64,000 nt of DNA from assembly GCF_900088825.1 (NCBI RefSeq), contig NZ_LT592170.1, positions 1,228,852 through 1,292,851 of the forward strand. The letters run 5' to 3'. Numbering within the stretch: the stretch's first letter is position 1; the number at the start of each line of letters is the position of its first letter. The position numbers and the translations under genes are program-made. Below the pieces are notes generated by a model. It did not search any database. It was not told where the DNA came from and saw only the letters and a list, made by a program, of their open reading frames with translations. Source of the DNA: Thiomonas delicata (GTDB taxonomy: Bacteria > Pseudomonadota > Gammaproteobacteria > Burkholderiales > Burkholderiaceae_C). Positions 1-64,000 of the stretch are shown here, in pieces.

Positions 1-243
1 CTGCATCCGGGTGAGGCTGTCCGACGGATTCGCGAGCAAATTGCCCACGCTTTGCGGACCGATCTGACGTCCTGTGGCCTGGACCTCCCTGAGCATTTCC
101 GCGTTGAACTGCGCTACAAGGAACACACCGATGCCTATCGGAATGCGTTCTATCCCGGGGCAAAGCTGAAAGACGCCTGCATCATCGTCTTTGAAACGCC
201 GGACTATTTCGAGGTGCTCCGCTTTCTCTTGTTCACGGCGTGA
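1..243 (+). CDS. M55-family D-aminopeptidase (DppA-like), C-terminal part
   Basis: The gene enters from the left edge of the window and is open from base 1 to the TGA at 241-243, so only the last 80 residues are seen. The pattern LHPGEAVRRIRE, then FYPGAKLKDACIIVFETPDY, then a hydrophobic LRFLLF tail resembles the C-terminus of M55 zinc D-aminopeptidases, which release N-terminal D-amino acids from peptides. The metal ligands lie in the missing N-terminal part and cannot be checked. The next gene starts at the base after this stop codon, which suggests translational coupling. The assignment rests on this short tail alone. Confidence 0.6.
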   Translation: MHPGEAVRRIREQIAHALRTDLTSCGLDLPEHFRVELRYKEHTDAYRNAFYPGAKLKDACIIVFETPDYFEVLRFLLFTA

Positions 244-1290
244 ATGTCAACAGTCCATCCAGGTGCTCCGAAGGTGCACGCGCAACGAACCCAAATGCAT
301 CCCATCAACCTACCCACCTACTCCGACGTGATTGCCGCGTCTGAACGCATTGCTGACCACGCCCACCGAACCCCGGTGCTGACGTCACGCACTGCGGATA
401 ACCATCTCGGCTGCGAGTTATTCTTCAAAGCAGAGAACTTTCAGCGCATGGGGGCCTTCAAGTTTCGTGGCGCGTTCAATGCTTTGTCACGATTCGACGC
501 GGCCCAGCGTCGCCAAGGCGTCGTGGCGTTTTCTTCGGGAAATCATGCGCAGGCGATCGCGCTTTCGGCCAAGCTGCTGGGCATTCCCGCAACGATCGTC
601 ATGCCCCGCGATGCACCGGTCATGAAGGTCGAGGCGACCAAGAGCTACGGCGCTCAGGTGGTGACCTACAACCGCTACGAAGAAGACCGTGAGCAGATCA
701 GCCGCACACTCGCAGAACAGCAGGGCATGACCCTGATTCCGCCGTATGACCATGCTGACGTGATCGCTGGACAAGGCACCGTTGTAAAGGAGTTGATCGA
801 AGAGGTTGGACCCCTTGATGCCCTGTTCGTCCCTCTTGGCGGCGGCGGATTGTTGTCGGGGTCCGCCTTGTCCGCGCGGGCGCTGTCTCCGCTCTGCCAG
901 ATCTACGGGGTGGAACCTGAGGCAGGAAACGATGGCCAGCAGTCCTTTCAGACGGGGAGCATCGTGCACATCGACACGCCAAACAGCATCGCTGACGGCG
1001 CACAGACGCAGCATCTCGGTCAACTGACCTTCGCCATCATCCGGGAGAGGGTCGCTGATATTTTGACCGTCAGCGACGACGATTTGGTGCACGAGATGCG
1101 GTTCTTCGCCACCCGGATGAAAATCCTCGTCGAGCCGACGGGTTGCCTCGGCTTTGCTGGAGCGAGAGTGAGTTCCGAGGGCCTCCGTGGAAAGCGTGTC
1201 GGCGTTGTCATCAGCGGAGGCAATGTCGACCTAAGCAGGTTCTGCGCGCTGACGAGCAAGGGAGGCCGCTCGCCGACGGATCCGATCTAA
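244..1290 (+). CDS. PLP-dependent threonine/serine/3-hydroxyaspartate dehydratase
   Basis: A 348-residue fold-type II PLP enzyme of the threonine dehydratase/serine racemase group. The PLP lysine lies in GAFKFRGAFNA (about residue 73), the substrate-carboxylate loop is SSGNHAQA and the phosphate-binding glycine loop is PLGGGGLLSG. There is no C-terminal ACT domain, so this is the short catabolic type rather than biosynthetic IlvA. It should convert a beta-hydroxy amino acid to a 2-oxo acid and ammonia through an enamine. Substrate (threonine, serine or threo-3-hydroxyaspartate) cannot be decided. The ATG at 244 abuts the upstream stop. An internal ATG at 295 starts nearer the usual family N-terminus and is a good alternative. 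Neither start has a clear ribosome-binding site. Confidence 0.85.
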   Translation: MSTVHPGAPKVHAQRTQMHPINLPTYSDVIAASERIADHAHRTPVLTSRTADNHLGCELFFKAENFQRMGAFKFRGAFNALSRFDAAQRRQGVVAFSSGNHAQAIALSAKLLGIPATIVMPRDAPVMKVEATKSYGAQVVTYNRYEEDREQISRTLAEQQGMTLIPPYDHADVIAGQGTVVKELIEEVGPLDALFVPLGGGGLLSGSALSARALSPLCQIYGVEPEAGNDGQQSFQTGSIVHIDTPNSIADGAQTQHLGQLTFAIIRERVADILTVSDDDLVHEMRFFATRMKILVEPTGCLGFAGARVSSEGLRGKRVGVVISGGNVDLSRFCALTSKGGRSPTDPI

Positions 1291-1647
1291 CGCAGCATCT
1301 CCCGGAGCAACCATGATTATCAACATGGCGTGTTGAAGCCGGCGCCAATTCAAGCCTGACGCCGCGCGCAGCTCGTTTGCCGTAGCCCAGTCGCCGATCG
1401 GCATGTGACTCAAATTGGCACCGGCGCCAATACGAATGACGCAAATGTGGTCCTGAGCGGACATGTTGGTGCAATGGTCTGATAGACGGCAATGGCCGGG
1501 ACCCGCCTCCAAATGATGATGATCGGTTCCAACGCCAGGCCGCTGCGGTAGCCAATCAACATGTCGGTGCCGTTGACAGCCTTCGATCGGGGTCGATTAC
1601 TGGTTGAAGCGACGAAGACGGCGGGCCTGATCAGACGACGCACCATC
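1291..1647. other. Left junction of the conjugative module, no gene assigned
   Basis: About 360 bases between the dehydratase stop and the first conjugation-associated gene. Short minus-strand frames exist (for example 1410-1646 and 1231-1512) but none shows a family I recognise or a convincing start. No tRNA, direct repeat or integrase was seen, although this should be one edge of the transferred DNA. Confidence 0.4.
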
Positions 1648-1672
1648 TGTCCCCACCCTGCAGAGTCAGGGC
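1648..1672 (+). repeat. Conserved intercistronic motif, copy 1
   Basis: First of five copies of a 24-25-base sequence, here TGTCCCCACCCTGCAG followed by AGTCAGGGC, with one base differing from the consensus. It ends directly against the ATG of the primase-like gene at 1673. Unlike copies 2-5 it has no obvious hairpin after it. Confidence 0.75.
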
Positions 1673-4213
1673 ATGGACACGACGCACCTCACCCCGTTTC
1701 TCGATTTCGCCCGCCTGCACGATGTGCACATCGACCCGCAGCGTCTGCAGGTCGATGGCCGCATCCACCGCGCCGATGTCGGCGACCGCCCCAATGGCAG
1801 GAACGATGCCGCCTACCTGCTGCGCGAGGACGGCACCGGCTGGGTGACGAACTTCAAGGCCGATGGCAAACCCATCGCCTTCCGCCCGGAACTGGCGCGA
1901 GAGCGCACGCCCGAAGAACAACAAAAGGCCCAAGCCGAGCGCGCCGCCTGGTTGCAGCAGCAGGCCGAGCGTCAAAAGGCCGCCCTCACCGGCAGCCTGT
2001 CGCGCTGGGAAGCCAGCCATGAGCCGCGCAACTTCCCCTACCTGCAAAACCCCGCACTGCCCACGGCGGGACTGCGGCAGCACAGCGCGCAGCTGCTCGT
2101 GCCCATGCTCAAACTCACCGACGGCGAGCCCGAATGGGTCGGCATGCAGCGCATCGCCTGGGCGGCGCCGGGCCAGTCCGCCGACAAGCGCTTCGTCGCC
2201 GGCACGCCCACACAGGGCGCCTTTGCCGTCATCCCCATCGACGGCCAGGACGCTGAAGCCCCGCTTCGCGCCTTCGAGACCGCCAAAACCGCCCCCCATA
2301 TCGTGATGTGCGAGGGCATCGGCACGGCGCTGGCCCTCCATCAGGCCACAGGACTGCCCGTCATCGCCGCCCTCTCGGCGCAGAACCTGCCCGAGGTGGC
2401 CCGCACCCTGCACGAGCAGGTGCAGGGCCGCGTGACCCTCTACGCCGACAACGACGGCGAGCGCGCCGCACGCAAAGGGCAAATCAATGCCCTCAAAGCC
2501 GCCCGCATCCTTGGCAGCGCGCACACAACCATCGCCCTCCCAGAAAAACCCAACGGCGTCACGCCCCCCGGCTACGACGCGCGCGACCAACTCCGCGACA
2601 GCGGGCCGGAATCGATCCGCAACACCCTGGATCGCGCCGTCCCGCCGTGGACCTTCCAGCGCAGCCATCCCAGCCTCGCGCCACCCACTGGGCAAGGGCG
2701 ACAGCCCAAGCCCCCCATTCCCCATCTCAAGCAGGAGCAATCGATGGAACCACAAGCCGAAACCGAACCGACGCCGCACATCCCCTCCGATGAACCCGTC
2801 CCCGTCCAGCAAGCCGTGACCGCGCAGCGAACGGAGTTCGCCGATCTCAACGCCGCTCTGGAGCGAGTCGAGTCCGAACAGGAGCCGAAGCCACAACCAC
2901 AGCAAAAGGAGACGGAGGTCAGCGACGCACAAAAAGAAGAAGCCGCGTTGCTGAATGCCTGGCGCGAATCCGCCCAGCCCGCTCGCGAACAGCGCGCCAA
3001 GGCCTGGCAGGACTTGAACGCCCAGCAGCAAGCCGCGCGGGAGTCTCTGTTCTCCACCCTGGCCCAGCAACGCGCCGAAACCCTCAAGAGCGGCGGCGAC
3101 CTCGATGTGCATGCGTTTGAATCCGCCAAGCAGATCGAGCATTTGCAAAAAACCCAGGCGGCGCAGCGCAAAACCCTGGCCAGCAGCCTGCCTCTACCGC
3201 CGACCCTGCGTGAGTTCCTGGAACCGCGCGCCGAGCACGACCCCATCGCCGCCCGTCTGCTCGAACAAGAAAAAACCCGCGACCCTTCGCCGGAAAGCAT
3301 CCGCGGCCGCCGCGTGGCCGACGTGGAGCCCGAAGTGCTCGACGGCCTGACCCACGACATCGAGGACGGCCCGCCCAAAGCCGTGCACTACGCCCGCGAT
3401 GGCGAGAAGGTGATGACCGACCGGGGCGAGCGCGTCGATCTCTATCAGGTCGATGACCGCGAGATCGAGTCGGCGCTGCGTCTGGCCGAGCAGAAGTACG
3501 ACATGGACAAAGGCCTGCAGCTCACCGGCAGCCGCGAATTCCAGGAGCGCGCCGCCGAAATCGCCGGGCGCATGGGTCTCAAAGTCCAGAACCCCGAACT
3601 GCAGCAGGCCTGGCAGCTCGGCCGCCTGCAAACCCTGCAGAGCGAAGAGCTGGGTGCCGACACCCATCTCACCGCCCCGGCGCTCGGACAGGGCGCCATC
3701 GAGTCCGCGCACCCCGAACGGAGCGGCGACGGCCGCACCTACGCCGTGGACACGCAAGCCCTGCAGGCCGAAGCCCTGCTCGCCAAGCTCGACATCCACG
3801 GCTTCGACGCCCTCGACCGCGCGTCACGTTACCAGCCCCTCACACCGGATCAGCGCATGGCGTTGCAGGGTCACGATGAACAGACCCGCCTGATCGACGA
3901 CCAGGATCGCCTCACCCCGCTGGGCAAACAGGTGACCGAGCGCATGTGGGCCAAGATCGAGACCGAACGCGAGCAGCTTCAGCAGCAACTGCGCACCCGC
4001 AACATCGACGAGGAACTGAAAAAACGCGAAGCGCAGGAAGAGAAGAGAGAGCACGTCGAAGAAGAGGCGCAGGACAAGGCCGTCGAACGCGAGATCGTCG
4101 CCCACGAGCGGGCCGAAGAGCGCGCCGAAGAACGCGAAGTCGAAGCCTCGCAGCGCCCCCCCGTCAGGCCACGCCCCCGGCAACCCAGCCGCGACATGGG
4201 GCTGGGCGGCTGA
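1673..4213 (+). CDS. TOPRIM/LPD7 primase-like conjugation protein
   Basis: An 846-residue multidomain protein. The N-terminal third carries a TraC/primase-type zinc-less region and a TOPRIM-like core: the glutamate of IVMCEGIGTALAL near residue 210 and the aspartates of VTLYADNDGERAA near residue 265. The middle is a charged, Gln/Glu-rich linker. The C-terminal part (near residues 560-650, VDLYQVDDREIESALRLAEQ onward) resembles the LPD7 domain of large polyvalent proteins found on plasmids and integrative elements. It ends in a highly charged coiled-coil-like tail. The likely role is priming DNA synthesis on transferred single strands. The ATG used here lies directly after motif copy 1 and has no Shine-Dalgarno sequence. 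Confidence 0.75.
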   Translation: MDTTHLTPFLDFARLHDVHIDPQRLQVDGRIHRADVGDRPNGRNDAAYLLREDGTGWVTNFKADGKPIAFRPELARERTPEEQQKAQAERAAWLQQQAERQKAALTGSLSRWEASHEPRNFPYLQNPALPTAGLRQHSAQLLVPMLKLTDGEPEWVGMQRIAWAAPGQSADKRFVAGTPTQGAFAVIPIDGQDAEAPLRAFETAKTAPHIVMCEGIGTALALHQATGLPVIAALSAQNLPEVARTLHEQVQGRVTLYADNDGERAARKGQINALKAARILGSAHTTIALPEKPNGVTPPGYDARDQLRDSGPESIRNTLDRAVPPWTFQRSHPSLAPPTGQGRQPKPPIPHLKQEQSMEPQAETEPTPHIPSDEPVPVQQAVTAQRTEFADLNAALERVESEQEPKPQPQQKETEVSDAQKEEAALLNAWRESAQPAREQRAKAWQDLNAQQQAARESLFSTLAQQRAETLKSGGDLDVHAFESAKQIEHLQKTQAAQRKTLASSLPLPPTLREFLEPRAEHDPIAARLLEQEKTRDPSPESIRGRRVADVEPEVLDGLTHDIEDGPPKAVHYARDGEKVMTDRGERVDLYQVDDREIESALRLAEQKYDMDKGLQLTGSREFQERAAEIAGRMGLKVQNPELQQAWQLGRLQTLQSEELGADTHLTAPALGQGAIESAHPERSGDGRTYAVDTQALQAEALLAKLDIHGFDALDRASRYQPLTPDQRMALQGHDEQTRLIDDQDRLTPLGKQVTERMWAKIETEREQLQQQLRTRNIDEELKKREAQEEKREHVEEEAQDKAVEREIVAHERAEERAEEREVEASQRPPVRPRPRQPSRDMGLGG

Positions 4214-4219
4214 ACCTCC

Positions 4220-4264
4220 TGTCCCCACCCCGCAGAGTCAGGGCAGGGCGTCGCATTGACGCCC
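4220..4264 (+). repeat. Conserved intercistronic motif, copy 2, with hairpin
   Basis: The conserved sequence TGTCCCCACCCCGCAGAGTC + AGGGC (4220-4244) begins six bases after the stop of the preceding gene. A hairpin follows at 4246-4264: GGGCGTC, loop GCATT, GACGCCC. The next start codon is at 4291, with an AGGAG ribosome-binding site after the hairpin. Confidence 0.8.
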
Positions 4265-4290
4265 TATCCGATCCCTCACAGGAGTCCGTC

Positions 4291-4461
4291 ATGCAAACCC
4301 AGCAAACCCCGCAAACCCCGCAAAACCTCGAAACCCCAACCGTCCCCCCGGATGGTGACACCGCCGAATTCGAGTCCCTCTCCGTCCCCGACCGCGCCAC
4401 GGCCGAAGCCCTCGGTGCCGATTTCGAAGACGACACGCCAACGGAGGCCGATCATGGCTGA
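4291..4461 (+). CDS. Small hypothetical protein, 56 residues
   Basis: Starts at an ATG with CAGGAG seven bases upstream, just after motif copy 2 and its hairpin. The peptide begins with Gln/Thr/Pro repeats (QTQQTPQTPQNLETP) and continues acidic (EFESLSVPDRATAEALGADF). It has no membrane segment or known motif. Its stop overlaps the start of the ArdC-like gene, so the two are probably translated together. Function unknown. Confidence 0.6.
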   Translation: MQTQQTPQTPQNLETPTVPPDGDTAEFESLSVPDRATAEALGADFEDDTPTEADHG

Positions 4462-7078
4462 GACCGTCAAACCCGACCAGGCCAAACCGCCGCGCGACCT
4501 GCGCCAGGAACTCACCGACAAACTCGTCCAGACCCTGGAGCAGGGCCAGATTCCCTGGAACAAGCCCTGGGCCGCGCTGCGAACCGGCTTGCCGCGCAAT
4601 ATGGAAACCGGCAGGGAATACCGCGGCGGCAACCGCCTCATGCTGATGCTGGAACAGGCCGACCGCGGCTACGCCGATCCGCGCTATGGCACCGTCAAGC
4701 AGATCAACGCCCTGGGCGGCCGCGTCAAGAAGGGCGAATACGGCCTGCCCGTCGAACTGTGGAAAGAACAGCCCTTCTATCAGCGCAAGGACATCAGCAT
4801 CACGCTCAACGGCATGCGCGTGAAGGTGTTCGGCGAGAAGAACGGCAGGGCAGAGGTCGGCATGCCGACCGACAAGGAAGCCACCCTGCACGTCAAGACC
4901 GCCGATTTGCGCGTACAGCGTCACACCGAGCAGGGTGCGCAACACCTGAGCTGGGGCAAGGCGCGCGAGCTCGACACCTGGACCTCCCGCGTGCACACCG
5001 TGTTCAACGTCGCGCAGTGCGAGGGGCTGAAGCTGGAGCCTCTGGCCCCCGCGCCCGACTTCGACCCGGTGGCGCGAGGCGAGTCCCTCAAGGCCGCCAT
5101 GGCGCGCGATGGTCTCAGTTACGGCGAGCATCCCGAGCACGCCTTCTATTCGCCCAAGCGCGACCAGGTGGTGCTTCCTCCGCGTGGCGCCTTCAATTCC
5201 GAGCTGGGCAACGAGCAGGGCGCGGCGCGCTACTACGGCACCTTGTTGCATGAGATCGGCCATGCCACCGGCGCCGCACACCGTCTGAATCGCGAAGGCA
5301 TCACTGGCGGACACCGCTTCGGCTCCGAAGGCTACGCCAAGGAAGAACTGCGCGCGGAGATGTTCAGCCTGTTCGCCGCCGCCCAGACCGGCATCCCGTA
5401 TGACCCCGAACGCCACGCCGCCTACGTTCAGGATTGGGCCAAGGCGCTCAAGAACGACAAGAACGAAATCTTCCGGGCCGCAGCCGAAGCGGGCAAGGCC
5501 GTGGACTATGTGCTGGACAAGGAGCAGGCGCTGCAGGTCACGCAGGAACGCCAGGCTTCGGTCGATGCGGCGATGCGCGCGGCTGAGCCGTCCGCCCTTG
5601 GAGCAGGGCTGACACTCATCAACCCCGACCAGATCAGACCGGGGATCGATCTGGTGGACTTGGAGAAAAATCGCATGTCGCGTGTGCTGACCGTGGAGCG
5701 CAATCCCGCCGGGACGACGACCACCACGGAACAGAACCTGGACACGGGAACCCGCCGTCACATGACCTATTGGGAGGGTGACGAAATTGTGGCGACCGCG
5801 CTGTCGCTGAGTCTCAAAGACCCGGAGCAGGCCGTCAGTGCCGAACTGCAGCAAGGTAAGCCCAAGGCGCCGGAAAAGACCTTGCAGGCCGAGAGCGGGG
5901 TTGACCCCGTGAAAGCCGCGAAGCAACCTAACTTGCGCGAGGCGATGGCGGCCGATGGATGGGAGAGGAAACCGTCCGGCTCTTATGAAAAGACCTTCCT
6001 GCTGGACAAGGATAGAAACAAGGGCGGCGAGTTCACCCACGGGAAACCCGTCGCCGAAAAAATCATTTCTGTCCAAACTCGGCCCGGCGGATTCGTGATG
6101 GCGCACGGCTGGGATGACGTTTCTGTTCCTGTAATGGCTGGCCTCCCTCCGGCGCAAGCGGTGGCCGAACTCGACAAGGCGGCCAAAGAGATGCTGATGG
6201 CCGAGCACGGCAAGAGTCTTGGGGTGACCTCGATTCGTGGCAAGGGCGAGCCGGAGGCCCAGCCCGCGTCGGCGATGCCGAACAGGATGCAGGACGCCCT
6301 CCGCCGTGAAGATGAACTGCTGTCGAAACAGCCTCACGAAATGACGTTTGACGAGTTCACTCAGGTCGCCACAGTGCAGAAGCTCGGCCCCGATCATGGG
6401 CGGCAGTGGGAAGTCTTCAACGGCAGCGTCCAACGTGGCGAATCGCTGGGCTTCGCCGACGGGCCTACTGCAGAGGGCGCGCTGCGTCAGGCGCACAAGC
6501 GCGAGGTCAACAACGCGCTCTACGACCACATGCCTGACGCGGTTCACCCGCCTGGTATGGAACCCAAGAGCATGCCGCCTCAGCATGTGCTCGACGAATA
6601 CCCCGATCTCCAGAAGAAGTTCGCGCCGGTGATCGAGGAAAACCGTAAGGCGACCGAGTACCAGGTGATGACTGAATCCAGCCCCTACGAAAAAGCCGTC
6701 CAGACCTTTGTGAACGGCGGCGGCAATGAGAAGGATGCTCGCCGCATTCTGGACGATGTGCTACTGAGCGAATTCAGTGACAAGAACCTGCCAAAAGCGC
6801 TCGAATTCCATGGCTTCGCCAAGCCGCACGAGGCCGAGAAGCTCGCCGCCGACATCATCACCGAAGAAAACCGCAAGGTGAGCGCGAAGGAAGACCGCAA
6901 GTCATCTGAGTATCAGATGACAAAGCAGGCGGAGCAGGCGCCAGGCCAGGACAAGGCAAGCGCCGCCGACCCTGCTGCCGACAAATCCCCCGAACCGCCC
7001 GAGGCCGACAAACCCGAACGCCCGGCCCGCCCGCGCCTGCGTCAGACCCACCGCAAGGCCGCGGCGATGGAACGCTGA
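4454..7078 (+). CDS. ArdC-like ssDNA-binding/zincin antirestriction protein
   Basis: An 874-residue protein. Residues about 10-130 match the ArdC N-terminal domain (DLRQELTDKLVQTLEQGQIPWNKPW, then GTVKQINALGGRVKKGE), which binds single-stranded DNA. A zincin-like metallopeptidase motif, HEIGHATGAAH (HExxH), follows near residue 265. The C-terminal 500 residues hold further plasmid-associated segments and a charged tail. ArdC-type proteins protect incoming single-stranded plasmid DNA from host restriction, which suits a place beside the primase and coupling protein. The start at 4454 is chosen because GGAGG lies six bases upstream. Reading further upstream gives only low-complexity Pro/Ser sequence. 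Confidence 0.8.
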   Translation: MAETVKPDQAKPPRDLRQELTDKLVQTLEQGQIPWNKPWAALRTGLPRNMETGREYRGGNRLMLMLEQADRGYADPRYGTVKQINALGGRVKKGEYGLPVELWKEQPFYQRKDISITLNGMRVKVFGEKNGRAEVGMPTDKEATLHVKTADLRVQRHTEQGAQHLSWGKARELDTWTSRVHTVFNVAQCEGLKLEPLAPAPDFDPVARGESLKAAMARDGLSYGEHPEHAFYSPKRDQVVLPPRGAFNSELGNEQGAARYYGTLLHEIGHATGAAHRLNREGITGGHRFGSEGYAKEELRAEMFSLFAAAQTGIPYDPERHAAYVQDWAKALKNDKNEIFRAAAEAGKAVDYVLDKEQALQVTQERQASVDAAMRAAEPSALGAGLTLINPDQIRPGIDLVDLEKNRMSRVLTVERNPAGTTTTTEQNLDTGTRRHMTYWEGDEIVATALSLSLKDPEQAVSAELQQGKPKAPEKTLQAESGVDPVKAAKQPNLREAMAADGWERKPSGSYEKTFLLDKDRNKGGEFTHGKPVAEKIISVQTRPGGFVMAHGWDDVSVPVMAGLPPAQAVAELDKAAKEMLMAEHGKSLGVTSIRGKGEPEAQPASAMPNRMQDALRREDELLSKQPHEMTFDEFTQVATVQKLGPDHGRQWEVFNGSVQRGESLGFADGPTAEGALRQAHKREVNNALYDHMPDAVHPPGMEPKSMPPQHVLDEYPDLQKKFAPVIEENRKATEYQVMTESSPYEKAVQTFVNGGGNEKDARRILDDVLLSEFSDKNLPKALEFHGFAKPHEAEKLAADIITEENRKVSAKEDRKSSEYQMTKQAEQAPGQDKASAADPAADKSPEPPEADKPERPARPRLRQTHRKAAAMER

Positions 7079-7223
7079 ATCCAGCACGCCCAGCGGCAGG
7101 TGGCGCAAAACAGCCGCAGCGCGCGACCGGATTCCTTCCCCCTGTTGGCGATCCTTGCCGGGGGGGCGCGCGCCGACTGGCCCACGTCACGGGCCGCCCC
7201 CGATCCCCTGAGACCCCACGACC

Positions 7224-9155
7224 ATGACCGCCGCCTCCGAAGCCATCTACCACATCCCCAAAGCGCAGAAAGACATCACCCGCTTCGTCTGGACGGGCCT
7301 GGGCCTGTTCATCCTGATCGTGCTGCTGTCCACCTGGGCCGCCACCGAATACGCCGCCTGGGCCTTCGGCTTCACCCCGGCGCTGGGCCAGCCCATGATC
7401 CCGCCCTGGCTGTACGCCCCCTACGACATCCTGATCTGGACCTTCAAATACAACCGCATCGAGTACGGCCAAGCCGTGCTGGACATCCTGGAACGTGCCC
7501 ACCTCATCATGGGCGTGGGCGGTTTCCTCTCCCTGGTGCTGCCCGTGGGCATCGCCTATCGCCGTTCACGCAAAGCCGATGCCGAGCGCAACGATCTGCA
7601 CGGTTCGGCCCACTGGGCCGCTGCCCCGGAAGTCGCCGCCGCCGGCATCCTGCCCGACGACAAGAACAAGGGCGGGGTGCTGTTCGGCGCCTGGAACGAC
7701 GGACAGCAGGTGCGTTACCTGCGCCACAAGGGGCCGGAACACATGATGGTGTTCGCCCCCACCCGATCCGGCAAGGGGGTGGGCATCGTCATCCCCACCT
7801 TGCTGAGCTGGGATCAATCCGTGCTGGTGCACGACATCAAGGGCGAGAACTGGGCGCTGACCAGCGGCTTTCGCGAAAAGGTGCTGGGCCATCGCGCCAT
7901 CAAGTTCGACCCGACCTCCCCCGATTCCGCCCGGTTCAACCCCCTGCAGGAAATCCGCATGGACGGCAATCTGGTCAAGGACGTGCAGAACATCGCCACC
8001 ATGATCGTCGATCCCGACGGCAAGGGCCTGAACGACCACTGGGCCAAGACCGGCTTCGACCTCATGACCGGGGTGGTGCTGTTCGTCCTGCTCTACTGGG
8101 ACGGCAAAGGCCCCGACGCCCGCCTGCGCTGCCTGCATACCGTGCAGGCCATCCTCTCCGACGGCGGCCCGATCCGCGAGATCGCCAAGGAAACCGCCGA
8201 GCGCAACCAGGCCGAAGACGCCGAGCCGATGGAAGGCTCGCAGGCGGTGATGGCCTATATCCGCGATGTCGCCCTGGAAAAAGGCGCGCAAAGCAGCGAC
8301 CCGCACGCCCGCACCGGCTGGGCCGCCGTGGCGCAGGCCAGTCAGTCCTTCCTCAACAAGGCGCCGAACGAAGCCTCGGGCGTGCTGTCCACCGCGCTGT
8401 CCTTTCTCTCCCTCTACCGCGACCCCATCGTCGCCGACAACACCCGCGTCTCCGACTTCACCCTGGAAAGCATCATGGGCGGCGCCGACGTGGACGGCAA
8501 GCCCGAAACCAGGAAGACGGCGCTGTATCTGGTGGTGCCGCCCAGCGACAAGGATCGCCTCAAGCCGCTGCTGCGCCTGGTCATCAATCAGGCGGTGCGG
8601 CGGCTGACCGAAGGCATGGACTTCGACGCCGGCGGCGCGAGCAAGAGCCGCTATCCCCATCGCCTTCTGCTGCTGATCGACGAATTCCCCAGCCTGGGCA
8701 AACTCGACATCTTCCAGGAGGCGCTGGCCTTCATCGCTGGCTACGGACTCAAGGCATTGTTGATCGTGCAGGACTTGAGCCAGTTGTATGCGGCCTATAC
8801 CAAAGACGAATCCATCATGAGCAACTGCCACATCCGCGTGGCCTACGCTCCGAACAAGATCGAGACCGCCGAGCTGCTGAGCAAGATGGCCGGGCAGGCC
8901 ACCGTCAGCCATACCCAGCGGCAGTACAGCGGCAACCGGCTGGCCGTGGTGCTGCAGAACGTCAACACCAACGAGCAGATCGTGCAACGCCCGCTGCTCA
9001 CCCCCGACGAGTGCATGCGCCTGCCGCCCGACGACGAACTGGTCTTCGTCGCCGGCCATGCCCCCGTCTACTGCCAGAAGATCAAGTATTACCAGGACGC
9101 GGCGCTGGCCGAGCGCATCAAGCTCGGGGCAGCGGCGAGCACGGGCAGGCAATAA
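7224..9155 (+). CDS. traG: Type IV coupling protein VirD4/TraG
   Basis: A 643-residue conjugative ATPase that links the DNA substrate to the secretion channel at the inner membrane. Two N-terminal hydrophobic segments (about residues 25-50 and 95-115) anchor it. The Walker A loop is APTRSGKGVG near residue 180 and Walker B is LLLIDEFPSLGKL near residue 485. Length and motifs are those of TraG of Trb-type systems. The 145 bases upstream hold no gene. The HipB operator begins three bases after its stop codon, so hipBA probably has its own promoter rather than being read from traG. Confidence 0.92.
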   Translation: MTAASEAIYHIPKAQKDITRFVWTGLGLFILIVLLSTWAATEYAAWAFGFTPALGQPMIPPWLYAPYDILIWTFKYNRIEYGQAVLDILERAHLIMGVGGFLSLVLPVGIAYRRSRKADAERNDLHGSAHWAAAPEVAAAGILPDDKNKGGVLFGAWNDGQQVRYLRHKGPEHMMVFAPTRSGKGVGIVIPTLLSWDQSVLVHDIKGENWALTSGFREKVLGHRAIKFDPTSPDSARFNPLQEIRMDGNLVKDVQNIATMIVDPDGKGLNDHWAKTGFDLMTGVVLFVLLYWDGKGPDARLRCLHTVQAILSDGGPIREIAKETAERNQAEDAEPMEGSQAVMAYIRDVALEKGAQSSDPHARTGWAAVAQASQSFLNKAPNEASGVLSTALSFLSLYRDPIVADNTRVSDFTLESIMGGADVDGKPETRKTALYLVVPPSDKDRLKPLLRLVINQAVRRLTEGMDFDAGGASKSRYPHRLLLLIDEFPSLGKLDIFQEALAFIAGYGLKALLIVQDLSQLYAAYTKDESIMSNCHIRVAYAPNKIETAELLSKMAGQATVSHTQRQYSGNRLAVVLQNVNTNEQIVQRPLLTPDECMRLPPDDELVFVAGHAPVYCQKIKYYQDAALAERIKLGAAASTGRQ

Positions 9156-9157
9156 AA

Positions 9158-9213
9158 GTCCAATAAAATGGACAAAATAAAAGAAATACAGCAAAATGTC
9201 CAATATGAAGGAC
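9158..9213 (+). promoter_or_regulatory. Two HipB-type operators
   Basis: Two copies of GTCC-N8-GGAC are seen: 9158-9173 (GTCCAATAAAATGGAC) and 9198-9213 (GTCCAATATGAAGGAC). They start 40 bases apart, about four helical turns. The second overlaps the hipB start codon. E. coli HipB binds TATCC-N8-GGATA, so the half-site spacing is the same. The region is also unusually AT-rich for this DNA, as expected for a promoter. Autoregulation by HipB/HipA is the natural inference. Confidence 0.8.
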
Positions 9214-9492
9214 ATCAAAGACCCTATGCTTCCTGCGCTCAACGCCCAGGAGCTTGGGCATGCCCTGCGCGCAGAGCGCAAGACGCGCGGCCTGAGCCAG
9301 GCGGCGCTTGCGCAAACCATCGGCAGAAAGCGCCAGACCATCGTCGCCCTGGAGGCTGGGCGCAACGTCAGCCTCTATACGCTCTTTGCCGCACTGGCCG
9401 CCCTGGGCAAGGGGTTGCTGATCCAGGACGCCCGGCTCGACCCGGCTCGGCTGCAGGAGCTGTTCCCCGATGATGAAGATCAAGGAACTTGA
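9196..9492 (+). CDS. hipB: HipB-family antitoxin, HTH repressor
   Basis: A 98-residue protein with one XRE helix-turn-helix (LGHALRAERKTRGLSQAALAQTIGRKRQTIVALEAGR). It directly precedes and overlaps a HipA kinase, so it is the cognate antitoxin and repressor. ATG 9196 lies in the second operator. ATG 9205 and the downstream ATG in KDPM are possible shorter starts. The gene sits inside the conjugation cluster between traG and traF, on the same strand, where many related clusters carry trbB. Confidence 0.88.
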   Translation: MSNMKDIKDPMLPALNAQELGHALRAERKTRGLSQAALAQTIGRKRQTIVALEAGRNVSLYTLFAALAALGKGLLIQDARLDPARLQELFPDDEDQGT

Positions 9493-10828
9493 AGTCTCCA
9501 CCCCACAGGGGATGGCGGGGCCACTGCGCCGCGAGTCGCAGTACGTCTTCAACTACGGCCGCGGCGTCGATCCCTCCTGCGAGATTTCTCTGACCATGCC
9601 GCTGCGTGCGCAGAGCTATGCCGGGAACGTGTTGCCGCCCATTTTCACGATGAACCGGCCCGAAGGCTGGCTGGCGCAGGAACTCGTGCGCCGCATGGCC
9701 AGGCACGGCCCGATGGACGATATGCGCCTGCTGGCCATCACCGGTGAGCATCAGATCGGCAGGCTGAACTTCAAAGAGCCCGGCCAGCCTGACAGCAGGC
9801 GCCTGGCCCGGATCGGGCTGCGCGAGATTCTGTCCGCCGGATCGTCTGCGGAAATCTTCGCCTTTCTGGTCGATCAATACATCGATTCCGGGATTTCCGG
9901 TGTCCAGCCCAAGATCATGGCTCCCGATGCCGACCGACTGCCGCTCCCGGCCGACCGAACGACCGCCAGCGTGGTCGATCTGATCGTCAAGTCAGGCGGC
10001 GCGCAATATCCCGATCTGGCCGTCAACGAATTTCTCTGCATGAGCGCTGCGCGTCACGCCGGCCTGACTGTCCCGGACTTCTGGTTGTCCAACGACCGTC
10101 AGCTCTTCGTCATGAAGCGCTTTGACATCACACCAGAGGGCAGCCGACTGGGTTTTGAGGACATGGCCGTGCTCATGGGCAAGTCAGCCGACCCCTATGG
10201 CCGCTACAAATACGAGGGCAGTTACGAGAACATCGCCCGCGCGCTGCATCTGTATTGCGCCGCCGAGACGCCCCCGTCCCTGGGTCGGCTGTTCGAGAGC
10301 GTGGCCCTGTCCATGATGGTGCGCAACGGCGATGCGCACCTCAAGAACTTCGGCGTGCTGTATGACCATCCGCACGCCCTGCAGCCGCCCCGGCTTGCGC
10401 CCGTCTACGACGTGGTGACGACCACGGCCTACAGCTACGCCGATACCCGCACTGGAAGAGAACTGACCGACCGCACCCTGGCGCTCAAACTCGCAGGGTC
10501 GAAGTCCTACCCCTCCCGCGAGGAACTGATGAATTTCGGGCGGGTGAGTTGCAACGTCAGTCGCCCTGGTGAAGTCGTCGAGCGCATCGCCGAGGGCATG
10601 ACGCGGGCGCTTCAAGAGCACGGCGAGCTGCTGTCCCGCCCCATGCGGGACCTCATTCACCGGGAGTGGGATGCAGGAAGGATGAGCTACGCGCCCATCG
10701 TGTCCAGGACGGCGCAGTCCCTCTCCCCAATCGAGAGTGGAACCCAAGCAGCACCCGCCGATGACAGTGGTACGAAGGCGCAACCCGCCCACCGCCGAAG
10801 GAGCACGCGCCGCGACCTGAACCGCTGA
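9470..10828 (+). CDS. hipA: HipA-family serine/threonine kinase toxin
   Basis: A 452-residue HipA-like kinase. Visible motifs are SGISGVQPKIM (nucleotide-loop region), LFVMKRFD (the ATP lysine) and the catalytic MVRNGDAHLKNFGVLYD (RNxDxHxKN pattern). E. coli HipA phosphorylates glutamyl-tRNA synthetase to stop growth. The target here is unknown. The start at 9470 overlaps hipB by 23 bases and has AGGAG ten bases upstream. The last 60 residues (after about 395) are a Ser/Thr/Arg-rich tail not typical of the family core. The catalytic motifs are complete, so the toxin looks functional. Confidence 0.9.
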   Translation: MMKIKELEVSTPQGMAGPLRRESQYVFNYGRGVDPSCEISLTMPLRAQSYAGNVLPPIFTMNRPEGWLAQELVRRMARHGPMDDMRLLAITGEHQIGRLNFKEPGQPDSRRLARIGLREILSAGSSAEIFAFLVDQYIDSGISGVQPKIMAPDADRLPLPADRTTASVVDLIVKSGGAQYPDLAVNEFLCMSAARHAGLTVPDFWLSNDRQLFVMKRFDITPEGSRLGFEDMAVLMGKSADPYGRYKYEGSYENIARALHLYCAAETPPSLGRLFESVALSMMVRNGDAHLKNFGVLYDHPHALQPPRLAPVYDVVTTTAYSYADTRTGRELTDRTLALKLAGSKSYPSREELMNFGRVSCNVSRPGEVVERIAEGMTRALQEHGELLSRPMRDLIHREWDAGRMSYAPIVSRTAQSLSPIESGTQAAPADDSGTKAQPAHRRRSTRRDLNR

Positions 10829-10835
10829 GCTTCCC

Positions 10836-10891
10836 GGCCCCACCCCGCAGAGTCAGGGCAATCACCGCGCGCATCCGCGCGGCAGGAGCCC
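10836..10891 (+). repeat. Conserved intercistronic motif, copy 3, with hairpin
   Basis: The motif core CCCCACCCCGCAGAGTC + AGGGC ends at 10859 and begins eight bases after the hipA stop. A GC hairpin follows (CCGCGCG 10865-10871, loop CATC, CGCGCGG 10876-10882). The outer bases GGGC and GCCC can also pair around it, which would place the AGGAG ribosome-binding site of traF in the structure. Confidence 0.75.
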
Positions 10892-10894
10892 TGA

Positions 10895-11476
10895 ATGAGC
10901 ATCCCCTACGCCATCGAACAGGCGATCACCCGCCAGCGCATGCCGCGTTGGAATCGCCTGCTCATTCCCATCGCGGCGCTGGCCGCGACCGCCCTGACCA
11001 TCAACGTCCTGTGGTGGTGCGGCTGGCGGGTCAACTGGACTGAGAGCGAGCCGCTTGGCCTCTACCGCCTGCTGCCCGTCACGGCAGACTCGCGCATCGT
11101 CCGCGGCGAACGCGCCGAGTTCTGTCCTCCCACCACCGTGACGCCGCAGGCCTTTCCCTTCTACATGAAGGGCGACTGTCCTGGCGGCGGCATGCCAATG
11201 TTCAAGCAGATCGTCGGTCTGCCCGGCGACCGCATCACCGTCACCCCACAGGCCGTGACCATCGACGGCAAGGCGCTTGCCCACAGCGGCCAGCTTCCCG
11301 GATCGCCGAGCTATCCATGGGTACATCTCCCGTACCAGCGCGGCACATTCACCCTCGGCCCCGATCAGTTCTGGGTGTATGGCAGCGGCGCGCGCCCCGC
11401 GCTGGCCGCGCAGAGCTTCGACAGCCGCTACTGGGGGCCGATCACCCGGCAAGACATCCGTCGCATCACCCGCTGA
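10895..11476 (+). CDS. traF: Conjugative-transfer signal peptidase TraF (S26)
   Basis: A 193-residue S26-family serine peptidase. One N-terminal membrane segment (about residues 24-42) is followed by the catalytic serine in SEPLGLYRLL and the catalytic lysine region FKQIVGLPGDRI, then DQFWVYGS. TraF processes and, in RP4, cyclises the TrbC pilin, whose gene follows directly. AGGAG lies six bases before the ATG. The last codons and stop are repeated nine kilobases away in front of trbF (see the 20535-20601 repeat). Confidence 0.88.
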   Translation: MSIPYAIEQAITRQRMPRWNRLLIPIAALAATALTINVLWWCGWRVNWTESEPLGLYRLLPVTADSRIVRGERAEFCPPTTVTPQAFPFYMKGDCPGGGMPMFKQIVGLPGDRITVTPQAVTIDGKALAHSGQLPGSPSYPWVHLPYQRGTFTLGPDQFWVYGSGARPALAAQSFDSRYWGPITRQDIRRITR

Positions 11477-11482
11477 GGCAGT

Positions 11483-11529
11483 TGTCCCCACCCCGCAGAG
11501 TCAGGGTAGGGCGCCAATGTCTGGCGCCC
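11483..11529 (+). repeat. Conserved intercistronic motif, copy 4, with hairpin
   Basis: The motif (11483-11507) starts six bases after the traF stop. A hairpin follows at 11509-11529: GGGCGCCA, loop ATGTC, TGGCGCCC. The trbC start codon lies 27 bases after the hairpin. Bases 11462-11528 match 20535-20601 at 64 of 67 positions by eye. Confidence 0.8.
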
Positions 11530-11556
11530 TTCCTTCCCAACCTGAAAGGTCTTCTC

Positions 11557-11910
11557 ATGAAACGTCTCAAACTGCTTTCCATCCATCACCGCCTGCGCGC
11601 CGCCGTCGTGCGCCGCCTGGTTCTGGCCTCCGCCGTATTCGCCGCCACCATGGCCGACGCCTTCGCCACCGGCGCCGGCGGCCTGCCGTGGGACAGCGCG
11701 GTCAGCACCCTGCAGAACGACCTGACCGGCCCGGTGGCCACGGCCATCAGCGTCATCGCCTTTCTGGCGGCGGGCGCCGCCCTGGTGTTCGGCGAAGAAC
11801 TCGGCGGCATCGCCAAGAAAGCGCTGTATGTGGTGCTCGGCGTGGCGTTCATCGTCCTGGGCAACAAATTCCTCCAGGTGCTCGGACTGACCGGCGCCCT
11901 GGTGTTCTGA
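11557..11910 (+). CDS. trbC: TrbC/VirB2-type conjugative pilin
   Basis: A 117-residue pilin precursor. A long basic N-region and signal peptide end near ATMADAFATGAGG. The mature part has two hydrophobic helices (GPVATAISVIAFLAAGAALVF and KALYVVLGVAFIVLGNKFL) as in VirB2/TrbC. It would form the conjugative pilus after processing by the neighbouring TraF. GAAAGG precedes the ATG at 11557. It is the first gene of a tightly packed operon. Confidence 0.88.
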   Translation: MKRLKLLSIHHRLRAAVVRRLVLASAVFAATMADAFATGAGGLPWDSAVSTLQNDLTGPVATAISVIAFLAAGAALVFGEELGGIAKKALYVVLGVAFIVLGNKFLQVLGLTGALVF

Positions 11911-11912
11911 AC

Positions 11913-12107
11913 ATGATGCACCTCGCCCTCTCACAGGCCGGGCAAGGCGGGGAGGCGACTCCCCGCCCCGCGCTGCCCGAAGTCCTGATCGCCGTCGTGC
12001 AGGCTCTGGTCGAGCAGGGCTGGGAGTTGCCGCAGATCGTGGCGGCGCTGCGCCACACGGCCGACCTCACCGAATTCACTGACCGCGTGACCGGAGTTCC
12101 GCAATGA
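11913..12107 (+). CDS. Small hypothetical protein between trbC and trbD
   Basis: A 64-residue peptide (or 63 from the second ATG at 11916) beginning two bases after the trbC stop. Its stop overlaps the trbD start as ATGA. The C-terminal half, VLIAVVQALVEQGWELPQIVAALRHTADLTEFTDRV, looks like an amphipathic helical bundle and not a membrane protein. No function is known to me. The tight packing on both sides supports it as a real gene. Confidence 0.6.
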   Translation: MMHLALSQAGQGGEATPRPALPEVLIAVVQALVEQGWELPQIVAALRHTADLTEFTDRVTGVPQ

Positions 12108-12403
12108 ACGACACCCAAACCCCCATCCATGATTCGCTCAACCGTCCCATCCTGATGATGGGCGGCGAACGCCAACTGGTGCTGCTGCTGGCCATCGTGG
12201 CCGGCATTTTCATCTTCTCGCTGGCCAAGCTCTGGGCCGCCCTCGTCGGCGTCACGCTGTGGATGGTCGGCCAGTGGGCGCTGTCGCGCGCCGCGGCCTA
12301 CGACCCCATCCTGTCCAAAACCGGCGGCCGACTGCTCAAATATCGCCGCTACTACCCCGCGCAGGCCAGCCCCTTCGCCAAGGATCGGGAGGTGCGGTCA
12401 TGA
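12104..12403 (+). CDS. trbD: TrbD/VirB3 inner-membrane protein
   Basis: A 99-residue protein with the TrbD layout: a polar N-terminus containing HDSLNRPILMMGGERQL, two adjacent membrane segments (about residues 26-65) and a basic tail with LLKYRRYYPAQ. VirB3 proteins pair with the VirB4 ATPase at the inner membrane. Start and stop overlap both neighbours by ATGA, so the operon is translationally coupled. Confidence 0.87.
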   Translation: MNDTQTPIHDSLNRPILMMGGERQLVLLLAIVAGIFIFSLAKLWAALVGVTLWMVGQWALSRAAAYDPILSKTGGRLLKYRRYYPAQASPFAKDREVRS

Positions 12404-14850
12404 TGGCGCTCAAGGAGTTCCGCTCGGCCGCCTACGGCCTGCCCGACCTGCTGCCCTGGGCGGCGCTGGTGGACAACGGCATCGTGCTGACCAAGGGCGG
12501 GGGCCTGATGGCCGCCTGGGCCTATCACGGCCCCGATCTGGACTCTTCCACCCAGGAAGAACTCGGCGCCATGTCCGCCCGCGTCAACGCCGCCCTCAAA
12601 CTGGGCGATGGGTGGGTGCTGCACTGCGACGCCGTGCGCGCCCCCGCGCCGGGCTACGCCCCGCCCGGAGCTTTCCCCGACCGCACCACGCGGCTGATCG
12701 ACGACACCCGCCGCCACAGCCACGAACGCAGCTTCGTCGGCTACCGCAGCCGCTTCATCCTCACTGTCACCTGGTTCCCCATGCCCGACGCCGCGAGCAA
12801 GACGGCCGATCTGTTCGTCGAGGGACGCGTCAAGGCCACGGCCCACCGCAATCTGGAGCGCTTCAAGGAACAGATCCGGGAACTGGAATCCCGCCTCTCC
12901 ACCCTGCTGGACATCCATCGCCTCAAAGACCGCATCGATCTGCGCACCGGCGCCATCGACAGCCCCCTCCTCGCGCACCTGGAACAGTGCATCAGCCTGT
13001 TGCCGGATCGCCGTCCCTTCCGCATGGCGCAGGCGCCGATGTATCTGGACGCCGTGCTCGGGCAGCACGACTTCACCACCGGCTTCATCCCCCGCATCGG
13101 CCGGCGCAGTATCTCCTGCATCGCCCTGACCAGCCTGCCGCCGGAGAGCTTCCCCGGCATCCTGGACATGCTCTCGCGCCTGCCCGTGTCTTACCGCTGG
13201 AGCAGCCGCTTCATCTACCTCGATCCGGGGCAGGCCGAGAAGACGCTGAATAAATACCGCAGCAAGTGGGCGCAAAAGCGCAAGAGCATGATGAACCTGC
13301 TGCGCGAGAACGCCGGCGGCCAGGCCACCCACATCAACGCCGACGCCGACCGCATGGCCAGCGACGCCGTGCAGGCGCTGGCCGAAGCGTCCAGCGGCAT
13401 GGTGCTGTTCGGCTACTACACCAGCGTGCTGCTGCTCTCGCACGAAGACCCGGAAATCCTCGACGAGTCCACCCGCGAGATGGTCAAGCTCACCCTCAAC
13501 CGCGGCTTCGGCGCCCGCGTGGAGGACGTGAACGCGGTCGAGGCCTATCTGGGCACGCTGCCGGGCAACACCGCCGCCAATGTGCGCCGCCCCATCCTCC
13601 ACACCCTCAACCTGGCCCACCTGCTGCCGCTGACCGCCGTCTGGGCCGGGCCGGAGCGCAACCCCTGTCCGTTCTATCCCCCGAACAGCCCTCCGCTGCT
13701 GCAGGCCAAGACCGACGGCGGCACGCCCTTCACCCTCAGCCTGCACGCGGGCGATCTGGGCCACGCCGCCATCCTCGGCCCGACCGGCGCCGGAAAGAGC
13801 ACCCTGCTCGCCCTCGTGGCGGCGCAGCAGTTCCGTTATCCCGGTGCGCAGGTCTTCGCCTTCGACAAGGGCTACTCCATGCTGCCGCTGTGCTGGGCGG
13901 CGGGCGGCGAGCACTACGACATCGCCGGCGAGCAGGGTGATCTGGCGTTCTGCCCGCTTGGCCGGGTGGATGAACCGAACGAGCGCGTCTGGGCCGCCGA
14001 ATGGCTGGAGCAGTTGTGCGAGCTGCAGGGCGTCAGGATGCTGCCCCACCACCGCCAGGAGCTGTTCCGCGCGATCACCCAGCTCGGCGCCTCGACCGAG
14101 AACATGGCACAGCGCACCCTGACCAACTTTCTCGTGCTGCTGCAGGATCAGAGTCTGCGCGAAGCCCTGCAGGCCTACACCCTGCGCGGCATGGCCGGTC
14201 ACCTGCTCGACGCCGAAACCGACAGCCTGGGGCAGGACGTGTTCCAGGTCTTCGAGATGGAACACCTGATGAACAAGGGCGACAAGCTCGTGCTGCCCGT
14301 GCTGACCTATCTGTTCCACCGCATCGAGCAGCGCTTCAAGGGCCAGCCCACGCTCTTGATCCTCGATGAAGCCTGGATCATGCTCAGCCATCCCGCCTTC
14401 AAGGCCAAGATCCGGGAGTGGCTCAAAGTGCTGCGCAAGGCCAACGTCGCCGTGGTGTTCGCCACCCAATCGCTGACCGACTTGACCCGCTCGGGCATCG
14501 CCGACGTGATTTTCGAATCCTGCCCGACCAAGATCTTTCTGCCCAACCCCGAGGCCGAGACCGAGAACATCCGGCCGCTATACGAGGCCGTCGGCCTTAA
14601 CGCCCGGCAAATCAAGATTCTGGCCTTCGCCACCCCGAAGCGCCAGTACTACGTCATGCACCCCGACGGGCGCCGCCTGTTCGACCTCGGCCTGACCGGC
14701 CCCGAACTGGCCTTCGTCGGGGCCAGCGGCAAAACCGACATCGCGCGCATCCGTGAACTGCGCGACACCCTTGGCCATGCGTGGCCCGCCCAGTGGCTGC
14801 GCGAACGCGGCCAGTTTGAGGCCGCACAACTGTGGGAGAGTTACCAATGA
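12400..14850 (+). CDS. trbE: TrbE/VirB4 secretion ATPase
   Basis: An 816-residue VirB4-type ATPase that powers pilus assembly and transfer. It starts at an ATG overlapping the trbD stop. The N-terminal half carries the CagE/TrbE domain. The Walker A loop is GPTGAGKSTLLAL near residue 460 and Walker B is LLILDEAWIMLSHP near residue 650, followed by VVFATQSLTDL. The length is normal and no key motif is missing. The downstream gene starts at the overlapping ATG 14847. Confidence 0.93.
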   Translation: MMALKEFRSAAYGLPDLLPWAALVDNGIVLTKGGGLMAAWAYHGPDLDSSTQEELGAMSARVNAALKLGDGWVLHCDAVRAPAPGYAPPGAFPDRTTRLIDDTRRHSHERSFVGYRSRFILTVTWFPMPDAASKTADLFVEGRVKATAHRNLERFKEQIRELESRLSTLLDIHRLKDRIDLRTGAIDSPLLAHLEQCISLLPDRRPFRMAQAPMYLDAVLGQHDFTTGFIPRIGRRSISCIALTSLPPESFPGILDMLSRLPVSYRWSSRFIYLDPGQAEKTLNKYRSKWAQKRKSMMNLLRENAGGQATHINADADRMASDAVQALAEASSGMVLFGYYTSVLLLSHEDPEILDESTREMVKLTLNRGFGARVEDVNAVEAYLGTLPGNTAANVRRPILHTLNLAHLLPLTAVWAGPERNPCPFYPPNSPPLLQAKTDGGTPFTLSLHAGDLGHAAILGPTGAGKSTLLALVAAQQFRYPGAQVFAFDKGYSMLPLCWAAGGEHYDIAGEQGDLAFCPLGRVDEPNERVWAAEWLEQLCELQGVRMLPHHRQELFRAITQLGASTENMAQRTLTNFLVLLQDQSLREALQAYTLRGMAGHLLDAETDSLGQDVFQVFEMEHLMNKGDKLVLPVLTYLFHRIEQRFKGQPTLLILDEAWIMLSHPAFKAKIREWLKVLRKANVAVVFATQSLTDLTRSGIADVIFESCPTKIFLPNPEAETENIRPLYEAVGLNARQIKILAFATPKRQYYVMHPDGRRLFDLGLTGPELAFVGASGKTDIARIRELRDTLGHAWPAQWLRERGQFEAAQLWESYQ

Positions 14851-16225
14851 GAGCTTTCAAACCCGTCTTCCTCGCCGTCGCGCTCGCCACGGCAGCCACC
14901 TGCCATGCGCAGACGTATCCAGCGCCCGAGCCATCGCCCGATCCTTCGGCACAGCAAAGCCTGAGCGCAGCCGTAAACGCCAACGGCAACGCGACCTACG
15001 ACGCTGGCATGGCGTACTACAACCAGCAGGCCTACCAGGCCGCGGCCAACACCGCGCAGGACATCTCCAATCAGGATGCGCAATATGCGGGTAGTGGCGG
15101 TTTCTGGTACGGCGACGCCTGGCAGCAGGCCGCCGATCAGGCCCAGACCGTCGCCAACGACAACCAGACGCAGGCCGACGACCAGATTCCGGTCCAGAAC
15201 CAGAACGAGGCGACCCAGGCAAGCAGCCTGAACGCGGCGCAGAATGCCGCGCAGCCCACGGCGCAAGCTAACAGCACGGCGGCGCAGTCCGCCGCGCAGC
15301 ATGGCGCGAGCCAGTCATTCGCGGACATCGGCCAGCAAACCAGCGTGCAGCAAGGCCAGCCCACGGTGACGAACCACACCGGCGAATACCTGATCGCCGG
15401 GGCGGCGACGCAGGCGGCGATGAACGGCCTTTCCGTGAGCGGGTATAGCGCCAACATCGCGGCTTACCAGGCGGCTCAGAACGCCGCAGCGTGCTCGGGA
15501 TGGAATGCAGGCTGCGCCGCGTTCTGGTGGGCCGTCAACGCGACGGAGCAGGCCCATGCCAATGCGGCCTACGCCGCCAACGTCGCCGCCGCACCCGTGC
15601 TCGGCACGGCCCTCAATGTGGCCGCCGCCGCCTCGGCGCTGAACAGCGCCAAAGGCACGCTGAGCCAGATCAGCAGCATGACCGGGGTGGCGCAAGGGCA
15701 GACAGCAGGATCGACGAACGCTCAACAGGCCTTGGCGCAAACCACCGCACAGACCGGCGTGCAGCAGGGGCAATCCGCCACAGCCGCCAGCACGGACACG
15801 GGCTACACGTCCGCCGCTGCGCCCAGCAGAACGCCCTGGGCGCAGCGGCCCAGCAGAACCAGAACGCCGCCGTCACTGCGGCGCAGGCCGGGTTGGCCGG
15901 ACTGAGCGCCGAGTATTCGCGCAACGCCGCCAACCAGATCGCCGGTTACGACAACGCACAGGCGCAGTCCACCGGCGACCCCGACTGGTCATCCGCCGCC
16001 CAGATCGCGCAGAACGAGGTTGATCAGCAGCAGGGCATCTACACCTATCAGCAGAACATCCAGAACCAGGCTATCGCCACCGGCAACACCACAGCCGCCC
16101 AGGCGAATGCCCTGTCACCCGGCATCGCCAACACCCTGAACACCGCAGCGCAAGGCGCGGCAAGGAATCAGGCCAACACCACCCTGCAAAACATCGGCAG
16201 CCAGACCGGCGTGCCTCAGCAGTAA
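14847..16225 (+). pseudogene. Secreted Ala/Gln/Asn-rich protein gene with a frameshift
   Basis: Starts at an ATG overlapping the trbE stop and encodes a clear signal peptide (PVFLAVALATAATCHAQTY). The mature protein is very rich in Ala, Gln and Asn. The initial frame ends at 15905 with an out-of-character Arg/Pro tail after about 15825. The same Ala/Gln/Asn character (AQQNALGAAAQQNQNAAV onward) resumes in another frame and runs to the stop at 16225. One missing base near 15826-15832, at GCTGCGCCCAG, explains this. The sum would be about 459 residues. It sits where systems carry accessory VirB5-like or entry-exclusion genes. A sequencing error is possible. Confidence 0.65.
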
Positions 16226-16246
16226 TCCATTCGGAAAGGAATGACC

Positions 16247-16948
16247 ATGAACATGAACAAGACCCGCATCGCCGCCGTCACCCTCCTCGCGGCGCTCGCC
16301 AGCGCACCAGCGCATGCCACTGGCATGATCGCCGGGGCCACGTTTCCCGAACAGATCGTGCAGGAACTGACCCTGGTCGAGCAATACGCGACCCAGGCGC
16401 AGCAGCTACAGGCGCAGTTCCAGCAGGTTTTCAATCAGGCCGTGAACATGCAGAACATCCCGGCTCAGCTCTGGCCGAATATCAGCAGCCAGCTCAGCAG
16501 TCTGGTCAGCCTGGTCGGCAACGCCAAAGGACTCTCGTATGCCGCCGCGAACACGGTATCGGCCGTGCAGTCGCAGTTCGGCGCCCCCAACACCGTGTTG
16601 AGCAACTACAACGCCAGCCTGCAGGCGTGGACGAGCAATCTGGATAGCCAGATCGCTGACGTGCTCAAGCAGTATGGCTTGAATGCGTCCAACTTCCAGA
16701 CCACCCAGTCGGCCCTGGCGGCCATCCAGGCGCAGAGTCAGTCGGCAGATGGCCGCAAAGCCGTCATGCAGGCCGGCAACCAGATCGCCGGGATGATGGT
16801 CAACCAGATGCAAGGCTTGCAGTCCGACATTCAGGCCGGCAATCAGGCCATGTTGAACTACATGGCCATGCAGGCGCATACGCAGGTGAACCAGTCCAAC
16901 AGCGTGACGCCCATCCTGACGGCGCCCACCGGGCCCGGTGCATTCTGA
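16247..16948 (+). CDS. trbJ: TrbJ/VirB5-type conjugative transfer protein
   Basis: A 233-residue periplasmic protein with a signal peptide (IAAVTLLAALASAPAHA) followed by helical sequence, EQIVQELTLVEQYATQAQQL, and a second Gln-rich helical half. VirB5/TrbJ proteins are minor pilus components at the pilus tip. The ATG at 16247 is preferred over 16241 because AGGA ends six bases upstream of it. The next gene follows after six bases. Confidence 0.85.
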   Translation: MNMNKTRIAAVTLLAALASAPAHATGMIAGATFPEQIVQELTLVEQYATQAQQLQAQFQQVFNQAVNMQNIPAQLWPNISSQLSSLVSLVGNAKGLSYAAANTVSAVQSQFGAPNTVLSNYNASLQAWTSNLDSQIADVLKQYGLNASNFQTTQSALAAIQAQSQSADGRKAVMQAGNQIAGMMVNQMQGLQSDIQAGNQAMLNYMAMQAHTQVNQSNSVTPILTAPTGPGAF

Positions 16949-16954
16949 GGAGCG

Positions 16955-18676
16955 ATGATGCGAACCGTCACCGCCGCAACGTCGCGCCATGCCCTCATGA
17001 GAAAACGCAGGGCCGCCCCAAGTTTTCTCATCCCCCTTGGGGGGGCTGACGCGAACGCGGCAGGTCTGGGGGCCCTCCCAACCCGCACGCAATGGGCCGT
17101 CGCTGCGGGGTTGATGCTCTTGCTTGCGGTGGCGGCCACCGCCCACGCCGCCCCGGCGCCCACCCTGACGGGCGGCCCAGGGGGGCAGGGCTACCTCGAC
17201 ACCATCAGCTCCCAGTTTCAAGCCGCGACCACCGGCTGGATGACCACGGCTCAGGGCTATGCCTTCAAGATTTTTACGGCGCTGGCCGCCATGGATCTGT
17301 CCTGGTGGGGGATCAAGCAGGTGCTCAAGAAGAACGATCTGGCCGATTTCATTGCCGGGGCCACGCTGAAGATCGCCTCCATCGCCTTTTTCTACACCAT
17401 CGTCAAGTACGCGCCGATGTGGATGCCGCTGATCACATCGAGCTTCATGGACATGGGGCAGGCCATCGGCGGTTCGAGCGCTGCAACAGCCTCGCCTTCT
17501 GGCGTGATGTCGATGGCCTTCTCCGTGGTGCATCAGCTCTATGAGGTCTATAACAACGCTCCGGGGGGCATTACCAACATCGGCACCAACCTGTTCCTGG
17601 CCATCATCATCGCCGTCACCTCGCTGCTGGCCCTGATCGGCTTTGGCCTGGTCGCCCTGCAACTGTTGATGACGCTGATCGAGACCTATCTGGTCGGCGG
17701 CGCTGGCCTGGTGATGCTGGGCTTCACGGGCTCCGGCCTGACCAGCAGCTTCGGCGAGAAATACATCGGCTATCTGGTCAGCGTGGGCATCAAGCTGCTG
17801 ATGATCTACGCCATCATCGGCCTCGGGCAGAACCTCATCAACAGCGAACTCGCCTACATCGCGCAATACACCGGAGGAAAGTCGCTGCCGCCCACCGATC
17901 TGCTGACGGTCGGCGTCAGCATGCTGATCTACGGGGTCATCGGCATGCAGGCGCCGGGCCTGGCGGGCAGCCTGATGAACGGGTCTCCGAATATGTCCCT
18001 GGGCAACGTCGCGGGCGGCGCTGCGGCGATCGCTGGCGGCATCGCCGCAGCGGGCGTGGCAGGGGCCGCAGGTTACGCCAGCGCCGCCAAAGGTCTCGAC
18101 AGAATGGCAGGCCTGGTCGGGGCTGGGGCGGGTGGCGGCTCAGGCGCGGGCGGCGCGATTGCCGGCGCAGAAAAACTCGCCGCCCTCGGCCAGGCCACTG
18201 GCGCAGCGGGCAAACCCGCAGGCGACATGATGGGTTCCATCGGCGGCGGCGGGAAAGGGGGCGGTGCTTCCGCGCCCGCACCGTCCTCTGGCACACCTGG
18301 TGGATCGCTGGGCGGGGTGAGCGGCGCGGGCGCCAATACCGCCCGTCTGGGCCAAGCGTCGCAGGCCATGATGGAAGGCAAGGGCATCAGCGGCCCTTCG
18401 AGCACACCGTTGCCGTCCTCTGCCCCATCCGCATCTGCGCAACCCGCACCCGCACCGAGCGTCCCGCCGAAAGGCCCGCTCGATGCGCTGGGCGCACCCT
18501 CCGGCGAGAGCGGGTCTGCCGATCTGAGCAAGGCGGCGAGCAACTCGGATCGAGAGCCGTTCGACGTGCTGAAAGACAACCTCGGCAAGGTGGCCAGCAC
18601 CAAAGACGATATTGCCCGGCATGAGGGCGGGGGCGGCAGCGGCATTCAGATCCGCCTCGGCCATGTGGAGCACTGA
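16955..18676 (+). CDS. trbL: TrbL/VirB6 polytopic membrane protein
   Basis: A 573-residue inner-membrane channel component. A hydrophobic signal-like segment (about residues 48-66, ending TAHAAPAP) is followed by the TrbL core with five or six membrane segments (about 105-340), including TNLFLAIIIAVTSLLALIGF. The last 200 residues are Gly/Ala/Ser/Pro-rich and probably unstructured. GAGGAG precedes ATG 16955/16958. The first 50 residues are odd: bases 17010-17076 look like an inserted GC-rich palindromic element also present at 32700. An internal ATG at 17114 could be the ancestral start. Confidence 0.88.
   Translation: MMRTVTAATSRHALMRKRRAAPSFLIPLGGADANAAGLGALPTRTQWAVAAGLMLLLAVAATAHAAPAPTLTGGPGGQGYLDTISSQFQAATTGWMTTAQGYAFKIFTALAAMDLSWWGIKQVLKKNDLADFIAGATLKIASIAFFYTIVKYAPMWMPLITSSFMDMGQAIGGSSAATASPSGVMSMAFSVVHQLYEVYNNAPGGITNIGTNLFLAIIIAVTSLLALIGFGLVALQLLMTLIETYLVGGAGLVMLGFTGSGLTSSFGEKYIGYLVSVGIKLLMIYAIIGLGQNLINSELAYIAQYTGGKSLPPTDLLTVGVSMLIYGVIGMQAPGLAGSLMNGSPNMSLGNVAGGAAAIAGGIAAAGVAGAAGYASAAKGLDRMAGLVGAGAGGGSGAGGAIAGAEKLAALGQATGAAGKPAGDMMGSIGGGGKGGGASAPAPSSGTPGGSLGGVSGAGANTARLGQASQAMMEGKGISGPSSTPLPSSAPSASAQPAPAPSVPPKGPLDALGAPSGESGSADLSKAASNSDREPFDVLKDNLGKVASTKDDIARHEGGGGSGIQIRLGHVEH
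17010..17076. repeat. GC-rich palindromic element inside the trbL 5' end
   Basis: The block begins GGGCCGCCCCAAGTTTTC and ends CTGGGGGCCCT, with an internal CCCCCTTGGGGG palindrome. A related block at 32700-32760 begins GGGCCACCCCAAGTTTCC and ends CCCTGGGGGC. Their shared ends and size suggest two copies of a small mobile palindromic (REP- or MITE-like) sequence. Confidence 0.5.
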
Positions 18677-18677
18677 G

Positions 18678-18920
18678 ATGGCCGACGACAAAAACCGCCT
18701 GCGCAGACAGGTTGCCGACGAAATCGGTGCGAGTCTCTCACAAGCGATGCAGCGCGACCGCAAGAGTCTGGTGATCCTGCTCCTGCAGGTGGTCAACGCC
18801 GTGTGGTTCGCCGTGCTGTGGGAGCGCGGCTTCGAGCCCATCGCGGCAGTCGGCATCTGGGCCGCATTCTTTTCCGCTTCGATCACCGTCTCGATCCTGA
18901 TCGAGAAACGGCGGTCATAG
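18678..18920 (+). CDS. Small conjugation-cluster membrane protein
   Basis: An 80-residue protein starting one base after the trbL stop. The charged N-terminal half contains RRQVADEIGASLSQAMQRDR. Two hydrophobic segments follow, SLVILLLQVVNAVWFAVLW and AVGIWAAFFSASITVSILI, and the end is basic (EKRRS). Its spacing makes it the last gene of the first trb block before the toxin-antitoxin insert. Its role is unknown. Confidence 0.65.
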   Translation: MADDKNRLRRQVADEIGASLSQAMQRDRKSLVILLLQVVNAVWFAVLWERGFEPIAAVGIWAAFFSASITVSILIEKRRS

Positions 18921-18961
18921 CTTCGCGGCACTCAGGGCCGCGCCGACAAGACCGATGCCGG

Positions 18962-19297
18962 TCAGTGGGGGAAGGGATGCTCGTTTAAGTACTGACGCAG
19001 TGCGGCATTCACGCGGGTCTGCCAACCCTTCCCGGTGGACTTGAAGGTTTCCAGCAGGTCGGCGTCCAGTCGTATCGCGGTGAATACCTTGGTTTCGTCG
19101 GCCTTCGGGCGACCGCGAGGACGCTTGGCGACTAGCGCGGCGTACATTTCCGGCGGTAGCGCCTCGCTAGCTGGCTTTGCCCTGGCAAAGTCCTCTGCTG
19201 TCCATTCAGGGTTATCCGGGTCAGCCACAATGCCTGCATTGATGGCCGCGTCCTCTTCCTGCGTGGGGTAGATCGTTCCGGTTTTAAGTTTCGGCAT
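18962..19297 (-). CDS. brnA: BrnA-family antitoxin (copy 1)
   Basis: A 111-residue antitoxin overlapping the end of brnT by 14 bases on the minus strand. The C-terminal ribbon-helix-helix DNA-binding region is TAIRLDADLLETFKSTGKGW followed by QTRVNAALRQYL, the usual BrnA signature. The N-terminal part (about residues 1-60) wraps the toxin in known complexes. Its orientation is opposite to the surrounding trb operon, which marks the pair as a later insertion. Confidence 0.87.
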   Translation of the reverse strand: MPKLKTGTIYPTQEEDAAINAGIVADPDNPEWTAEDFARAKPASEALPPEMYAALVAKRPRGRPKADETKVFTAIRLDADLLETFKSTGKGWQTRVNAALRQYLNEHPFPH

Positions 19298-19550
19298 AGC
19301 GCTTCACCTCTCTCGTGTTTGCCTTGCGCAGGCTGATGACGCGGACTGCATCGGGTCGCAGGCAATAGACCATCACGTGCAGACGTTCGCCGATGTAACC
19401 GGTGGCTTCAAATCTTTGCTCGGCGTACTGCTTGCGCGTGTCCTCACGAACCACCGCTGCTTCCCACTCAAAGCCTTCAGCTTCGGCTAGCGACAAGCCA
19501 TGCTTGTCGAGGTTGCTTTCGTCTTTGGATAGGTCGAATTCGTAGTCCAT
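19284..19550 (-). CDS. brnT: BrnT-family ribonuclease toxin (copy 1)
   Basis: An 88-residue BrnT toxin: YEFDLSKDESNLDKHGLSLA at the start, then EQRFEATGYIGERLHVMVYC and the C-terminal VRVISLRKANTREVKRYAE. BrnT is a RelE-fold ribonuclease that blocks translation. The catalytic region appears complete. It is the first gene of the pair and is followed by brnA with a 14-base overlap. Direct repeats of TTGTATAAACA lie just upstream of its start. Confidence 0.88.
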   Translation of the reverse strand: MDYEFDLSKDESNLDKHGLSLAEAEGFEWEAAVVREDTRKQYAEQRFEATGYIGERLHVMVYCLRPDAVRVISLRKANTREVKRYAET

Positions 19551-19558
19551 GTGAATTA

Positions 19559-19604
19559 TTGTATAAACACAAAATGGCCGTGCAAAGTGTTTTTTGTATA
19601 AACA
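19559..19604 (-). promoter_or_regulatory. Putative brnTA operator repeats
   Basis: TTGTATAAACA occurs at 19559-19569 and 19594-19604, starting 35 bases apart, directly upstream of brnT. The surrounding DNA is AT-rich in a GC-rich region. BrnA-type antitoxins repress their own promoters, so these are likely operator sites. Confidence 0.55.
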
Positions 19605-19738
19605 TTAAAGCCGTGTTACACCCGCACCTCCTGCAACCTCCAGCGCAATCAGGCGCGCCAGGAGCCGGCGCTACGCGGCGTTGGGTGCATTGGCAGTCGC
19701 TGCCATCGCCATCACCGGCGTTCATAGCTTCGCGGCAC

Positions 19739-20107
19739 TCAGGGCTGCAAGTCGTTGAGCGTTACACCCAGCGCCGCTGCGAGGGCTTTGAGAGTCTTGG
19801 CCACTCCGATCCGCTTGCCCGTCTCGATCTGGCTGAGATAGGCCTTGCTGATGCCGGCCTTCTCGGCCAAAGCGTCCTGGGTGAATCCGCGATAGTCGCG
19901 CCAGGCCTTGACGGGATGGACTCCATCAAGGATCGCATGCGCGACAGCACCCAGCACCCGGAATCCATCGTCTGCAGCTTTCACGGCATCGAACAGGGCA
20001 ACGTCATCCAGGCTCTCGGCGGCGCGCATGAGCCCCGCAAACAACTCCATCGGAACCACGGCGTATTCCCGCTTCCCGTTGCGTTCGATGAATTGAATCG
20101 TGCTCAT
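19739..20107 (-). CDS. XRE-family antitoxin of a RelE/HigB-type pair
   Basis: A 122-residue protein with an N-terminal antitoxin-like segment (MSTIQFIERNGKREYAVVPM) and a C-terminal XRE helix-turn-helix (GFTQDALAEKAGISKAYLSQ). It starts inside the stop of the upstream toxin gene (ATGA overlap), the toxin-first order of HigBA-like systems. The antitoxin is intact, but the toxin frame is broken, so it may now serve as a lone repressor or be decaying. Confidence 0.8.
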   Translation of the reverse strand: MSTIQFIERNGKREYAVVPMELFAGLMRAAESLDDVALFDAVKAADDGFRVLGAVAHAILDGVHPVKAWRDYRGFTQDALAEKAGISKAYLSQIETGKRIGVAKTLKALAAALGVTLNDLQP

Positions 20108-20362
20108 GGGTACGCACCTCCTCGTGGGGCAACCGCCAGGATCATCACCACCAGGCAGTCATCATGAATCTCGTAAATCACGCGCCAATCGCCGACGCGC
20201 AACCGATAGACCGGAGCGTCCCTGCAACTTCTTCACGTTGTTGTTCGGTCCATGGGGCGCAGCCGCCAACTGCTCGATCTTTTCGCGCACTGTCGTTGCA
20301 AGATTGCGTGGCATGGCCTTGAGGCTCTTGAACGCTTCGCGGCTGTATTCAATCGAGTACAT
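20104..20362 (-). pseudogene. RelE/ParE-family toxin, frameshifted
   Basis: The frame opens as a normal RelE-type toxin (MYSIEYSREAFKSLKAMPRN, then NVKKLQGRSG) and then leaves frame near 20210. The lost C-terminus is readable in another frame as YRLRVGDWRVIYEIHDDCLV and MILAVAPRGGAYP, ending in a TGA that overlaps the antitoxin start. A single missing base explains it. The short frame product of 66 residues lacks the catalytic strand and is unlikely to be toxic. Confidence 0.8.
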
Positions 20363-20534
20363 GGGCCAGTATTAGCGGAATGCAAACCCTCTGCAAACTC
20401 TAACGCACAACTGATTCGCTGCGCGAGTTGGCGGGGCACAGCGCACTGGGGCGCTGCCCGCCTCGGCCGGGTGCCGTGCACCGGGCCGTTGGGTTTGCGT
20501 CGGTGCAAAGCACGGACGCGGATTCCCTGACAGA

Positions 20535-20601
20535 CGCATCACCCGCTGATGCAGTTGTCCCCACCCCGCAGAGTCAGGGCAGGGCGCCAACGTCTGGCGC
20601 C
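20535..20601 (+). repeat. Conserved intercistronic motif, copy 5, with hairpin and traF-end duplication
   Basis: The motif proper is 20556-20580, with a hairpin at 20582-20601 (GGCGCCA, loop ACGTC, TGGCGCC). Upstream identity to copy 4 extends through the last codons and stop of traF (CGCATCACCCGCTGA), giving 67 bases with three mismatches to 11462-11528. Here no traF gene precedes it. The segment from 20363 to 20534 is otherwise without a recognisable gene. Confidence 0.8.
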
Positions 20602-20619
20602 GCAACCCTGGAGAACGGT

Positions 20620-21270
20620 ATGGCCGAAGCCAACCCCTACCTCAACGCCCGGCGCGAGTGGGATGAGCGCTATGGCGACGCGCTCGCCCGCGCAAAGACC
20701 TGGCGGCTAGCCGCCTTCGCCAGTCTGACCGTGGCCGCGATCGCCGTCGCCGGCATCACCTACATCGGCGGACAAAGCAAGATTCAGCCCTTCGTCGTCG
20801 CCCTCGACAAGATGGGCAACCCGGTCGCCATGGCGCAGCCTGCGGGCGGTAGCGCCGTCAGCCAGCGCATCATCGAGGCGCAAGTCGCCAACTGGGTGTG
20901 GACGGCGCGCAGCGTCATCCCCGATCCCACGGCGCAGAAGGCGCTCATCGCCAAGGTCTATGCGATGACCGGAAGCAGCGCCGCGTCCTATCTCAACACC
21001 TGGTACGCCGCCCACCCGCCGTTCGGCGACTTCACCGTCAACGTCACCATCACCAGCGTCCTGCCCGTCAGCAAGGACACCTGGCAGGTCGGCTGGGATG
21101 AGATGCGCTTTGAGGGAGGTCAGCCCAAGCCGGTCGAACACTGGCGCGCCAACATCACCACCGGCCTCGACCCCAAGCTGGCCGACAACCCCCAGGTCAT
21201 GCTCGACAACCCGCTGGGCCTGTTCGTCAAGAACGTGACCTGGACGCAGATCGTCGGCGCCGCCAAGTGA
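20620..21270 (+). CDS. trbF: TrbF/VirB8 inner-membrane protein
   Basis: A 216-residue bitopic protein. The N-terminal motif is NPYLNARREWDERYGDALAR, the membrane anchor is LAAFASLTVAAIAVAGITYI and the periplasmic VirB8 domain (about residues 60-216) follows. VirB8 proteins nucleate the secretion complex. The start follows GGAG within CTGGAGAACGGT. It opens the second trb block after the toxin-antitoxin insert. The next gene starts at an overlapping GTG. Confidence 0.9.
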   Translation: MAEANPYLNARREWDERYGDALARAKTWRLAAFASLTVAAIAVAGITYIGGQSKIQPFVVALDKMGNPVAMAQPAGGSAVSQRIIEAQVANWVWTARSVIPDPTAQKALIAKVYAMTGSSAASYLNTWYAAHPPFGDFTVNVTITSVLPVSKDTWQVGWDEMRFEGGQPKPVEHWRANITTGLDPKLADNPQVMLDNPLGLFVKNVTWTQIVGAAK

Positions 21271-21539
21271 GCGATCGACTGGAACAGCGCAAAGCCGCCG
21301 CCCGGTGGTCTGGGCGGTACATCGTCTGCGCCTTCCTGGAGACGATCGGGCTGGCCCTGATGCTGTGCGTTCCCCTCGATCTGCTCGTGCTGCTCCCCGT
21401 GCTCGATTTATCGGGCTACCGCTTCAACCCTTTCGTCTACGCCTTCTGGCTCGCAGCGGTCGGCCTCGTGCTGCGCCCGCGCATCCTGCGACCCGATTTC
21501 GTCAATTCCATCACGCTCTATCAGGAGGATCCAACATGA
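21267..21539 (+). CDS. Small membrane protein between trbF and trbG
   Basis: A 90-residue protein read from a GTG that overlaps the trbF stop (GTGA). Its own stop overlaps the trbG start (ATGA). Three hydrophobic stretches are visible (about residues 18-34, 35-48 and 58-70: FLETIGLALMLCVPLDLLVL, then VYAFWLAAVGLVL). It stands in the position of small accessory trb genes, but I do not recognise the family. The two overlaps support expression. Confidence 0.65.
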   Translation: MSDRLEQRKAAARWSGRYIVCAFLETIGLALMLCVPLDLLVLLPVLDLSGYRFNPFVYAFWLAAVGLVLRPRILRPDFVNSITLYQEDPT

Positions 21540-22519
21540 CTCCCACCAAATCCCTGCTCGCCCTGGCCATCCTGGCCGCCGCAGCCACCGCCCACGCCGC
21601 GCCACCGGCAGCCTCAGCCTCCCAACCCAAGCCCGACATCAAGCCCACGACATCGATCCCACTGCAAACCAGCCATCAGATCTACGACCTCAAGGCGCCG
21701 ATCCCGCTGTCCTGGCGGGCGACCACGGCCGCAGCCCAGACCTGGCTGAATACCGGCAGCGCCCCCAGCATGGTCGGCACCAACGGCATGGTGATGTATG
21801 CCTATGGCCAGAGCCAGCCCACCATCACCTGCGCCCCGTTGCACATCTGCGTCATCAACCTGCTGCCCGGCGAGCACATCACCAACCTGTCCATCGGCGA
21901 CAGCGTGCGCTGGCTGGTGCAGACCGCCGATGCCGGAAAGACGCCGGTCGTCGTAGTCAAACCGACCGCCGCGGGCCTGACGACCAATCTGGCCGTCACC
22001 ACCGATGCGGGCCGGGTGTACTACCTGACGCTGGTCAGCGACCAGCACAACTATGTGCCGCAAATCGGCTTCTACGATCCGCAGCAGTTGGTCATCAACA
22101 TGGAGCAGCAGGCCGCCCAACAGCGCGCCGCCGAAGCGGCGCAGACCGCCGCCAAGCAGCAGGCCGTCATCGCCCCGCTGGGCCACATCGACCCCTCGAC
22201 CCTGGACTTCTACTACACCTGCAAACTCGACGACGGGCACTCCGACCTGGAGAACGACGACCTGCTGCCGCTGCGCGTGTTCTCCGGCGGCGGCCACACC
22301 TATCTGCAGATGCCGGGCAAGATGCGCTACACCGATGCGCCCGCCGTGTTCAACGTCACCAGCGACACCACCGAACTGCTCAACAGTCGCCTGGTGCACG
22401 ACTACTTCGTCATCGACGGCCTGCCGCAGAAGTTCAAGCTGGTCGTCGGCGTGGGTAAAGGCTCGCGCAGCGTCACCTGCCATCACCAGCAGATGAACGC
22501 CGGCTGGTGGGCCCGCTGA
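21536..22519 (+). CDS. trbG: TrbG/VirB9 outer-membrane complex protein
   Basis: A 327-residue periplasmic protein with a signal peptide (LLALAILAAAATAHA). The VirB9/TrbG parts are NLAVTTDAGRVYYLTLVSDQ in the middle and the C-terminal domain FYYTCKLDDG through VHDYFVIDGLPQKFKLVVGV. It forms the outer-membrane core ring with TrbI. AGGAGG precedes the ATG. The gene is complete. Confidence 0.9.
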   Translation: MTPTKSLLALAILAAAATAHAAPPAASASQPKPDIKPTTSIPLQTSHQIYDLKAPIPLSWRATTAAAQTWLNTGSAPSMVGTNGMVMYAYGQSQPTITCAPLHICVINLLPGEHITNLSIGDSVRWLVQTADAGKTPVVVVKPTAAGLTTNLAVTTDAGRVYYLTLVSDQHNYVPQIGFYDPQQLVINMEQQAAQQRAAEAAQTAAKQQAVIAPLGHIDPSTLDFYYTCKLDDGHSDLENDDLLPLRVFSGGGHTYLQMPGKMRYTDAPAVFNVTSDTTELLNSRLVHDYFVIDGLPQKFKLVVGVGKGSRSVTCHHQQMNAGWWAR

Positions 22520-22530
22520 TGGAGACGACG

Positions 22531-23913
22531 ATGAACGACTCCAAACAGGGCGACACCCCAGAACCCGACAGCAGCCTGCTCGCGCAGGACGTGGACGGCG
22601 CCACCGCCGGGAAGAAGAAAAAAGAGAAAGGCCTGAGCATCAAGGGCACGCCGCGTGAGGGCGGCGCCCGCCTGAGCAAGAACTTCAAGAAAGTCGCCTT
22701 TGTCGCAGGAGGCGTCGTCGCTGGCGGCATGATCCTGGGCATCATGACGGCCGGGAACAAGCAGGCAGCTCCCTCCGACGGCGGCGATTCGGGGGAACAG
22801 GTCGGCCTGACCAGCCCGGACATCGCGGCCATGCAGCGCGCGGCCCAGGCGAATGCGACACCCGCGCCCGGCGCATCGAACCCGGCGCAAGCCAAGGCCT
22901 CAGCCAGCTCGCCAGCTTCTCCCCTGCAAACCCCAGGAACAACCCTGGCCGCGACCCCCAACCCGCAGCAACTCACCCCCGCCCAGAAGTATCACCAATG
23001 GCTGGAAGAGCAGCACTACAAGAACCTGGAGGGCGCCGTGCTGGCGGCTCAGAGCGCGCACCTCGCCAAGGTCGAGCTGGCAGCGCCCAGCGCATCAAGA
23101 TTGGCCGGAAGCGATACCGCCGAACAACTGCGCCGCCTCGCCCTCGGCGCAGCGCCCAAGCCGGGCGAGCAGGAACAAGCCCTGCAGAAGGCGCTCACCG
23201 CACTCCAGGGCGCGACAGGGCAGGGCGGTGCAGGCCAGCCATCGCCCCAGCAGCAGAACAAGAGCTTTCTCGATGCCGCACAGACCCCGGGGGACAACGG
23301 TTATCTGCCGGCAGCCGTGCAGCCTCCCCTGGCCCGGCATGAGCTATTCGCCGGCAGCGTGATCCCCGCCGTGATGCTGACCGGCATCGACAGCGATCTG
23401 CCCGGCACCATCAGCGCCCAGGTGCGGCAGACCGTGTACGACAGCTTGAATCCCAGTGTGGTGCTCATCCCTCAGGGCACCCGCCTGATCGGGCAGTACA
23501 GCAGCCAGATCGCCTACGGCCAAAGCCGCGTGCTGGTGGCCTGGAGCAGGCTGATCTTCCCGACCGGCGCCACCATCGACCTGCGCGGCATGGAGGGCAC
23601 CGACGGCAAGGGCCAGGCCGGATTCCACGACCAGGTGGACAACCACTACTTCCGCGTCTTCGGCAGCGCCATCCTGATGAGTCTGCTCGGCGTCGGTGCG
23701 CAGCTCAGCCAGCCGCAGAACTCAGGAGCGCTCAACACCCCGTCCACCAGCCAGCAGGCGGCAGCAGCCATGGCGCAGCAACTCAATAACGTCGGCACCA
23801 ACCTGCTCAACCGCAACCTGAACATCCAGCCCACACTCGTCATCCGCCCGGGCTATGCGTTCAACGTGCTGGTGAATCGGACGATGATTCTGCCGGCGTA
23901 TTCGAGCCAGTGA
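22531..23913 (+). CDS. trbI: TrbI/VirB10 channel protein
   Basis: A 460-residue VirB10-type protein. A cytoplasmic Lys-rich N-terminus is followed by one membrane segment (VAFVAGGVVAGGMILGIMTAG, about residues 55-75), a Pro/Ala/Gln-rich periplasmic linker and the C-terminal beta-barrel domain (VMLTGIDSDLPGTISAQV, then LIPQGTRLIGQY and WSRLIFPTGATIDL). It spans the envelope and senses ATPase energy. The start at 22531 is chosen for GGAG six bases upstream; 22519 is also possible and overlaps the trbG stop. It is the last recognisable conjugation gene. Confidence 0.9.
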   Translation: MNDSKQGDTPEPDSSLLAQDVDGATAGKKKKEKGLSIKGTPREGGARLSKNFKKVAFVAGGVVAGGMILGIMTAGNKQAAPSDGGDSGEQVGLTSPDIAAMQRAAQANATPAPGASNPAQAKASASSPASPLQTPGTTLAATPNPQQLTPAQKYHQWLEEQHYKNLEGAVLAAQSAHLAKVELAAPSASRLAGSDTAEQLRRLALGAAPKPGEQEQALQKALTALQGATGQGGAGQPSPQQQNKSFLDAAQTPGDNGYLPAAVQPPLARHELFAGSVIPAVMLTGIDSDLPGTISAQVRQTVYDSLNPSVVLIPQGTRLIGQYSSQIAYGQSRVLVAWSRLIFPTGATIDLRGMEGTDGKGQAGFHDQVDNHYFRVFGSAILMSLLGVGAQLSQPQNSGALNTPSTSQQAAAAMAQQLNNVGTNLLNRNLNIQPTLVIRPGYAFNVLVNRTMILPAYSSQ

Positions 23914-24100
23914 AGATCAGTCCCTGTGCGCAACAAGGATGACGAAGCTGTTTGGTTGGGTCGCATCGGCGCTTGTTGGACGAAAGGTCAAAGCGTGCCG
24001 ATCGTTTTTTTTGGTGCCACGGTCTTGGCCCGCGCGTCTGTCCGCGTTGCTGCGTTCAGCGGGCTCCAGTACCCGCAATCCCTGGCGTGTCGGTTTGCCG
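23914..24100. other. Right junction of the conjugative module
   Basis: About 190 bases between trbI and the convergent TrmB-type gene. A run of eight T follows GATCG at 24004. No integrase, tRNA or repeat matching the left junction was found, so the element boundary cannot be placed from sequence alone. Confidence 0.4.
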
Positions 24101-24922
24101 CTATTTGCTCGATGCGGCGATCGGGCGCAAAATGGCCTGAGCATCAGCGGTCCTCAATAGCTTCTTGTAAGCCGCAGGCGTCATGGCGTTGATGAGCAGC
24201 CGCCCCAGCACATCCGCCTTGACGTATTCCACCGCGAGTAAAGCCATCACTGGGTTGGTCGTGAGGGTGGCCTGATCCGGCGTGCGATCGCCGAATTCGG
24301 CGACGACGGCCTCGCTGTCGTCCGCCACCACGACGGCCAGACGCCGCCCCGCGAGTCTCAGCCGGGCACTCGCACCACATTCCGACAAGTCGTAAGTCGT
24401 GGGACCAGACAGGATTCGGGTGCCGTAGATGGCCACATGAGTCTCTATCCCACGGGCTGCCGCCGCTTCCAGCAATGGCCCCAGCGTCTCGAGTTCCTCG
24501 TCCCAGACCCCGGCAAAGATGATGGAGGACGCCTTGTCGATCGTTCGCGCAAACGCCTGGACGATGGGCTCTCGCCCACTGAGCGACCAGACCAGTCCCG
24601 GCTCGCGCTGCGCGGGCAGTCGGTCGAATGCTGCTGCCGCGGCTTGCACATCGGCCGCCATTCGCGAACGCAGCTCGCCCAGCAGATCGGTATGCGGGAC
24701 CGCCGCATACCGAACCGGCTCGGAGCGATTCACGAGCACAGCGCCCCGCGCCTCAAGGCGGTTGAGCGTCTCGTAGACCTTCGATAGCGGCATGCCCGCC
24801 CGACGTCCGACTTCCGCACCGGTAAGGGGCGGCTGCCCCGCCAGGGCCGTGTACGCCTGGGCCTCGTATTGGGTGAACCCTAGGCGAATCAATGCGCTGA
24901 TGGGTTCCGAATCCACATCCAT
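24101..24922 (-). CDS. TrmB-family transcriptional regulator
   Basis: A 273-residue regulator. The N-terminal winged helix is LIRLGFTQYEAQAYTALAGQ through GRRAGMPLSKVYETLNRLEA, the TrmB pattern. The remaining 180 residues form an effector/PLD-like domain (REPIVQAFARTIDKASSIIF, then YGTRILSGPTTYDL). It is divergent from ridA, and two inverted repeats of ACTAC/GTAGT lie between them, so it likely controls the ridA-MFS unit and itself. The ligand is unknown. Confidence 0.85.
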   Translation of the reverse strand: MDVDSEPISALIRLGFTQYEAQAYTALAGQPPLTGAEVGRRAGMPLSKVYETLNRLEARGAVLVNRSEPVRYAAVPHTDLLGELRSRMAADVQAAAAAFDRLPAQREPGLVWSLSGREPIVQAFARTIDKASSIIFAGVWDEELETLGPLLEAAAARGIETHVAIYGTRILSGPTTYDLSECGASARLRLAGRRLAVVVADDSEAVVAEFGDRTPDQATLTTNPVMALLAVEYVKADVLGRLLINAMTPAAYKKLLRTADAQAILRPIAASSK

Positions 24923-24972
24923 TCCATTCCCCTTCTTCTGCTACGGCCAACATGACGTCAATCGCTTGACTA

Positions 24973-25021
24973 ACTACCAGAGTAGTATAAGAATGCTTTT
25001 GAGTACTACTACGGTAGTAGT
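24973..25021. promoter_or_regulatory. Paired inverted repeats between trmB-type gene and ridA
   Basis: Two palindromes carry the same half-site. ACTAC-CAGA-GTAGT lies at 24973-24986, and ACTACTAC-G-GTAGTAGT (8-bp arms) at 25005-25021. They sit in the 130-base divergent promoter region, beside a TTGACT (24966-24971). The second lies 14 bases before the first ATG near ridA. They are likely operators of the TrmB-type regulator. Confidence 0.7.
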
Positions 25022-25052
25022 CACTTAACATCAAATGAAAGGATGGCATCAG

Positions 25053-25418
25053 ATGCGAAAGACTGTCAGTACTGGCTCCCCTTGGGAGCCCAAAGTCGGG
25101 TATTCGCGGGCCGTAGTGGTGAACGACACCATCTACCTATCTGGCACAGCTGGACAAGGACCAGACGTCTATGCGCAGACCCGAGACGCGTTGGCTATCG
25201 TCGAGAAAGTGCTGCGTGACAATGGCTTCGCCATGTCCGACGTCGTGCAGAGTCGACTGGTGGTAGCAGACTTCGAGCACTGGGAGGATGCCGCCCGTGC
25301 CCATGGCGAGGTCTATCACCAGATCCGTCCAGCCTTCTCCCTGGTGCATGCCCTGCCGTTCGTCGATTCGTCGATCTTGGTCGAAGTTGAGGCCATTGCG
25401 GTCAGGACATCCGAATGA
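25053..25418 (+). CDS. RidA-family imine deaminase
   Basis: A 121-residue RidA/YjgF protein: GYSRAVVVNDTIYLSGTAGQ at the start, DVVQSRLVVADFEHWEDAAR in the middle, and PAFSLVHALPFVDSSILVEV at the C-terminal active-site region. The usual RidA arginine before the TxV motif is not in the standard form, so it may be a non-archetypal subfamily. RidA hydrolyses reactive enamines and imines formed by PLP dehydratases. ATG 25053 is preferred over 25035 because AAAGGA lies about nine bases upstream. Confidence 0.85.
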   Translation: MRKTVSTGSPWEPKVGYSRAVVVNDTIYLSGTAGQGPDVYAQTRDALAIVEKVLRDNGFAMSDVVQSRLVVADFEHWEDAARAHGEVYHQIRPAFSLVHALPFVDSSILVEVEAIAVRTSE

Positions 25419-26857
25419 CCGAGACGCTTGGCCAGCGCGACTAGCGCGGCCGACTGGCCTAAGCCAGCGGAGGGAAGTCGGCAGCGTCCACGCCGGTACA
25501 GACGCTGCCCCTCTCGATTCCCGAGATTCCGGCTGTGATCGAACCAGCCTTGATCTGGATGCCGCTTGATGCCAGTTCATTCCGACAGTTATGGACACAT
25601 GGAACACGAGACAAAGAACTCCGAACGCCTGACGATCTTCATCGCTGCTGCAGCAGGCATGGCCATATCCAACAACTATGCGCTGCAACCCGTGCTGCCG
25701 ATCGTGGCCAGAGATCTGAGCGTCTCGCAAGAGACAACCGGCCTGATCGTGGGTAGCCTGCAGATTGGCTATATGGCAGGAATTCTGCTGCTCGTGCCAC
25801 TGGGCGACAAACTGAAGCCGGCCACCTTGGTCGCTTGGCAGTTCCTGCTCCTTGGGCTGGCGCTGTTTCTTGGCGCAGCCGCCCCGTCCCTCGATGCCCT
25901 GTTGGCGGCGGCTTGCCTCGTGGGCGCGATGGCGACCAACGCCGTGCACCTGTCGGGCGTGGCGTTTCGCGTGTCGCCTCCGCAGACGCGGGGCCGTGCG
26001 GTTGGCACCGTGGCGATGGGCATTTCAGCCGGCATCCTGCTCAGCCGTTTCGTGGGGGGACTGATCGCCCAAATGTCGGATTGGCGCGTCATGCTGGCAA
26101 GCTTCGGCGTCGTCGCAGTCGTGTTCGGCGGGCTGTGTTGGCGGCTGCTGCCACGGCATGCCAGCCAGCAGAGCCAGGAGCCCTACCTGCGTTTGCTGAT
26201 CAGCCTGACGGATCTGCCGCGCCAGCACCCGTTGCTTCGCGAGGGCATTGCCGTGGGTGCTTGCTGGTTCTTCATCTTCAGCGCGCTCTGGGTCTGTCTT
26301 GCCCTGGGGCTGGCCGAACCGCCGTTGCGCTTAACGCCGGCGCAGGTGGGTCTGTTCGGATTTGCAGGACTGCTCGGCCTGTTCGCGACTCGGCCCGCGG
26401 GCCAGTTCGCAGACCGTTGGGGCCACCGCCCCGTCATCCTTGGCGGATTCCTGCTTGTGGTGATCGGGTGCCTATTCCTCTACGTCTCCTCCGCTTCGAT
26501 CATCGGGACGGCGATCGGCGTGGCATTGTTCGACATGGGCTGTTTTGCGGCCCAAGTGGCGAACCAGACGCGGCTGCTTGCGATCGACGCTGCGGCGCGC
26601 AGTCGCATCTACAGCGTCTATATGTTCACCTACTATGCGGCTGGCGCTATTGGCTCGGTCGTTGGGCCGATGATCTTCTTGTGCGTATTCCGGACCAACG
26701 TGACCGCTGATTCCGGTCATCGTGACCGGGCGATTCCGGGAACGTGACCGGCGAATCCGGTCATCGTGACCGGGCCGTTGGACTACGACACCGGAATGGT
26801 GTTGCGCATGAATCAACCTGGCGGACCAAGTAGCTTCACTGCATTTGCAGGAGCCCC

Positions 26858-28402
26858 ATGGCCGCCCCAAGGATCAACATGCGCAAACTCAAAGACGCCT
26901 TGCGTCTCAAACTCGAAGGTGGGCAATCCCACCAGCAAATAGCCACCGCTCTGGGCATCTCCAAAGGTGTGGTCACCAAGTACGTCGGCTTGGCCGTGGC
27001 CGCCGGCCTGGACTGGCCCACCGTGGCAGCGATGGACGAAGCAGCCCTGGAGCGGCAGCTTCTTTCCGCACCGCGGCCCAGCGATATCTACGCCCAGGCC
27101 GACTACGGCCGCATTCACCAGGAGCTGCGCCGCAAAGGCATGACGCTGGCACTGCTGTGGGAGGAATACTGCGCCCAGACCGGCGACGAACACGACCCCG
27201 AGCATCCCGTCAAACCCTGGCGCTACTCGCAGTTCTGCGAGAACTACCGCCAGTTTGCCAATCGTCTGAAGCGCTCAATGCGCCAAGTCCACCGCGCCGG
27301 CGAGAAGCTGTTCATCGACTACGCCGGACCCACGGTGGCTTTGACCAATGGCCAGCGCGCCAACATCTTTGTCGCCGCCATGGGCGCCTCGGGCTACTGC
27401 TTCGCGCTGGCCACGCCGGCGCAAACGGCCTGCGACTGGCTCGGCGCCACGGCGCGCGCGCTGACCTTCTTTGGCGGCGTGCCGCAACTCATCGTCCCAG
27501 ACAACCCACGCGCCTTGGTCAAAAGCGCCAACCGCTACGAGCCACAGTTGAACGACACCGTGCTCGACTTTGCCCGCCACTACGGCTGCTCGGTGCTGCC
27601 CGCGCGGGCTTATCACCCACAGGACAAAGCCAAGGTCGAGCTCAGCGTGCAACTGGTGGAGCGCTGGATCTTGGCGCGCCTGCGCAAGATCCAGTTCGCC
27701 ACCATCGACGACGTCAACGACGCCATGGCCCCGCTGCTGGAATACCTCAACCAGCGCGCCTTCCAGAAGCTGCCCGGCTGCCGGGCCAGCGTGTTCAAGG
27801 AAATCGATGCCCCGGCGCTGATGGCGCTGCCGCTGCAAGCCTGGGAATGGGCGGTCTTCAAAACCGTGCGCGTGCATATCGACAGCCACATCGAGTTCGA
27901 AGCCCACCGCTACAGCGTGCCCCACGCCCTGGTGGGCATGGCGCTGGAGCTGCGCATCACGGCCAGTGCCGTGGAGGTGGTGCACCGCGGGCAACGCGTG
28001 GCCAGCCACAGGCGCTGTGCGCACCCGGGGGGCTTCACCACCGTGGCTGAACACCTGCCCGATCGGCACCAAGCCCAGGCCCAGTGGACGCCCGAGCGGC
28101 TCATCCATTGGGGCGAGCGTGTCGGCGTGGCCTGCGCCCTCACGGTGCGCCGGATGCTGGAGCGGCAGCGGCATCCCGAGCACGCGTACCGAGCGTGCCT
28201 GGGGTTGTTGTCCTTGAGCAAACGCTACGGCGACGCACGCCTGGAGGCGGCCTGCGTGTTGGCGTGCGCGTTGGGCACCTCCAAGTACACGCACATCCGC
28301 GACATCTTGGTGAACCGGCGCGACCTGCTGCAAGCCAGCACCACGCCCGAGTGGACGAGCCCGTCGCACGCGCATGTGCGCGGCGCGGATTACTACCAAT
28401 GA
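26858..28402 (+). CDS. istA: IS21-family transposase IstA
   Basis: A 514-residue DDE transposase. An N-terminal helix-turn-helix (HQQIATALGISKGVVTKYVG) is followed by the catalytic core: FIDYAGP (first Asp), PQLIVPDNPRAL (second Asp) and HPQDKAKVELSVQLVE (Glu). The C-terminal part resembles IstA/Mu-type beta-barrel sequence (EFEAHRYSVPHALVGMALEL). Its stop overlaps the istB start by ATGA. No frameshift or stop interrupts it, so the IS may still be mobile. Confidence 0.93.
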   Translation: MAAPRINMRKLKDALRLKLEGGQSHQQIATALGISKGVVTKYVGLAVAAGLDWPTVAAMDEAALERQLLSAPRPSDIYAQADYGRIHQELRRKGMTLALLWEEYCAQTGDEHDPEHPVKPWRYSQFCENYRQFANRLKRSMRQVHRAGEKLFIDYAGPTVALTNGQRANIFVAAMGASGYCFALATPAQTACDWLGATARALTFFGGVPQLIVPDNPRALVKSANRYEPQLNDTVLDFARHYGCSVLPARAYHPQDKAKVELSVQLVERWILARLRKIQFATIDDVNDAMAPLLEYLNQRAFQKLPGCRASVFKEIDAPALMALPLQAWEWAVFKTVRVHIDSHIEFEAHRYSVPHALVGMALELRITASAVEVVHRGQRVASHRRCAHPGGFTTVAEHLPDRHQAQAQWTPERLIHWGERVGVACALTVRRMLERQRHPEHAYRACLGLLSLSKRYGDARLEAACVLACALGTSKYTHIRDILVNRRDLLQASTTPEWTSPSHAHVRGADYYQ

Positions 28403-29208
28403 ACATCCCACACGAGAACGAGACGACCATGATGATGAACACGACCCTGAATCAGCTGCGCGGCTTGCGGCTGGAGACCATGGCCCAGGCCCTGGAGCAG
28501 CAACTGCGCACCGGCGGCATGGCCGCCATGAGCTTTGAGGAGCGGCTCGCCCTGCTGGTGGACCGCGAAGTGCATGGCCGGCAGGACCGGCGCTGCGCGC
28601 GCCTGCTCAAGTTGGCCAAGCTCAAATACCCACAGGCCGCCATTGAGGACTTGGACAGCCGCAGCACGCGCGGCATTGAGCGCAGCGCGGTGATGAGCCT
28701 GGCCCTGGGCGATTGGGTGCAGGCCGGGCATGCGGTGCTGATTACCGGCCCCACCGGGGCGGGCAAATCGTGGTTGGGGTGCGCCTTGGCGCAGCACGCT
28801 TGCAGGCGTGGCCACAGCGCCATCTACCAACGCGTGCCCCGCCTGGGCGAGGAGCTGCGCATACGGCACGCCAATGGCACCTTCACGCGTTGGTTGGACA
28901 CGCTCAAGAACACGGACGTGTTGCTGCTCGATGACTGGGGGATGACGGCCATGGATGCGCAAACGCGGGCCGATTTGCTGGAGATCATTGATGACCGGGC
29001 GGCCAGCCGCGCCACGATCATCACCAGCCAGTTGCCCATTGAGCATTGGCACGAATGGATTGGTGACGCCACGATGGCCGACGCGATGCTGGATCGGCTG
29101 ATGCAAAGCCATCACCGACTCACGCTCACCGGAGAGTCGTTGCGCAAGAAGGTGCCGGCCAAAGGCAAGGCGGGCTCGCAGGCGCCCGCAAGCAAAGATA
29201 CCGATTGA
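28399..29208 (+). CDS. istB: IS21-family helper ATPase IstB
   Basis: A 269-residue AAA+ ATPase that assists IstA in target selection. The N-terminal helical region is LNQLRGLRLETMAQALEQQL, the Walker A loop is GPTGAGKSWLGCAL near residue 120 and Walker B is VLLLDDWGMTAMD near residue 180. ASRATIITSQLPIEHWHEWI and DRLMQSHHRLTLTGES follow, which are typical of IstB. It overlaps istA by ATGA. A longer start is not needed. Confidence 0.93.
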   Translation: MNIPHENETTMMMNTTLNQLRGLRLETMAQALEQQLRTGGMAAMSFEERLALLVDREVHGRQDRRCARLLKLAKLKYPQAAIEDLDSRSTRGIERSAVMSLALGDWVQAGHAVLITGPTGAGKSWLGCALAQHACRRGHSAIYQRVPRLGEELRIRHANGTFTRWLDTLKNTDVLLLDDWGMTAMDAQTRADLLEIIDDRAASRATIITSQLPIEHWHEWIGDATMADAMLDRLMQSHHRLTLTGESLRKKVPAKGKAGSQAPASKDTD

Positions 29209-29586
29209 TTCTCTGATGCCTGTCGAGCGGGATCATGCATACATGCCCGATCGGGGGGTGCCTCCGGCGGCCTGGCGGGGGCCTGACGAAACCGTTTCAA
29301 CAACAATTTGAGAAAGGAAAGCCAACCCTCAAAGCAAGCCAAACCTAAAATCAAGCCGCGCAACACCACCATCGGTCACGATGACCGGAATCAGCGGTCA
29401 CGTTCGCCGGAATACGCATCTTGCGCTACGGCTGGAGCGCAATGTGCGAGTTGAGTATCGTGCTGGCCTGTTTCGGCTTCGGCCTTACGCTGATGAATCA
29501 TCGGCGCGCTCGGCGCGAAGACAATCGGATGCCATCATTGGATGATGAAGCTGTTTAGTCTGACCACCGACAAGTGGCAGAGTGCC

Positions 29587-30528
29587 CTAATCATTCGTTC
29601 GGCAGTTCCGCGGCGAGACGCCGTAGCGCTCCTTGAACAGCCTGCTGAAATGTGCGGGATCCTTGAAGCCGCATTGATAGGCGATGGAGGCGATGGCCTG
29701 CTCCCGGTAGGCCTCGCATTGCAGCATCGCTTGCGCGGCCTCGAGACGCTTGGCCAGCACGATCCGCGAGAAGCGCAGTCCTCGCTGGGCGAACAGCCGG
29801 TGCAGATAGCGTTCTGACACGCCGATCGCTTGCGCGCAGGCCACGGCGGACAGAACGTCCGCGTCGTACAAATGCTGCTCAACGTAGTCGAGCGCCTGTT
29901 GCCAGCGCAGTTCATTTCCGGCTCGGATGGCGGGCGCTGGCGCTGAATCACCGTGATAGGCGGCTGCCAACAGCCACGGCAGCGCAAAGGACATGTAGAA
30001 ATCGGCGGTACCGCACGAGCCATCCATGGCCATGCCAGAGAGAGCCCGGCGGACTGTCTCAGCAGGCAGAGCGGCGCCGCGCGCGATCCGCGGCGCAAGG
30101 GGGCGGTACCTCGCGTGGTCCGCACGATGGAGGCGTATGGCCGTTGCCGGCAGGCGTAGGGCGTAGAAGCTGCCGGGCGTCTTGAACACGACACGCGATG
30201 GCTCGGCAAGGTTGCGGAACGAGATGTCCCCGGCGCCGAAGGACAGGCGCGTGCCGTTCTGTTCAATGAAGCCGTCGCCTTCGACAACGACGTGAGCGAC
30301 GATGGATGCGCGTACCTCGGCCGATAGCGTGCCGAGATCTGGAACCGCGTGAGTGATCGACTGCGGGCGAACCGATAGCTGCGCCAACCACAGCCTGTTG
30401 AACTTCGCATGCTGCTCCAGGCGGCCGCCGGGGCCGCCGTCATCGAGGATGACCTGGCCTGGCACGAAGCGATCTGCCAGCAGCCGCTCCCATGCGTGCG
30501 CCGACGTCCCCTGCGTCTGGTTTTCCAC
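29587..30528 (-). CDS. AraC-family transcriptional regulator
   Basis: A 313-residue regulator. The N-terminal two-thirds is a cupin-like ligand domain of the AraC-binding type 2 kind (EGDGFIEQNGTRLSFGAGDI). The C-terminal AraC/XylS domain has both helix-turn-helix units (AQAIGVSERYLHRLFAQRGL and IASIAYQCGFKDPAHFSRLF). The GTG at 30528 is chosen because AAGGAG lies eight bases upstream. The gene is divergent from the diiron-enzyme/MFS operon and so probably regulates it. Confidence 0.87.
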   Translation of the reverse strand: MENQTQGTSAHAWERLLADRFVPGQVILDDGGPGGRLEQHAKFNRLWLAQLSVRPQSITHAVPDLGTLSAEVRASIVAHVVVEGDGFIEQNGTRLSFGAGDISFRNLAEPSRVVFKTPGSFYALRLPATAIRLHRADHARYRPLAPRIARGAALPAETVRRALSGMAMDGSCGTADFYMSFALPWLLAAAYHGDSAPAPAIRAGNELRWQQALDYVEQHLYDADVLSAVACAQAIGVSERYLHRLFAQRGLRFSRIVLAKRLEAAQAMLQCEAYREQAIASIAYQCGFKDPAHFSRLFKERYGVSPRNCRTND

Positions 30529-30633
30529 GTGTTCATCTCCTTCCAAAAATTCGGTTCATGTAGCGGCAAGCTCGCCGACTGGTGCTTCTTAGACTGTTTG
30601 TCACCCGTTTTCATCCCAAAGGAGAGGGAAACC

Positions 30634-31401
30634 ATGTCCGCCATCATGACCGATTCCCATGCTTCCGTGGTTTCTGCGCCTCCCGTTCAGCCTGATGCCG
30701 GATTGGATGACTTGCTGAAATTGCGTACCGCGCTGGTCCTGGAGCATCCCCTCAATCAGGCGGTCGGGGGTGACCCCGGAAGGCTTTTCCTGATGTTCGA
30801 GCTGTACGCCGACTTCGTGTACGACTTTACCGAGTACGTCTGCCGCTTGTTCATGGCGTTGCGGGATGAGGAGATGAAATCCGTGATCTATGAGAATCTG
30901 GTCGATGAGCTTGGTCTTGGTTCGGCGAAGCCAAGCACTTGGAAGGTACAGCATGGGGAACTCTACCGCCAGTTCATCCACAGCCTACGCTTGATCGAAC
31001 CCTACCGGGCGACGGGCATCGGACAGCGCATTACCACTATCGAGAACGCGTCGAAAGCCATCTCCAGACGCTTCTACGACGCACACGCGGCGATCATCAC
31101 CGACGGCGATGACCTGCAAAGCTTTGCCGCGTTCTCAACCATCGAGTGCTGGGTCTGCGACTTGTATGCCTTCTGGAAGCGCGCTCTCGTGGGCATGGGC
31201 TGCAGCGAAGAGAGCCTGGACATGCGGACCATCGATCTGCATTGCATCTGTGACGTCGAACACAGCGCTGCGCTGGATGGCCTTCTGCGGAGAAAGCTGT
31301 CGCAGGGCGCTGACGCGCTGCACCGGATGAGGAAGGGGGTCGTGCGCGGCATGGCGGCTTCCGAGCGGCTGTTCTCCGATATCCACCGGGAACTGGCATG
31401 A
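30634..31401 (+). CDS. Haem-oxygenase-like diiron (iron-containing redox) enzyme
   Basis: A 255-residue all-helical protein of the iron-containing redox enzyme group within the haem-oxygenase-like/TenA fold. Candidate iron ligands can be seen in order: YENLVDELG (Glu, near residue 90), VQHGELYRQF (His), FSTIECWVCDLY (Glu) and IDLHCICDVEHS (Asp, His, Asp, His). Related diiron oxidases oxidise amino or fatty acids in small-molecule synthesis. The substrate here is not known. AAAGGAG precedes the ATG at 30634. The MFS gene starts within its stop, and an AraC regulator is divergent. Confidence 0.75.
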   Translation: MSAIMTDSHASVVSAPPVQPDAGLDDLLKLRTALVLEHPLNQAVGGDPGRLFLMFELYADFVYDFTEYVCRLFMALRDEEMKSVIYENLVDELGLGSAKPSTWKVQHGELYRQFIHSLRLIEPYRATGIGQRITTIENASKAISRRFYDAHAAIITDGDDLQSFAAFSTIECWVCDLYAFWKRALVGMGCSEESLDMRTIDLHCICDVEHSAALDGLLRRKLSQGADALHRMRKGVVRGMAASERLFSDIHRELA

Positions 31402-32561
31402 TGGTGTCGGCCCGTGGCGAGAGCACCGGGTGGCGATGGCCACCCATGCTGCTGCTGGCGCCGTTCCAGTTCATCTTCGGGCTGATCTATTCCTGGGGCG
31501 CCATCGCGCCCGCCATCCATGCCCAAAGCGGCTGGCCTCGGGCGACTCTCGACCTGGCGTTCTCGCTGACGCCTCTCGCGTTGCTTCCGGCTGTTGTCCT
31601 GGCCGGCCATGGGCTGCGGCGGATGTCGCCCAGGGCGATGCTGGCGGTGGCGCTCGGCTGCTTCACGATCGGTGGCGCGGTCGGTTTGGTGTTCGGGGAT
31701 TCGCTGCCGTTCATGCTGGGCTACAGCATCGTGGCCCTGGGGATTGGCGCCGGGTTGTCCACGGCGGCCTGCATCGCCGTCGTCGCGCGCCTGTACCCAC
31801 AACGCCGGGGTGTGCTGGGCGGCGCACTGCTGGCGCTGTATGGCATGTCGTCGGTGGTAAGCGCGCCCTTGTTCGAGTCGCTCAATGGTCACTTTGGCTG
31901 GCGCGCGGCGCTGGCTTTGCTGCTCGGCCTGTATGCCGCACTGGGCTGGCTGGCCTGGGCCGGCCTCCCGGTTCTGCCTGCGCAGGACGTGCACTTGGCC
32001 CCGCGTATCGGAATGCGGACCATGCTGGGCCATCGGTCGATGCGCTGGGCACTGGGTCTGGTGTTGATCGCCGCCCCTCTGGGGTCGGCGTCATTCGCGA
32101 CGGTTGGACATCTCACCCGCCAACTTGGCTTCGGCTCGAGCTTCGCCCTCGTTGCGGTCGCTGCCATGGCGATCGGAAACGGCCTGGGGCGGTTGGGCTT
32201 CGGCGCCTTGGCCGACGTCCGGGGCGGACGCTTCAGCCGCAAGGTGGTGCTGGCCGTCAACGCCCTGGCTGCGGCGATCCTGCTGGCCGTGCTGCATGGC
32301 CTGGACGCGAGGGCGTTCGCCCTGTATCCCTTGCTCATGGGCCTGGCCTTCGGCGGCATGGCAGGCAAGCTGCCGGCGCTGGCCGCACATGTCGTCAAGG
32401 ATGGCCATGCCGAGACGGCGTTCGGCTTGCTGTTCGGTGCCTTCGCATTGGCCAGTTTCCTGGGGCCGCTGGCCAGCGCTGCATTCGGTACGCGCGAGGC
32501 ACTGGAAGGTTTCGCCGTCTGTGCGATCGCAGGCTGGTTGTCGGCGCTCGTCGCTCCTTGA
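31398..32561 (+). CDS. MFS transporter (OFA-like)
   Basis: A 387-residue transporter with about twelve hydrophobic segments. It starts LLLAPFQFIFGLIYSWGAIA, a pattern like the oxalate/formate antiporter group, and has RRMSPRAMLAVALGC and GALADVRGGRFSRK loops at the expected 2-3 and 8-9 positions. It overlaps the diiron-enzyme gene by ATGA, so the two form one operon. It may export that enzyme's product or import its substrate. Confidence 0.85.
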   Translation: MMVSARGESTGWRWPPMLLLAPFQFIFGLIYSWGAIAPAIHAQSGWPRATLDLAFSLTPLALLPAVVLAGHGLRRMSPRAMLAVALGCFTIGGAVGLVFGDSLPFMLGYSIVALGIGAGLSTAACIAVVARLYPQRRGVLGGALLALYGMSSVVSAPLFESLNGHFGWRAALALLLGLYAALGWLAWAGLPVLPAQDVHLAPRIGMRTMLGHRSMRWALGLVLIAAPLGSASFATVGHLTRQLGFGSSFALVAVAAMAIGNGLGRLGFGALADVRGGRFSRKVVLAVNALAAAILLAVLHGLDARAFALYPLLMGLAFGGMAGKLPALAAHVVKDGHAETAFGLLFGAFALASFLGPLASAAFGTREALEGFAVCAIAGWLSALVAP

Positions 32562-32676
32562 ACTGGAGGTGAACGCAGTATCCAGGCCGGTAGCGCGAAG
32601 GCCAAGGCGTGCCGCATGGGGATTTACGACCAAGTGGCTGAAGCAGGCCTACGGAAATCCAGTACAAAATTTAGCC
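32562..32676. other. Intergenic region before the decayed HigBA pair
   Basis: An AT-rich stretch with GTACAAAATTTAGCC just before the ATG at 32677, which may hold the promoter of the toxin-antitoxin pair. No gene is seen. Confidence 0.35.
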
Positions 32677-33017
32677 ATGTGCACGGTCATCGAAACGCCG
32701 GGCCACCCCAAGTTTCCCTGACCCTCACGGGGGACGGGTCGGCGAGCCGACCCTGGGGGCACTCAGAAGCAGGCCGATCGCATCTGGGCCGAAGGAGGCG
32801 GCTGCAGTTCATCACATAGATCGTCGAGCATGCTGACGCGGTCGACGTGATTCCTGGGGCGGATGGATCCCGCAAGGTGCGCTGGCAGCGGCAAGTCCGG
32901 CGGGCGCGCCTGATCTACTTGAATCTGACCGACGAGGAGGCCGTGCTATTGGTGGCGGTCTACGCCAAAGTGGAGCAGGACAACATGCTTCCCAAGGACA
33001 TCCGAAAGGTGGTGTGA
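32677..33017 (+). pseudogene. HigB/RelE-type toxin, disrupted
   Basis: The start MCTVIETP matches the N-terminus of a common RelE-like toxin family. It is then interrupted by a GC-rich palindromic block (about 32700-32760). After it the toxin sequence resumes as QKQADRIWAE, shifts frame at a lost base, meets a TAG near 32817 and continues as IVEHADAVDVIPGADGSRKV, RWQRQVRRARLIYLNLTDEE and AVYAKVEQDNMLPKDIRKVV to the stop at 33017. Three separate lesions make it non-functional. Confidence 0.85.
32700..32760. repeat. GC-rich palindromic element inside the toxin gene
   Basis: The block begins GGGCCACCCCAAGTTTCC, contains the hairpin GGGTCGG-CGAG-CCGACCC and ends CCCTGGGGGC. It resembles the block at 17010-17076 in trbL. 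It separates two matching parts of the toxin reading frame, so it is an insertion. Confidence 0.55.
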
Positions 33018-33018
33018 C

Positions 33019-33324
33019 ATGGACGTGAACAAGATCGCCAAGGCCATCGAGGCCGACGCGGGAGAGCCGCTGCCCGATCTGCTTCAGGCGCTGGACGATG
33101 CGCGGACGCGGGCGGGGCGCGTGATGACTCCCGAGCAGCTTCTCGTGCGCAAGGCCCGAGAGGCGTCGGGATTGACGCAGGCAGCGTTCGCGGAACGCAT
33201 CTCGACACCAGTCGCCACCTTGCGTGACTGGGAGCAGGGGCGTTTCGCTCCGTCCGGCGGCGTGCTGTGCTTGCTGCGCCTCATCGCCCGTCACCCGGAC
33301 TTGACGCAAGAACTTGCCGCCTGA
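33019..33324 (+). CDS. HigA-type XRE antitoxin
   Basis: A 101-residue antitoxin with a helix-turn-helix in the C-terminal half (REASGLTQAAFAERISTPVA, then TLRDWEQGRFAPSG), the HigA2 pattern. It starts one base after the stop of the broken toxin gene. The antitoxin itself is intact and may persist as a repressor or protect against a related toxin. Confidence 0.85.
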   Translation: MDVNKIAKAIEADAGEPLPDLLQALDDARTRAGRVMTPEQLLVRKAREASGLTQAAFAERISTPVATLRDWEQGRFAPSGGVLCLLRLIARHPDLTQELAA

Positions 33325-33557
33325 AGAGGCAAAGAAGGCAAAGGGGGCGCTTGAGGAATGCCTCTGAGTGCGCATCACATGGTTCTAAATTGGGTATCGA
33401 CCAGGGACTACATCGCAGCCGCGAAGGTGGCGGCGACGCGATCCAGATTTGCCTCGATCATTCGCATTCGGAGTAATGCATGGCGAGAAATGTGCTGCGA
33501 CACGAGCTGGGGGCTGGAGAATCAGATGCCGACGACGACTGAAGGAGATCGGAGATT
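33325..33557. other. Intergenic region, nothing recognised
   Basis: About 230 bases after the antitoxin. A short frame from 33378 has no family resemblance. AAGGAG at 33542-33547 and GGAG at 33551 lie just before the TTG start of the next gene. Confidence 0.35.
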
Positions 33558-34796
33558 TTGGCGACAAACAGAAAAGAGCCCTTGACCAAGCACGCCTGGC
33601 AGTTCGCACCGAAGTTTCGCCGTGGCGCGTTCGGCTGGCGGTCGGATCTGCCGATCCAGCGGATCAAGGAAGCGGTCTCCGAGATCAAGGCGATGTCCCG
33701 CAAGGAGCCTGTCCTTGCCGCGGAAGGTGCTGTCATCCTGCTGGAAAAACTCTCTCCCGCATTGGAGCAGGTGGACAGTTCTTCGGGGGCGATCGGCTCG
33801 GCAGTGAATCGGGCCATCGACACCCTGGTGCCAATCATCGCTGAGGCAACTGTGGATGTCGGTGTGCGGCAGCGTTGGCTGCAGCGTCTATGGGCCGCCG
33901 TCGAGAATGACGGCATGTCCTACATCGAAGCACTGGGTGAACTCTGGGGTGATCTGTGCGCAACGCCCGAGATCGCGGTGGCCTGGGCGGAGGAGTTCCT
34001 GCCGGGTTTGGAGTCAGCCTGGGGGTCACCTCAAGGTGAGCATCGGTACTACGGCGGCACAGCCGCCTGTCTTGCTTGCCTATACGCAGCAGGGCGCAAC
34101 GAGCAGCTTCTGGCGCTCCTCGAGAAAGCCCCGTTCAAGTGGTGGCGCGACCGGCGTTGGGGTGTGAAGGCATTGGTGGCCATGGGTCGGCGGGCCGAGG
34201 CCTTGCGCTATGCCGAGGAATCGCGCGGACTCAATGACCCGCCCTGGCAGATCGCCCAAGCGTGTGAGGCGATCTTGCTGGAATCGGGTCTCGCGGAAGA
34301 GGCGTACAAGCGCTTTGCGATCGAGGCGAATCAAGGCGCCACCTATCTCGCGACGTTCCGGGCGATCGCCAGGAAGTACCCGGGAATTCCGAAGGCGGCA
34401 ATCCTGCGCGATCTCGTGGCCAGCACGCCGGGCAGCGAGGGCAAGTGGTTCGCCGCGGCCAAGGATACGGGGCTATTCGCCATGGCGACCGAGTTGGCCA
34501 GGCACCGGTCGGCTGACCCGCGCACCCTGACGCGTGCTGCCCGTGACCATGCGGAAATGCAGCCGGGGTTCGCGCTCGCCGCCGGTCTGGCTGCATTGCA
34601 CTGGATGGCGCTCGGGTATGGCTACGACATCACCGGAGCCGATGTGCTCGATGCCTACACGGCGGCGCTGCGGGCTGCACCGGCAGCGGGCGTTGCGGTC
34701 GACCATGTGCAAGCGCAGGTCCGTGACCTGATCGCGGCGGCCCACCCAGGGAGCAAGCTGTTGGCGACAATGCTCGGGCAGCGCGTGGGTAGATAG
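33558..34796 (+). CDS. Conserved hypothetical helical-repeat protein
   Basis: A 412-residue protein of unknown function. The N-terminal part (KHAWQFAPKFRRGAFGWRSD, then IKEAVSEIKAMSRKEPVLAA) is basic. The remainder is alpha-helical and repetitive, with Ala-rich helices about 30 residues long, similar in look to TPR/SEL1-type repeats. There is no signal peptide or membrane segment. It begins at a TTG with GGAG four bases upstream, which is tight. The ATG in AMSRKEPV at 33693 would drop the conserved-looking N-terminus. It lies alone among toxin-antitoxin genes. Confidence 0.65.
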   Translation: MATNRKEPLTKHAWQFAPKFRRGAFGWRSDLPIQRIKEAVSEIKAMSRKEPVLAAEGAVILLEKLSPALEQVDSSSGAIGSAVNRAIDTLVPIIAEATVDVGVRQRWLQRLWAAVENDGMSYIEALGELWGDLCATPEIAVAWAEEFLPGLESAWGSPQGEHRYYGGTAACLACLYAAGRNEQLLALLEKAPFKWWRDRRWGVKALVAMGRRAEALRYAEESRGLNDPPWQIAQACEAILLESGLAEEAYKRFAIEANQGATYLATFRAIARKYPGIPKAAILRDLVASTPGSEGKWFAAAKDTGLFAMATELARHRSADPRTLTRAARDHAEMQPGFALAAGLAALHWMALGYGYDITGADVLDAYTAALRAAPAAGVAVDHVQAQVRDLIAAAHPGSKLLATMLGQRVGR

Positions 34797-34916
34797 TCTG
34801 GCAACTGAATGTCCAAATTACCCGCTGGGGGTCGAACGGAACGAGCTGCTGAGCCGCACCGCTCTGTGTGCCTCAGCGTCCAGGGGGATTTGCGAGTGTT
34901 GATTGACAAAAATGCA

Positions 34917-34930
34917 ACTACAATAGCGGC
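34917..34930 (+). promoter_or_regulatory. Likely brnTA copy 2 promoter -10 region
   Basis: TACAAT at 34919-34924 ends six bases before the brnT ATG at 34931, in a locally AT-rich stretch that includes TTGACA at 34903-34908. The spacing between these two hexamers is too short for a classic promoter, so only the -10 is suggested. Transcripts from it would have almost no leader. Confidence 0.4.
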
Positions 34931-35242
34931 ATGACAACCAACTTGCGCTTTGAGTGGGATGAGGCCAAGAACCGCGCCAATCAGCGCAAGCATGGGGTGA
35001 GCTTTGAAGAGGCTGTTCACGTCTTCCACGACCCATTGCAGGTCTCCATCCAGGATCGCATTGAAGGCGGCGAGCAACGCTGGCAGACCTTCGGTCTGGT
35101 CAGTGGTGTGGTTCTGCTGATGGTGGCGCATACCGTGCGCGAGGACGATGAAAACGGCCACGCCATCGAGGTCATCCGTATCATCTCGGCGCGTCGCGCC
35201 GACCGCATGGAAAGACAACGCTATGAAGAGCAAAATCGTTAG
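34931..35242 (+). CDS. brnT: BrnT-family ribonuclease toxin (copy 2)
   Basis: A 103-residue BrnT: LRFEWDEAKNRANQRKHGVS, FEEAVHVFHDPLQVSIQDRI and the C-terminal IRIISARRADRMERQRYEEQ. All the usual family motifs are present. It differs widely from the copy at 19284, so the two did not arise by recent duplication. It overlaps the antitoxin start by 20 bases. Confidence 0.9.
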   Translation: MTTNLRFEWDEAKNRANQRKHGVSFEEAVHVFHDPLQVSIQDRIEGGEQRWQTFGLVSGVVLLMVAHTVREDDENGHAIEVIRIISARRADRMERQRYEEQNR

Positions 35243-35525
35243 ACACACTATGGACTCGCTGCCGCCCCTGACGGCGACACAGCAGGCCCACCTGAAGGCG
35301 CTGGCTGCGCAGCCTGACAGTACCATCGATACGAGCGACAGCCCTGTGTTGAGCGCAGCGCAATGGGATACCTCCGTGCGTGGGCGGTTCTATCGACCGA
35401 TCAAGCAGCAGATCACGGCCCGCATCGATGCCGATGTGCTGGACTGGCTCAAGGGCCAGGGCAAGGGCTACCAATCGCGCATCAATGCCATCTTGCGCAA
35501 AGAAATGCTGGCACAAAAGGCTTGA
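35223..35525 (+). CDS. brnA: BrnA-family antitoxin (copy 2)
   Basis: A 100-residue antitoxin. The C-terminal ribbon-helix-helix is KQQITARIDADVLDWLKGQG followed by KGYQSRINAILRKEM. The start at 35223 lies inside the end of brnT, the usual arrangement. The pair looks intact and is on the plus strand. Confidence 0.88.
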   Translation: MKSKIVRHTMDSLPPLTATQQAHLKALAAQPDSTIDTSDSPVLSAAQWDTSVRGRFYRPIKQQITARIDADVLDWLKGQGKGYQSRINAILRKEMLAQKA

Positions 35526-35625
35526 GCGAGCTGCGATTTCAGCGCTGGTCATGTCGGTGCGGCACCACTGAATATGGTACCAATCATGGTATCAATACAC
35601 TAAGTGGATGATTTTATGAACAAAA

Positions 35626-35646
35626 CGAATCCCCCTCTCTCCGCCA
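35626..35646 (+). repeat. tRNA-Ser 3'-end fragment (candidate att site)
   Basis: The 21 bases CGAATCCCCCTCTCTCCGCC + A match the 3' end of a serine tRNA: the T-loop end, T-stem CCCCC, acceptor strand TCTCTCC, discriminator G and CCA. No tRNA body precedes it. Integrases of genomic islands commonly use this part of a tRNA gene as attachment site, and an integrase N-terminal remnant lies 146 bases downstream. Confidence 0.65.
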
Positions 35647-35791
35647 ATGATTTCCTAAGCCATTGATTCGTAAGCGCATTTTTTTTACGATTCAGTGGCT
35701 CGCTTTCCGGGTTGCTGTACTTTTTGTTGTACACGCCATTCGACGCTAGGCTTCCGCGACGTTGTTTTTCAACGCTTCCGGAGGCCATCAG

Positions 35792-36187
35792 ATGGTGTAC
35801 ATGACCCAGCAGCGCGGCGCTTATTTCTTTCAGATGCGCGTGCCGCGCAAGCACCGCGTCGAGTTCGGCGAACTCATCCGCGTACAGCTCAACACATTCG
35901 ACCGCGAGGTTGCGCGCATCCTGTCCATGAGCCTGGCTGCTCAGTGGCTTGCACGGTTCTCGGGTTTGCAATTGCCCGCCGGGGGCGTCAGCCCCGCAAT
36001 CGACCACGCTCCGAGCGCGCCTTTGATGGACCCGTTGAGTGAGCGGCATCAAGCATGCCCAGCAACTGCGTCTCCTACCACTCATGCGCTGCATGGGGCT
36101 AGCCTCCACGAAACCCGGGGCGGTTCAGTGAGAGACGCCATCGATCTTTCAGTAAACTATTTGAAATTACTGAAATTCGCGCAACGC
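35792..36187 (+). pseudogene. Tyrosine-integrase N-terminal remnant (DUF6538-like)
   Basis: From the ATG at 35792 (GGAGG nine bases upstream) the frame encodes MTQQRGAYFFQMRVPRKHRV, LIRVQLNTFDREVARILSMS and LAAQWLARFSG, the N-terminal arm-binding pattern of phage-type integrases. After about 110 residues the sequence loses resemblance, and no catalytic R-H-R-Y core follows. The frame runs on into the next gene in a different register. I read it as a truncated integrase of a lost island. Confidence 0.65.
36147..36175. promoter_or_regulatory. Perfect inverted repeat before the nucleotidyltransferase gene
   Basis: TTTCAGTAA (36147-36155), 11-base spacer, TTACTGAAA (36167-36175). The arms match perfectly over nine bases. 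The repeat ends 13 bases before the ATG at 36189 in an AT-rich patch. It is probably an operator overlapping the promoter. Confidence 0.6.
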
Positions 36188-36188
36188 C

Positions 36189-37250
36189 ATGCATGCCTTT
36201 GCCCTGTACCGGGTGCACGAACAGGCCTACAGCACGCTGTTTGCCAGTCTGGCTCAATCGGCTGCCACGCAGGAGCAGGTTCTCTTGGGCGCGCCCGGCA
36301 CCATCATCGAGCACAAACGGGGCGCACACGTCTATTTCGCGCGGCAGTTCATGAGTCCGGAAGGCAAGCGGTGCGAAGAAACCCTAGGGGGCACCGCCAG
36401 GGACCCTGACGTGCTGCAGCGTGTACAAACCATGCGCCAACGCATGGAGCGCAGCCACGGCCTCATCGCGCGCATTCGCGAGCTTGGGCGGCTGGGCTTT
36501 CAACTCGCCGACAACAAAACGTGTGCCACGGTTGGTGTCTTGTACAACCATGGTCTGTTTGCCGCCGGTGCCGTCCTCGTGGGCTCACATGCCTACGCCG
36601 TGCTGCTGAACATGCTGGGCATCCAGGCCGTGGCTTACCGCACCGAAGACGTCGACATCGCTCGCGGGCACCCCTTGGCCTTGGCCGGCGTACCCGACGA
36701 TGGCCTCTTGGGCATGTTGCGACAAACTGGTATTGCGTTTGTGGAGGTTCCCGGCCTGCATCCGGCTGAACCCGCAACATCGTTCACCCAAATCGGCCCC
36801 TCTCGCTTCCATGTGGACCTGTTGGTGCCGGCCAGAACGCAGGACTTTGCCACCGTCCCGGTACCCGAGTTGCGCGCGCATGCCACGGCGCTGCCCTATC
36901 TGGGCTACCTGCTTGAAAACACCCAGATGAGCGTGCTGCTGGCCCGGCACGGCGCAGTTCCGGTCCGCATTCCTGACGCCGCACGCTTTGCCCTGCATAA
37001 GCTGGTTGTCGCGCGGATGCGTCCTGCTGCGATGCACGCCAAAGCCAGCAAGGACCTCCAGCAAGCGGCCACCTTGTTGGCCATGCTTGCCGAGCAGCGC
37101 CCGGGGGACATCGAGGACGCCTGCCAGGCCTTGCCAAGTGCCGCGCGCGCGAAGGCTCGAGGTGCCTTGTCTTTTGTGAAGAGCCTTTTGCAAAACGCGC
37201 ACCCTGCGGCCATTGAGGCGTTGCAAGCTGGCCTGAGTGCCAAGGCCTGA
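36189..37250 (+). CDS. GSU2403-type nucleotidyltransferase-fold protein
   Basis: A 353-residue protein with the nucleotidyltransferase signature VLVGSHAYAVLLNMLGIQAV followed by YRTEDVDIARG (G-S, then D-x-D), as in the NTP_transf_8/GSU2403 group. The N-terminal 130 residues are helical, with GAHVYFARQFMSPEGKRCEE. The C-terminal third (ARFALHKLVVARMRPAAMHA) is also helical. Proteins of this fold include toxin nucleotidyltransferases such as AbiEii/MenT, but no antitoxin partner is seen here. The palindrome immediately upstream suggests it is regulated by a dedicated repressor. Confidence 0.75.
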   Translation: MHAFALYRVHEQAYSTLFASLAQSAATQEQVLLGAPGTIIEHKRGAHVYFARQFMSPEGKRCEETLGGTARDPDVLQRVQTMRQRMERSHGLIARIRELGRLGFQLADNKTCATVGVLYNHGLFAAGAVLVGSHAYAVLLNMLGIQAVAYRTEDVDIARGHPLALAGVPDDGLLGMLRQTGIAFVEVPGLHPAEPATSFTQIGPSRFHVDLLVPARTQDFATVPVPELRAHATALPYLGYLLENTQMSVLLARHGAVPVRIPDAARFALHKLVVARMRPAAMHAKASKDLQQAATLLAMLAEQRPGDIEDACQALPSAARAKARGALSFVKSLLQNAHPAAIEALQAGLSAKA

Positions 37251-37556
37251 GACCTTGTGGCGACGATTTTGCAGGCTTCGGGGCCGGCGATTTCAATCGT
37301 GGAAGCGCATGGCTTTGTCGTTACGTCGTTACGCGGTTACAGCGTGACGCCGCCGCATCAACATCGGCTCGCGCTTTGCCCGGGGCCGCCCATTGCATCT
37401 CCAATCCGACGACGCCTCTGACCTCCGCATATTGCCGAATCGCGGACTTCTTCCGTCCCCCCGCTACTTTCGCCGCTAAGCTAGCCACACGAAGGCGGCC
37501 ACGGCGCAAGACCAAGCCGCCAGCCGCGCCAGGCGCGGTCCAACAAGGGGTAGTTG
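37251..37556. other. Intergenic region, nothing recognised
   Basis: About 300 bases with tandem GTTACG-like units near 37319-37340 (TCGTTACGTCGTTACGCGGT). A minus-strand frame at 37321-37515 contains AEVRGVVGLEMQWAAPGKAR but I cannot assign it. AGGGG precedes the next start. Confidence 0.35.
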
Positions 37557-37886
37557 ATGAGCCACATCGACCAGCATCTGCAGGCCAACGAGCAAGTCCT
37601 GCACCGCGGTCACCTTAACGGTGCCGTGTTCATCTCGCCGTGTCTGCTTTTGCTCCTCGGCTTCGCCGTTCTCGCGCTCGACGGCGATGTCGGCGTCATT
37701 CTCCTGCTCGCAGGTTTGGTTGGTTTGCTCAGTGGCTTCATCCGCTACAAAACATCCGAATTCGTCGTGACGAACAAGAGAGTCATCCTGAAGACGGGGC
37801 TCATTCGCAAGACCACGGTGGAAATCGCGATCAACAAGGTCGAGGGCAGCACAGTCGACCCCGGCGATTGCGAGAAAGGTTGTTGA
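37557..37886 (+). CDS. bPH2-domain membrane protein, C-terminally truncated
   Basis: A 109-residue protein: a short N-terminus, two hydrophobic segments (about residues 24-60, LNGAVFISPCLLLLLGFAVL and GVILLLAGLVGLLSGFI), then the start of a bacterial PH domain (FVVTNKRVILKTGLIRKTTV, EIAINKVEGSTVDPG). In intact homologues the domain continues for about 40 residues (through the GxGTIVVRGTGG region). Here it stops at CEKGC. The next bases belong to a different gene remnant, so the 3' end was probably lost by recombination. Confidence 0.75.
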   Translation: MSHIDQHLQANEQVLHRGHLNGAVFISPCLLLLLGFAVLALDGDVGVILLLAGLVGLLSGFIRYKTSEFVVTNKRVILKTGLIRKTTVEIAINKVEGSTVDPGDCEKGC

Positions 37887-37905
37887 TTTCGGCGTGCCGG
37901 GGACT

Positions 37906-38301
37906 TCAACGCCCTTCGCGGTGGTTGGGCTCGACGATATGAAAACGTGACATTTGCCGATACAGCGTCGACCGGCTGATCCCCAGCTGGCGCGCCGCCG
38001 CGGAAACATTCCATCGATAGCGCTGCAGCACCTCGACCAGTGTGGATCGCTGGTACTTCCCCTCCGTGGCATGGCCTGGCGCGGCGGCCGAGGCGGCATC
38101 ATGCGCGCACGGTTCTTGTGGTGCGTGCGGCTCGCTCAGGCAAGGCTCGTCAGGCAGGTGTTGCAGGTGCCATTCCACCCCCGTGCGCCGCGGCAACGAC
38201 TCCGCAGCGTCGCGCAACACGATGGCATCGACCGCACCATTTGCGACGGTTGTCGCGGACAGGTGTCGCAATAGTTCTGCGGCACGGCCGATCCTCGTCG
38301 C
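37906..38301 (-). pseudogene. Sigma-54 activator C-terminal fragment (Fis-type HTH)
   Basis: The minus-strand frame encodes AELLRHLSATTVANGAVDAI, then a linker and a Fis-type helix-turn-helix (LVEVLQRYRWNVSAAARQLG, ISRSTLYRQMSRFHI). These are the end of an AcoR/NtrC-like sigma-54 regulator. The AAA+ and sensor domains are absent: going upstream the frame meets the aioA terminator at about 38305. It is a leftover 3' end, cut by arrival of the aio segment. Confidence 0.75.
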
Positions 38302-38306
38302 GTGAC

Positions 38307-38336
38307 AAAAAAACGGGCTCCCCTGCAGGGGAGCCC
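38307..38336 (-). terminator. Rho-independent terminator of aioBA
   Basis: The 22-base perfect palindrome GGGCTCCCCTG/CAGGGGAGCCC (38315-38336), read on the minus strand, is followed by seven T (38313-38307). It lies about 75 bases after the aioA stop. Confidence 0.88.
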
Positions 38337-38409
38337 AAGGGAGTCGCCACCCGAGGAGGAAATCGGCTCTCCCAAGCCCGTGGGAAACTCCGGGAAGACG
38401 CTTGAGACT

Positions 38410-40932
38410 TCAAGCGCCGTACATGCGGCTCTTGGTCGAGACGGTGCGTTGCCAGTCCGGCATCGAGCCGACGCGGCGGATATTGCCCCAGCTTCCCTTG
38501 TAGTAGGGGAGAAAGTGTTCGTCCAACGCCGTCGTCGTCACCGAGCCCTGTACGCCCTTGGGGGCGCCGAACACCATGAAGGTTTCGTGCCGCTTGAGGG
38601 TGGCTTCGGGGTAGGCCATCGCCGTGGTGGTTCCGTAGTCGTTGTAGATCTCCACCACGTCGGTCGGCTTGACGCCGAGCGCGGCCATGTCGTCCGGGTG
38701 CATCTGGATGATGGCCACCGGATAGCGGTCGGTGATGAACTTGTCATACTGGTTGTTGAACCAGGACTGCCAGACTTCGTTGAGGCGGCCGTTGTTGATC
38801 CAGAACTTGTATTTCGCCTTCTGTTCGGCTGCGGGCTTGAGCAGGCCGTTCCACTTGGCTGGGAACACGTGCACCTTACCGTTCGGCGTGTCGAACTTGC
38901 CGTCCGTGTACAGCATCTCGGTGCCGACCAGCGTCTCGCCCTCGACCTTCTGCACCGGCAACTGCACGCCGTTGTTGGCAGCCTTGCGCAGCAAGGGATA
39001 GGTGGCCATGTAGCCGGTCTTGCCGCCCTGGCTGTCGATCTCGCCGACGCCGGGCTGGCCGGCACGCCGGAAGCCATCGTTGAAGGCGTCTTCCTCGGTG
39101 GCCCACTCGAACCCTTCGAAGCGCTTGGCCATCTTGACCTTGCCCTCGGCCTCGTACAGGACGCGGACGGTGTTGGCGATGCGCGCGGCGATCAGGCAGT
39201 CGGGAAGCGCCTCGCCGGGCGGGTCGATGAATTTCTCGGAGAGGCGCATGCGGCGCTCGCCGTTCATCGAGGTGAGGTTCATCTCGCCCGAGACCGCGGC
39301 CGGGAACATCACGTGGGCGGCTTCCGCGAGCATGGTCGGATAGATGTTCATCATGCCGACGAACAGGCCACCCTTTTGCGTCGCAGCGTAGATGACATCG
39401 ACCATTTCCTTGGGGCTTGCACCCCGCGCCTTGGCCATGGCCTGCCTGACGATCTGGCTGCGACGGATCACGGCTTCGCGCAGGGCCTGGGCGTTGTTCG
39501 TCGTCTGGAAGCTGTTGCAGGCCCAGTAGGTCATCATCTTGCCCTTGCCGTTGATGAGGTAGTCATCCACCTCGATCAGCTTGTCGTGCATGGGAATGGG
39601 GAAGCTGGCCGCCGGGTAGCGGTGTGCGGGCTCCGGATAGCCCGGGCGGCAATAGCCCTCCTGGTGTCCTCCCATGCGCACCCAGCCCGTGCCGCGCCGT
39701 CCCACGTTGTGCGTGGCGACCACGACGGCGCCCATGGCTTGTTCGGTCAGGTAGTTGTTGTTGCCCCAGATGATGCCCTTCTCGAACGCATGCATGACCC
39801 GAGGCAGCTTGCCTGGCGCCTTGGGCTTGTAGCTCCACGCCGCGGCCTGCTGGATCTGCGCCACGGGGAGTCCGGTGATGCGGCTGCACTCGTCGAGCGA
39901 CATCTTGTTGGCCTTGACCGCAGCGTCGAAACCCTCGGTGTGGTTGGCGATGAAGTCCTTGTCGATCCAGCCCTGGTCGACAATGTAGGTGAGCAGGCCG
40001 TTCCACAAGGCACCGTCGGTGCCCGGATTGATCGCCAGATGCAACACCTGATCCTTGGCGATGCTTTCGCTGATCGAGATCGACGGCGTGCGGCGCGGAT
40101 CGACGAAGATGAACTTGCCTGCGGCGACGGGCTCGTCCGGGAACATCTTTTTCTTCTTGTCCAGCGTGGCGCCCTGCAGATTGGGCAGCCAGTGCACGAG
40201 GAAGTAGTTCGACTGGTTCTCGTAGGGGTTGTTGCCGTTGGACCAGATGACATCGGCGAGTTCGGCGTCTTCGTAGCTGTTGTTCAGCTCGAATATGCCC
40301 ATGTCGCGGTTGCCGAAGCATTCGGAGTTGTACGCCGGGCGGTTGTGGATGCGCACCGTCGGGGTCTGGATCGCCGAGAACACGAGCTTGCCCGTGCCCC
40401 AGGTGTTCTCGAAGCCGCCGCCCGATCCGCCATGGTCGAACATCGCCACCGCGATGGCGTCCGGGCCGTCCTTGTCGAGAATCTTCTTGACCAGGCCGCC
40501 ATAGATCTGCAGGGCATAGTCCCAGGAGGTGTCGAGCCATTCGCCGCCTTGGTAGACGCGGGGATGGAGCAGGCGTTCCCGGGTGATGCCGTCTGCGTTG
40601 TAGAAGTAGGACGCCATCTTGCCTCCCCGGGTGGAACTCTGCCCTTGGTTGACCACGCAGTCCTTGTCCGGCACGATCATGACGTTGTAGCGCTTGCCGT
40701 TCTTGTCGGTCAGCACATTGGTCATCGCCGGGGTCATGATGGTGGCGAAAGGCGGGAGCTGCTTGCGGAAGTCCAGTCCCAGCGCGTTCTGATTCGGGGC
40801 CCGCCCGCCTTCGCGCTCAGCATCCCACTTGTACGCGTGGTAACCGCAGCCAACGATACAGAATTGGCAGGTCAGGTTGGTCTTCTTAGCATCGACTGGC
40901 GGCAGCGCGACGCGATCCTTGAATTGCGACAT
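38410..40932 (-). CDS. aioA: Arsenite oxidase large subunit AioA
   Basis: An 840-residue molybdopterin oxidoreductase that oxidises As(III) to As(V) in the periplasm. The [3Fe-4S] motif is C22-x2-C25-x3-C29 in [13 protein letters not shown]. The position where other DMSO-reductase enzymes have a fourth Cys carries Ser (SSTRGGKMA), as in AioA. Further landmarks include [17 protein letters not shown] and [19 protein letters not shown]. It has no signal peptide and is exported with the Tat-signalled small subunit. Iodate reductase IdrA is a close relative, but the AioXSR neighbours favour AioA. It lies 27 bases after aioB. Confidence 0.93.
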
Positions 40933-40959
40933 GGTGTTCGTCTCCTCGGTGGTTCGGGT

Positions 40960-41499
40960 TTACAGCACGTTGGCCTGGCGGCCGTAGATCAGGCCGGTGA
41001 CGGCCACGGCGTGCACGGTATCGGTGGCCGCGTCGTAGCTGAGCTGGATCTGGGGCAGGTCCTCGGTGGCCTGGCCGCAGATCATCTGGCCCGACTTCTC
41101 GGGGTCGAACATGCTGTAGTGGCAGGGGCACTTGAAGCTGCGCGTTTGGGGGTCGTACATCAGCGGACAGCCCATGTGGGTGCACAGATTGCTGTAGGCG
41201 ACGACGTCGCCGTCCGGGCCGACGCCGCCGGCCACGCGCTGGCCCATCTTGATCGCCACGCAGGGCGAATCGGCGTCCGGGTAGCTGAACGACACCGGGG
41301 TGTTGACCTGCATGCTCCTGGCTTGGCCCACCAGCGCCTTGGGATACGGCAGCACCGCCGCTCCTGCTGCGGCCTGGATAGCGGCCTGGTTGTTCCCCGC
41401 AGCCATGGCGGGGCCGACCGGACTGACGGCGGCGCCCACGCCTGCTACGCTGGTTCCGGCGACTTTGAGAAAAATGCGACGCGATACTTTTTCGGTCAT
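40960..41499 (-). CDS. aioB: Arsenite oxidase Rieske subunit AioB
   Basis: A 179-residue protein with a Tat signal ([20 protein letters not shown], cleaved after AMAA) and a Rieske [2Fe-2S] centre: C106-T-H108 and C124-x-C126-H127 in CTHMGCP and [10 protein letters not shown], with C111 available for the usual disulfide. It passes electrons from AioA to a cytochrome or azurin. The ATG at 41499 is chosen: GGAGG lies four to nine bases before it and the predicted sigma-54 transcript starts 35 bases upstream. A longer reading to 41628 would run through the promoter. Confidence 0.93.
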
Positions 41500-41544
41500 G
41501 ATGCCTCCTCGTGGTTGTGAAACGCTCAATCGCGCGCTCTGCAT

Positions 41545-41561
41545 TGCAAGCGTCATGCCAA
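41545..41561 (-). promoter_or_regulatory. Sigma-54 (-24/-12) promoter of aioBA
   Basis: Read on the minus strand: TTGGCATGACGCTTGCA. It matches the consensus YTGGCACGrNNNTTGCW at all fixed positions but one. The -12 GC is at 41547-41546, giving a start of transcription near 41534 and a 35-base leader to the aioB ATG. The AioR activator with its GAFTGA motif is encoded next door. Confidence 0.9.
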
Positions 41562-41643
41562 CGTCCGCCGTGCAGCCCCACGAACCACCGATCAACGCGT
41601 TGCGCGCCTTTTCAAGCCCAAGACGCAAGCTGAAGCGTTGTGT

Positions 41644-41663
41644 GCGTTACCTCCACGTAACGC
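41644..41663. promoter_or_regulatory. Upstream activator site for AioR
   Basis: A perfect inverted repeat GCGTTAC-CTCCAC-GTAACGC, centred about 95 bases upstream of the sigma-54 -24 element, the usual distance for an enhancer-binding protein. A further half-site CGTAACG lies at 41688-41694. The same sites are within 45 bases of the aioX start, so AioR might also control aioXSR. Confidence 0.75.
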
Positions 41664-41707
41664 GTTTCGCTCGGCATGTTTCCATCTCGTAACGACGGAG
41701 CCCGGCC

Positions 41708-42598
41708 ATGGACCGCAGAACCCTGCTCGCGCTGTTCGGTGCCACCGCCGCGCTGCCGGCATGGGCACAGGGCAAGAGCGTCTTGCGCGCCAATCCGTTT
41801 CGCTTCGGCGTGACGGACGTCTTCCTGCACGACGGGGCGATTCACCTCTGGCAGGACTTCTTGCAATCCAGGCTCGGCATGCCGGTGCAGATCATCCAGA
41901 AATCCAGTTATCAGGAAGCGCTCGAAGCCTTGCGCTCCGACGAAATGGAGGCGGCATGGATCTGCGGCTTTCCCTATGTCGTGGCCAAGGGTTTCGTGCG
42001 CCTTTGCGCGCAACCCGGCTGGCACGGGCAGCCTTGGTATCAAAGCTATCTGATCACTTCGGCCGGGCGAACCCAGGCTCACACCCTTGCCGACCTCCAA
42101 GGCGATGTGTTTGCATTCGACGACCCGCTATCCAATTCCGGTTACCTGGTGCCGGTCGTCGCCTTGCGGGCGATGAACCAGACGCCGCAGCGTTTTTTCC
42201 GAGGCACCTTCTATACCTACTCGCTGCACAAAGTCGTCGAGGCGGTCGGCAGCGGGCTGGCCGATTCGGGCACGGTCGATGGCTATATCTGGGAAATCCT
42301 GCATCAGAAGCGATCGCCGTCGGCTCTCAAAACCCGGATCGTCGCCAAATCGACGCGCTACGGTTTCCCGCCCATCGTCACGCGCAAGAACCTCGATCAC
42401 GGCCTGCATCTGCACCTGCAGCAGGCGCTGCTCAGTGCGCAAAACAGTGAGGAAGGACGGCGATTGCTGCAGAGCCTGGACTTGAGGAACTTCCTCATGC
42501 CGCAGGAAAACTGGTTTTCGGGCATCCAGGAACTGGTTGAAATCCTGGATGGAACGCATGCTCCCATACCGTTGAGCAAGATTTACGAAACAGCATGA
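41708..42598 (+). CDS. aioX: AioX periplasmic arsenite-binding protein
   Basis: A 296-residue PhnD/substrate-binding-fold protein with an N-terminal export signal (RRTLLALFGATAALPAWAQG). The core shows FGVTDVFLHDGAIHLWQDFL and EALRSDEMEAAWICGFPYVV, with cysteines in WICGFP and VRLCAQPG that could bind As(III). In Agrobacterium AioX binds arsenite and activates AioS. It is divergent from aioBA and starts the aioXSR operon. aioS begins within its stop (ATGA). Confidence 0.87.
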   Translation: MDRRTLLALFGATAALPAWAQGKSVLRANPFRFGVTDVFLHDGAIHLWQDFLQSRLGMPVQIIQKSSYQEALEALRSDEMEAAWICGFPYVVAKGFVRLCAQPGWHGQPWYQSYLITSAGRTQAHTLADLQGDVFAFDDPLSNSGYLVPVVALRAMNQTPQRFFRGTFYTYSLHKVVEAVGSGLADSGTVDGYIWEILHQKRSPSALKTRIVAKSTRYGFPPIVTRKNLDHGLHLHLQQALLSAQNSEEGRRLLQSLDLRNFLMPQENWFSGIQELVEILDGTHAPIPLSKIYETA

Positions 42599-44031
42599 GC
42601 ACGGCGCGCCCGAGCCTGGGCAATTCCCTCCTGCTCCGGCTGCCGCTCGCCGCTGCGACCCTGGTGGTCTTGACGGCCCTGCTGATGGCCGCCGGCTTGG
42701 GTCTGCTCACCCAGCGCTACCTGATCGAAGACGTCGACTCGGGCGCTTTCCAGGCCATGTCGTCCTGGACCAAGAGCCTGCCGACGCTGATCCAGCAGGA
42801 CAATGTCTGGGCCGTTTACGAAGCCCTGACCTCGGTGACGGGCGCGGATGCGGAGCAGCACCGCAACCAGGCGCTCGCCGTGGTGCTGGGGCCGGGAGGC
42901 CGGGTGTTCGCCAGTTCCGACCCCCGCGCGTTTCCCACCGCGCGCGCGCCGGACTGGTCGCCGCTGTGGAGCCCGGGAACGCTGAGGCTGTCCCCTCCGG
43001 AACAGGCGACACGTCGCGGGCGTTCCGGCCTGTCCCCACCCATTCAAAGCGGACATTGGCGCATCTATATCGGCGCGCTGCGCGGCGGCTCCGGCCCTGG
43101 CGTGGGCACCTTGGTCTATGCCGTGAGCGACACCTTGTATCGCTCGCGCTTGCTGTCCATGCTGTGGTGGATCGCCGGCATCACCGCCCTGGCCGTCGCC
43201 GTGTTCGTGCCGGTCATCTGGGGCCTGAGCCGGCGCATGCTCCACCCCCTGGGGCAACTGCGCCGTTCCATGACCCAGGATGGCGAGCAGGCGCAGCGCG
43301 TGGGCGCCGCACTTGCCCGCCGGCCTGACGAGGTCGGCGCCCTGGCCGGCGCCTTCGTCCGGCTGCTGGAACAGGTCGATCAAGCGCGGCAGGCCGAAAA
43401 GCTTGCCGCGGTCGGCAGCCTGGCGGCGGCCACCGCGCATGAAATCAACAATCCGCTCGGCGGCATGATCAATGCGGTGAGGACGGCCGAGCGTTTCGGA
43501 ACCTACGACGGCACCACGCGTCAGACGCTGGAACTGCTCGACCGCGGCCTGGAACAACTGCGCACCATCGCGCAGGCGCTGCTGGCGCAGACCCGGCCGG
43601 CCGAGCGTGATCTGGCCCGGCAGGACTTTCATGATCTGGTCGAACTGATCGGCCCTTGCCAGCATGAGCGCGGGATCGAACTGCAGACCGGGTTCGACAT
43701 CCCCGCGCGCATCCCGGTGGCCGCCGGTCCGGTTCGCCAGGCCACCCTGAACATCCTGCTCAACGCCTGTCACGCCGCATTGCCGGGCTCCGTCCTGGGT
43801 TTCAGGGCCGAGGGCTCGAGCGCGGGGCTGCTGCGCATCGCCGTGCGCAACCAGGGACCCGCGCCACCGGCCGCCATGTTGTCCAGTCTCGCCCCATCGA
43901 GCATGCCGATGGCCTCCGGTGTCGGTCTCTGGGAAAGTCGTCGGCTGTTGTCGGACATCGGCGGCAGTCTGGCGCTTTCGCATGAGGCGGGCTGGACCAC
44001 GGCACTGATCGAAATCCCGCTACGCGCTTGA
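42595..44031 (+). CDS. aioS: AioS sensor histidine kinase
   Basis: A 478-residue membrane kinase. Two membrane segments (about residues 12-40 and 182-212) flank a periplasmic domain of about 140 residues where AioX would dock. A HAMP-like linker follows, then the H-box ATAHEINNPLGGMINAVRT (His near 282), an N-box ILLNACHAALPGS and a glycine-rich ATP lid (ASGVGLWESRRLL). It should phosphorylate AioR when arsenite-loaded AioX is present. It overlaps aioX by ATGA, and aioR follows. Confidence 0.88.
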   Translation: MSTARPSLGNSLLLRLPLAAATLVVLTALLMAAGLGLLTQRYLIEDVDSGAFQAMSSWTKSLPTLIQQDNVWAVYEALTSVTGADAEQHRNQALAVVLGPGGRVFASSDPRAFPTARAPDWSPLWSPGTLRLSPPEQATRRGRSGLSPPIQSGHWRIYIGALRGGSGPGVGTLVYAVSDTLYRSRLLSMLWWIAGITALAVAVFVPVIWGLSRRMLHPLGQLRRSMTQDGEQAQRVGAALARRPDEVGALAGAFVRLLEQVDQARQAEKLAAVGSLAAATAHEINNPLGGMINAVRTAERFGTYDGTTRQTLELLDRGLEQLRTIAQALLAQTRPAERDLARQDFHDLVELIGPCQHERGIELQTGFDIPARIPVAAGPVRQATLNILLNACHAALPGSVLGFRAEGSSAGLLRIAVRNQGPAPPAAMLSSLAPSSMPMASGVGLWESRRLLSDIGGSLALSHEAGWTTALIEIPLRA

Positions 44032-44099
44032 TGCCGGACGGGATTACATTTCGCTCACACGGCCATCAGAGCCGAGAACGAAGGCCCGAGGAGACAGTC

Positions 44100-45455
44100 G
44101 TGCGCGATCAGCCCATTTTGTTGGTGGAGGACGATCCCATCATGGGCGAATCCCTGCTGCAGCGGTTGCAACTGGAACATTACCGCTGCCAGTGGGTTCG
44201 CGATCTCGGCCAGGCGCGCGCCGCACTGCACGAGCGGCTCTATCCCCTGGTGCTGAGCGACATTCGCCTGCCCGATGGAGACGGCGAAAGTCTGCTTGCC
44301 GCCATGATGCAGCGCTACGGCGGGTGCTGTCCGCCGGTGGTTTTCATGACGGGCTATGGCTCGATCGCCCAGGCGGTGCGCCTGGTGCGCGAAGGCGCCT
44401 GGGACTACATCCAGAAACCCTTCGATGTCGATGTCTTGATGCAGCGCATCGGCGAATGGCTGCCGCTTTGCGGCGCGTCCCCTGACGCCTGGTTCGGCGT
44501 CTCGCCGGCTTCCCGCGCGCTGGAGCAGTTGATCGCGCGGGTCGCCACCCTCGATTTGCCCATCCTGATCCACGGAGAATCGGGCACGGGCAAAGAGATC
44601 GTCGCCCAGCACATCCATGCCCGCATGTGCCAGGATCGCATCGGCAAGGGAGTGCCGCCGCTGGTGGCGATCAACTGCGCCGCCATCAGCGAGGGCCTTC
44701 TCGAGTCGGAGCTTTTTGGCCATGAGCCCGGCGCATTCACAGGCGCCGGCAAGCGGCACATCGGCGTCTTCGAACAGGCCGACGGCGGCATCCTGTTCCT
44801 CGATGAAATCGGGGATATGCCGCTCAACGTCCAGGCCAAGCTGTTGCGCGTGCTGCAGGACGGTCAAATCAGGCGGGTCGGCAGCGAGAAGACTATCCAG
44901 GTGGCCGTGCGGCTGATTTGCGCCACGCATAAATCCCTGGACGCACTCGTCGATGCGGGCGAATTCCGGCAAGACCTCCTGTTCCGGATCAGCGGCGTGC
45001 CCATCCACCTGCCACCGTTGCGCGAACGCCAGGAAGACATCGCCTGGCTGGCGCATCGGCATGTCGACAGTCTCAACGCCAAGCTGTGCCAGACCAAGCG
45101 CCTCGACCCTCAGTTCCTCGCCTGGGCCAAGGTGCAGCCCTGGGAGGGCAACGTGCGCGAGCTGTTCGCGGTCATCGACCGCGCCTATCACTTTTCCGCG
45201 GATTGCTGGGTCCGCTGGGAACGATCCGGCCTGCCCTGCTCGGAGCGCGCGCACGCGGCCATGTCGGCCGAGGCAGCGCAGCCCCACGAGCGCCTCGACC
45301 AGTACCTGGCGCGGATCGAGCGCGACTACCTTGAGAAGTGCGTCTCCGAGCACAAGGGACAGATCGTCAAGACCGCGGACAGTCTCGGCATCAGCCGGAA
45401 AACGTTGTGGGAAAAGATGAGGCGCCACAGGATCAAGGCGTCAACCGCGCCGTGA
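44100..45455 (+). CDS. aioR: AioR sigma-54-dependent response regulator
   Basis: A 451-residue NtrC-type regulator. The receiver domain starts ILLVEDDPIMGESL with the phospho-acceptor Asp in VLSDIRLPDGDG (near 54). The AAA+ domain has Walker A GESGTGKEIVAQ and the sigma-54 contact loop EPGAFTGAGKRH, then ILFLDEIGDM. The C-terminal Fis helix-turn-helix is TADSLGISRKTLWEKMRRHR. The GTG at 44100 is chosen for GAGGAG six bases upstream. The ATG at 44031 would add 23 residues before the receiver domain. It should activate the aioBA sigma-54 promoter. Confidence 0.9.
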   Translation: MRDQPILLVEDDPIMGESLLQRLQLEHYRCQWVRDLGQARAALHERLYPLVLSDIRLPDGDGESLLAAMMQRYGGCCPPVVFMTGYGSIAQAVRLVREGAWDYIQKPFDVDVLMQRIGEWLPLCGASPDAWFGVSPASRALEQLIARVATLDLPILIHGESGTGKEIVAQHIHARMCQDRIGKGVPPLVAINCAAISEGLLESELFGHEPGAFTGAGKRHIGVFEQADGGILFLDEIGDMPLNVQAKLLRVLQDGQIRRVGSEKTIQVAVRLICATHKSLDALVDAGEFRQDLLFRISGVPIHLPPLRERQEDIAWLAHRHVDSLNAKLCQTKRLDPQFLAWAKVQPWEGNVRELFAVIDRAYHFSADCWVRWERSGLPCSERAHAAMSAEAAQPHERLDQYLARIERDYLEKCVSEHKGQIVKTADSLGISRKTLWEKMRRHRIKASTAP

Positions 45456-45527
45456 ACGCCCGCTGTGGAGTGGCTCGCTCGGACCTAGGCGCGGGGTGTC
45501 GATCCGGGGTCGAAATCTGCATCTTGT

Positions 45528-45541
45528 TTGACCCATGTCAT
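45528..45541 (+). promoter_or_regulatory. Possible FNR-like site upstream of nrdD
   Basis: TTGACCCATGTCAT resembles the FNR consensus TTGAT-N4-ATCAA in its TTGA and TCA cores, with imperfect outer bases. It precedes the NrdR boxes. Oxygen-dependent control of nrdD would fit, but the match is weak. Confidence 0.35.
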
Positions 45542-45588
45542 GACTACATCTAGTTGATTCCATGGGTCTGTAACGCTAGATATAGTGT
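45541..45588 (+). promoter_or_regulatory. Tandem NrdR boxes
   Basis: Box 2 at 45573-45588 (ACGCTAGATATAGTGT) matches the NrdR palindrome ACACTATATATAGTGT at 14 of 16 bases. Box 1 at 45541-45556 (TGACTACATCTAGTTG) matches its core at 10 of 16. They start 32 bases apart, three helical turns, the spacing normally seen for NrdR pairs. They lie directly upstream of nrdD. Confidence 0.8.
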
Positions 45589-45610
45589 CTCCTGTTGTCA
45601 GGAGACCAAG

Positions 45611-47641
45611 ATGCATCGAACAGCCGCAGAGCGCAGTCTGACCCTTCCGCGCGAGATCATCAAGCGCAACGGCCTTCGCGTCGCATTCGATGCGGGCAAG
45701 ATCTTCTCGGCGCTGTCGAGGGCGGGCGAGGCCAGCGGCGAGTTCGGGTCCGAGCAGGCGCAAACGCTGTGCGACGCGGCGGTCAAGGTCCTCATCCACC
45801 GCTTCGGCCATCAGGCCGCGAGCGTCGAGCAGGTTCAGGACGTGGTCGAGCAGACGTTGATCGCGGCGGATCACTTCAAGACCGCGCGCGCCTACATCGT
45901 CTATCGCGAGCAGCATGCCAAACTGCGCCAGGACCACAAGGCCCTGGTCGATGTGGAAAGCTCGGTGAATGAATACCTCGGCCGCACCGACTGGCGCGTG
46001 AATGCCAATGCCAACCAGGGCTATTCCCTGGGCGGGCTCATCCTCAACGTGGCCGGCAAGGTCACGGCGAACTACTGGCTGTCGCACGTCTACCCGGCCG
46101 AGATCGGCGAGGCGCATCGCAACGCCGACATCCATATCCATGATCTGGACATGCTGTCGGGGTATTGCGCCGGCTGGTCGCTGCGCACCTTGCTCAACGA
46201 GGGGCTGAACGGCGTGCCGGGCAAGGTCGAGTCGGGGCCGCCTCGGCACATGAGTTCCGCGGTCGGGCAGATCGTCAACTTCCTGGGGACCTTGCAGAAC
46301 GAATGGGCGGGAGCGCAGGCTTTTTCCTCGTTCGACACCTATATGGCCCCTTTCGTGCGCAAGGACCGGATGCCCTACGCGGCCGTGCGGCAGTGCATGC
46401 AGGAACTGATCTACAACCTCAACGTCCCCTCGCGCTGGGGGACGCAGACGCCTTTCACGAATCTGACCTTCGACTGGACCTGTCCCGAGGATCTGCGCGC
46501 GCAGACGCCCCGCATCGGCGGCGAGGACATGCCTTTCGCCTACGGCGATCTGCAGGCCGAGATGGACCTGATCAACCGCGCCTACATCGACGTCATGACC
46601 GCCGGTGACGCGAAGGGCCGTGTCTTCACCTTCCCGATCCCGACCTACAACATCACCAAGGATTTCCCGTGGGAGTCGGAGAACGCGCAGCGCCTGTTCG
46701 ACATGACCGCGAAATACGGTCTTCCCTACTTCCAGAATTTCATCAACTCCGAACTCTCCCCCAACATGGTGCGGTCGATGTGCTGCCGTCTGCAGCTCGA
46801 CCTGCGCGAGTTGCTCAAGCGCGGCAACGGGCTGTTCGGCTCGGCCGAACAGACGGGTTCGGTCGGGGTCGTCACGGTCAACTGCGCGCGGCTGGGCCAT
46901 CTCCATCGCGGCGACGAGGCGGGCCTGTTCCGCCGGCTCGACACCCTGCTGGACATGGGCAGGCAAAGCCTGGAGATCAAGCGCAAGGTCATCCAGCGAC
47001 TCATGGACCAGGGCTTGTTCCCCTACACCAAGCGCTACCTCGGCACCTTGCGCAACCACTTCTCGACCCTGGGGGTCAACGGCGTCAACGAGCTGATCCG
47101 CAACTTCACGGCGGACGGCCACGACATCACCACGCCATGGGGGCACGACTTCGCCGTGCGCCTGCTCGATCATGTGCGCGGGCGCATCGTCGCCTTCCAG
47201 GAACAAACCGGGCACCTCTACACCCTCGAGGCCACCCCCGCCGAGGGCACGACCTACCGTTTCGCCAAGGAAGACCGCAAGCGCTACCCCGGCATCCTGC
47301 AGGCCGGCACGCCCGAACAGCCCTACTACACCAACTCGACGCAGTTGCCGGTTGGTTTCACGGACGACGCCTTCGAGGCGCTGGAACGGCAGGAACCCCT
47401 GCAGTCCAGGTACACCGGCGGCACCGTGCTGCACCTGTACATGCGCGAACAGCTGTCCAGCGGCGCGGCATGCCGGGAGCTGGTGCGGCGCGCGCTCACG
47501 CGCTTTCGCCTGCCGTACATCACCGTCACGCCGACGTTTTCGATTTGCCCCAGGCACGGCTACCTGTCCGGCGAGCACCGCTTCTGCCCGAAGTGCGACG
47601 AAGAGGCGCTCGCGCGCAAGCGCAGCCTGCTCGCCGCCTGA
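45611..47641 (+). CDS. nrdD: Anaerobic (class III) ribonucleoside-triphosphate reductase, main part
   Basis: A 676-residue class III reductase that makes dNTPs without oxygen. An N-terminal ATP-cone (LPREIIKRNGLRVAFDAGKI onward) is followed by the barrel with LDMLSGYCAGWSL and SSAVGQIVNFLGTLQNEWAG. The C-terminus is SICPRHGYLSGEHRFCPKCDE, the zinc-binding part, and then it stops. The glycyl-radical segment that should follow is missing here and is encoded by the next small gene. GGAG lies six bases before the ATG. Two NrdR boxes precede it. Confidence 0.9.
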   Translation: MHRTAAERSLTLPREIIKRNGLRVAFDAGKIFSALSRAGEASGEFGSEQAQTLCDAAVKVLIHRFGHQAASVEQVQDVVEQTLIAADHFKTARAYIVYREQHAKLRQDHKALVDVESSVNEYLGRTDWRVNANANQGYSLGGLILNVAGKVTANYWLSHVYPAEIGEAHRNADIHIHDLDMLSGYCAGWSLRTLLNEGLNGVPGKVESGPPRHMSSAVGQIVNFLGTLQNEWAGAQAFSSFDTYMAPFVRKDRMPYAAVRQCMQELIYNLNVPSRWGTQTPFTNLTFDWTCPEDLRAQTPRIGGEDMPFAYGDLQAEMDLINRAYIDVMTAGDAKGRVFTFPIPTYNITKDFPWESENAQRLFDMTAKYGLPYFQNFINSELSPNMVRSMCCRLQLDLRELLKRGNGLFGSAEQTGSVGVVTVNCARLGHLHRGDEAGLFRRLDTLLDMGRQSLEIKRKVIQRLMDQGLFPYTKRYLGTLRNHFSTLGVNGVNELIRNFTADGHDITTPWGHDFAVRLLDHVRGRIVAFQEQTGHLYTLEATPAEGTTYRFAKEDRKRYPGILQAGTPEQPYYTNSTQLPVGFTDDAFEALERQEPLQSRYTGGTVLHLYMREQLSSGAACRELVRRALTRFRLPYITVTPTFSICPRHGYLSGEHRFCPKCDEEALARKRSLLAA

Positions 47642-47675
47642 GGTTTGCAACGCGCATCACCCACCCCGGAGGACC

Positions 47676-47876
47676 ATGATGAACCCTGTTTCCAACCCCG
47701 TCCCGAGCCACACCGCCCTGGAGCCCCAGCTCCGCGACGACGAGCGCCAGCCTTGCGAGGTCTGGACCCGCGTCATGGGTTATCACCGTCCCGTGTCGAG
47801 CTTCAACATCGGCAAGCAAGGCGAGCACCATGAGCGCCGGTTCTTTGCGGAACAGCGCTGTGCCCTGGGGGCCTGA
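47676..47876 (+). CDS. Glycyl-radical domain of class III reductase on a separate gene
   Basis: A 66-residue protein with its own GGAGG ribosome-binding site, 34 bases after nrdD. After a variable 26-residue start it reads CEVWTRVMGYHRPVSSFNIG and KQGEHHERRFF. RVMGY is the glycyl-radical motif of NrdD, which in most class III enzymes is fused to the C-terminus of the large chain right after the zinc-binding part. The two polypeptides must assemble for activity. The end overlaps nrdG. Confidence 0.87.
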   Translation: MMNPVSNPVPSHTALEPQLRDDERQPCEVWTRVMGYHRPVSSFNIGKQGEHHERRFFAEQRCALGA

Positions 47877-48591
47877 ACCGACGCGTCGCGAGCCCACGCT
47901 GCGCGTGGGCGGCATGACCGCGCTGACCAGCATCGACTTTCCGGGCCGGCTTGCCGCGGTGATCTTCTGCCAGGGCTGCCCATGGCGCTGCGGGTATTGC
48001 CACAACCCGCATCTGCTCGACGCCGGCGCCGCCGCCGGCATGCACTGGAGCGCCGTGATGGCTTTCCTGGCGCGGCGGCGGGGTCTGCTGGACGGCGTGG
48101 TGTTCTCCGGCGGCGAGCCCACCCTGCAGGCCGCCTTGCCCGAGGCGATGCAGCAGGTGCGCAGCCTGGGCTTCGCCGTTGCCCTGCATACGGCGGGGAT
48201 GTATCCGGAGCGCTTCGCCGAGGCGCTCCATCTGGCCGACTGGGTCGGGTTTGACGTGAAGGCGCCCTGGGATCGCTACGACGCGGTGACCGAAGTCCCC
48301 GGCAGCGGCGAACGCGTGCGGGCGTCCCTGGACCGGCTCTTGGCCGATGACGTGCCCTTCGAATGCCGGACCACCTGGCACCCCGGCCTTTTCGATGAGA
48401 CGGAACTCCTGGCCATGGGCAAGGCGCTCGCCGGCCGCGGCGTGCGCCACTGGGCGGTGCAGGCCTGCCGGCTTCCCGGGGAGCCGGCAACGGGCGGCGC
48501 CGGCCTGGACCGCGCGCGTCTGCGGGCGCAGATCGAGACCCTGCGGATGCCGGGCTTCGTGCTGCGCGGCGCAGACGCCCAAGCCGCTTGA
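47830..48591 (+). CDS. nrdG: Anaerobic reductase-activating radical SAM enzyme
   Basis: A 253-residue radical SAM activase. The CX3CX2C cluster motif is in FCQGCPWRCGYCHNPHL and the GGEP motif is in GVVFSGGEPTLQ. It generates the glycyl radical on the NrdD partner. It begins 47 bases inside the preceding small gene, so the two are probably translated together. The N-terminal 25 residues precede the usual start; MTALTSIDFPGR at about residue 29 is the family core. Confidence 0.88.
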   Translation: MSAGSLRNSAVPWGPEPTRREPTLRVGGMTALTSIDFPGRLAAVIFCQGCPWRCGYCHNPHLLDAGAAAGMHWSAVMAFLARRRGLLDGVVFSGGEPTLQAALPEAMQQVRSLGFAVALHTAGMYPERFAEALHLADWVGFDVKAPWDRYDAVTEVPGSGERVRASLDRLLADDVPFECRTTWHPGLFDETELLAMGKALAGRGVRHWAVQACRLPGEPATGGAGLDRARLRAQIETLRMPGFVLRGADAQAA

Positions 48592-48641
48592 AGACCGCCG
48601 TCCCCGCCGAAACCCCAAACCTGTCTCGGATGGAACCCACG

Positions 48642-49655
48642 ATGTCGACAATGAAGCGCCAACCTGAACTCGTCTGCCCGGCGGGCTCGCTGCGGGCCCT
48701 GGAAATGGCGGTCGATGCGGGCGCGGACGCCGTGTATCTGGGCCTGCGCGACGCCACCAACGCGCGCAATTTCGCCGGCCTGAATTTCGATGACGCCCAG
48801 GTTCGCGCCGGCGTCGCCTACGCCCACGGGCGCGGCGCCAGCGTTCTCATGGCGCTCAACACCTATGCCGACGCCCGCGACCCCAGGCCCTGGTTTGCCG
48901 CCGTCGACCGCGCGGTCGACATGGGGGCCGATGCGCTGATCGTGGCCGACGCCGCCGTGATGGCCTACGCCCGGCGTCAACATCCGGCCATGCGCCTGCA
49001 TCTGTCGGTGCAGGCTTCGGCGACGACCTACGCGGCCATTGCGTTCTACCGCGAGCGCTACGGCATCCAGCGCGCGGTTCTGCCCCGGGTGCTGACGATG
49101 TCGCAGGTGGCGCACGTCATCCGGAACACCGAGGTGGACATCGAGGTGTTCGGCTTCGGCAGTCTGTGCGTGATGGTCGAGGGCCGCTGCGCGCTGTCGT
49201 CGTACGCGACCGGGCAGTCCCCCAACAATGCCGGGGTGTGCTCCCCCCCTTCGGCGGTTCGCTGGATCGACCGCAGCGGCGCCGTGGAGGCGCGCCTGAA
49301 CGATGTCCTCATCGACCGCTACGCGCCCGACGAGCCTCGCGCCTATCCCACCCTGTGCAAGGGCCGCTTCGACGTCGGCGGCGTGCGCGACTACGCGCTG
49401 GAAGAGCCCACCAGCCTGAACACGCTGGAACTGCTGCCGCAGCTGATCGATGCCGGCGTCAAGGCCATCAAGATCGAGGGGCGCCAGCGCAGCCCGAGCT
49501 ACGTGGCCGAGGTCACGCGGGTCTGGCGCGCCGCCATCGATCTGGCCGCCTCGTCCAGCCGTTATGCCGTGCAGCCCGCCTGGTCGGCCGAGCTCGGCCG
49601 GTGGGCCGAAGGCCAGCAGCACACGCTGGGCGCGTATGACCGGCCGTGGAGATAG
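48642..49655 (+). CDS. ubiU: U32-family UbiU, O2-independent ubiquinone hydroxylation
   Basis: A 337-residue U32 protein. The four cysteines of the UbiU [4Fe-4S] centre are visible in order: CVMVEGRC (two), then NNAGVCSPP and YPTLCKGRF. With UbiV it hydroxylates the ubiquinone ring without oxygen. The core starts PELVCPAGSLRALEMAVDAG. Start choice is uncertain: ATGs at 48630, 48642 and 48651 are in frame and none has a strong ribosome-binding site. It follows nrdG and precedes ubiV. Confidence 0.87.
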   Translation: MSTMKRQPELVCPAGSLRALEMAVDAGADAVYLGLRDATNARNFAGLNFDDAQVRAGVAYAHGRGASVLMALNTYADARDPRPWFAAVDRAVDMGADALIVADAAVMAYARRQHPAMRLHLSVQASATTYAAIAFYRERYGIQRAVLPRVLTMSQVAHVIRNTEVDIEVFGFGSLCVMVEGRCALSSYATGQSPNNAGVCSPPSAVRWIDRSGAVEARLNDVLIDRYAPDEPRAYPTLCKGRFDVGGVRDYALEEPTSLNTLELLPQLIDAGVKAIKIEGRQRSPSYVAEVTRVWRAAIDLAASSSRYAVQPAWSAELGRWAEGQQHTLGAYDRPWR

Positions 49656-49662
49656 CGATCCG

Positions 49663-50652
49663 ATGCCGTCTGAATGGATGAACGATATGCCCGAAGCCTC
49701 GACCCCCGCAAGAATCGCGCTGACCGTGGGACCGGTCCTGTACTGGTGGCCCAAGCCCGCGCTGATGGATTTCTACGCCGGCATCGCCGACAGCCGCGCG
49801 GACGCCGTCGTCCTGGGGGAAACCGTCTGCTCGCGCCGCCACGAGGTGAAGCTGGCGGACTGGCTGGCCCTGGCCCGCGAACTCCGCGCCGCCGGCAAGG
49901 ACGTGATCCTGGCCTCGCAGGCCCTGGTGATGAGCGAAGCCGAGCTGCGTTCGGTGCGCGATCTCGTCGAGCAGGCGGAATTTGCGGTCGAAGCCGGCGA
50001 CGTCTCGGCGGTCCAGCTCCTGGCGCAGCGGCGGCGCGCGCATGGCGATTCGCGCCCCTTTGTTCTCGGCCCGCACATCAATGTCTACAGCCGGGAGGCC
50101 CTGCAGGAATACGCCGCCGCGGGGGCCGGGCGATGGGTCGCGCCCGCGGAGCTGGCGCTGGATGCGATCGCGGCGGTCAATCCGGCGCATGCCCCCGTGC
50201 GTGGGGTCGCCGGAGACCTCGCAACCGAGGTCTGGGCCTTCGGCCGCCTGCCGTTGTCGTTCTCGGCGCGATGCTTCACCGCGCGGCATCATCATCTGCA
50301 CAAGGACTCCTGCGAATTCCGTTGCCGCGACGATGCCGACGGCCTGCTCCTGCGCAGCGGCGAGGGCCAGCCCTTTCTCAGCCTGAACGGCACGCAGATC
50401 CAGTCCGCAGGCGTCCAGGCCCTCATCGGCGAGGCCGGCATGCTGCGCCAGGCGGGCGTGTCGCGCATTCGGCTCTCGCCATGCAGCCGCGGCTTCGCCG
50501 AGGTGCTCGATCTTTTCGAGGGCGTGTACAACCAGGGGGCGGCGGCCGACGGCGCGCTGGCCAGCCTGCGCGGGATGGATTTGCCAGGCGCCTTGATCCA
50601 TGGTTTCGCGCATCGCCAACCCGGCATGCAGCTTGCGCCGGACAGTCCATGA
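49663..50652 (+). CDS. ubiV: U32-family UbiV
   Basis: A 329-residue U32 protein, partner of UbiU. The expected cysteines are seen: one in GETVCSRRHEV and three in SARCFTARHHHLHKDSCEFR followed by C. The N-terminal ALTVGPVLYWWPKPALMDFY is the UbiV pattern. ATG 49663 has GGAG 11 bases upstream; 49678 and 49687 are alternatives. Its stop overlaps the ubiT start by ATGA, giving the order U-V-T. Confidence 0.87.
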   Translation: MPSEWMNDMPEASTPARIALTVGPVLYWWPKPALMDFYAGIADSRADAVVLGETVCSRRHEVKLADWLALARELRAAGKDVILASQALVMSEAELRSVRDLVEQAEFAVEAGDVSAVQLLAQRRRAHGDSRPFVLGPHINVYSREALQEYAAAGAGRWVAPAELALDAIAAVNPAHAPVRGVAGDLATEVWAFGRLPLSFSARCFTARHHHLHKDSCEFRCRDDADGLLLRSGEGQPFLSLNGTQIQSAGVQALIGEAGMLRQAGVSRIRLSPCSRGFAEVLDLFEGVYNQGAAADGALASLRGMDLPGALIHGFAHRQPGMQLAPDSP

Positions 50653-51197
50653 ACCTGGAGCAAGATCCCATGCACAACGCCACGAAGCGAACCTGGGCCA
50701 TCGGCGCCTCGCAGGATTGCGCGGCTGCGCCGACCGCCATCGACGCGCGCGCTTCCATGCCTTGGTTGAGCGATGTGGGCGACGCCGCCGTGCGTCTCGC
50801 CGCGACGATGCCCGAACCCCTGCGCAAGATCCTGCGTGCCTTGCCGCCGCAGCCGCCGTCCTTCGTGCTGGCGCGTCTGCTCGATCGCGTCCTGCTGCCG
50901 CGCCTGGACTCCCCGGCGCGCGCGGCATGGTCCGGCCGGGTCGTGCAGTTGGATCTGGACGATCTCGGATTGCGGCTGCGCATGCGGCTCGATGCCCGCG
51001 GCTTCGGGGTGGCGCCTGCGGGCGCCTCCCCCGCGGTGACCGTGCGCAGCACGAGCGCGGCGCTCTGGCGCCTGGTGCGTGGGGTCGACGACGCGGATCG
51101 TTTGTTTTTCGAGCGCGCCCTGGTGATGGAGGGCGACACGGAATTCGGGCTGCTGTTGAAAAACACCCTCGATGCCATCGGGCCGCTGTGGCGCTGA
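50649..51197 (+). CDS. ubiT: SCP2-domain UbiT, ubiquinone synthesis accessory protein
   Basis: A 182-residue protein with an SCP2-type lipid-binding domain (VRSTSAALWRLVRGVDDADR and FFERALVMEGDTEFGLLLKN). E. coli UbiT is needed for anaerobic ubiquinone synthesis with UbiU and UbiV and probably binds the hydrophobic intermediates. The ATG at 50649 overlaps the ubiV stop. A second ATG at 50670 is possible. The N-terminal 40 residues look unstructured. Confidence 0.8.
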   Translation: MNLEQDPMHNATKRTWAIGASQDCAAAPTAIDARASMPWLSDVGDAAVRLAATMPEPLRKILRALPPQPPSFVLARLLDRVLLPRLDSPARAAWSGRVVQLDLDDLGLRLRMRLDARGFGVAPAGASPAVTVRSTSAALWRLVRGVDDADRLFFERALVMEGDTEFGLLLKNTLDAIGPLWR

Positions 51198-51223
51198 GCA
51201 TCGGGACCTCGTGAAGGAATGCG

Positions 51224-52864
51224 ATGCAAGCCACGCTGACAGAACAGCTGCTCCGGGCCTTGAAGCAACGCGGCGCGACGGAGATTTTCGGGATTCCCGG
51301 CGACTTCGCCTTGCCGCTGTTTCGCGAGTTCGAGCGCAGCGCGATCCTGCCCCTGTACACGCTTTCGCACGAGCCCGGCGTCGGCTTCGCCGCCGATGCC
51401 TCCGGCCGGGTGCGCGGCGGGCTGGGCGTGGCCGCCGTCACCTATGGGGCGGGGGCGCTGAACATGGTGAATGCGGTGGCCGGCGCCTACGCCGAGCGCG
51501 TGCCGGTCGTCGTCGTCTCGGGGGCGCCAGCCACGCACGAGGCCGCCAGCGGGTTTCTCCTCCACCACCAGGTCAAGACCCTGGACTCGCAGTGGAAGGT
51601 CTATCAGGAGATCACCGTGGACCAGGCGAGGCTGGACGATCCATCGACCGCGCCCCAGCGAATGGCGCGCGTGCTGGACGCCGCGCTGCGCGCCTCGCGT
51701 CCCGTCTACATCGAGATTCCGCGCGACATGCCGGCGCGGCTTTGCGATGCGGTGCCGGTCTTGCCGTGGCCGCAGCCGGACGCCGAGGCGCTGGCAGCCT
51801 GCGCCGACGAGCTGCTGGCGCGCCTGCGCGCGGCGAAGCGTCCCATCCTGATGGTCGGCGTCGAGGTGCGGCGCTACGGGCTGGAGTCGCGGGTGGCCGA
51901 GCTGGCGCGCAGACTGGGCATCCCCGTGGTGACCAGTTTCATGGGGCGAGGCTTGCTCGCGGATTCGAACGCGGCCCTGCGCGGCACCTATCTCGGCCTT
52001 GCGGGCGACCCCGAGCTCGCGGCCGAGGTGGAAGGCGCCGACGCGCTGCTGCTTCTCGGCGTGATCGTGTCGGACACCAACTTCGCCGTGTCGGCCCGGC
52101 GCATCGATCTCCGGCATGCCATCCAGGCCCTCGAGGGCCGTGTCGTGATGGGGCACCATGTCTATCCCGAGTTGCCGCTGGCCGCGCTGATCGACGCCCT
52201 GCTCGAACGGATTCCCGCCGGCGAGGCCGCGGCCGCCGTGGCGCAAGCCATCGCGGCGCCGGCCCCGGAATGGATCGCGGACGAGGCGCCGGTCGCCCCG
52301 CTCGACATCGCCGCCGCGGTCAACGATCTGTTCCGCCGCCACGGCCCCATGCCGCTCGCCAGCGACGTCGGCGACTGTCTGTTCACCGCCATGGACATGG
52401 GGCCGGCCGAATTGATCGCGCCGGGCTACTACGCGTCGATGGGCTACGGCGTGCCCGCGGGGCTGGGCCTCCAGGCGGCGACCGGGCAGCGCTCGATCAT
52501 TCTGGTCGGCGACGGGGCCTTTCAGATGACGGGCTGGGAGCTGGGCAACGCCGGGCGCTATGGCTGGGACCCGATCGTCCTCGTGTTCAACAACGCCGCC
52601 TGGGAGATGCTGCACGTGTTCGAACCCGAAGCGCGCTTCAATGCCCTGCCAGCCTGGGACTTCGCCTCCATGGCGGCCGGCATGGGCGGCGACGGCATGG
52701 TGGTGCGGACGCGTGCCCAGCTCAAGGCCGCATTGGCGCGCGCGCACACCACGCGCGGGCGCTTTCAGCTGCTCGATATCCGGCTGGCCCCCGGTGCGTT
52801 GTCGCCGACCCTCGAACGCTTCGTGAACGCGGTGCGCCGCCTGTCGGCGCCGACAGCGGCGTGA
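51224..52864 (+). CDS. TPP-dependent 2-oxo acid (phenylpyruvate/indolepyruvate) decarboxylase
   Basis: A 546-residue TPP enzyme. The N-terminal catalytic Glu lies in LSHEPGVGFAADASGRVRGG. The C-terminal TPP/Mg motif GDG begins GDGAFQMTGWELGNAGRYGW and ends with IVLVFNNAAW. Size and sequence match the indolepyruvate/phenylpyruvate decarboxylase branch, which turns aromatic 2-oxo acids into aldehydes. Exact substrate is not clear. It follows ubiT by 26 bases on the same strand and may share its transcript. Confidence 0.82.
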   Translation: MQATLTEQLLRALKQRGATEIFGIPGDFALPLFREFERSAILPLYTLSHEPGVGFAADASGRVRGGLGVAAVTYGAGALNMVNAVAGAYAERVPVVVVSGAPATHEAASGFLLHHQVKTLDSQWKVYQEITVDQARLDDPSTAPQRMARVLDAALRASRPVYIEIPRDMPARLCDAVPVLPWPQPDAEALAACADELLARLRAAKRPILMVGVEVRRYGLESRVAELARRLGIPVVTSFMGRGLLADSNAALRGTYLGLAGDPELAAEVEGADALLLLGVIVSDTNFAVSARRIDLRHAIQALEGRVVMGHHVYPELPLAALIDALLERIPAGEAAAAVAQAIAAPAPEWIADEAPVAPLDIAAAVNDLFRRHGPMPLASDVGDCLFTAMDMGPAELIAPGYYASMGYGVPAGLGLQAATGQRSIILVGDGAFQMTGWELGNAGRYGWDPIVLVFNNAAWEMLHVFEPEARFNALPAWDFASMAAGMGGDGMVVRTRAQLKAALARAHTTRGRFQLLDIRLAPGALSPTLERFVNAVRRLSAPTAA

Positions 52865-52874
52865 TGCCGCAGTG

Positions 52875-52892
52875 AGCCGGCGCCCGCCGGCT
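52875..52892 (+). terminator. GC hairpin after the decarboxylase gene
   Basis: AGCCGGC-GCCC-GCCGGCT is a perfect 7-bp hairpin 11 bases after the stop codon. It has no T run, so it may end transcription only weakly or just protect the mRNA end. Confidence 0.4.
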
Positions 52893-52930
52893 TGAGCTCT
52901 GCCCCTGGCGCCTGGGTTTGGGTGCCCCGC

Positions 52931-52958
52931 TTGACGACATTCGTTTAATCGTTAGAAT
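52931..52958 (+). promoter_or_regulatory. Sigma-70 promoter and operator of the ArsR-rhodanese gene
   Basis: TTGACG (52931-52936), 16-base spacer, TAGAAT (52953-52958). The predicted start of transcription is near 52965, which is the ATG itself, so the mRNA could be leaderless. The imperfect palindrome ATTCGTTTAATCGTTAGAAT (52939-52958) overlaps the promoter and is a likely self-repressor site. Confidence 0.7.
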
Positions 52959-52964
52959 GTGCGC

Positions 52965-53633
52965 ATGAATTCACGCGAACTCAAGAACCATCTCTACGAG
53001 CAGGTCGCCCGCATCGGCCGCGCCGTCTCCAGCCCCAAGCGCCTGGAGTTGCTGGAGTTGCTTGCGCAGGGCGAGAAGGCCGTCGAGACGCTGGCCCGCG
53101 AGGCGGCCATCGACGTCAAGCTCGCCAGCGCGCATCTGCGGGTGCTCAAGGCGGCGCACCTCGTGGCCGTGCGCCAGGACGGCAAGAGCCGCATCTACCG
53201 CCTGAGCGGGGCGGACGTCTCGGCCTTGTGGGTGGCGCTGCGCGGAGTGGCCGAAACCCATGTGGTCGACCTGCAGATGGTCATGCAGCGCCTGTTCTCC
53301 GGGCCCGAGCGCCTCACCCTGGAAAGCAGCCGGACCCTGCTCGACAAGGTTCGCGCCGGCCGGGCCATGCTCATCGACGTTCGGCCCGAGGTCGAGTTCC
53401 TCGCGGCCCATCTGCCCGAGGCGCGCTCCATGCCTTTGGATGAACTCGAAGTCCGGCTGCGCGAACTGCCCCGGGACAAGGAGATCATCGCCTACTGCCG
53501 CGGCCCGTTTTGCGTCATGTCCGACGCGGCGGTCAAGCTGTTGACCCAGCACGGCCTGCGCGCCCACAAGATCGCCGAGGGCGTGGCCGAGTGGCAGGCT
53601 GCCGGGCTGCCCGTCGAATCCCTCGCCTCATAA
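52965..53633 (+). CDS. ArsR-family regulator fused to a rhodanese domain
   Basis: A 222-residue protein. Residues 1-95 are an ArsR/SmtB winged helix (SSPKRLELLELLAQGEKAVE, AREAAIDVKLASAHLRVLKA). Residues 120-222 are a rhodanese domain with the active-site loop IIAYCRGPFCVMSDAAVKLL. No cysteine is present in the winged-helix part, so sensing, if it is of persulfide, would go through the rhodanese cysteines. It heads a sulfur-related gene block. GTG at 52959 is an alternative start. Confidence 0.87.
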   Translation: MNSRELKNHLYEQVARIGRAVSSPKRLELLELLAQGEKAVETLAREAAIDVKLASAHLRVLKAAHLVAVRQDGKSRIYRLSGADVSALWVALRGVAETHVVDLQMVMQRLFSGPERLTLESSRTLLDKVRAGRAMLIDVRPEVEFLAAHLPEARSMPLDELEVRLRELPRDKEIIAYCRGPFCVMSDAAVKLLTQHGLRAHKIAEGVAEWQAAGLPVESLAS

Positions 53634-53648
53634 CCACGGGAGCCCTTG

Positions 53649-53999
53649 ATGAGCACCTTTCTATTCATCCTGAACGAAGCGCCCTATGGCAGCGAACGCA
53701 CCTACAACGGCTTGCGTCTGGCGGCGACCCTGACGGCCCAGCCCGAGCAGCAGGTGCGCGTGTTCCTGATCGGCGACGCCGTGCTTGGCGCCAAGGCCGG
53801 GCAGAAAGTGCCGGCGGGTTACTACAACGTCGAGACCATGCTGGCCAAGGTCGCGCAGCGCGGCGAGGTCGGCCTGTGCGGAACCTGCATGGACGCCCGC
53901 GGCTTGCGCGACGAGGAGATGAGCCCGGGCTGCCGCCGGTCCACGATGGTGCAGCTCGGGCAGTGGACAACCCAGGCCGACAAGGTCCTGGTTTTTTGA
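53649..53999 (+). CDS. DsrE/DsrF-like sulfur-relay protein
   Basis: A 116-residue DsrE-fold protein: FLFILNEAPYGSERTYNGLR at the start, VFLIGDAVLGAKAGQKVPAG in the middle, and the conserved-cysteine segment EVGLCGTCMDARGLRDEEMS. Such proteins bind sulfur on cysteine and pass it on. It is the second gene of the block, 15 bases after the regulator, with the sulfur-oxidising hydrolase directly after. Confidence 0.85.
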   Translation: MSTFLFILNEAPYGSERTYNGLRLAATLTAQPEQQVRVFLIGDAVLGAKAGQKVPAGYYNVETMLAKVAQRGEVGLCGTCMDARGLRDEEMSPGCRRSTMVQLGQWTTQADKVLVF

Positions 54000-54020
54000 A
54001 GACCGTCGAGGAGATCATCC

Positions 54021-54752
54021 ATGTTTTTCAAGCAACTCCCCACCAAGGAATCCAGCCTGTCCTATTTCTTCGGCTGTGGCGGCCTGGGCAAGGCCGTGGC
54101 GGTGGACGTGGTGGCCGGCGACGAACCCTGGTTCGTGGAGCAGGCGGCGCAGGCCGGCGTGACCATCACCCACGTCATCGACACCCATGTGCACGCCGAC
54201 CATGTCTCGGGCGGACGCAAGCTGGCCGAGCTGACCGGAGCGCCCTATTGCCTGCATGAAAGCGCGCGCGACCTCGTGCACTTCGACTTCGAACCCCTGC
54301 GCGACGAACAGGCCATCGTCGCCGGCAATGTGACGGTGCGCGTGCTGCACACCCCCGGCCACACGCTGGATAGCACCTGCCTGCTGGTCACCGACAAGCG
54401 GCGCGGCGAGGCGCCCTGGTTCGCCATCACCGGCGACACCCTGTTCGTCGGCGCGGTGGGCCGTCCCGATCTGGCCGGGCGCGAGCGCGAGATGGCCGGC
54501 ATTCTGTATGACAGCCTGCACCGCAAACTCCTCAACCTGCCCGACGACGTCGAGATCTACCCTGGGCACCAGGCCGGCAGCGCCTGCGGCGCCGGCCTGT
54601 CGGGCAAGCCCTCGTCGACCTTGGGCTTCGAGAAGCGCTGGAACCCCGCGCTCAGCCTGCCGCGCGAAGCCTTCATCGACGCGCTGACGGCGCAGATCCC
54701 GCCGCGCCCGGCCGATATGGACCGCATCGTCGCCGCCAACACCGCGGCTTGA
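54021..54752 (+). CDS. MBL-fold persulfide-dioxygenase-like hydrolase
   Basis: A 243-residue metallo-beta-lactamase-fold protein of the ETHE1/persulfide dioxygenase group. The iron-binding motif is DTHVHADHVSGG; further ligands are in VLHTPGHTLDST, GDTLFVGAVGRPDLAG and EIYPGHQAGSACG. It would oxidise glutathione persulfide to sulfite, detoxifying sulfide. Its location after an ArsR-rhodanese regulator is like the BigR-type operons. Confidence 0.85.
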   Translation: MFFKQLPTKESSLSYFFGCGGLGKAVAVDVVAGDEPWFVEQAAQAGVTITHVIDTHVHADHVSGGRKLAELTGAPYCLHESARDLVHFDFEPLRDEQAIVAGNVTVRVLHTPGHTLDSTCLLVTDKRRGEAPWFAITGDTLFVGAVGRPDLAGREREMAGILYDSLHRKLLNLPDDVEIYPGHQAGSACGAGLSGKPSSTLGFEKRWNPALSLPREAFIDALTAQIPPRPADMDRIVAANTAA

Positions 54753-54760
54753 GCTTGCCC

Positions 54761-56128
54761 ATGCCACGCAGCCTCGACACCTCCCCGGCAGCGCGCGCCG
54801 GGCTCGCACCCGCATCGCCGCACGACCGCTACGTGCAGGGCATCCGCATCAACCTGCACCAGTTCGTCTGGCAGGCGGTGCAGGTGATGTTCGTCGGCCT
54901 GGTCATCGGCATGGAGCGCAACGTCCTGCCGGTGGTGGCCAGCCAGGACTTCGGCGTGCCCAAGACCTCGTTCCTGTACCTGATGTCCTTCGTCATCTCC
55001 TTCGGCCTGGTCAAGGGGGCGCTCAACTTCATCGCCGGCCGGCTCTCCGAGCGCATCGGGCGCAAGACCGTGCTGGTGATGGGCTGGCTGGCGGCGATTC
55101 CGATTCCCTTCCTGATCTACTTCGCGCCGAACTGGTGGTGGATCGTCGCCGCCAATCTGTTCCTCGGCGTCAACCAGGGCTTCGCCTGGAGCATGACCGT
55201 CACCAGCAAGGTGGACATCACGAAGGCCGAGCAGCGCGGCCTGGCCACCGGCATCAACGAGTTCGCCGGCTATGCCGCGGTGGGCCTGGCGGGCATCGCA
55301 ACCGGCTATCTGAGCCATCTGTACGGACCGCGCGGGGCGTTGCTCGGCTTTGCCCTGGTGGTCATCGCGCTGGGGCTGGGCACGGCGCTGCTGTTCGTGC
55401 GGGAGACGCTGCCCTGGGCGCGCGCCGAGAGCCATCGTCACGCCACCAACCAGCACGCCGGGCCCCGGCCGCGCTTTGCCCAGGGCCTGCCCGACCACCC
55501 GAGTTCCAAGCTGGTGTTCCTGTTCGTCTCGTTTCGCCACGCCACCTTCTCAGCCTTGTGTCAGGCCGGGGTGGCCAACAAGGTGGCCGACACCCTGCTC
55601 TGGGTGCTGTTCCCCTTGTATCTGCACCAGCAGGGCCTGAGCTTGGTGCAGATCGGCTGGGTGACGGGAGTCTATGGACTGGTCTGGGGCGCGTCGCAGT
55701 TATGGACCGGGCCGCTGTCGGATCGCATCGGGCGCAAGAAACCGGTGGTCGCCGGGTTGTGGCTGCTCGGCGCGGGGGTCGCCAGCGTGATGCTGGTCCA
55801 CGGCATGGCGGCCTGGCTAGCCGCGGCGGCGGTGATGGGCGTGGGCATGGCCCTGCTGTATCCGAATCTCATCGCCGCAGTGGCCGACATCTCGCACCCG
55901 AACTGGCGCAGTTCCTCGCTCGGCACCTACCGCTACTGGCGCGACACCGGCTATGCGCTCGGGGCGCTGGCGCTGGGCTTGATCGCGCAGGCCCGCGGCG
56001 ACATGGCGCCGGCGTTCTGGTTCACCGCGGCCTTGCTCTTGGTCTCCGGCGGCTGGGTTTTGCTGCGGGCCGAGGAAACCCATCCAAGGCTGCCTCCGCG
56101 CAAGGTTCGCGGCGCCGACGCACCTTAG
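54761..56128 (+). CDS. MFS transporter of the sulfur block
   Basis: A 455-residue, twelve-segment MFS protein. Signature loops are GRLSERIGRKTVLVMGWLAA and GPLSDRIGRKKPVVAGLWLL. It starts eight bases after the hydrolase stop and is part of the same unit. A substrate cannot be named. Sulfite or another sulfur compound is a guess from context. Confidence 0.85.
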   Translation: MPRSLDTSPAARAGLAPASPHDRYVQGIRINLHQFVWQAVQVMFVGLVIGMERNVLPVVASQDFGVPKTSFLYLMSFVISFGLVKGALNFIAGRLSERIGRKTVLVMGWLAAIPIPFLIYFAPNWWWIVAANLFLGVNQGFAWSMTVTSKVDITKAEQRGLATGINEFAGYAAVGLAGIATGYLSHLYGPRGALLGFALVVIALGLGTALLFVRETLPWARAESHRHATNQHAGPRPRFAQGLPDHPSSKLVFLFVSFRHATFSALCQAGVANKVADTLLWVLFPLYLHQQGLSLVQIGWVTGVYGLVWGASQLWTGPLSDRIGRKKPVVAGLWLLGAGVASVMLVHGMAAWLAAAAVMGVGMALLYPNLIAAVADISHPNWRSSSLGTYRYWRDTGYALGALALGLIAQARGDMAPAFWFTAALLLVSGGWVLLRAEETHPRLPPRKVRGADAP

Positions 56129-56192
56129 CCGCGTCGAGCTGAGCGTTCGCCGCGAGGCGAGCAAGAGACTGGATTCATGAGGAGATTGTTCG

Positions 56193-57329
56193 ATGACGGC
56201 CATCACTGAAGTCTTGTTGGGCGGTTTCGCTGCCGCCCTGGTGCTTGGCGCCTCGGCCCAGGCCACGCGCTTTTGCCCGCAGGGCGGCCTGCGCGAATCC
56301 TTGCAGGAGGGCAAACCTGCCCGCATGGCCGCCTATGCGGCCGCCATCGGCGTGGCCATGCTGGCTGTGGCCGGGCTGCAGCTCGTCCTCGGGCAGGCCC
56401 TGGCGCCGTCGCGTCCGGCCTACCTGGGGCCCGAGCTGCAGTGGGGGCGCTACGTCCTGGGCGGGCTGTTGTTCGGCGCCGGCATGGTGTTGGCGCGCGG
56501 TTGTCCGCTGCGCACGCTGGTGCGCGTGGGGCAGGGCAGCGCGCAGGCCTTGGTCTTGCTCGTGGTGATGGCCGTTGCGGCGTATGTCATGACGCGCACC
56601 GCGCTGTACGGCGCGTGGTTCGCCCCCTGGCTGAGTCACCTGTCGGTCGACTTGCGCCGCTGGGGGCTGCAGGGCCAGGGGCTGGACGCCCTGCTCGGGC
56701 TCCACGGCCTCGGCGCGCGCGTGGCGCTGGGCGCCTGCCTCGGTCTCGGCCTGCTTGCGCTGGCCTGGCGCGGGCTGCCATGGCGGCAAACCCGCCTACT
56801 GTGGCTCGGCGCGGCGCTGATCGGCCTCATGGTGGCGGCGGGCTATGCCATCACCGCCGGGCCATGGGGCTCGCGCGCCCTGGACGAAGCGGCCTTCCTG
56901 AGCCAGCCGCCCGACGGCATGGGGGTACAGTCCTTCAGCTTTGCCGGGCCCCTGAGCGACGCGGCCTATTTCGTGCTGCATCCGTCGAGCCAGACCCTGA
57001 GCTTCGGCGTCGTCGCCGTGCTCGGCGCGCTGAGCGGGGCGCTGCTGGCGGCGCTGCTGCGGCGAGAATTCAGCTTCGAGGGCTTCGCCGCCCCGCGCGA
57101 CATGGCGCGATCCTTGTTCGGCGCGGTGTTGACGGGGGCTGGCGCGGTCCTGGGGCTGGGTTGCACGGTGGGGCACGGCCTGAGCGGCATTTCGGTCCTC
57201 TCGGTCGGTTCGATGCTGGGGCTGGCGTCGATTTTCGTCGGTGCCTGGCTGACCATGCGCCTGGAGGGCGGACTGACGGGGACGAAGTTGCCGCGCAGTC
57301 GCCCGTCGGCGCTGTTCTTACGGAGTTGA
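56193..57329 (+). CDS. YeeE/YedE-family thiosulfate or sulfur transporter
   Basis: A 378-residue membrane protein with nine or more hydrophobic segments. The three conserved-cysteine motifs of the YeeE/YedE family are seen: TRFCPQGGLRES, LARGCPLRTLVR and LGLGCTVGHGLSG. YeeE (TsuA) carries thiosulfate through such cysteines. AGGAG lies upstream of the ATG at a loose distance. The next gene follows after three bases. Confidence 0.88.
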   Translation: MTAITEVLLGGFAAALVLGASAQATRFCPQGGLRESLQEGKPARMAAYAAAIGVAMLAVAGLQLVLGQALAPSRPAYLGPELQWGRYVLGGLLFGAGMVLARGCPLRTLVRVGQGSAQALVLLVVMAVAAYVMTRTALYGAWFAPWLSHLSVDLRRWGLQGQGLDALLGLHGLGARVALGACLGLGLLALAWRGLPWRQTRLLWLGAALIGLMVAAGYAITAGPWGSRALDEAAFLSQPPDGMGVQSFSFAGPLSDAAYFVLHPSSQTLSFGVVAVLGALSGALLAALLRREFSFEGFAAPRDMARSLFGAVLTGAGAVLGLGCTVGHGLSGISVLSVGSMLGLASIFVGAWLTMRLEGGLTGTKLPRSRPSALFLRS

Positions 57330-57332
57330 ACG

Positions 57333-57908
57333 ATGGATGGTCGTGTTTTTCCCTTGCTCGCCGCACTCGCCTGTGCCGGACTTTCGCCCGGCGCCGCCCA
57401 GGCCGCGGATGCCGCCCCGGCCGCAGCGGCGAGTGCGGCGCAACCGTCGTGGACGAACGCCAGGCACGCCTTCACCGTGCAATTGATCCAGCTCGGCCCC
57501 GACAATGTGCGCGCCTTTTACGAGAACATGGGCTATCCGCCCAAGGCCATCGATGCCATCGCCAAGGTCTGCGTGTTCGGAACCTCGATCCGGAACGACG
57601 CCAAGGCTCCCATCACCTATGACGTGGCCGACTGGAAGGCCGTGACCCCGGATGGCAAGCGGCACCCCTTGATCACCAAGACCCAGTGGCTGCACCGCTG
57701 GCAGCCACTGGGCGTGAGTTCGGATTGGTCGATCCTGCCGGCGCAGCAAACCCTGCAGCCCGGGGATTGGGCCCAGGGATTCACCACCGTCGACTTGCCG
57801 CGCGGCACGCGGTTCAAACTTGTTTATTTCTGGAGAGAGCATGGAACGCAGCATCAAGCCACATTGGTCGGACCGCAATGCGCAGCGGCCCCGCATGCCC
57901 AACCCTGA
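57333..57908 (+). CDS. Periplasmic hypothetical protein of the sulfur block
   Basis: A 191-residue protein with a signal peptide ending near GAAQAADAAPA. Mature sequence includes FTVQLIQLGPDNVRAFYENM, VCVFGTSIRNDAKAPITYDV and LQPGDWAQGFTTVDLPRGTR, consistent with an all-beta fold. Two cysteines (CVFG and PQCAAA) might pair or bind a metal. I do not recognise the family. It overlaps the thioredoxin-like gene by 68 bases or less and so is likely made with it. Confidence 0.65.
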   Translation: MDGRVFPLLAALACAGLSPGAAQAADAAPAAAASAAQPSWTNARHAFTVQLIQLGPDNVRAFYENMGYPPKAIDAIAKVCVFGTSIRNDAKAPITYDVADWKAVTPDGKRHPLITKTQWLHRWQPLGVSSDWSILPAQQTLQPGDWAQGFTTVDLPRGTRFKLVYFWREHGTQHQATLVGPQCAAAPHAQP

Positions 57909-58446
57909 GCGCCGCCAGGTGCTGTCCTGGCTCGGCGGCGCCGGGCTGCTGGCCGTTGGCGCGGCGCGCACCGCCCGCGCCGCCGACCCGGTGCAGGACC
58001 ACGCGCTCGCGGTGGTGCAGCCGCCGCGCCCGGCGCCGGCATTCAGTCTGCAGGACATCAACGGCAAAACCCACCGCCTGGCCGATTACCGCGGCAAGGT
58101 GGTGCTGGTCAATTTCTGGGCCACCTGGTGCCCGCCTTGCCGGCAGGAAATGCCGTCCATCGAACGGCTTTACCTGTCGATGAAGGGGCGTCCCTTCGAG
58201 GTGCTGGCGCTGGACCAGGGCGAGACCCTGAACAATGTGTTCGCGTATATGGGGCAGCTCAACCCCTCGCCCACCTTCCCGGTGTTGCTGGACCAGCATA
58301 GCGAGGTGGCGCATGCGTTCGGCGTGATGGGCATTCCGACGACCTATCTGATCGACAAGCAGGGCCTGATCGTCCGGCAGGCCGTCGGCGGGCGGGATTA
58401 CGACAGCCCAGCGATTCGGCAGGTCATCGAGGCTCTGATGCGCTGA
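57841..58446 (+). CDS. Tat-exported TlpA/ResA-like thioredoxin
   Basis: A 201-residue periplasmic thioredoxin-fold protein. A Tat-type signal is visible (PNPERRQVLSWLGGAGLLAV). The active site is FWATWCPPCRQEMPSIERLY. The cis-Pro loop is GIPTTYLIDKQGL. ATG 57841 has GGAG six bases upstream but lies inside the preceding gene; ATG 57895 would give a shorter n-region. It may reduce disulfides or persulfides for its periplasmic neighbour. Confidence 0.85.
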   Translation: MERSIKPHWSDRNAQRPRMPNPERRQVLSWLGGAGLLAVGAARTARAADPVQDHALAVVQPPRPAPAFSLQDINGKTHRLADYRGKVVLVNFWATWCPPCRQEMPSIERLYLSMKGRPFEVLALDQGETLNNVFAYMGQLNPSPTFPVLLDQHSEVAHAFGVMGIPTTYLIDKQGLIVRQAVGGRDYDSPAIRQVIEALMR

Positions 58447-58457
58447 ACAGGACCTGA

Positions 58458-60170
58458 TCAGGCCACGGTGAACTGGCCCATCATGCCGTTGTCCTCGTGC
58501 TCGAGGATGTGGCAGTGGTACATGAAGGGATGCGCCCGGCCCGCAGGCTGGTCGAAGCGGGCGGCGAGGCGCACCGTTTCATTGCGGCGCACGAAGACCA
58601 CGTCCTTCCAGCCGCGCTCGTGCTCGGGCGGCACGCTGCCGTCGCGATCCAGAATCTGGAACGAGGTGCCGTGCAGGTGGAAGGGATGGGCCATCTCCGC
58701 ATCATTGCTCACCTCCCAGACTTCGGTGCTGCCCAGGCGTACGCGCTGATTGATCACCGCCATGTCCATGAACTGGTGGTTGATGGAAAACAGATGCTGC
58801 ATGCCGATGCCCAGGCTCATTCCGCCGGGACCGGCGTTGGCGGACGCACGCGCTGCGCCCGCCATGCCGCCCATGGCCTGCATGCCGCCGGCCATCATCG
58901 AGCCCATCATGCCCTGCAAGCTGAAATGCCGCACGGGCGCATCCGGCCGCAGCGCCGGGATGGAGACGAGCTTGGCCGGCAGGCGCGCGGACCTTGCCAG
59001 CGGCGCGCCGACGCGCAGTTGCAGCAGGTCGAAACCCTGGTGATCGAAGATGTCGGCGTCCATCGGCATGCTGCTCAAGCCGGGAACCACCGAGCCGGAG
59101 TCGCTGCGCAGCACCAGGGCCTTGCCCTGCAGGCGACGCAGATCGAGCAGGATCTCGGCGCGCTCGGCCGGGGCCAGCAGCAGGCTGCGCATCTCCACCG
59201 GACGCGCGAGCAGGCCGGCGTCGCCGGCAATCACGTGAAAGGACTGGCCTTCGGCGAAAGCCAGGTTGTAGACCCGCGCGTTGGAGCCATTGAGCACGCG
59301 CAGGCGTACCCATTGCGCCGGCACCTGCACGTAAGGCTGCTCGCGGCCGTTGACCAGGAAGCGGTTCCCCTTCATGCCCATGCGGTCCATCATGCTGGGC
59401 ATGTACAACAGGCGGCCGCCGGCGTCCATGCGACGGTCCTGCAGGATGAGCGCAATGTCGTCCACGCCCCAGGTCCGGGGCAGATCCAGGGCCCGATCCA
59501 CGCCGTCGTCCACCAGCAGCATGCCGGCCAGTCCGGCATAGACATGCGCCCCGGTCAGCCCGTCGGGATGGGGGTGGTACCACAGGGTCGCCCCCGGCTG
59601 ATCCAGCGCGAAGTCATACACCAGCGATTGACCGGGCGCAATCAGGCTCTGCGGGCCGCCGTCCATGCGCCCCGGCACATGCGCGCCGTGCCAGTGGGTG
59701 GTCGTGGCCTGGTTCAGATCGTTGCGCACGGCGATGCGGACCTGTTTGCCGCGCGGCACCCGCAACGCGGGCCCGAGGTAGGCGCCGTTGTAGCCCCAGG
59801 TCGGCGTGCGCACCCCGGCCAGCAGTTCGCTGTGGCCGGCAGACATGCGCAGGGCGTACCCCAGGCTGCCATCGGCCCGCGGCTGGCCTTGCAACTGCGC
59901 GGGGATGACCAGGGGACGCTCGAACCGGGCGGGCCTGGGGGCGTGCGCCGGCGCGGCGCCCATGCCTGGCATGCCGGCCATGCCGCCTGACATCGGCCCC
60001 ATGGGCATGCCCGCCATGCCTTGGGCGTGAGCGCGTCCGGCCATCCACAAGGCGCCGCCGGCGGCCGCCGCGCCCAGCATCTGGCGCCGCGTGGGGATTG
60101 GCAGGGCCGGCGTCGCGGCGGTCCTGGACGGCGAGGTCTCGTCTGCATCGGGGCGTCGGGTGTCGGGCAT
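58458..60170 (-). CDS. Multicopper oxidase, Met-rich, CueO/CopA-like
   Basis: A 570-residue periplasmic multicopper oxidase. The twin-arginine-like start is PTRRQMLGAAAAGGALWMAG. Copper motifs in order are HWHGAHVP, WYHPHPDGLTG, HPFHLHGTSFQI and YHCHILEHEDNGMMG (with the T1 axial Met). Met-rich runs occur after the signal (MAGMPMGPMSGGMAGMPGMG) and near residue 440 (MMGSMMAGGMQAMGGMAG), as in Cu(I) oxidases. The ATG at 60170 is chosen to start just before the signal; the frame upstream is Arg/Pro-rich non-coding. It likely protects against copper. Confidence 0.9.
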   Translation of the reverse strand: MPDTRRPDADETSPSRTAATPALPIPTRRQMLGAAAAGGALWMAGRAHAQGMAGMPMGPMSGGMAGMPGMGAAPAHAPRPARFERPLVIPAQLQGQPRADGSLGYALRMSAGHSELLAGVRTPTWGYNGAYLGPALRVPRGKQVRIAVRNDLNQATTTHWHGAHVPGRMDGGPQSLIAPGQSLVYDFALDQPGATLWYHPHPDGLTGAHVYAGLAGMLLVDDGVDRALDLPRTWGVDDIALILQDRRMDAGGRLLYMPSMMDRMGMKGNRFLVNGREQPYVQVPAQWVRLRVLNGSNARVYNLAFAEGQSFHVIAGDAGLLARPVEMRSLLLAPAERAEILLDLRRLQGKALVLRSDSGSVVPGLSSMPMDADIFDHQGFDLLQLRVGAPLARSARLPAKLVSIPALRPDAPVRHFSLQGMMGSMMAGGMQAMGGMAGAARASANAGPGGMSLGIGMQHLFSINHQFMDMAVINQRVRLGSTEVWEVSNDAEMAHPFHLHGTSFQILDRDGSVPPEHERGWKDVVFVRRNETVRLAARFDQPAGRAHPFMYHCHILEHEDNGMMGQFTVA

Positions 60171-60383
60171 GTCGGGCTCCTGGGTTCGTGCCGTGTGCGG
60201 TTCGGCGTTGCGTTGCGGTCTTGAACACGCGGATTGCGGCGGTTCAGCCCGTTTGGGCGGGTTCACCCCTACATGGACCTGGCGCGCCTCGAGATGTTCC
60301 GCCGCGTGCGGTCGCGGCCCGCCGGGCCTAGGCATCCGCGCGGGCTGGCGCGGCAGCACGACTTCCTCGGCATGGCCGAAGAC

Positions 60384-60860
60384 TCATTCCGTGATCTGCC
60401 GCGTGGCCACCTGAACCAGCCAGCGCCGGATCACGGCTTCATCCTGTGCGCTGAGCCCGGAGCGTAGCGCGGCGTCGACCGCGTTGACCCGCGCGCGGCA
60501 TCGGGCCAGAAGTTGCGCGCCCGCGGGCGTCACGTCGAGGTGCTGAATGCGCCCATGCACGGCATGCGCGCGTCTCGCCACGGCTGCGCTGCGCTCCAGA
60601 TTGGCCACGATCACGCTCACGGTCTGCGGCGTCAGCAACGACAGTCTCGCCAGGTCGGCCCCGGATGCGCCAGGGTAGGCCGCCAACATCGTCAGCACCG
60701 AGAACTGCGGCAACGTCAGACCGGTCCCGGCCAGCGCATGCTCCATGTTCTGGCGATGCGCGACCTGGGCCTGCCGCAGCAGGTAACCGAGATAGCCCCG
60801 TTCGCCGCGCTTGGCTTCCCCGACAGCCGGAACTTGGGCGGAATGGCCGCGCTTGCTCAT
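60384..60860 (-). CDS. MarR-family transcriptional regulator
   Basis: A 158-residue MarR regulator: YLLRQAQVAHRQNMEHALAG, FSVLTMLAAYPGASGADLAR and SLLTPQTVSVIVANLERSAA (winged helix), VHGRIQHLDVTPAGAQLLAR (wing). It is divergent from the AhpD-like gene and upstream of the multicopper oxidase on the same strand, with 213 bases between. A palindrome in the divergent region is its probable operator. Confidence 0.87.
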   Translation of the reverse strand: MSKRGHSAQVPAVGEAKRGERGYLGYLLRQAQVAHRQNMEHALAGTGLTLPQFSVLTMLAAYPGASGADLARLSLLTPQTVSVIVANLERSAAVARRAHAVHGRIQHLDVTPAGAQLLARCRARVNAVDAALRSGLSAQDEAVIRRWLVQVATRQITE

Positions 60861-60865
60861 ATTGA

Positions 60866-60875
60866 TCGAATTCGA
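60866..60875. promoter_or_regulatory. MarR-type palindrome
   Basis: TCGAATTCGA is a perfect 10-bp palindrome six bases upstream of the marR start codon, in an AT-rich stretch (ATTGATCGAATTCGAATATA) between the divergent marR-type and ahpD-like genes. A second TTCGA follows at 60884. Confidence 0.5.
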
Positions 60876-60925
60876 ATATAGTGTTCGAGTGCTGATATTA
60901 ATGGATTTTCCCCGGAGCCACGACC

Positions 60926-61423
60926 ATGACCATTCCAGAGCATGCCCCGCGCATCGCCTGGTCCGACTTTGAGCGCATGGCACCCGAAGTGCCGGCGGCG
61001 CTCCGCGCTCTTGGGAAGGCCGTGGACGACAGCGGGCTGGACAAGGCGCTGACGGAGCTTCTCAAGCTGCGCGTCTCGCAGCTCAACGGCTGCGCGTACT
61101 GCATCCAGTTCCATCTCAATATCGCACGCCGGCTGGGCATCGCCGCGCCGAAGCTGGACCTGGTTGCGGCGTGGCGTGACGCCGGTGTGTTCTCGGCGCG
61201 CGAACGCGCCGCCTTGGCCTGGGCCGAAGCGCTCACCGGGATGGCGCGTGCGCATGTCTGCGACGCGGTCTATGCCGAGGTGCAGCATCAGTTCAACGCG
61301 GGAGAGATCGCCGCTCTCACCACGGCGGTCGCCACCATCAATGCCTGGAACCGCATCGCCGGCGCATTGCAGTTCGCTGCGCCCATTCCCCAGGCGTGTT
61401 CCAGCCCAGGCCCCAAGGCATGA
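60926..61423 (+). CDS. AhpD-like carboxymuconolactone decarboxylase family protein
   Basis: A 165-residue alkylhydroperoxidase-fold protein. The redox CX2C is in LNGCAYCIQFHLNIAR with the typical downstream His. It probably reduces peroxides or hydroperoxides, using thiols. GGAG lies before the ATG. The GNAT gene starts within its stop codon. Confidence 0.87.
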   Translation: MTIPEHAPRIAWSDFERMAPEVPAALRALGKAVDDSGLDKALTELLKLRVSQLNGCAYCIQFHLNIARRLGIAAPKLDLVAAWRDAGVFSARERAALAWAEALTGMARAHVCDAVYAEVQHQFNAGEIAALTTAVATINAWNRIAGALQFAAPIPQACSSPGPKA

Positions 61424-61863
61424 ACGTGCCCGCGGCTCGCTTCCAGCGCATCGACGACGAAGCCCAGGCGCGGCGCTGCTACCCGCTGATGGCGCAATTG
61501 CGCCCGCAGCTCGGATCGGAAGACGCGTTCGCGGCGCGCTGGCGCCGGCTCGCGGAAGGCGGCTATCGGCTCGTCGCGCTTGTCCAGGGCGAATGCGTGC
61601 TGGCGCTCGCGGGTTATCGGGTGCAGGAGAACCTGGTGCATGGCCGCTTCCTTTACGTCGACGATCTCGTCACCGACGCTGACGCGCGCCGGGCGGGCCA
61701 CGGCGCGTGGCTGTTGAACCGGCTCAAGGACGAGGCGCGGCTGCTGGGCTGCGAGAAGCTAGTGCTCGACACGCCGCTGTCGAATGCCCTGGGGCACCGG
61801 TTCTACTTCCGCCACGGCTTGCTGGCCACGGCGCTGCGTTTCAGCGGGCCCACTGAACTTTAG
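61420..61863 (+). CDS. GNAT-family N-acetyltransferase
   Basis: A 147-residue GNAT protein. The acetyl-CoA loop region is LYVDDLVTDADARRAGHGAW (R/Q-x2-G-x-G/A type) and the C-terminal helix region GCEKLVLDTPLSNALGHRFY is typical. Its ATG overlaps the stop of the AhpD-like gene (ATGA). Substrate unknown. Confidence 0.83.
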   Translation: MNVPAARFQRIDDEAQARRCYPLMAQLRPQLGSEDAFAARWRRLAEGGYRLVALVQGECVLALAGYRVQENLVHGRFLYVDDLVTDADARRAGHGAWLLNRLKDEARLLGCEKLVLDTPLSNALGHRFYFRHGLLATALRFSGPTEL

Positions 61864-61915
61864 GGTTGCGCTGGGCTATGCGCCTGCGAAGCTGCGGAGG
61901 TAAAAAGATCCGTCA

Positions 61916-62782
61916 TCATGCCGGAAGGCGCTCCTTGAGATGGGCCAAGAGGATGTCGCCGAGTTGCTTAACTGATGGGGAGGGATTGGATTGAGCCCAG
62001 TGCAGATTCAGGCCAAGTTGAGGCAAATCGGGAAGCCCCTCCAATACGGAGAGTTGCGCAGGAAGCCCCGCAGTAGTGCGGACAGTCACGCCGAGCCCTG
62101 CGCTCACGGCAGCCCAGATTCCACTGAGGCTCGGGCTGGTGAAGGCAATGCGCCAGGGAATCCCGGCTCGGTCGAGGGTGCCTGTCGCCGCGCTACGTAT
62201 GAGGCAGGGCGGTTCGAATGCCACCAGGGGCAAGGGTTCGCGGCGCAGCGCGTGCGTCCAATCGGGGCGCCCGATCCATCGCATGGGCAACTGAGCGACG
62301 AACTGGGCATGTGGCATGTCGCCACCGGCGCCCCAGGCGAGCGCGAGATCGAGGCGCCCACTCATAACATGATCGATCAACTCCGCATTGCGTGCGACCC
62401 GTGCTTCGATGTGCACGCGCGGATGGGCACGGACAAAACTGCCCAGAACTTCAGTCAACAGACGTTCGCCGAAGTCTTCCTGAAGCCCGAGCCGTACGTG
62501 GCCCTGGAGAGTGGCGCCACGTACGGCGGTAGAGGCTTCGTCGTTCAGTTCAAGCAGCCGCTTGGCATAACCGAAGAGCGTCTCGCCGGCTGGCGTCAGC
62601 ACCATGCCACGCCCTGATTTCCGCAGGGCGGGCACATCCATCTGGTCTTCGAGCTTCTTGATCTGGGCGCTCACGGCAGAAGTGGAGCGCCCGAGGCGGT
62701 CTGCGGCCTTGGCAAAACTACCCAGCTCGATCCCGAGAACGAAGCTACGCAGGACTTCCAGATCGAACGTCGGGCGCCTCAT
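61916..62782 (-). CDS. LysR-family transcriptional regulator
   Basis: A 288-residue LysR regulator. The N-terminal helix-turn-helix is LGSFAKAADRLGRSTSAVSA followed by QIKKLEDQM. The rest is a periplasmic-binding-like effector domain (GHVRLGLQEDFGERLLTEVL). The start at 62782 is the common MRRPTFDLEVLRSF. It is divergent from the CMD-tautomerase genes, which it likely controls. Confidence 0.88.
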   Translation of the reverse strand: MRRPTFDLEVLRSFVLGIELGSFAKAADRLGRSTSAVSAQIKKLEDQMDVPALRKSGRGMVLTPAGETLFGYAKRLLELNDEASTAVRGATLQGHVRLGLQEDFGERLLTEVLGSFVRAHPRVHIEARVARNAELIDHVMSGRLDLALAWGAGGDMPHAQFVAQLPMRWIGRPDWTHALRREPLPLVAFEPPCLIRSAATGTLDRAGIPWRIAFTSPSLSGIWAAVSAGLGVTVRTTAGLPAQLSVLEGLPDLPQLGLNLHWAQSNPSPSVKQLGDILLAHLKERLPA

Positions 62783-62898
62783 GCAAATCATCCATTTTTT
62801 CGGGATTGTTGGTCAAATATTTTCTGATTTTCAGGATGATGTTGTCTTGCTATCGTGGCGGCGTCAAGTCGTTTCGACATTCAACGAGGGCAAGCACC
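62783..62898. promoter_or_regulatory. Divergent promoter region lysR/CMD
   Basis: A 116-base AT-rich gap (ATTTTTTCGGGATTGTTGGT, TTGCTATCG) between divergent genes. LysR-type control would act here, but no exact inverted repeat was singled out. Confidence 0.4.
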
Positions 62899-63246
62899 AT
62901 GTCATCAGCAGAGAGTCACGCACAACGCGTACTAGGCCAGGACGCCCACAAGTTGGCGCAATTGACCGACGAGGTTTTGTTCGGCGATGTCTGGGAGCGA
63001 GCCGAGCTCTCAAAGCGCCATCGCAGCATGGTGACGGTTGCCGCGCTGGTGGCCATGTACCGGCTTGAGCAGTTGCCCTTTCATCTCGCTCGCGCGCTTG
63101 AGCATGGCGTCACGAAAGAGGAATTGGTCGAGATCATCACGCATCTGGCGTTCTATTCAGGCTGGCCAACAGCGGCTTCGGCCATGCAGCTATTGAACGC
63201 GACGATAAGTCCGGATGGCCGGGTGGACCAGGATTCACGCGCTTGA
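62899..63246 (+). CDS. Carboxymuconolactone decarboxylase-like protein
   Basis: A 115-residue CMD-family protein: LTDEVLFGDVWERAELSKRH, RSMVTVAALVAMYRLEQLPF and EELVEIITHLAFYSGWPTAA. There is no CX2C, so it is the gamma-CMD type and not an AhpD peroxidase. Its ATG at 62899 is in good context; longer readings include the promoter. The tautomerase gene follows. Confidence 0.85.
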   Translation: MSSAESHAQRVLGQDAHKLAQLTDEVLFGDVWERAELSKRHRSMVTVAALVAMYRLEQLPFHLARALEHGVTKEELVEIITHLAFYSGWPTAASAMQLLNATISPDGRVDQDSRA

Positions 63247-63260
63247 AGGAGCCGTTGCAC

Positions 63261-63650
63261 ATGCCCTACGCCCGCATATCGTTGTTGAAAGGAAAGCCTC
63301 CCGCGTATTTGCGCGCGATTTCAGACGGCCTGCAGCGCGCGCTCGTGGCGACGTTCGATGTTCCGGAAGCGGATTGCTTCCAGATTTTTGATCAGCTGGA
63401 GCCGGAGGAATTCGTGTTTGACCGCAGCTATCTGTGCGGCCCGCGCAGCGATGCCTATGTGCTGATTGCTTTGACGGCGGGCAAGCCGCGCAGCCAGCAA
63501 ACCAAGAAGGATTTTTATCGGCGCCTTGTCGAATTGCTGGAGAAAGCGCCCGGGCTTCGCCGCGAGGATGTGATGGTGGTCATTCACATGACAGAGCCAG
63601 AGGATTGGTCGTTCGGCAACGGTCTTGCGACGTTGGTGCAGGATGCTTGA
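63261..63650 (+). CDS. Tautomerase-family protein
   Basis: A 129-residue tautomerase-fold protein. After Met removal it would begin with the catalytic Pro1 (MPYARISLLKGKPPAYLRAI). The core continues DGLQRALVATFDVPEADCFQ and ends DVMVVIHMTEPEDWSFGNG. The ATG at 63261 gives Pro1 and has GAAGGAG about nine bases upstream. An upstream start (MKEPLH) would bury Pro1 and is rejected. Confidence 0.85.
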   Translation: MPYARISLLKGKPPAYLRAISDGLQRALVATFDVPEADCFQIFDQLEPEEFVFDRSYLCGPRSDAYVLIALTAGKPRSQQTKKDFYRRLVELLEKAPGLRREDVMVVIHMTEPEDWSFGNGLATLVQDA

Positions 63651-63670
63651 TGGATGGAATGGAGGACAGG

Positions 63671-64000
63671 ATGTCGGCCATGCAATACAGCTTCACGCTC
63701 CCGTCAGACTATGGCATGTCGATCATCCGGCGCCGGATCGAGGCCAAAGGGCACATCACAGACGGATTTCCGCAGTTGGTGTTCGAGGCCTTTCTGCATG
63801 CTGGCCGTGATGCTCGGCGCAGCCACGCGACGGAGAATCTTTACGCGCCGTTCTACCAGTGGGATCGCCCGGAAGGCATGAACCGCTTTCTCGGCAGTCA
63901 GGGGTTTACGCAGTGACGCAGACCTTTGGCTGGCCTTTCGTCAAGATCTGGTCGGTCTGGCATGCGCGCGTGCAGCCAAACATTGCTGCCGCGAGGCGTG
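63671..64000 (+). pseudogene. DUF4865-family protein, frameshifted and cut by the window end
   Basis: Begins MSAMQYSFTLPSDYGMSIIR (GGAGG five bases before the ATG at 63671) and runs to FYQWDRPEGMNRFLGSQGF, the usual DUF4865 pattern, then stops at 63916. The family sequence goes on in a neighbouring frame from about 63913 as TQTFGWPFVKIWSVWHARVQ to the end of the window. A one-base shift is the simplest reading. The gene commonly follows tautomerase genes. Confidence 0.7.

Follow-up and report, generated by a model that had tools for sequence, protein, structure and literature searches.

The closest described relatives of the enzyme reported here are the one-chain class III ribonucleotide reductases NrdD of phage T4, Escherichia coli and Thermotoga maritima (4coi/4u3e), with which it shares the barrel, the ATP-cone, the zinc site, the RxxGY loop and the NrdG activase. 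According to section 2.5 of PMC9669993, class III enzymes hold the glycyl site poised within the active site, and a passage of PMC3019208 states that oxygen cuts these enzymes at the glycyl radical. For another glycyl-radical enzyme, pyruvate formate-lyase, spare parts have been described, namely YfiD/GrcA of E. coli and Y06I of phage T4; a 2021 study of YfiD names YfiD and Y06I as the only validated spare parts, both for pyruvate formate-lyase, and considers spare parts for other glycyl-radical enzymes possible (PMC8683613). Ribonucleotide reductases in more than one chain have been described as well: NrdJa/NrdJb of Pseudomonas aeruginosa is a split class II enzyme (PMC9669993), and split phage nrdD genes, such as that of Aeromonas phage phiAS4, are ascribed to introns, inteins or unknown fragmentation (PMC3653736). 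In open-licence papers, among them passages of PMC9669993, PMC11226230, PMC4390871, PMC9531940, PMC11528403, PMC2795772 and PMC3019208, we found neither a split NrdD whose radical chain is encoded separately nor orphan copies of that chain described.

The window analysed here, a stretch of 64,000 nucleotides from Thiomonas delicata, encodes a class III ribonucleotide reductase whose glycyl-radical loop is placed on a gene of its own. The features concerned are the following:

45611..47641, forward strand: nrdD-L, 676 aa, ATP-cone and barrel of class III ribonucleotide reductase, without the glycyl-radical tail
46778..46789, forward strand: finger-loop motif MCCR, NrdD-L residues 390-393, assigned from sequence
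47546..47596, forward strand: zinc-site segment CPRHGYLSGEHRFCPKC, the final conserved block of NrdD-L
47668..47672, forward strand: GGAGG, likely ribosome-binding site of nrdD-S, assigned from sequence
47676..47876, forward strand: nrdD-S, separate glycyl-radical subunit, 66 aa; PF13597 positions 530-562; phrog_4132
47778..47780, forward strand: presumed radical glycine codon, Gly35 in RVMGY, from alignment to TmNrdD and alignments A1 and A3
47830..48591, forward strand: nrdG, NrdG2 type, radical-SAM activase; TIGR02495 at 189.9 bits (cut-off 131.15)
48588..49655, forward strand: ubiU, anaerobic ubiquinone biosynthesis; NF047963 at 535 bits; a neighbour outside the enzyme

NrdD-L matches NF006126 with 1127 bits and contains the ATP-cone PF03477 (82.8 bits), and its match to the Pfam family NRDD (PF13597, 576 bits) covers model positions 2-530 of 562. 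The protein terminates with ...CPRHGYLSGEHRFCPKCDEEALARKRSLLAA, shortly past the zinc-site segment, in which three cysteines and a histidine are invariant (alignment A4, 15 rows) and which, as in the family at large, is presumed to bind zinc. The thiyl-radical cysteine is presumed, from the sequence, to sit in MCCR, the double-cysteine finger-loop motif of class III enzymes (PMC9669993, section 2.5). Barrel, ATP-cone, finger-loop cysteine motif and cognate NrdG, all expected of a class III NrdD, are present in the window; a glycyl-radical loop within the same chain is absent from NrdD-L, whose NRDD match ends at position 530. The remainder of the family model is found in NrdD-S, MMNPVSNPVPSHTALEPQLRDDERQPCEVWTRVMGYHRPVSSFNIGKQGEHHERRFFAEQRCALGA, which carries WTRVMGYHRPVSSFN and matches NRDD positions 530-562 with 31.7 bits (curated cut-off 26.2), so that both proteins jointly cover the model, and the enzyme is a two-chain variant rather than a standard NrdD. 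The initial annotation, made from the letters of the window, had already proposed an NrdD that ends just past its zinc site with RVMGY on a separate gene, and both the open reading frames and the Pfam coverage bear this out. It had also assigned 26 extra N-terminal residues to the small protein; an extension indeed exists, with about 23 residues outside the Pfam match, which starts at residue 24. The GGAGG it had ascribed to the small gene is present, 34 nt separate the nrdD-L stop from the first ATG of nrdD-S, and a second ATG at 47679 has the better spacing from this GGAGG. The frames of the two genes differ (45611 vs 47676 modulo 3), and the end of nrdD-S is overlapped by the start of nrdG.

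The radical-type glycine Gly35 is invariant in alignments A1 and A3, as is RVMGY across the 37 rows of A1, and a profile of the small protein aligns, weakly (E 0.11), with residues 616-644 of T. maritima NrdD 4coi, 'YMRIVGY'. Downstream of nrdG, at 48588-51197 of the window, ubiU is followed by an open reading frame with an SCP-2 domain, which we assume could be ubiT; these genes suggest an anaerobic ubiquinone cluster. The T. delicata genome contains exactly two NRDD matches, which are the window pair. A second or full-length NrdD, whose presence elsewhere would have spoken for a silent split form, was looked for by the NRDD search and is absent from this assembly, which is 99.99% complete, so that this objection to the split enzyme falls. 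As PF02867, the family of class I/II large chains, is matched twice elsewhere in the genome, the class III enzyme of the window need not be essential.

Split NrdD is widespread and already present in databases. In a tblastn search with the small protein, 29 of 72,556 plasmid records gave matches, including Cupriavidus necator pHG1, C. metallidurans CH34, Bradyrhizobium, Paracoccus and Sulfuricurvum, and a few of the 29 are full-length proteins, for example in Acidiphilium, Actinomyces and Geoalkalibacter. Many of these matches are labelled nrdD, RefSeq's label for the small gene on pHG1, for example, and the suspicion that short NrdD entries might exist is confirmed by small genes annotated as nrdD in Cupriavidus, Bradyrhizobium, Shinella, Azospira and others. 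Among genomes of the same family, 30 of 200 have a match to the small protein, the own genome included. In a sample of 398 genomes from the same phylum, NRDD matches above cut-off occur in 56, and in 12 of them the barrel match stops at profile position 528-552, each with a separate tail match; no genome of this sample has a barrel cut near the zinc site without a tail. A thirteenth split genome of the sample, G407, was recognised from its sequence, and G488 and G555 have one frame for barrel and tail, with an insert.

The survey of NrdD without the C-terminal loop and with an adjoining small gene, as the initial annotation had proposed, comprises 140 loci, 139 of them from cellular genomes or plasmids besides the window itself, and of these 140, 126 are split, 7 fused and 7 tail-only; as the loci were picked mostly by tail queries, 126/140 does not represent a prevalence. 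The survey omits L006-L057 (short duplicates of own or family loci, and phylum-sample loci with largely E. coli-type full-length NrdD) and the repeat L100; an earlier tally of 108 split loci by a motif rule was set aside, as it mislabels L054 and L057, which have a shared frame with an insert. Tails are distinct in 139 of the 140 loci, L060 and L107, both counted, having identical ones. The median distance from the stop of the large gene to the tail homology is 81.5 nt, and in 125 of the 126 split cellular loci the tail starts at most 455 nt past the barrel stop. What had been regarded as an unusual architecture is therefore common within this NrdD clade, at least among these mostly tail-selected loci. 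In 12 loci (L131, L122, L114, L116, L133, L134, L139, L142, L144, L151, L172, L181), the NrdD barrel contains an insert of 311-312 residues that is probably an intein, with a LAGLIDADG domain in both inserts tested (L131, L142). On plasmid pAZI09 of Azospira sp. I09 (L103), split nrdD-L, nrdD-S and nrdG lie between the genes of the class I alpha and beta subunits.

From the window alone, one nrdD gene broken into two by a sequencing or assembly error or by a recent frameshift could have been suspected, as the frame of the small gene is open far upstream, through the end of nrdD. Two separate genes are, however, present in 126 of the 140 loci, which come from many genomes and plasmids, and in five genomes the large and the small gene are not adjacent; this refutes such an artefact and leaves it a practically negligible probability; the clean break that had been read from the window is thus supported well beyond it. 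In one of these five genomes, G505, the barrel gene lies about 9 kb away from the small gene and nrdG, and in four Holosporaceae genomes the barrel is on one contig and the tail with NrdG on another, which means that the small gene must function through a product of its own. Stop readthrough as a general rule was rejected, as barrel and tail share a frame in just 25 of the 126 split loci; for these 25, 19 of which have a single stop in between, readthrough may still contribute. In Formivibrio citricus, a full-length NrdD coexists with a split one.

Natural fusions occur among the split relatives, L118 in a gammaproteobacterial genome (732 aa from the first ATG; where compared, it reaches 83% identity to split relatives) and L154 in a Verrucomicrobiota MAG, and they imply that both parts work together. 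An AlphaFold2 model of the L118 fusion, computed with 15 rows, was poor (mean pLDDT 65.6, tail under 50). In a tree of 60 rows, there are at least 7 changes between split and fused forms, 5 of them forced by starred branches, with long-branch warnings. This tree was made by a quick method from 60 of the 116 rows, after the split rows had been thinned at 85% identity and loci with a short best stretch, such as intein-bearing ones, excluded, and it serves solely to show that split and fused forms interchange.

The split enzyme presumably functions in vivo, as the pHG1 locus of C. necator has the same split layout and nrdDG on pHG1 has been reported to be required for complete denitrification in that strain (PMC2864759). 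The same source places the genes for the enzyme of eutrophus H16 on pHG1, reports that cobalamin counters the defect of the pHG1-free mutant, and lists the CH34 genes as Rmet_5137 and Rmet_5139; Rmet_5138 in between is presumably the small gene of CH34.

What looks new is the viral side, as many phages carry only the small radical piece. A first scan with the small protein of the window as query gave 81 relatives in viral contigs, 80 of which were fetched, and a second with the 37-row alignment gave 402, of which 80 were kept. By an NrdD profile built here, the tail stands alone in 151 of the 153 viral loci fetched in these overlapping scans, and the remaining two are one contig with a barrel. 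The loci represent 100 distinct viral contexts (146 loci; 7 others were missed by the motif pattern). In the 59 contexts with at least 3 kb upstream and at least 2 kb downstream, the barrel is absent in 58 and present in one, and an NrdG-type motif was found in none, versus 72 of 80 cellular loci. Whole virus records with the small gene have no barrel in 76 of 77 cases (49/50 and 27/27), and NrdG2 was above cut-off in 0 of the 50 whole virus records searched; one of them, G587, gave two weak matches. As viral records can be fragmentary and no completeness figure accompanies the 77 whole records, one could imagine the barrels on missing DNA. We nevertheless consider such a fragment artefact very unlikely: 58 of the 59 well-flanked contexts have no barrel, as against the at most 455 nt that separate tail and barrel stop in all but one of the split cellular loci; a control with the tail of full-length viral NrdD as query, which includes the zinc site and hence favours fused forms, found the barrel in 31 of 31 viral loci; and in an Allochromatium humboldtianum genome that is assembled, an orphan tail lies in a prophage and the sole barrel elsewhere.

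The orphan-bearing contigs are phages, though some gave no hallmark. PHROG matches of neighbouring proteins include portal (L221, L262, L264, L200, L266), major head and tape measure (L264), integrase (L203, L245), tail fibre (L229), tail assembly (L195) and head-tail adaptor proteins (L215), as well as DNA polymerase (L211), helicase (L233) and transposase (L337). No PHROG match was obtained for the proteins tested from L253, L228, L320 and L331; for those from L202 and from the Allochromatium plasmid or contig loci L109 and L124, all PHROG matches were non-structural or weak; and single proteins of L200, L195, L316, L284 and L304 had no Pfam match. The small protein itself, in the window as in L109, L348, L326, L203 and L245, corresponds to phrog_4132, annotated as 'unknown function', and the L334 protein matches the NrdD-like phrog_487 somewhat better. 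Plasmids of A. vinosum and A. tepidum also have an orphan tail with no barrel in the whole record. MT835493 had the appearance of an orphan in tblastn and was rejected, as it is full-length.

L193 (IMGVR_UViG_2889436542_000005) is the only viral record examined with both NrdD-L and the small gene, and an insert of about 120 residues is present in the former. The orphan small proteins of L262, L263, L260 and L348:708-947 have a cysteine-rich N-terminal extension, perhaps a metal site of their own. A reverse transcriptase (L203:2668-3813) is found near an orphan small gene, and the archaeal virus ANMV-1, another holder of an orphan tail, has been published as carrying a diversity-generating retroelement (PMC4372165). 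ANMV-1 (KP703175.1, L350:2686-3120) encodes a 144-aa protein, AJP62049.1, that comprises the NRDD tail only (profile 519-562), and no barrel is present in its 38 kb record. This protein is annotated as anaerobic ribonucleoside triphosphate reductase and was published as an oxygen-sensitive ribonucleotide reductase (PMC4372165). Its tail differs in sequence type, with RIVGYLRPV and two upstream CxxC pairs, and in a viral search for its relatives two stretches matched the pattern and none was confirmed.

The viral small genes are under purifying selection. For 99 distinct viral cores, the median dN/dS is 0.26 and the maximum 0.86, based on 517 pairs with dS 0.2-1.5 (3738 pairs were saturated and the remainder out of dS range), and an SD-like 4-mer precedes the start in 59 of 98 viral open reading frames tested, versus 15.0 expected after shuffling. 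Degenerate relics are disfavoured by both results. Each of the 58 distinct viral 36-mers from the first scan has the radical glycine, and so do the loci that the motif patterns missed; as the viral search patterns include parts of the motif, its conservation among matches is partly selected, and the variants RCMGY, RAMGY, MGYYRP, MGYFRP and MGYCRP were still recovered.

A host and its prophage could be connected in one case. A. humboldtianum DSM 21881 (G643) has one split NrdD set, which is its only NrdD, and two further orphan tails. The region that holds one of these (L346) encodes major head, internal virion and tail proteins, which marks it as a prophage, and it is 100% identical over 10,126 nt to the IMG/VR locus L328; in the comparison of viral loci with the cellular loci fetched, no other pair shares 300 nt or more at 95% identity. 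The small proteins of host and prophage have the core in common and differ outside it. A. palmeri combines a split set with a single orphan, and with G652, which also has an extra tail, extra copies beside complete sets were found in 3 of 36 genomes, all chosen for holding a close relative of the A. vinosum orphan.

Taken together, we consider it very probable that this is a two-part class III ribonucleotide reductase. Its radical subunit would be exchangeable, with phage and plasmid orphans supplying extra or own copies of this subunit to a host NrdD-L. NrdD-L would contribute the ATP-cone, the barrel, the finger-loop cysteines and the zinc site, and the glycyl-radical loop would be given in trans by NrdD-S. 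NrdG would generate the radical on Gly35 of NrdD-S, probably while NrdD-S is docked on NrdD-L, and from the NrdD-S loop the radical would move on to the cysteine of the finger loop, just as it does within a one-chain NrdD. The initial annotation had likewise expected NrdG to form the radical on a detachable small subunit that might be exchanged after oxygen damage. We further hypothesize that an oxygen-cut NrdD-S is discarded and replaced and that the 676-aa enzyme need not be remade; with a separate radical chain of 66 aa, oxygen damage would be cheap to repair. The idea of an exchange gains support from the orphan small genes on phages and plasmids. That the host enzyme uses the viral copies is suggested by sequence comparison and by the one host-prophage pair, and it seems to us somewhat more likely than not that phages with the radical subunit alone employ it in infected cells to maintain the split enzyme of the host, to restart it or to take it over, by which the dNTP supply would be secured.

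The split may alternatively be a neutral accident, with permanently assembled chains, no exchange, and phage copies that are relics or have another function. The interchange of split and fused forms on the tree, for all its long-branch warnings, would be expected if the break costs little; we still hold this to be unlikely, as the orphans persist in 100 distinct viral contexts with the glycine kept, low dN/dS and SD-like sites, and as extra copies lie next to complete sets in the three genomes mentioned, from a set chosen for relatives of the A. vinosum orphan. Still less probable, in our opinion, is an inhibitor or decoy function, in which phage NrdD-S occupies NrdD-L or NrdG and stops host dNTP synthesis. 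Competition between a lone subunit and the copy of the host is conceivable, and the cysteine-rich N-termini of some orphans would fit, but a pure decoy would need neither the radical glycine nor the loop, both of which are retained, and phages need dNTPs.

If this reading holds, phages would provide DNA-precursor synthesis with a spare radical and thereby do for ribonucleotide reductase what T4 Y06I does for pyruvate formate-lyase, and the two-chain enzyme would offer a natural system to study radical transfer and oxygen damage. It would also explain the short 'nrdD' database entries and phrog_4132 of unknown function, and correct the view that the 144-aa gene of ANMV-1 encodes a reductase. 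The idea is testable in C. necator H16, a denitrifier, and in an Allochromatium strain that has its own prophage.

In comparison with one-chain NrdD, the loop that follows the zinc site is here a separate gene product, and its gene overlaps nrdG. With NrdJa/NrdJb (PMC9669993), it has in common that a C-terminal part of a ribonucleotide reductase is a second chain, whereas NrdJa/NrdJb is a class II enzyme that uses adenosylcobalamin and no glycyl radical. In phiAS4, nrdD is present in several pieces within one phage (PMC3653736), whereas the phages found here hold the radical piece alone. A further parallel is that to YfiD/GrcA and Y06I, as NrdD-S is likewise a small stand-alone protein with a radical-type glycine motif (66 aa, RVMGY), and Y06I is phage-encoded, too. 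Homology to the glycyl-radical domain of pyruvate formate-lyase was not found: for the window protein, Pfam gave only PF13597 at a threshold of E 0.01, and PF13597 alone reached E 0.001 for the viral protein of L203. According to PMC8683613, YfiD and Y06I restore an oxygen-cut enzyme that has a glycyl domain of its own, whereas NrdD-L has no glycyl loop that could be cut. NrdD-S is a natural spare-part candidate for a DNA-precursor enzyme, with its radical domain already separate.
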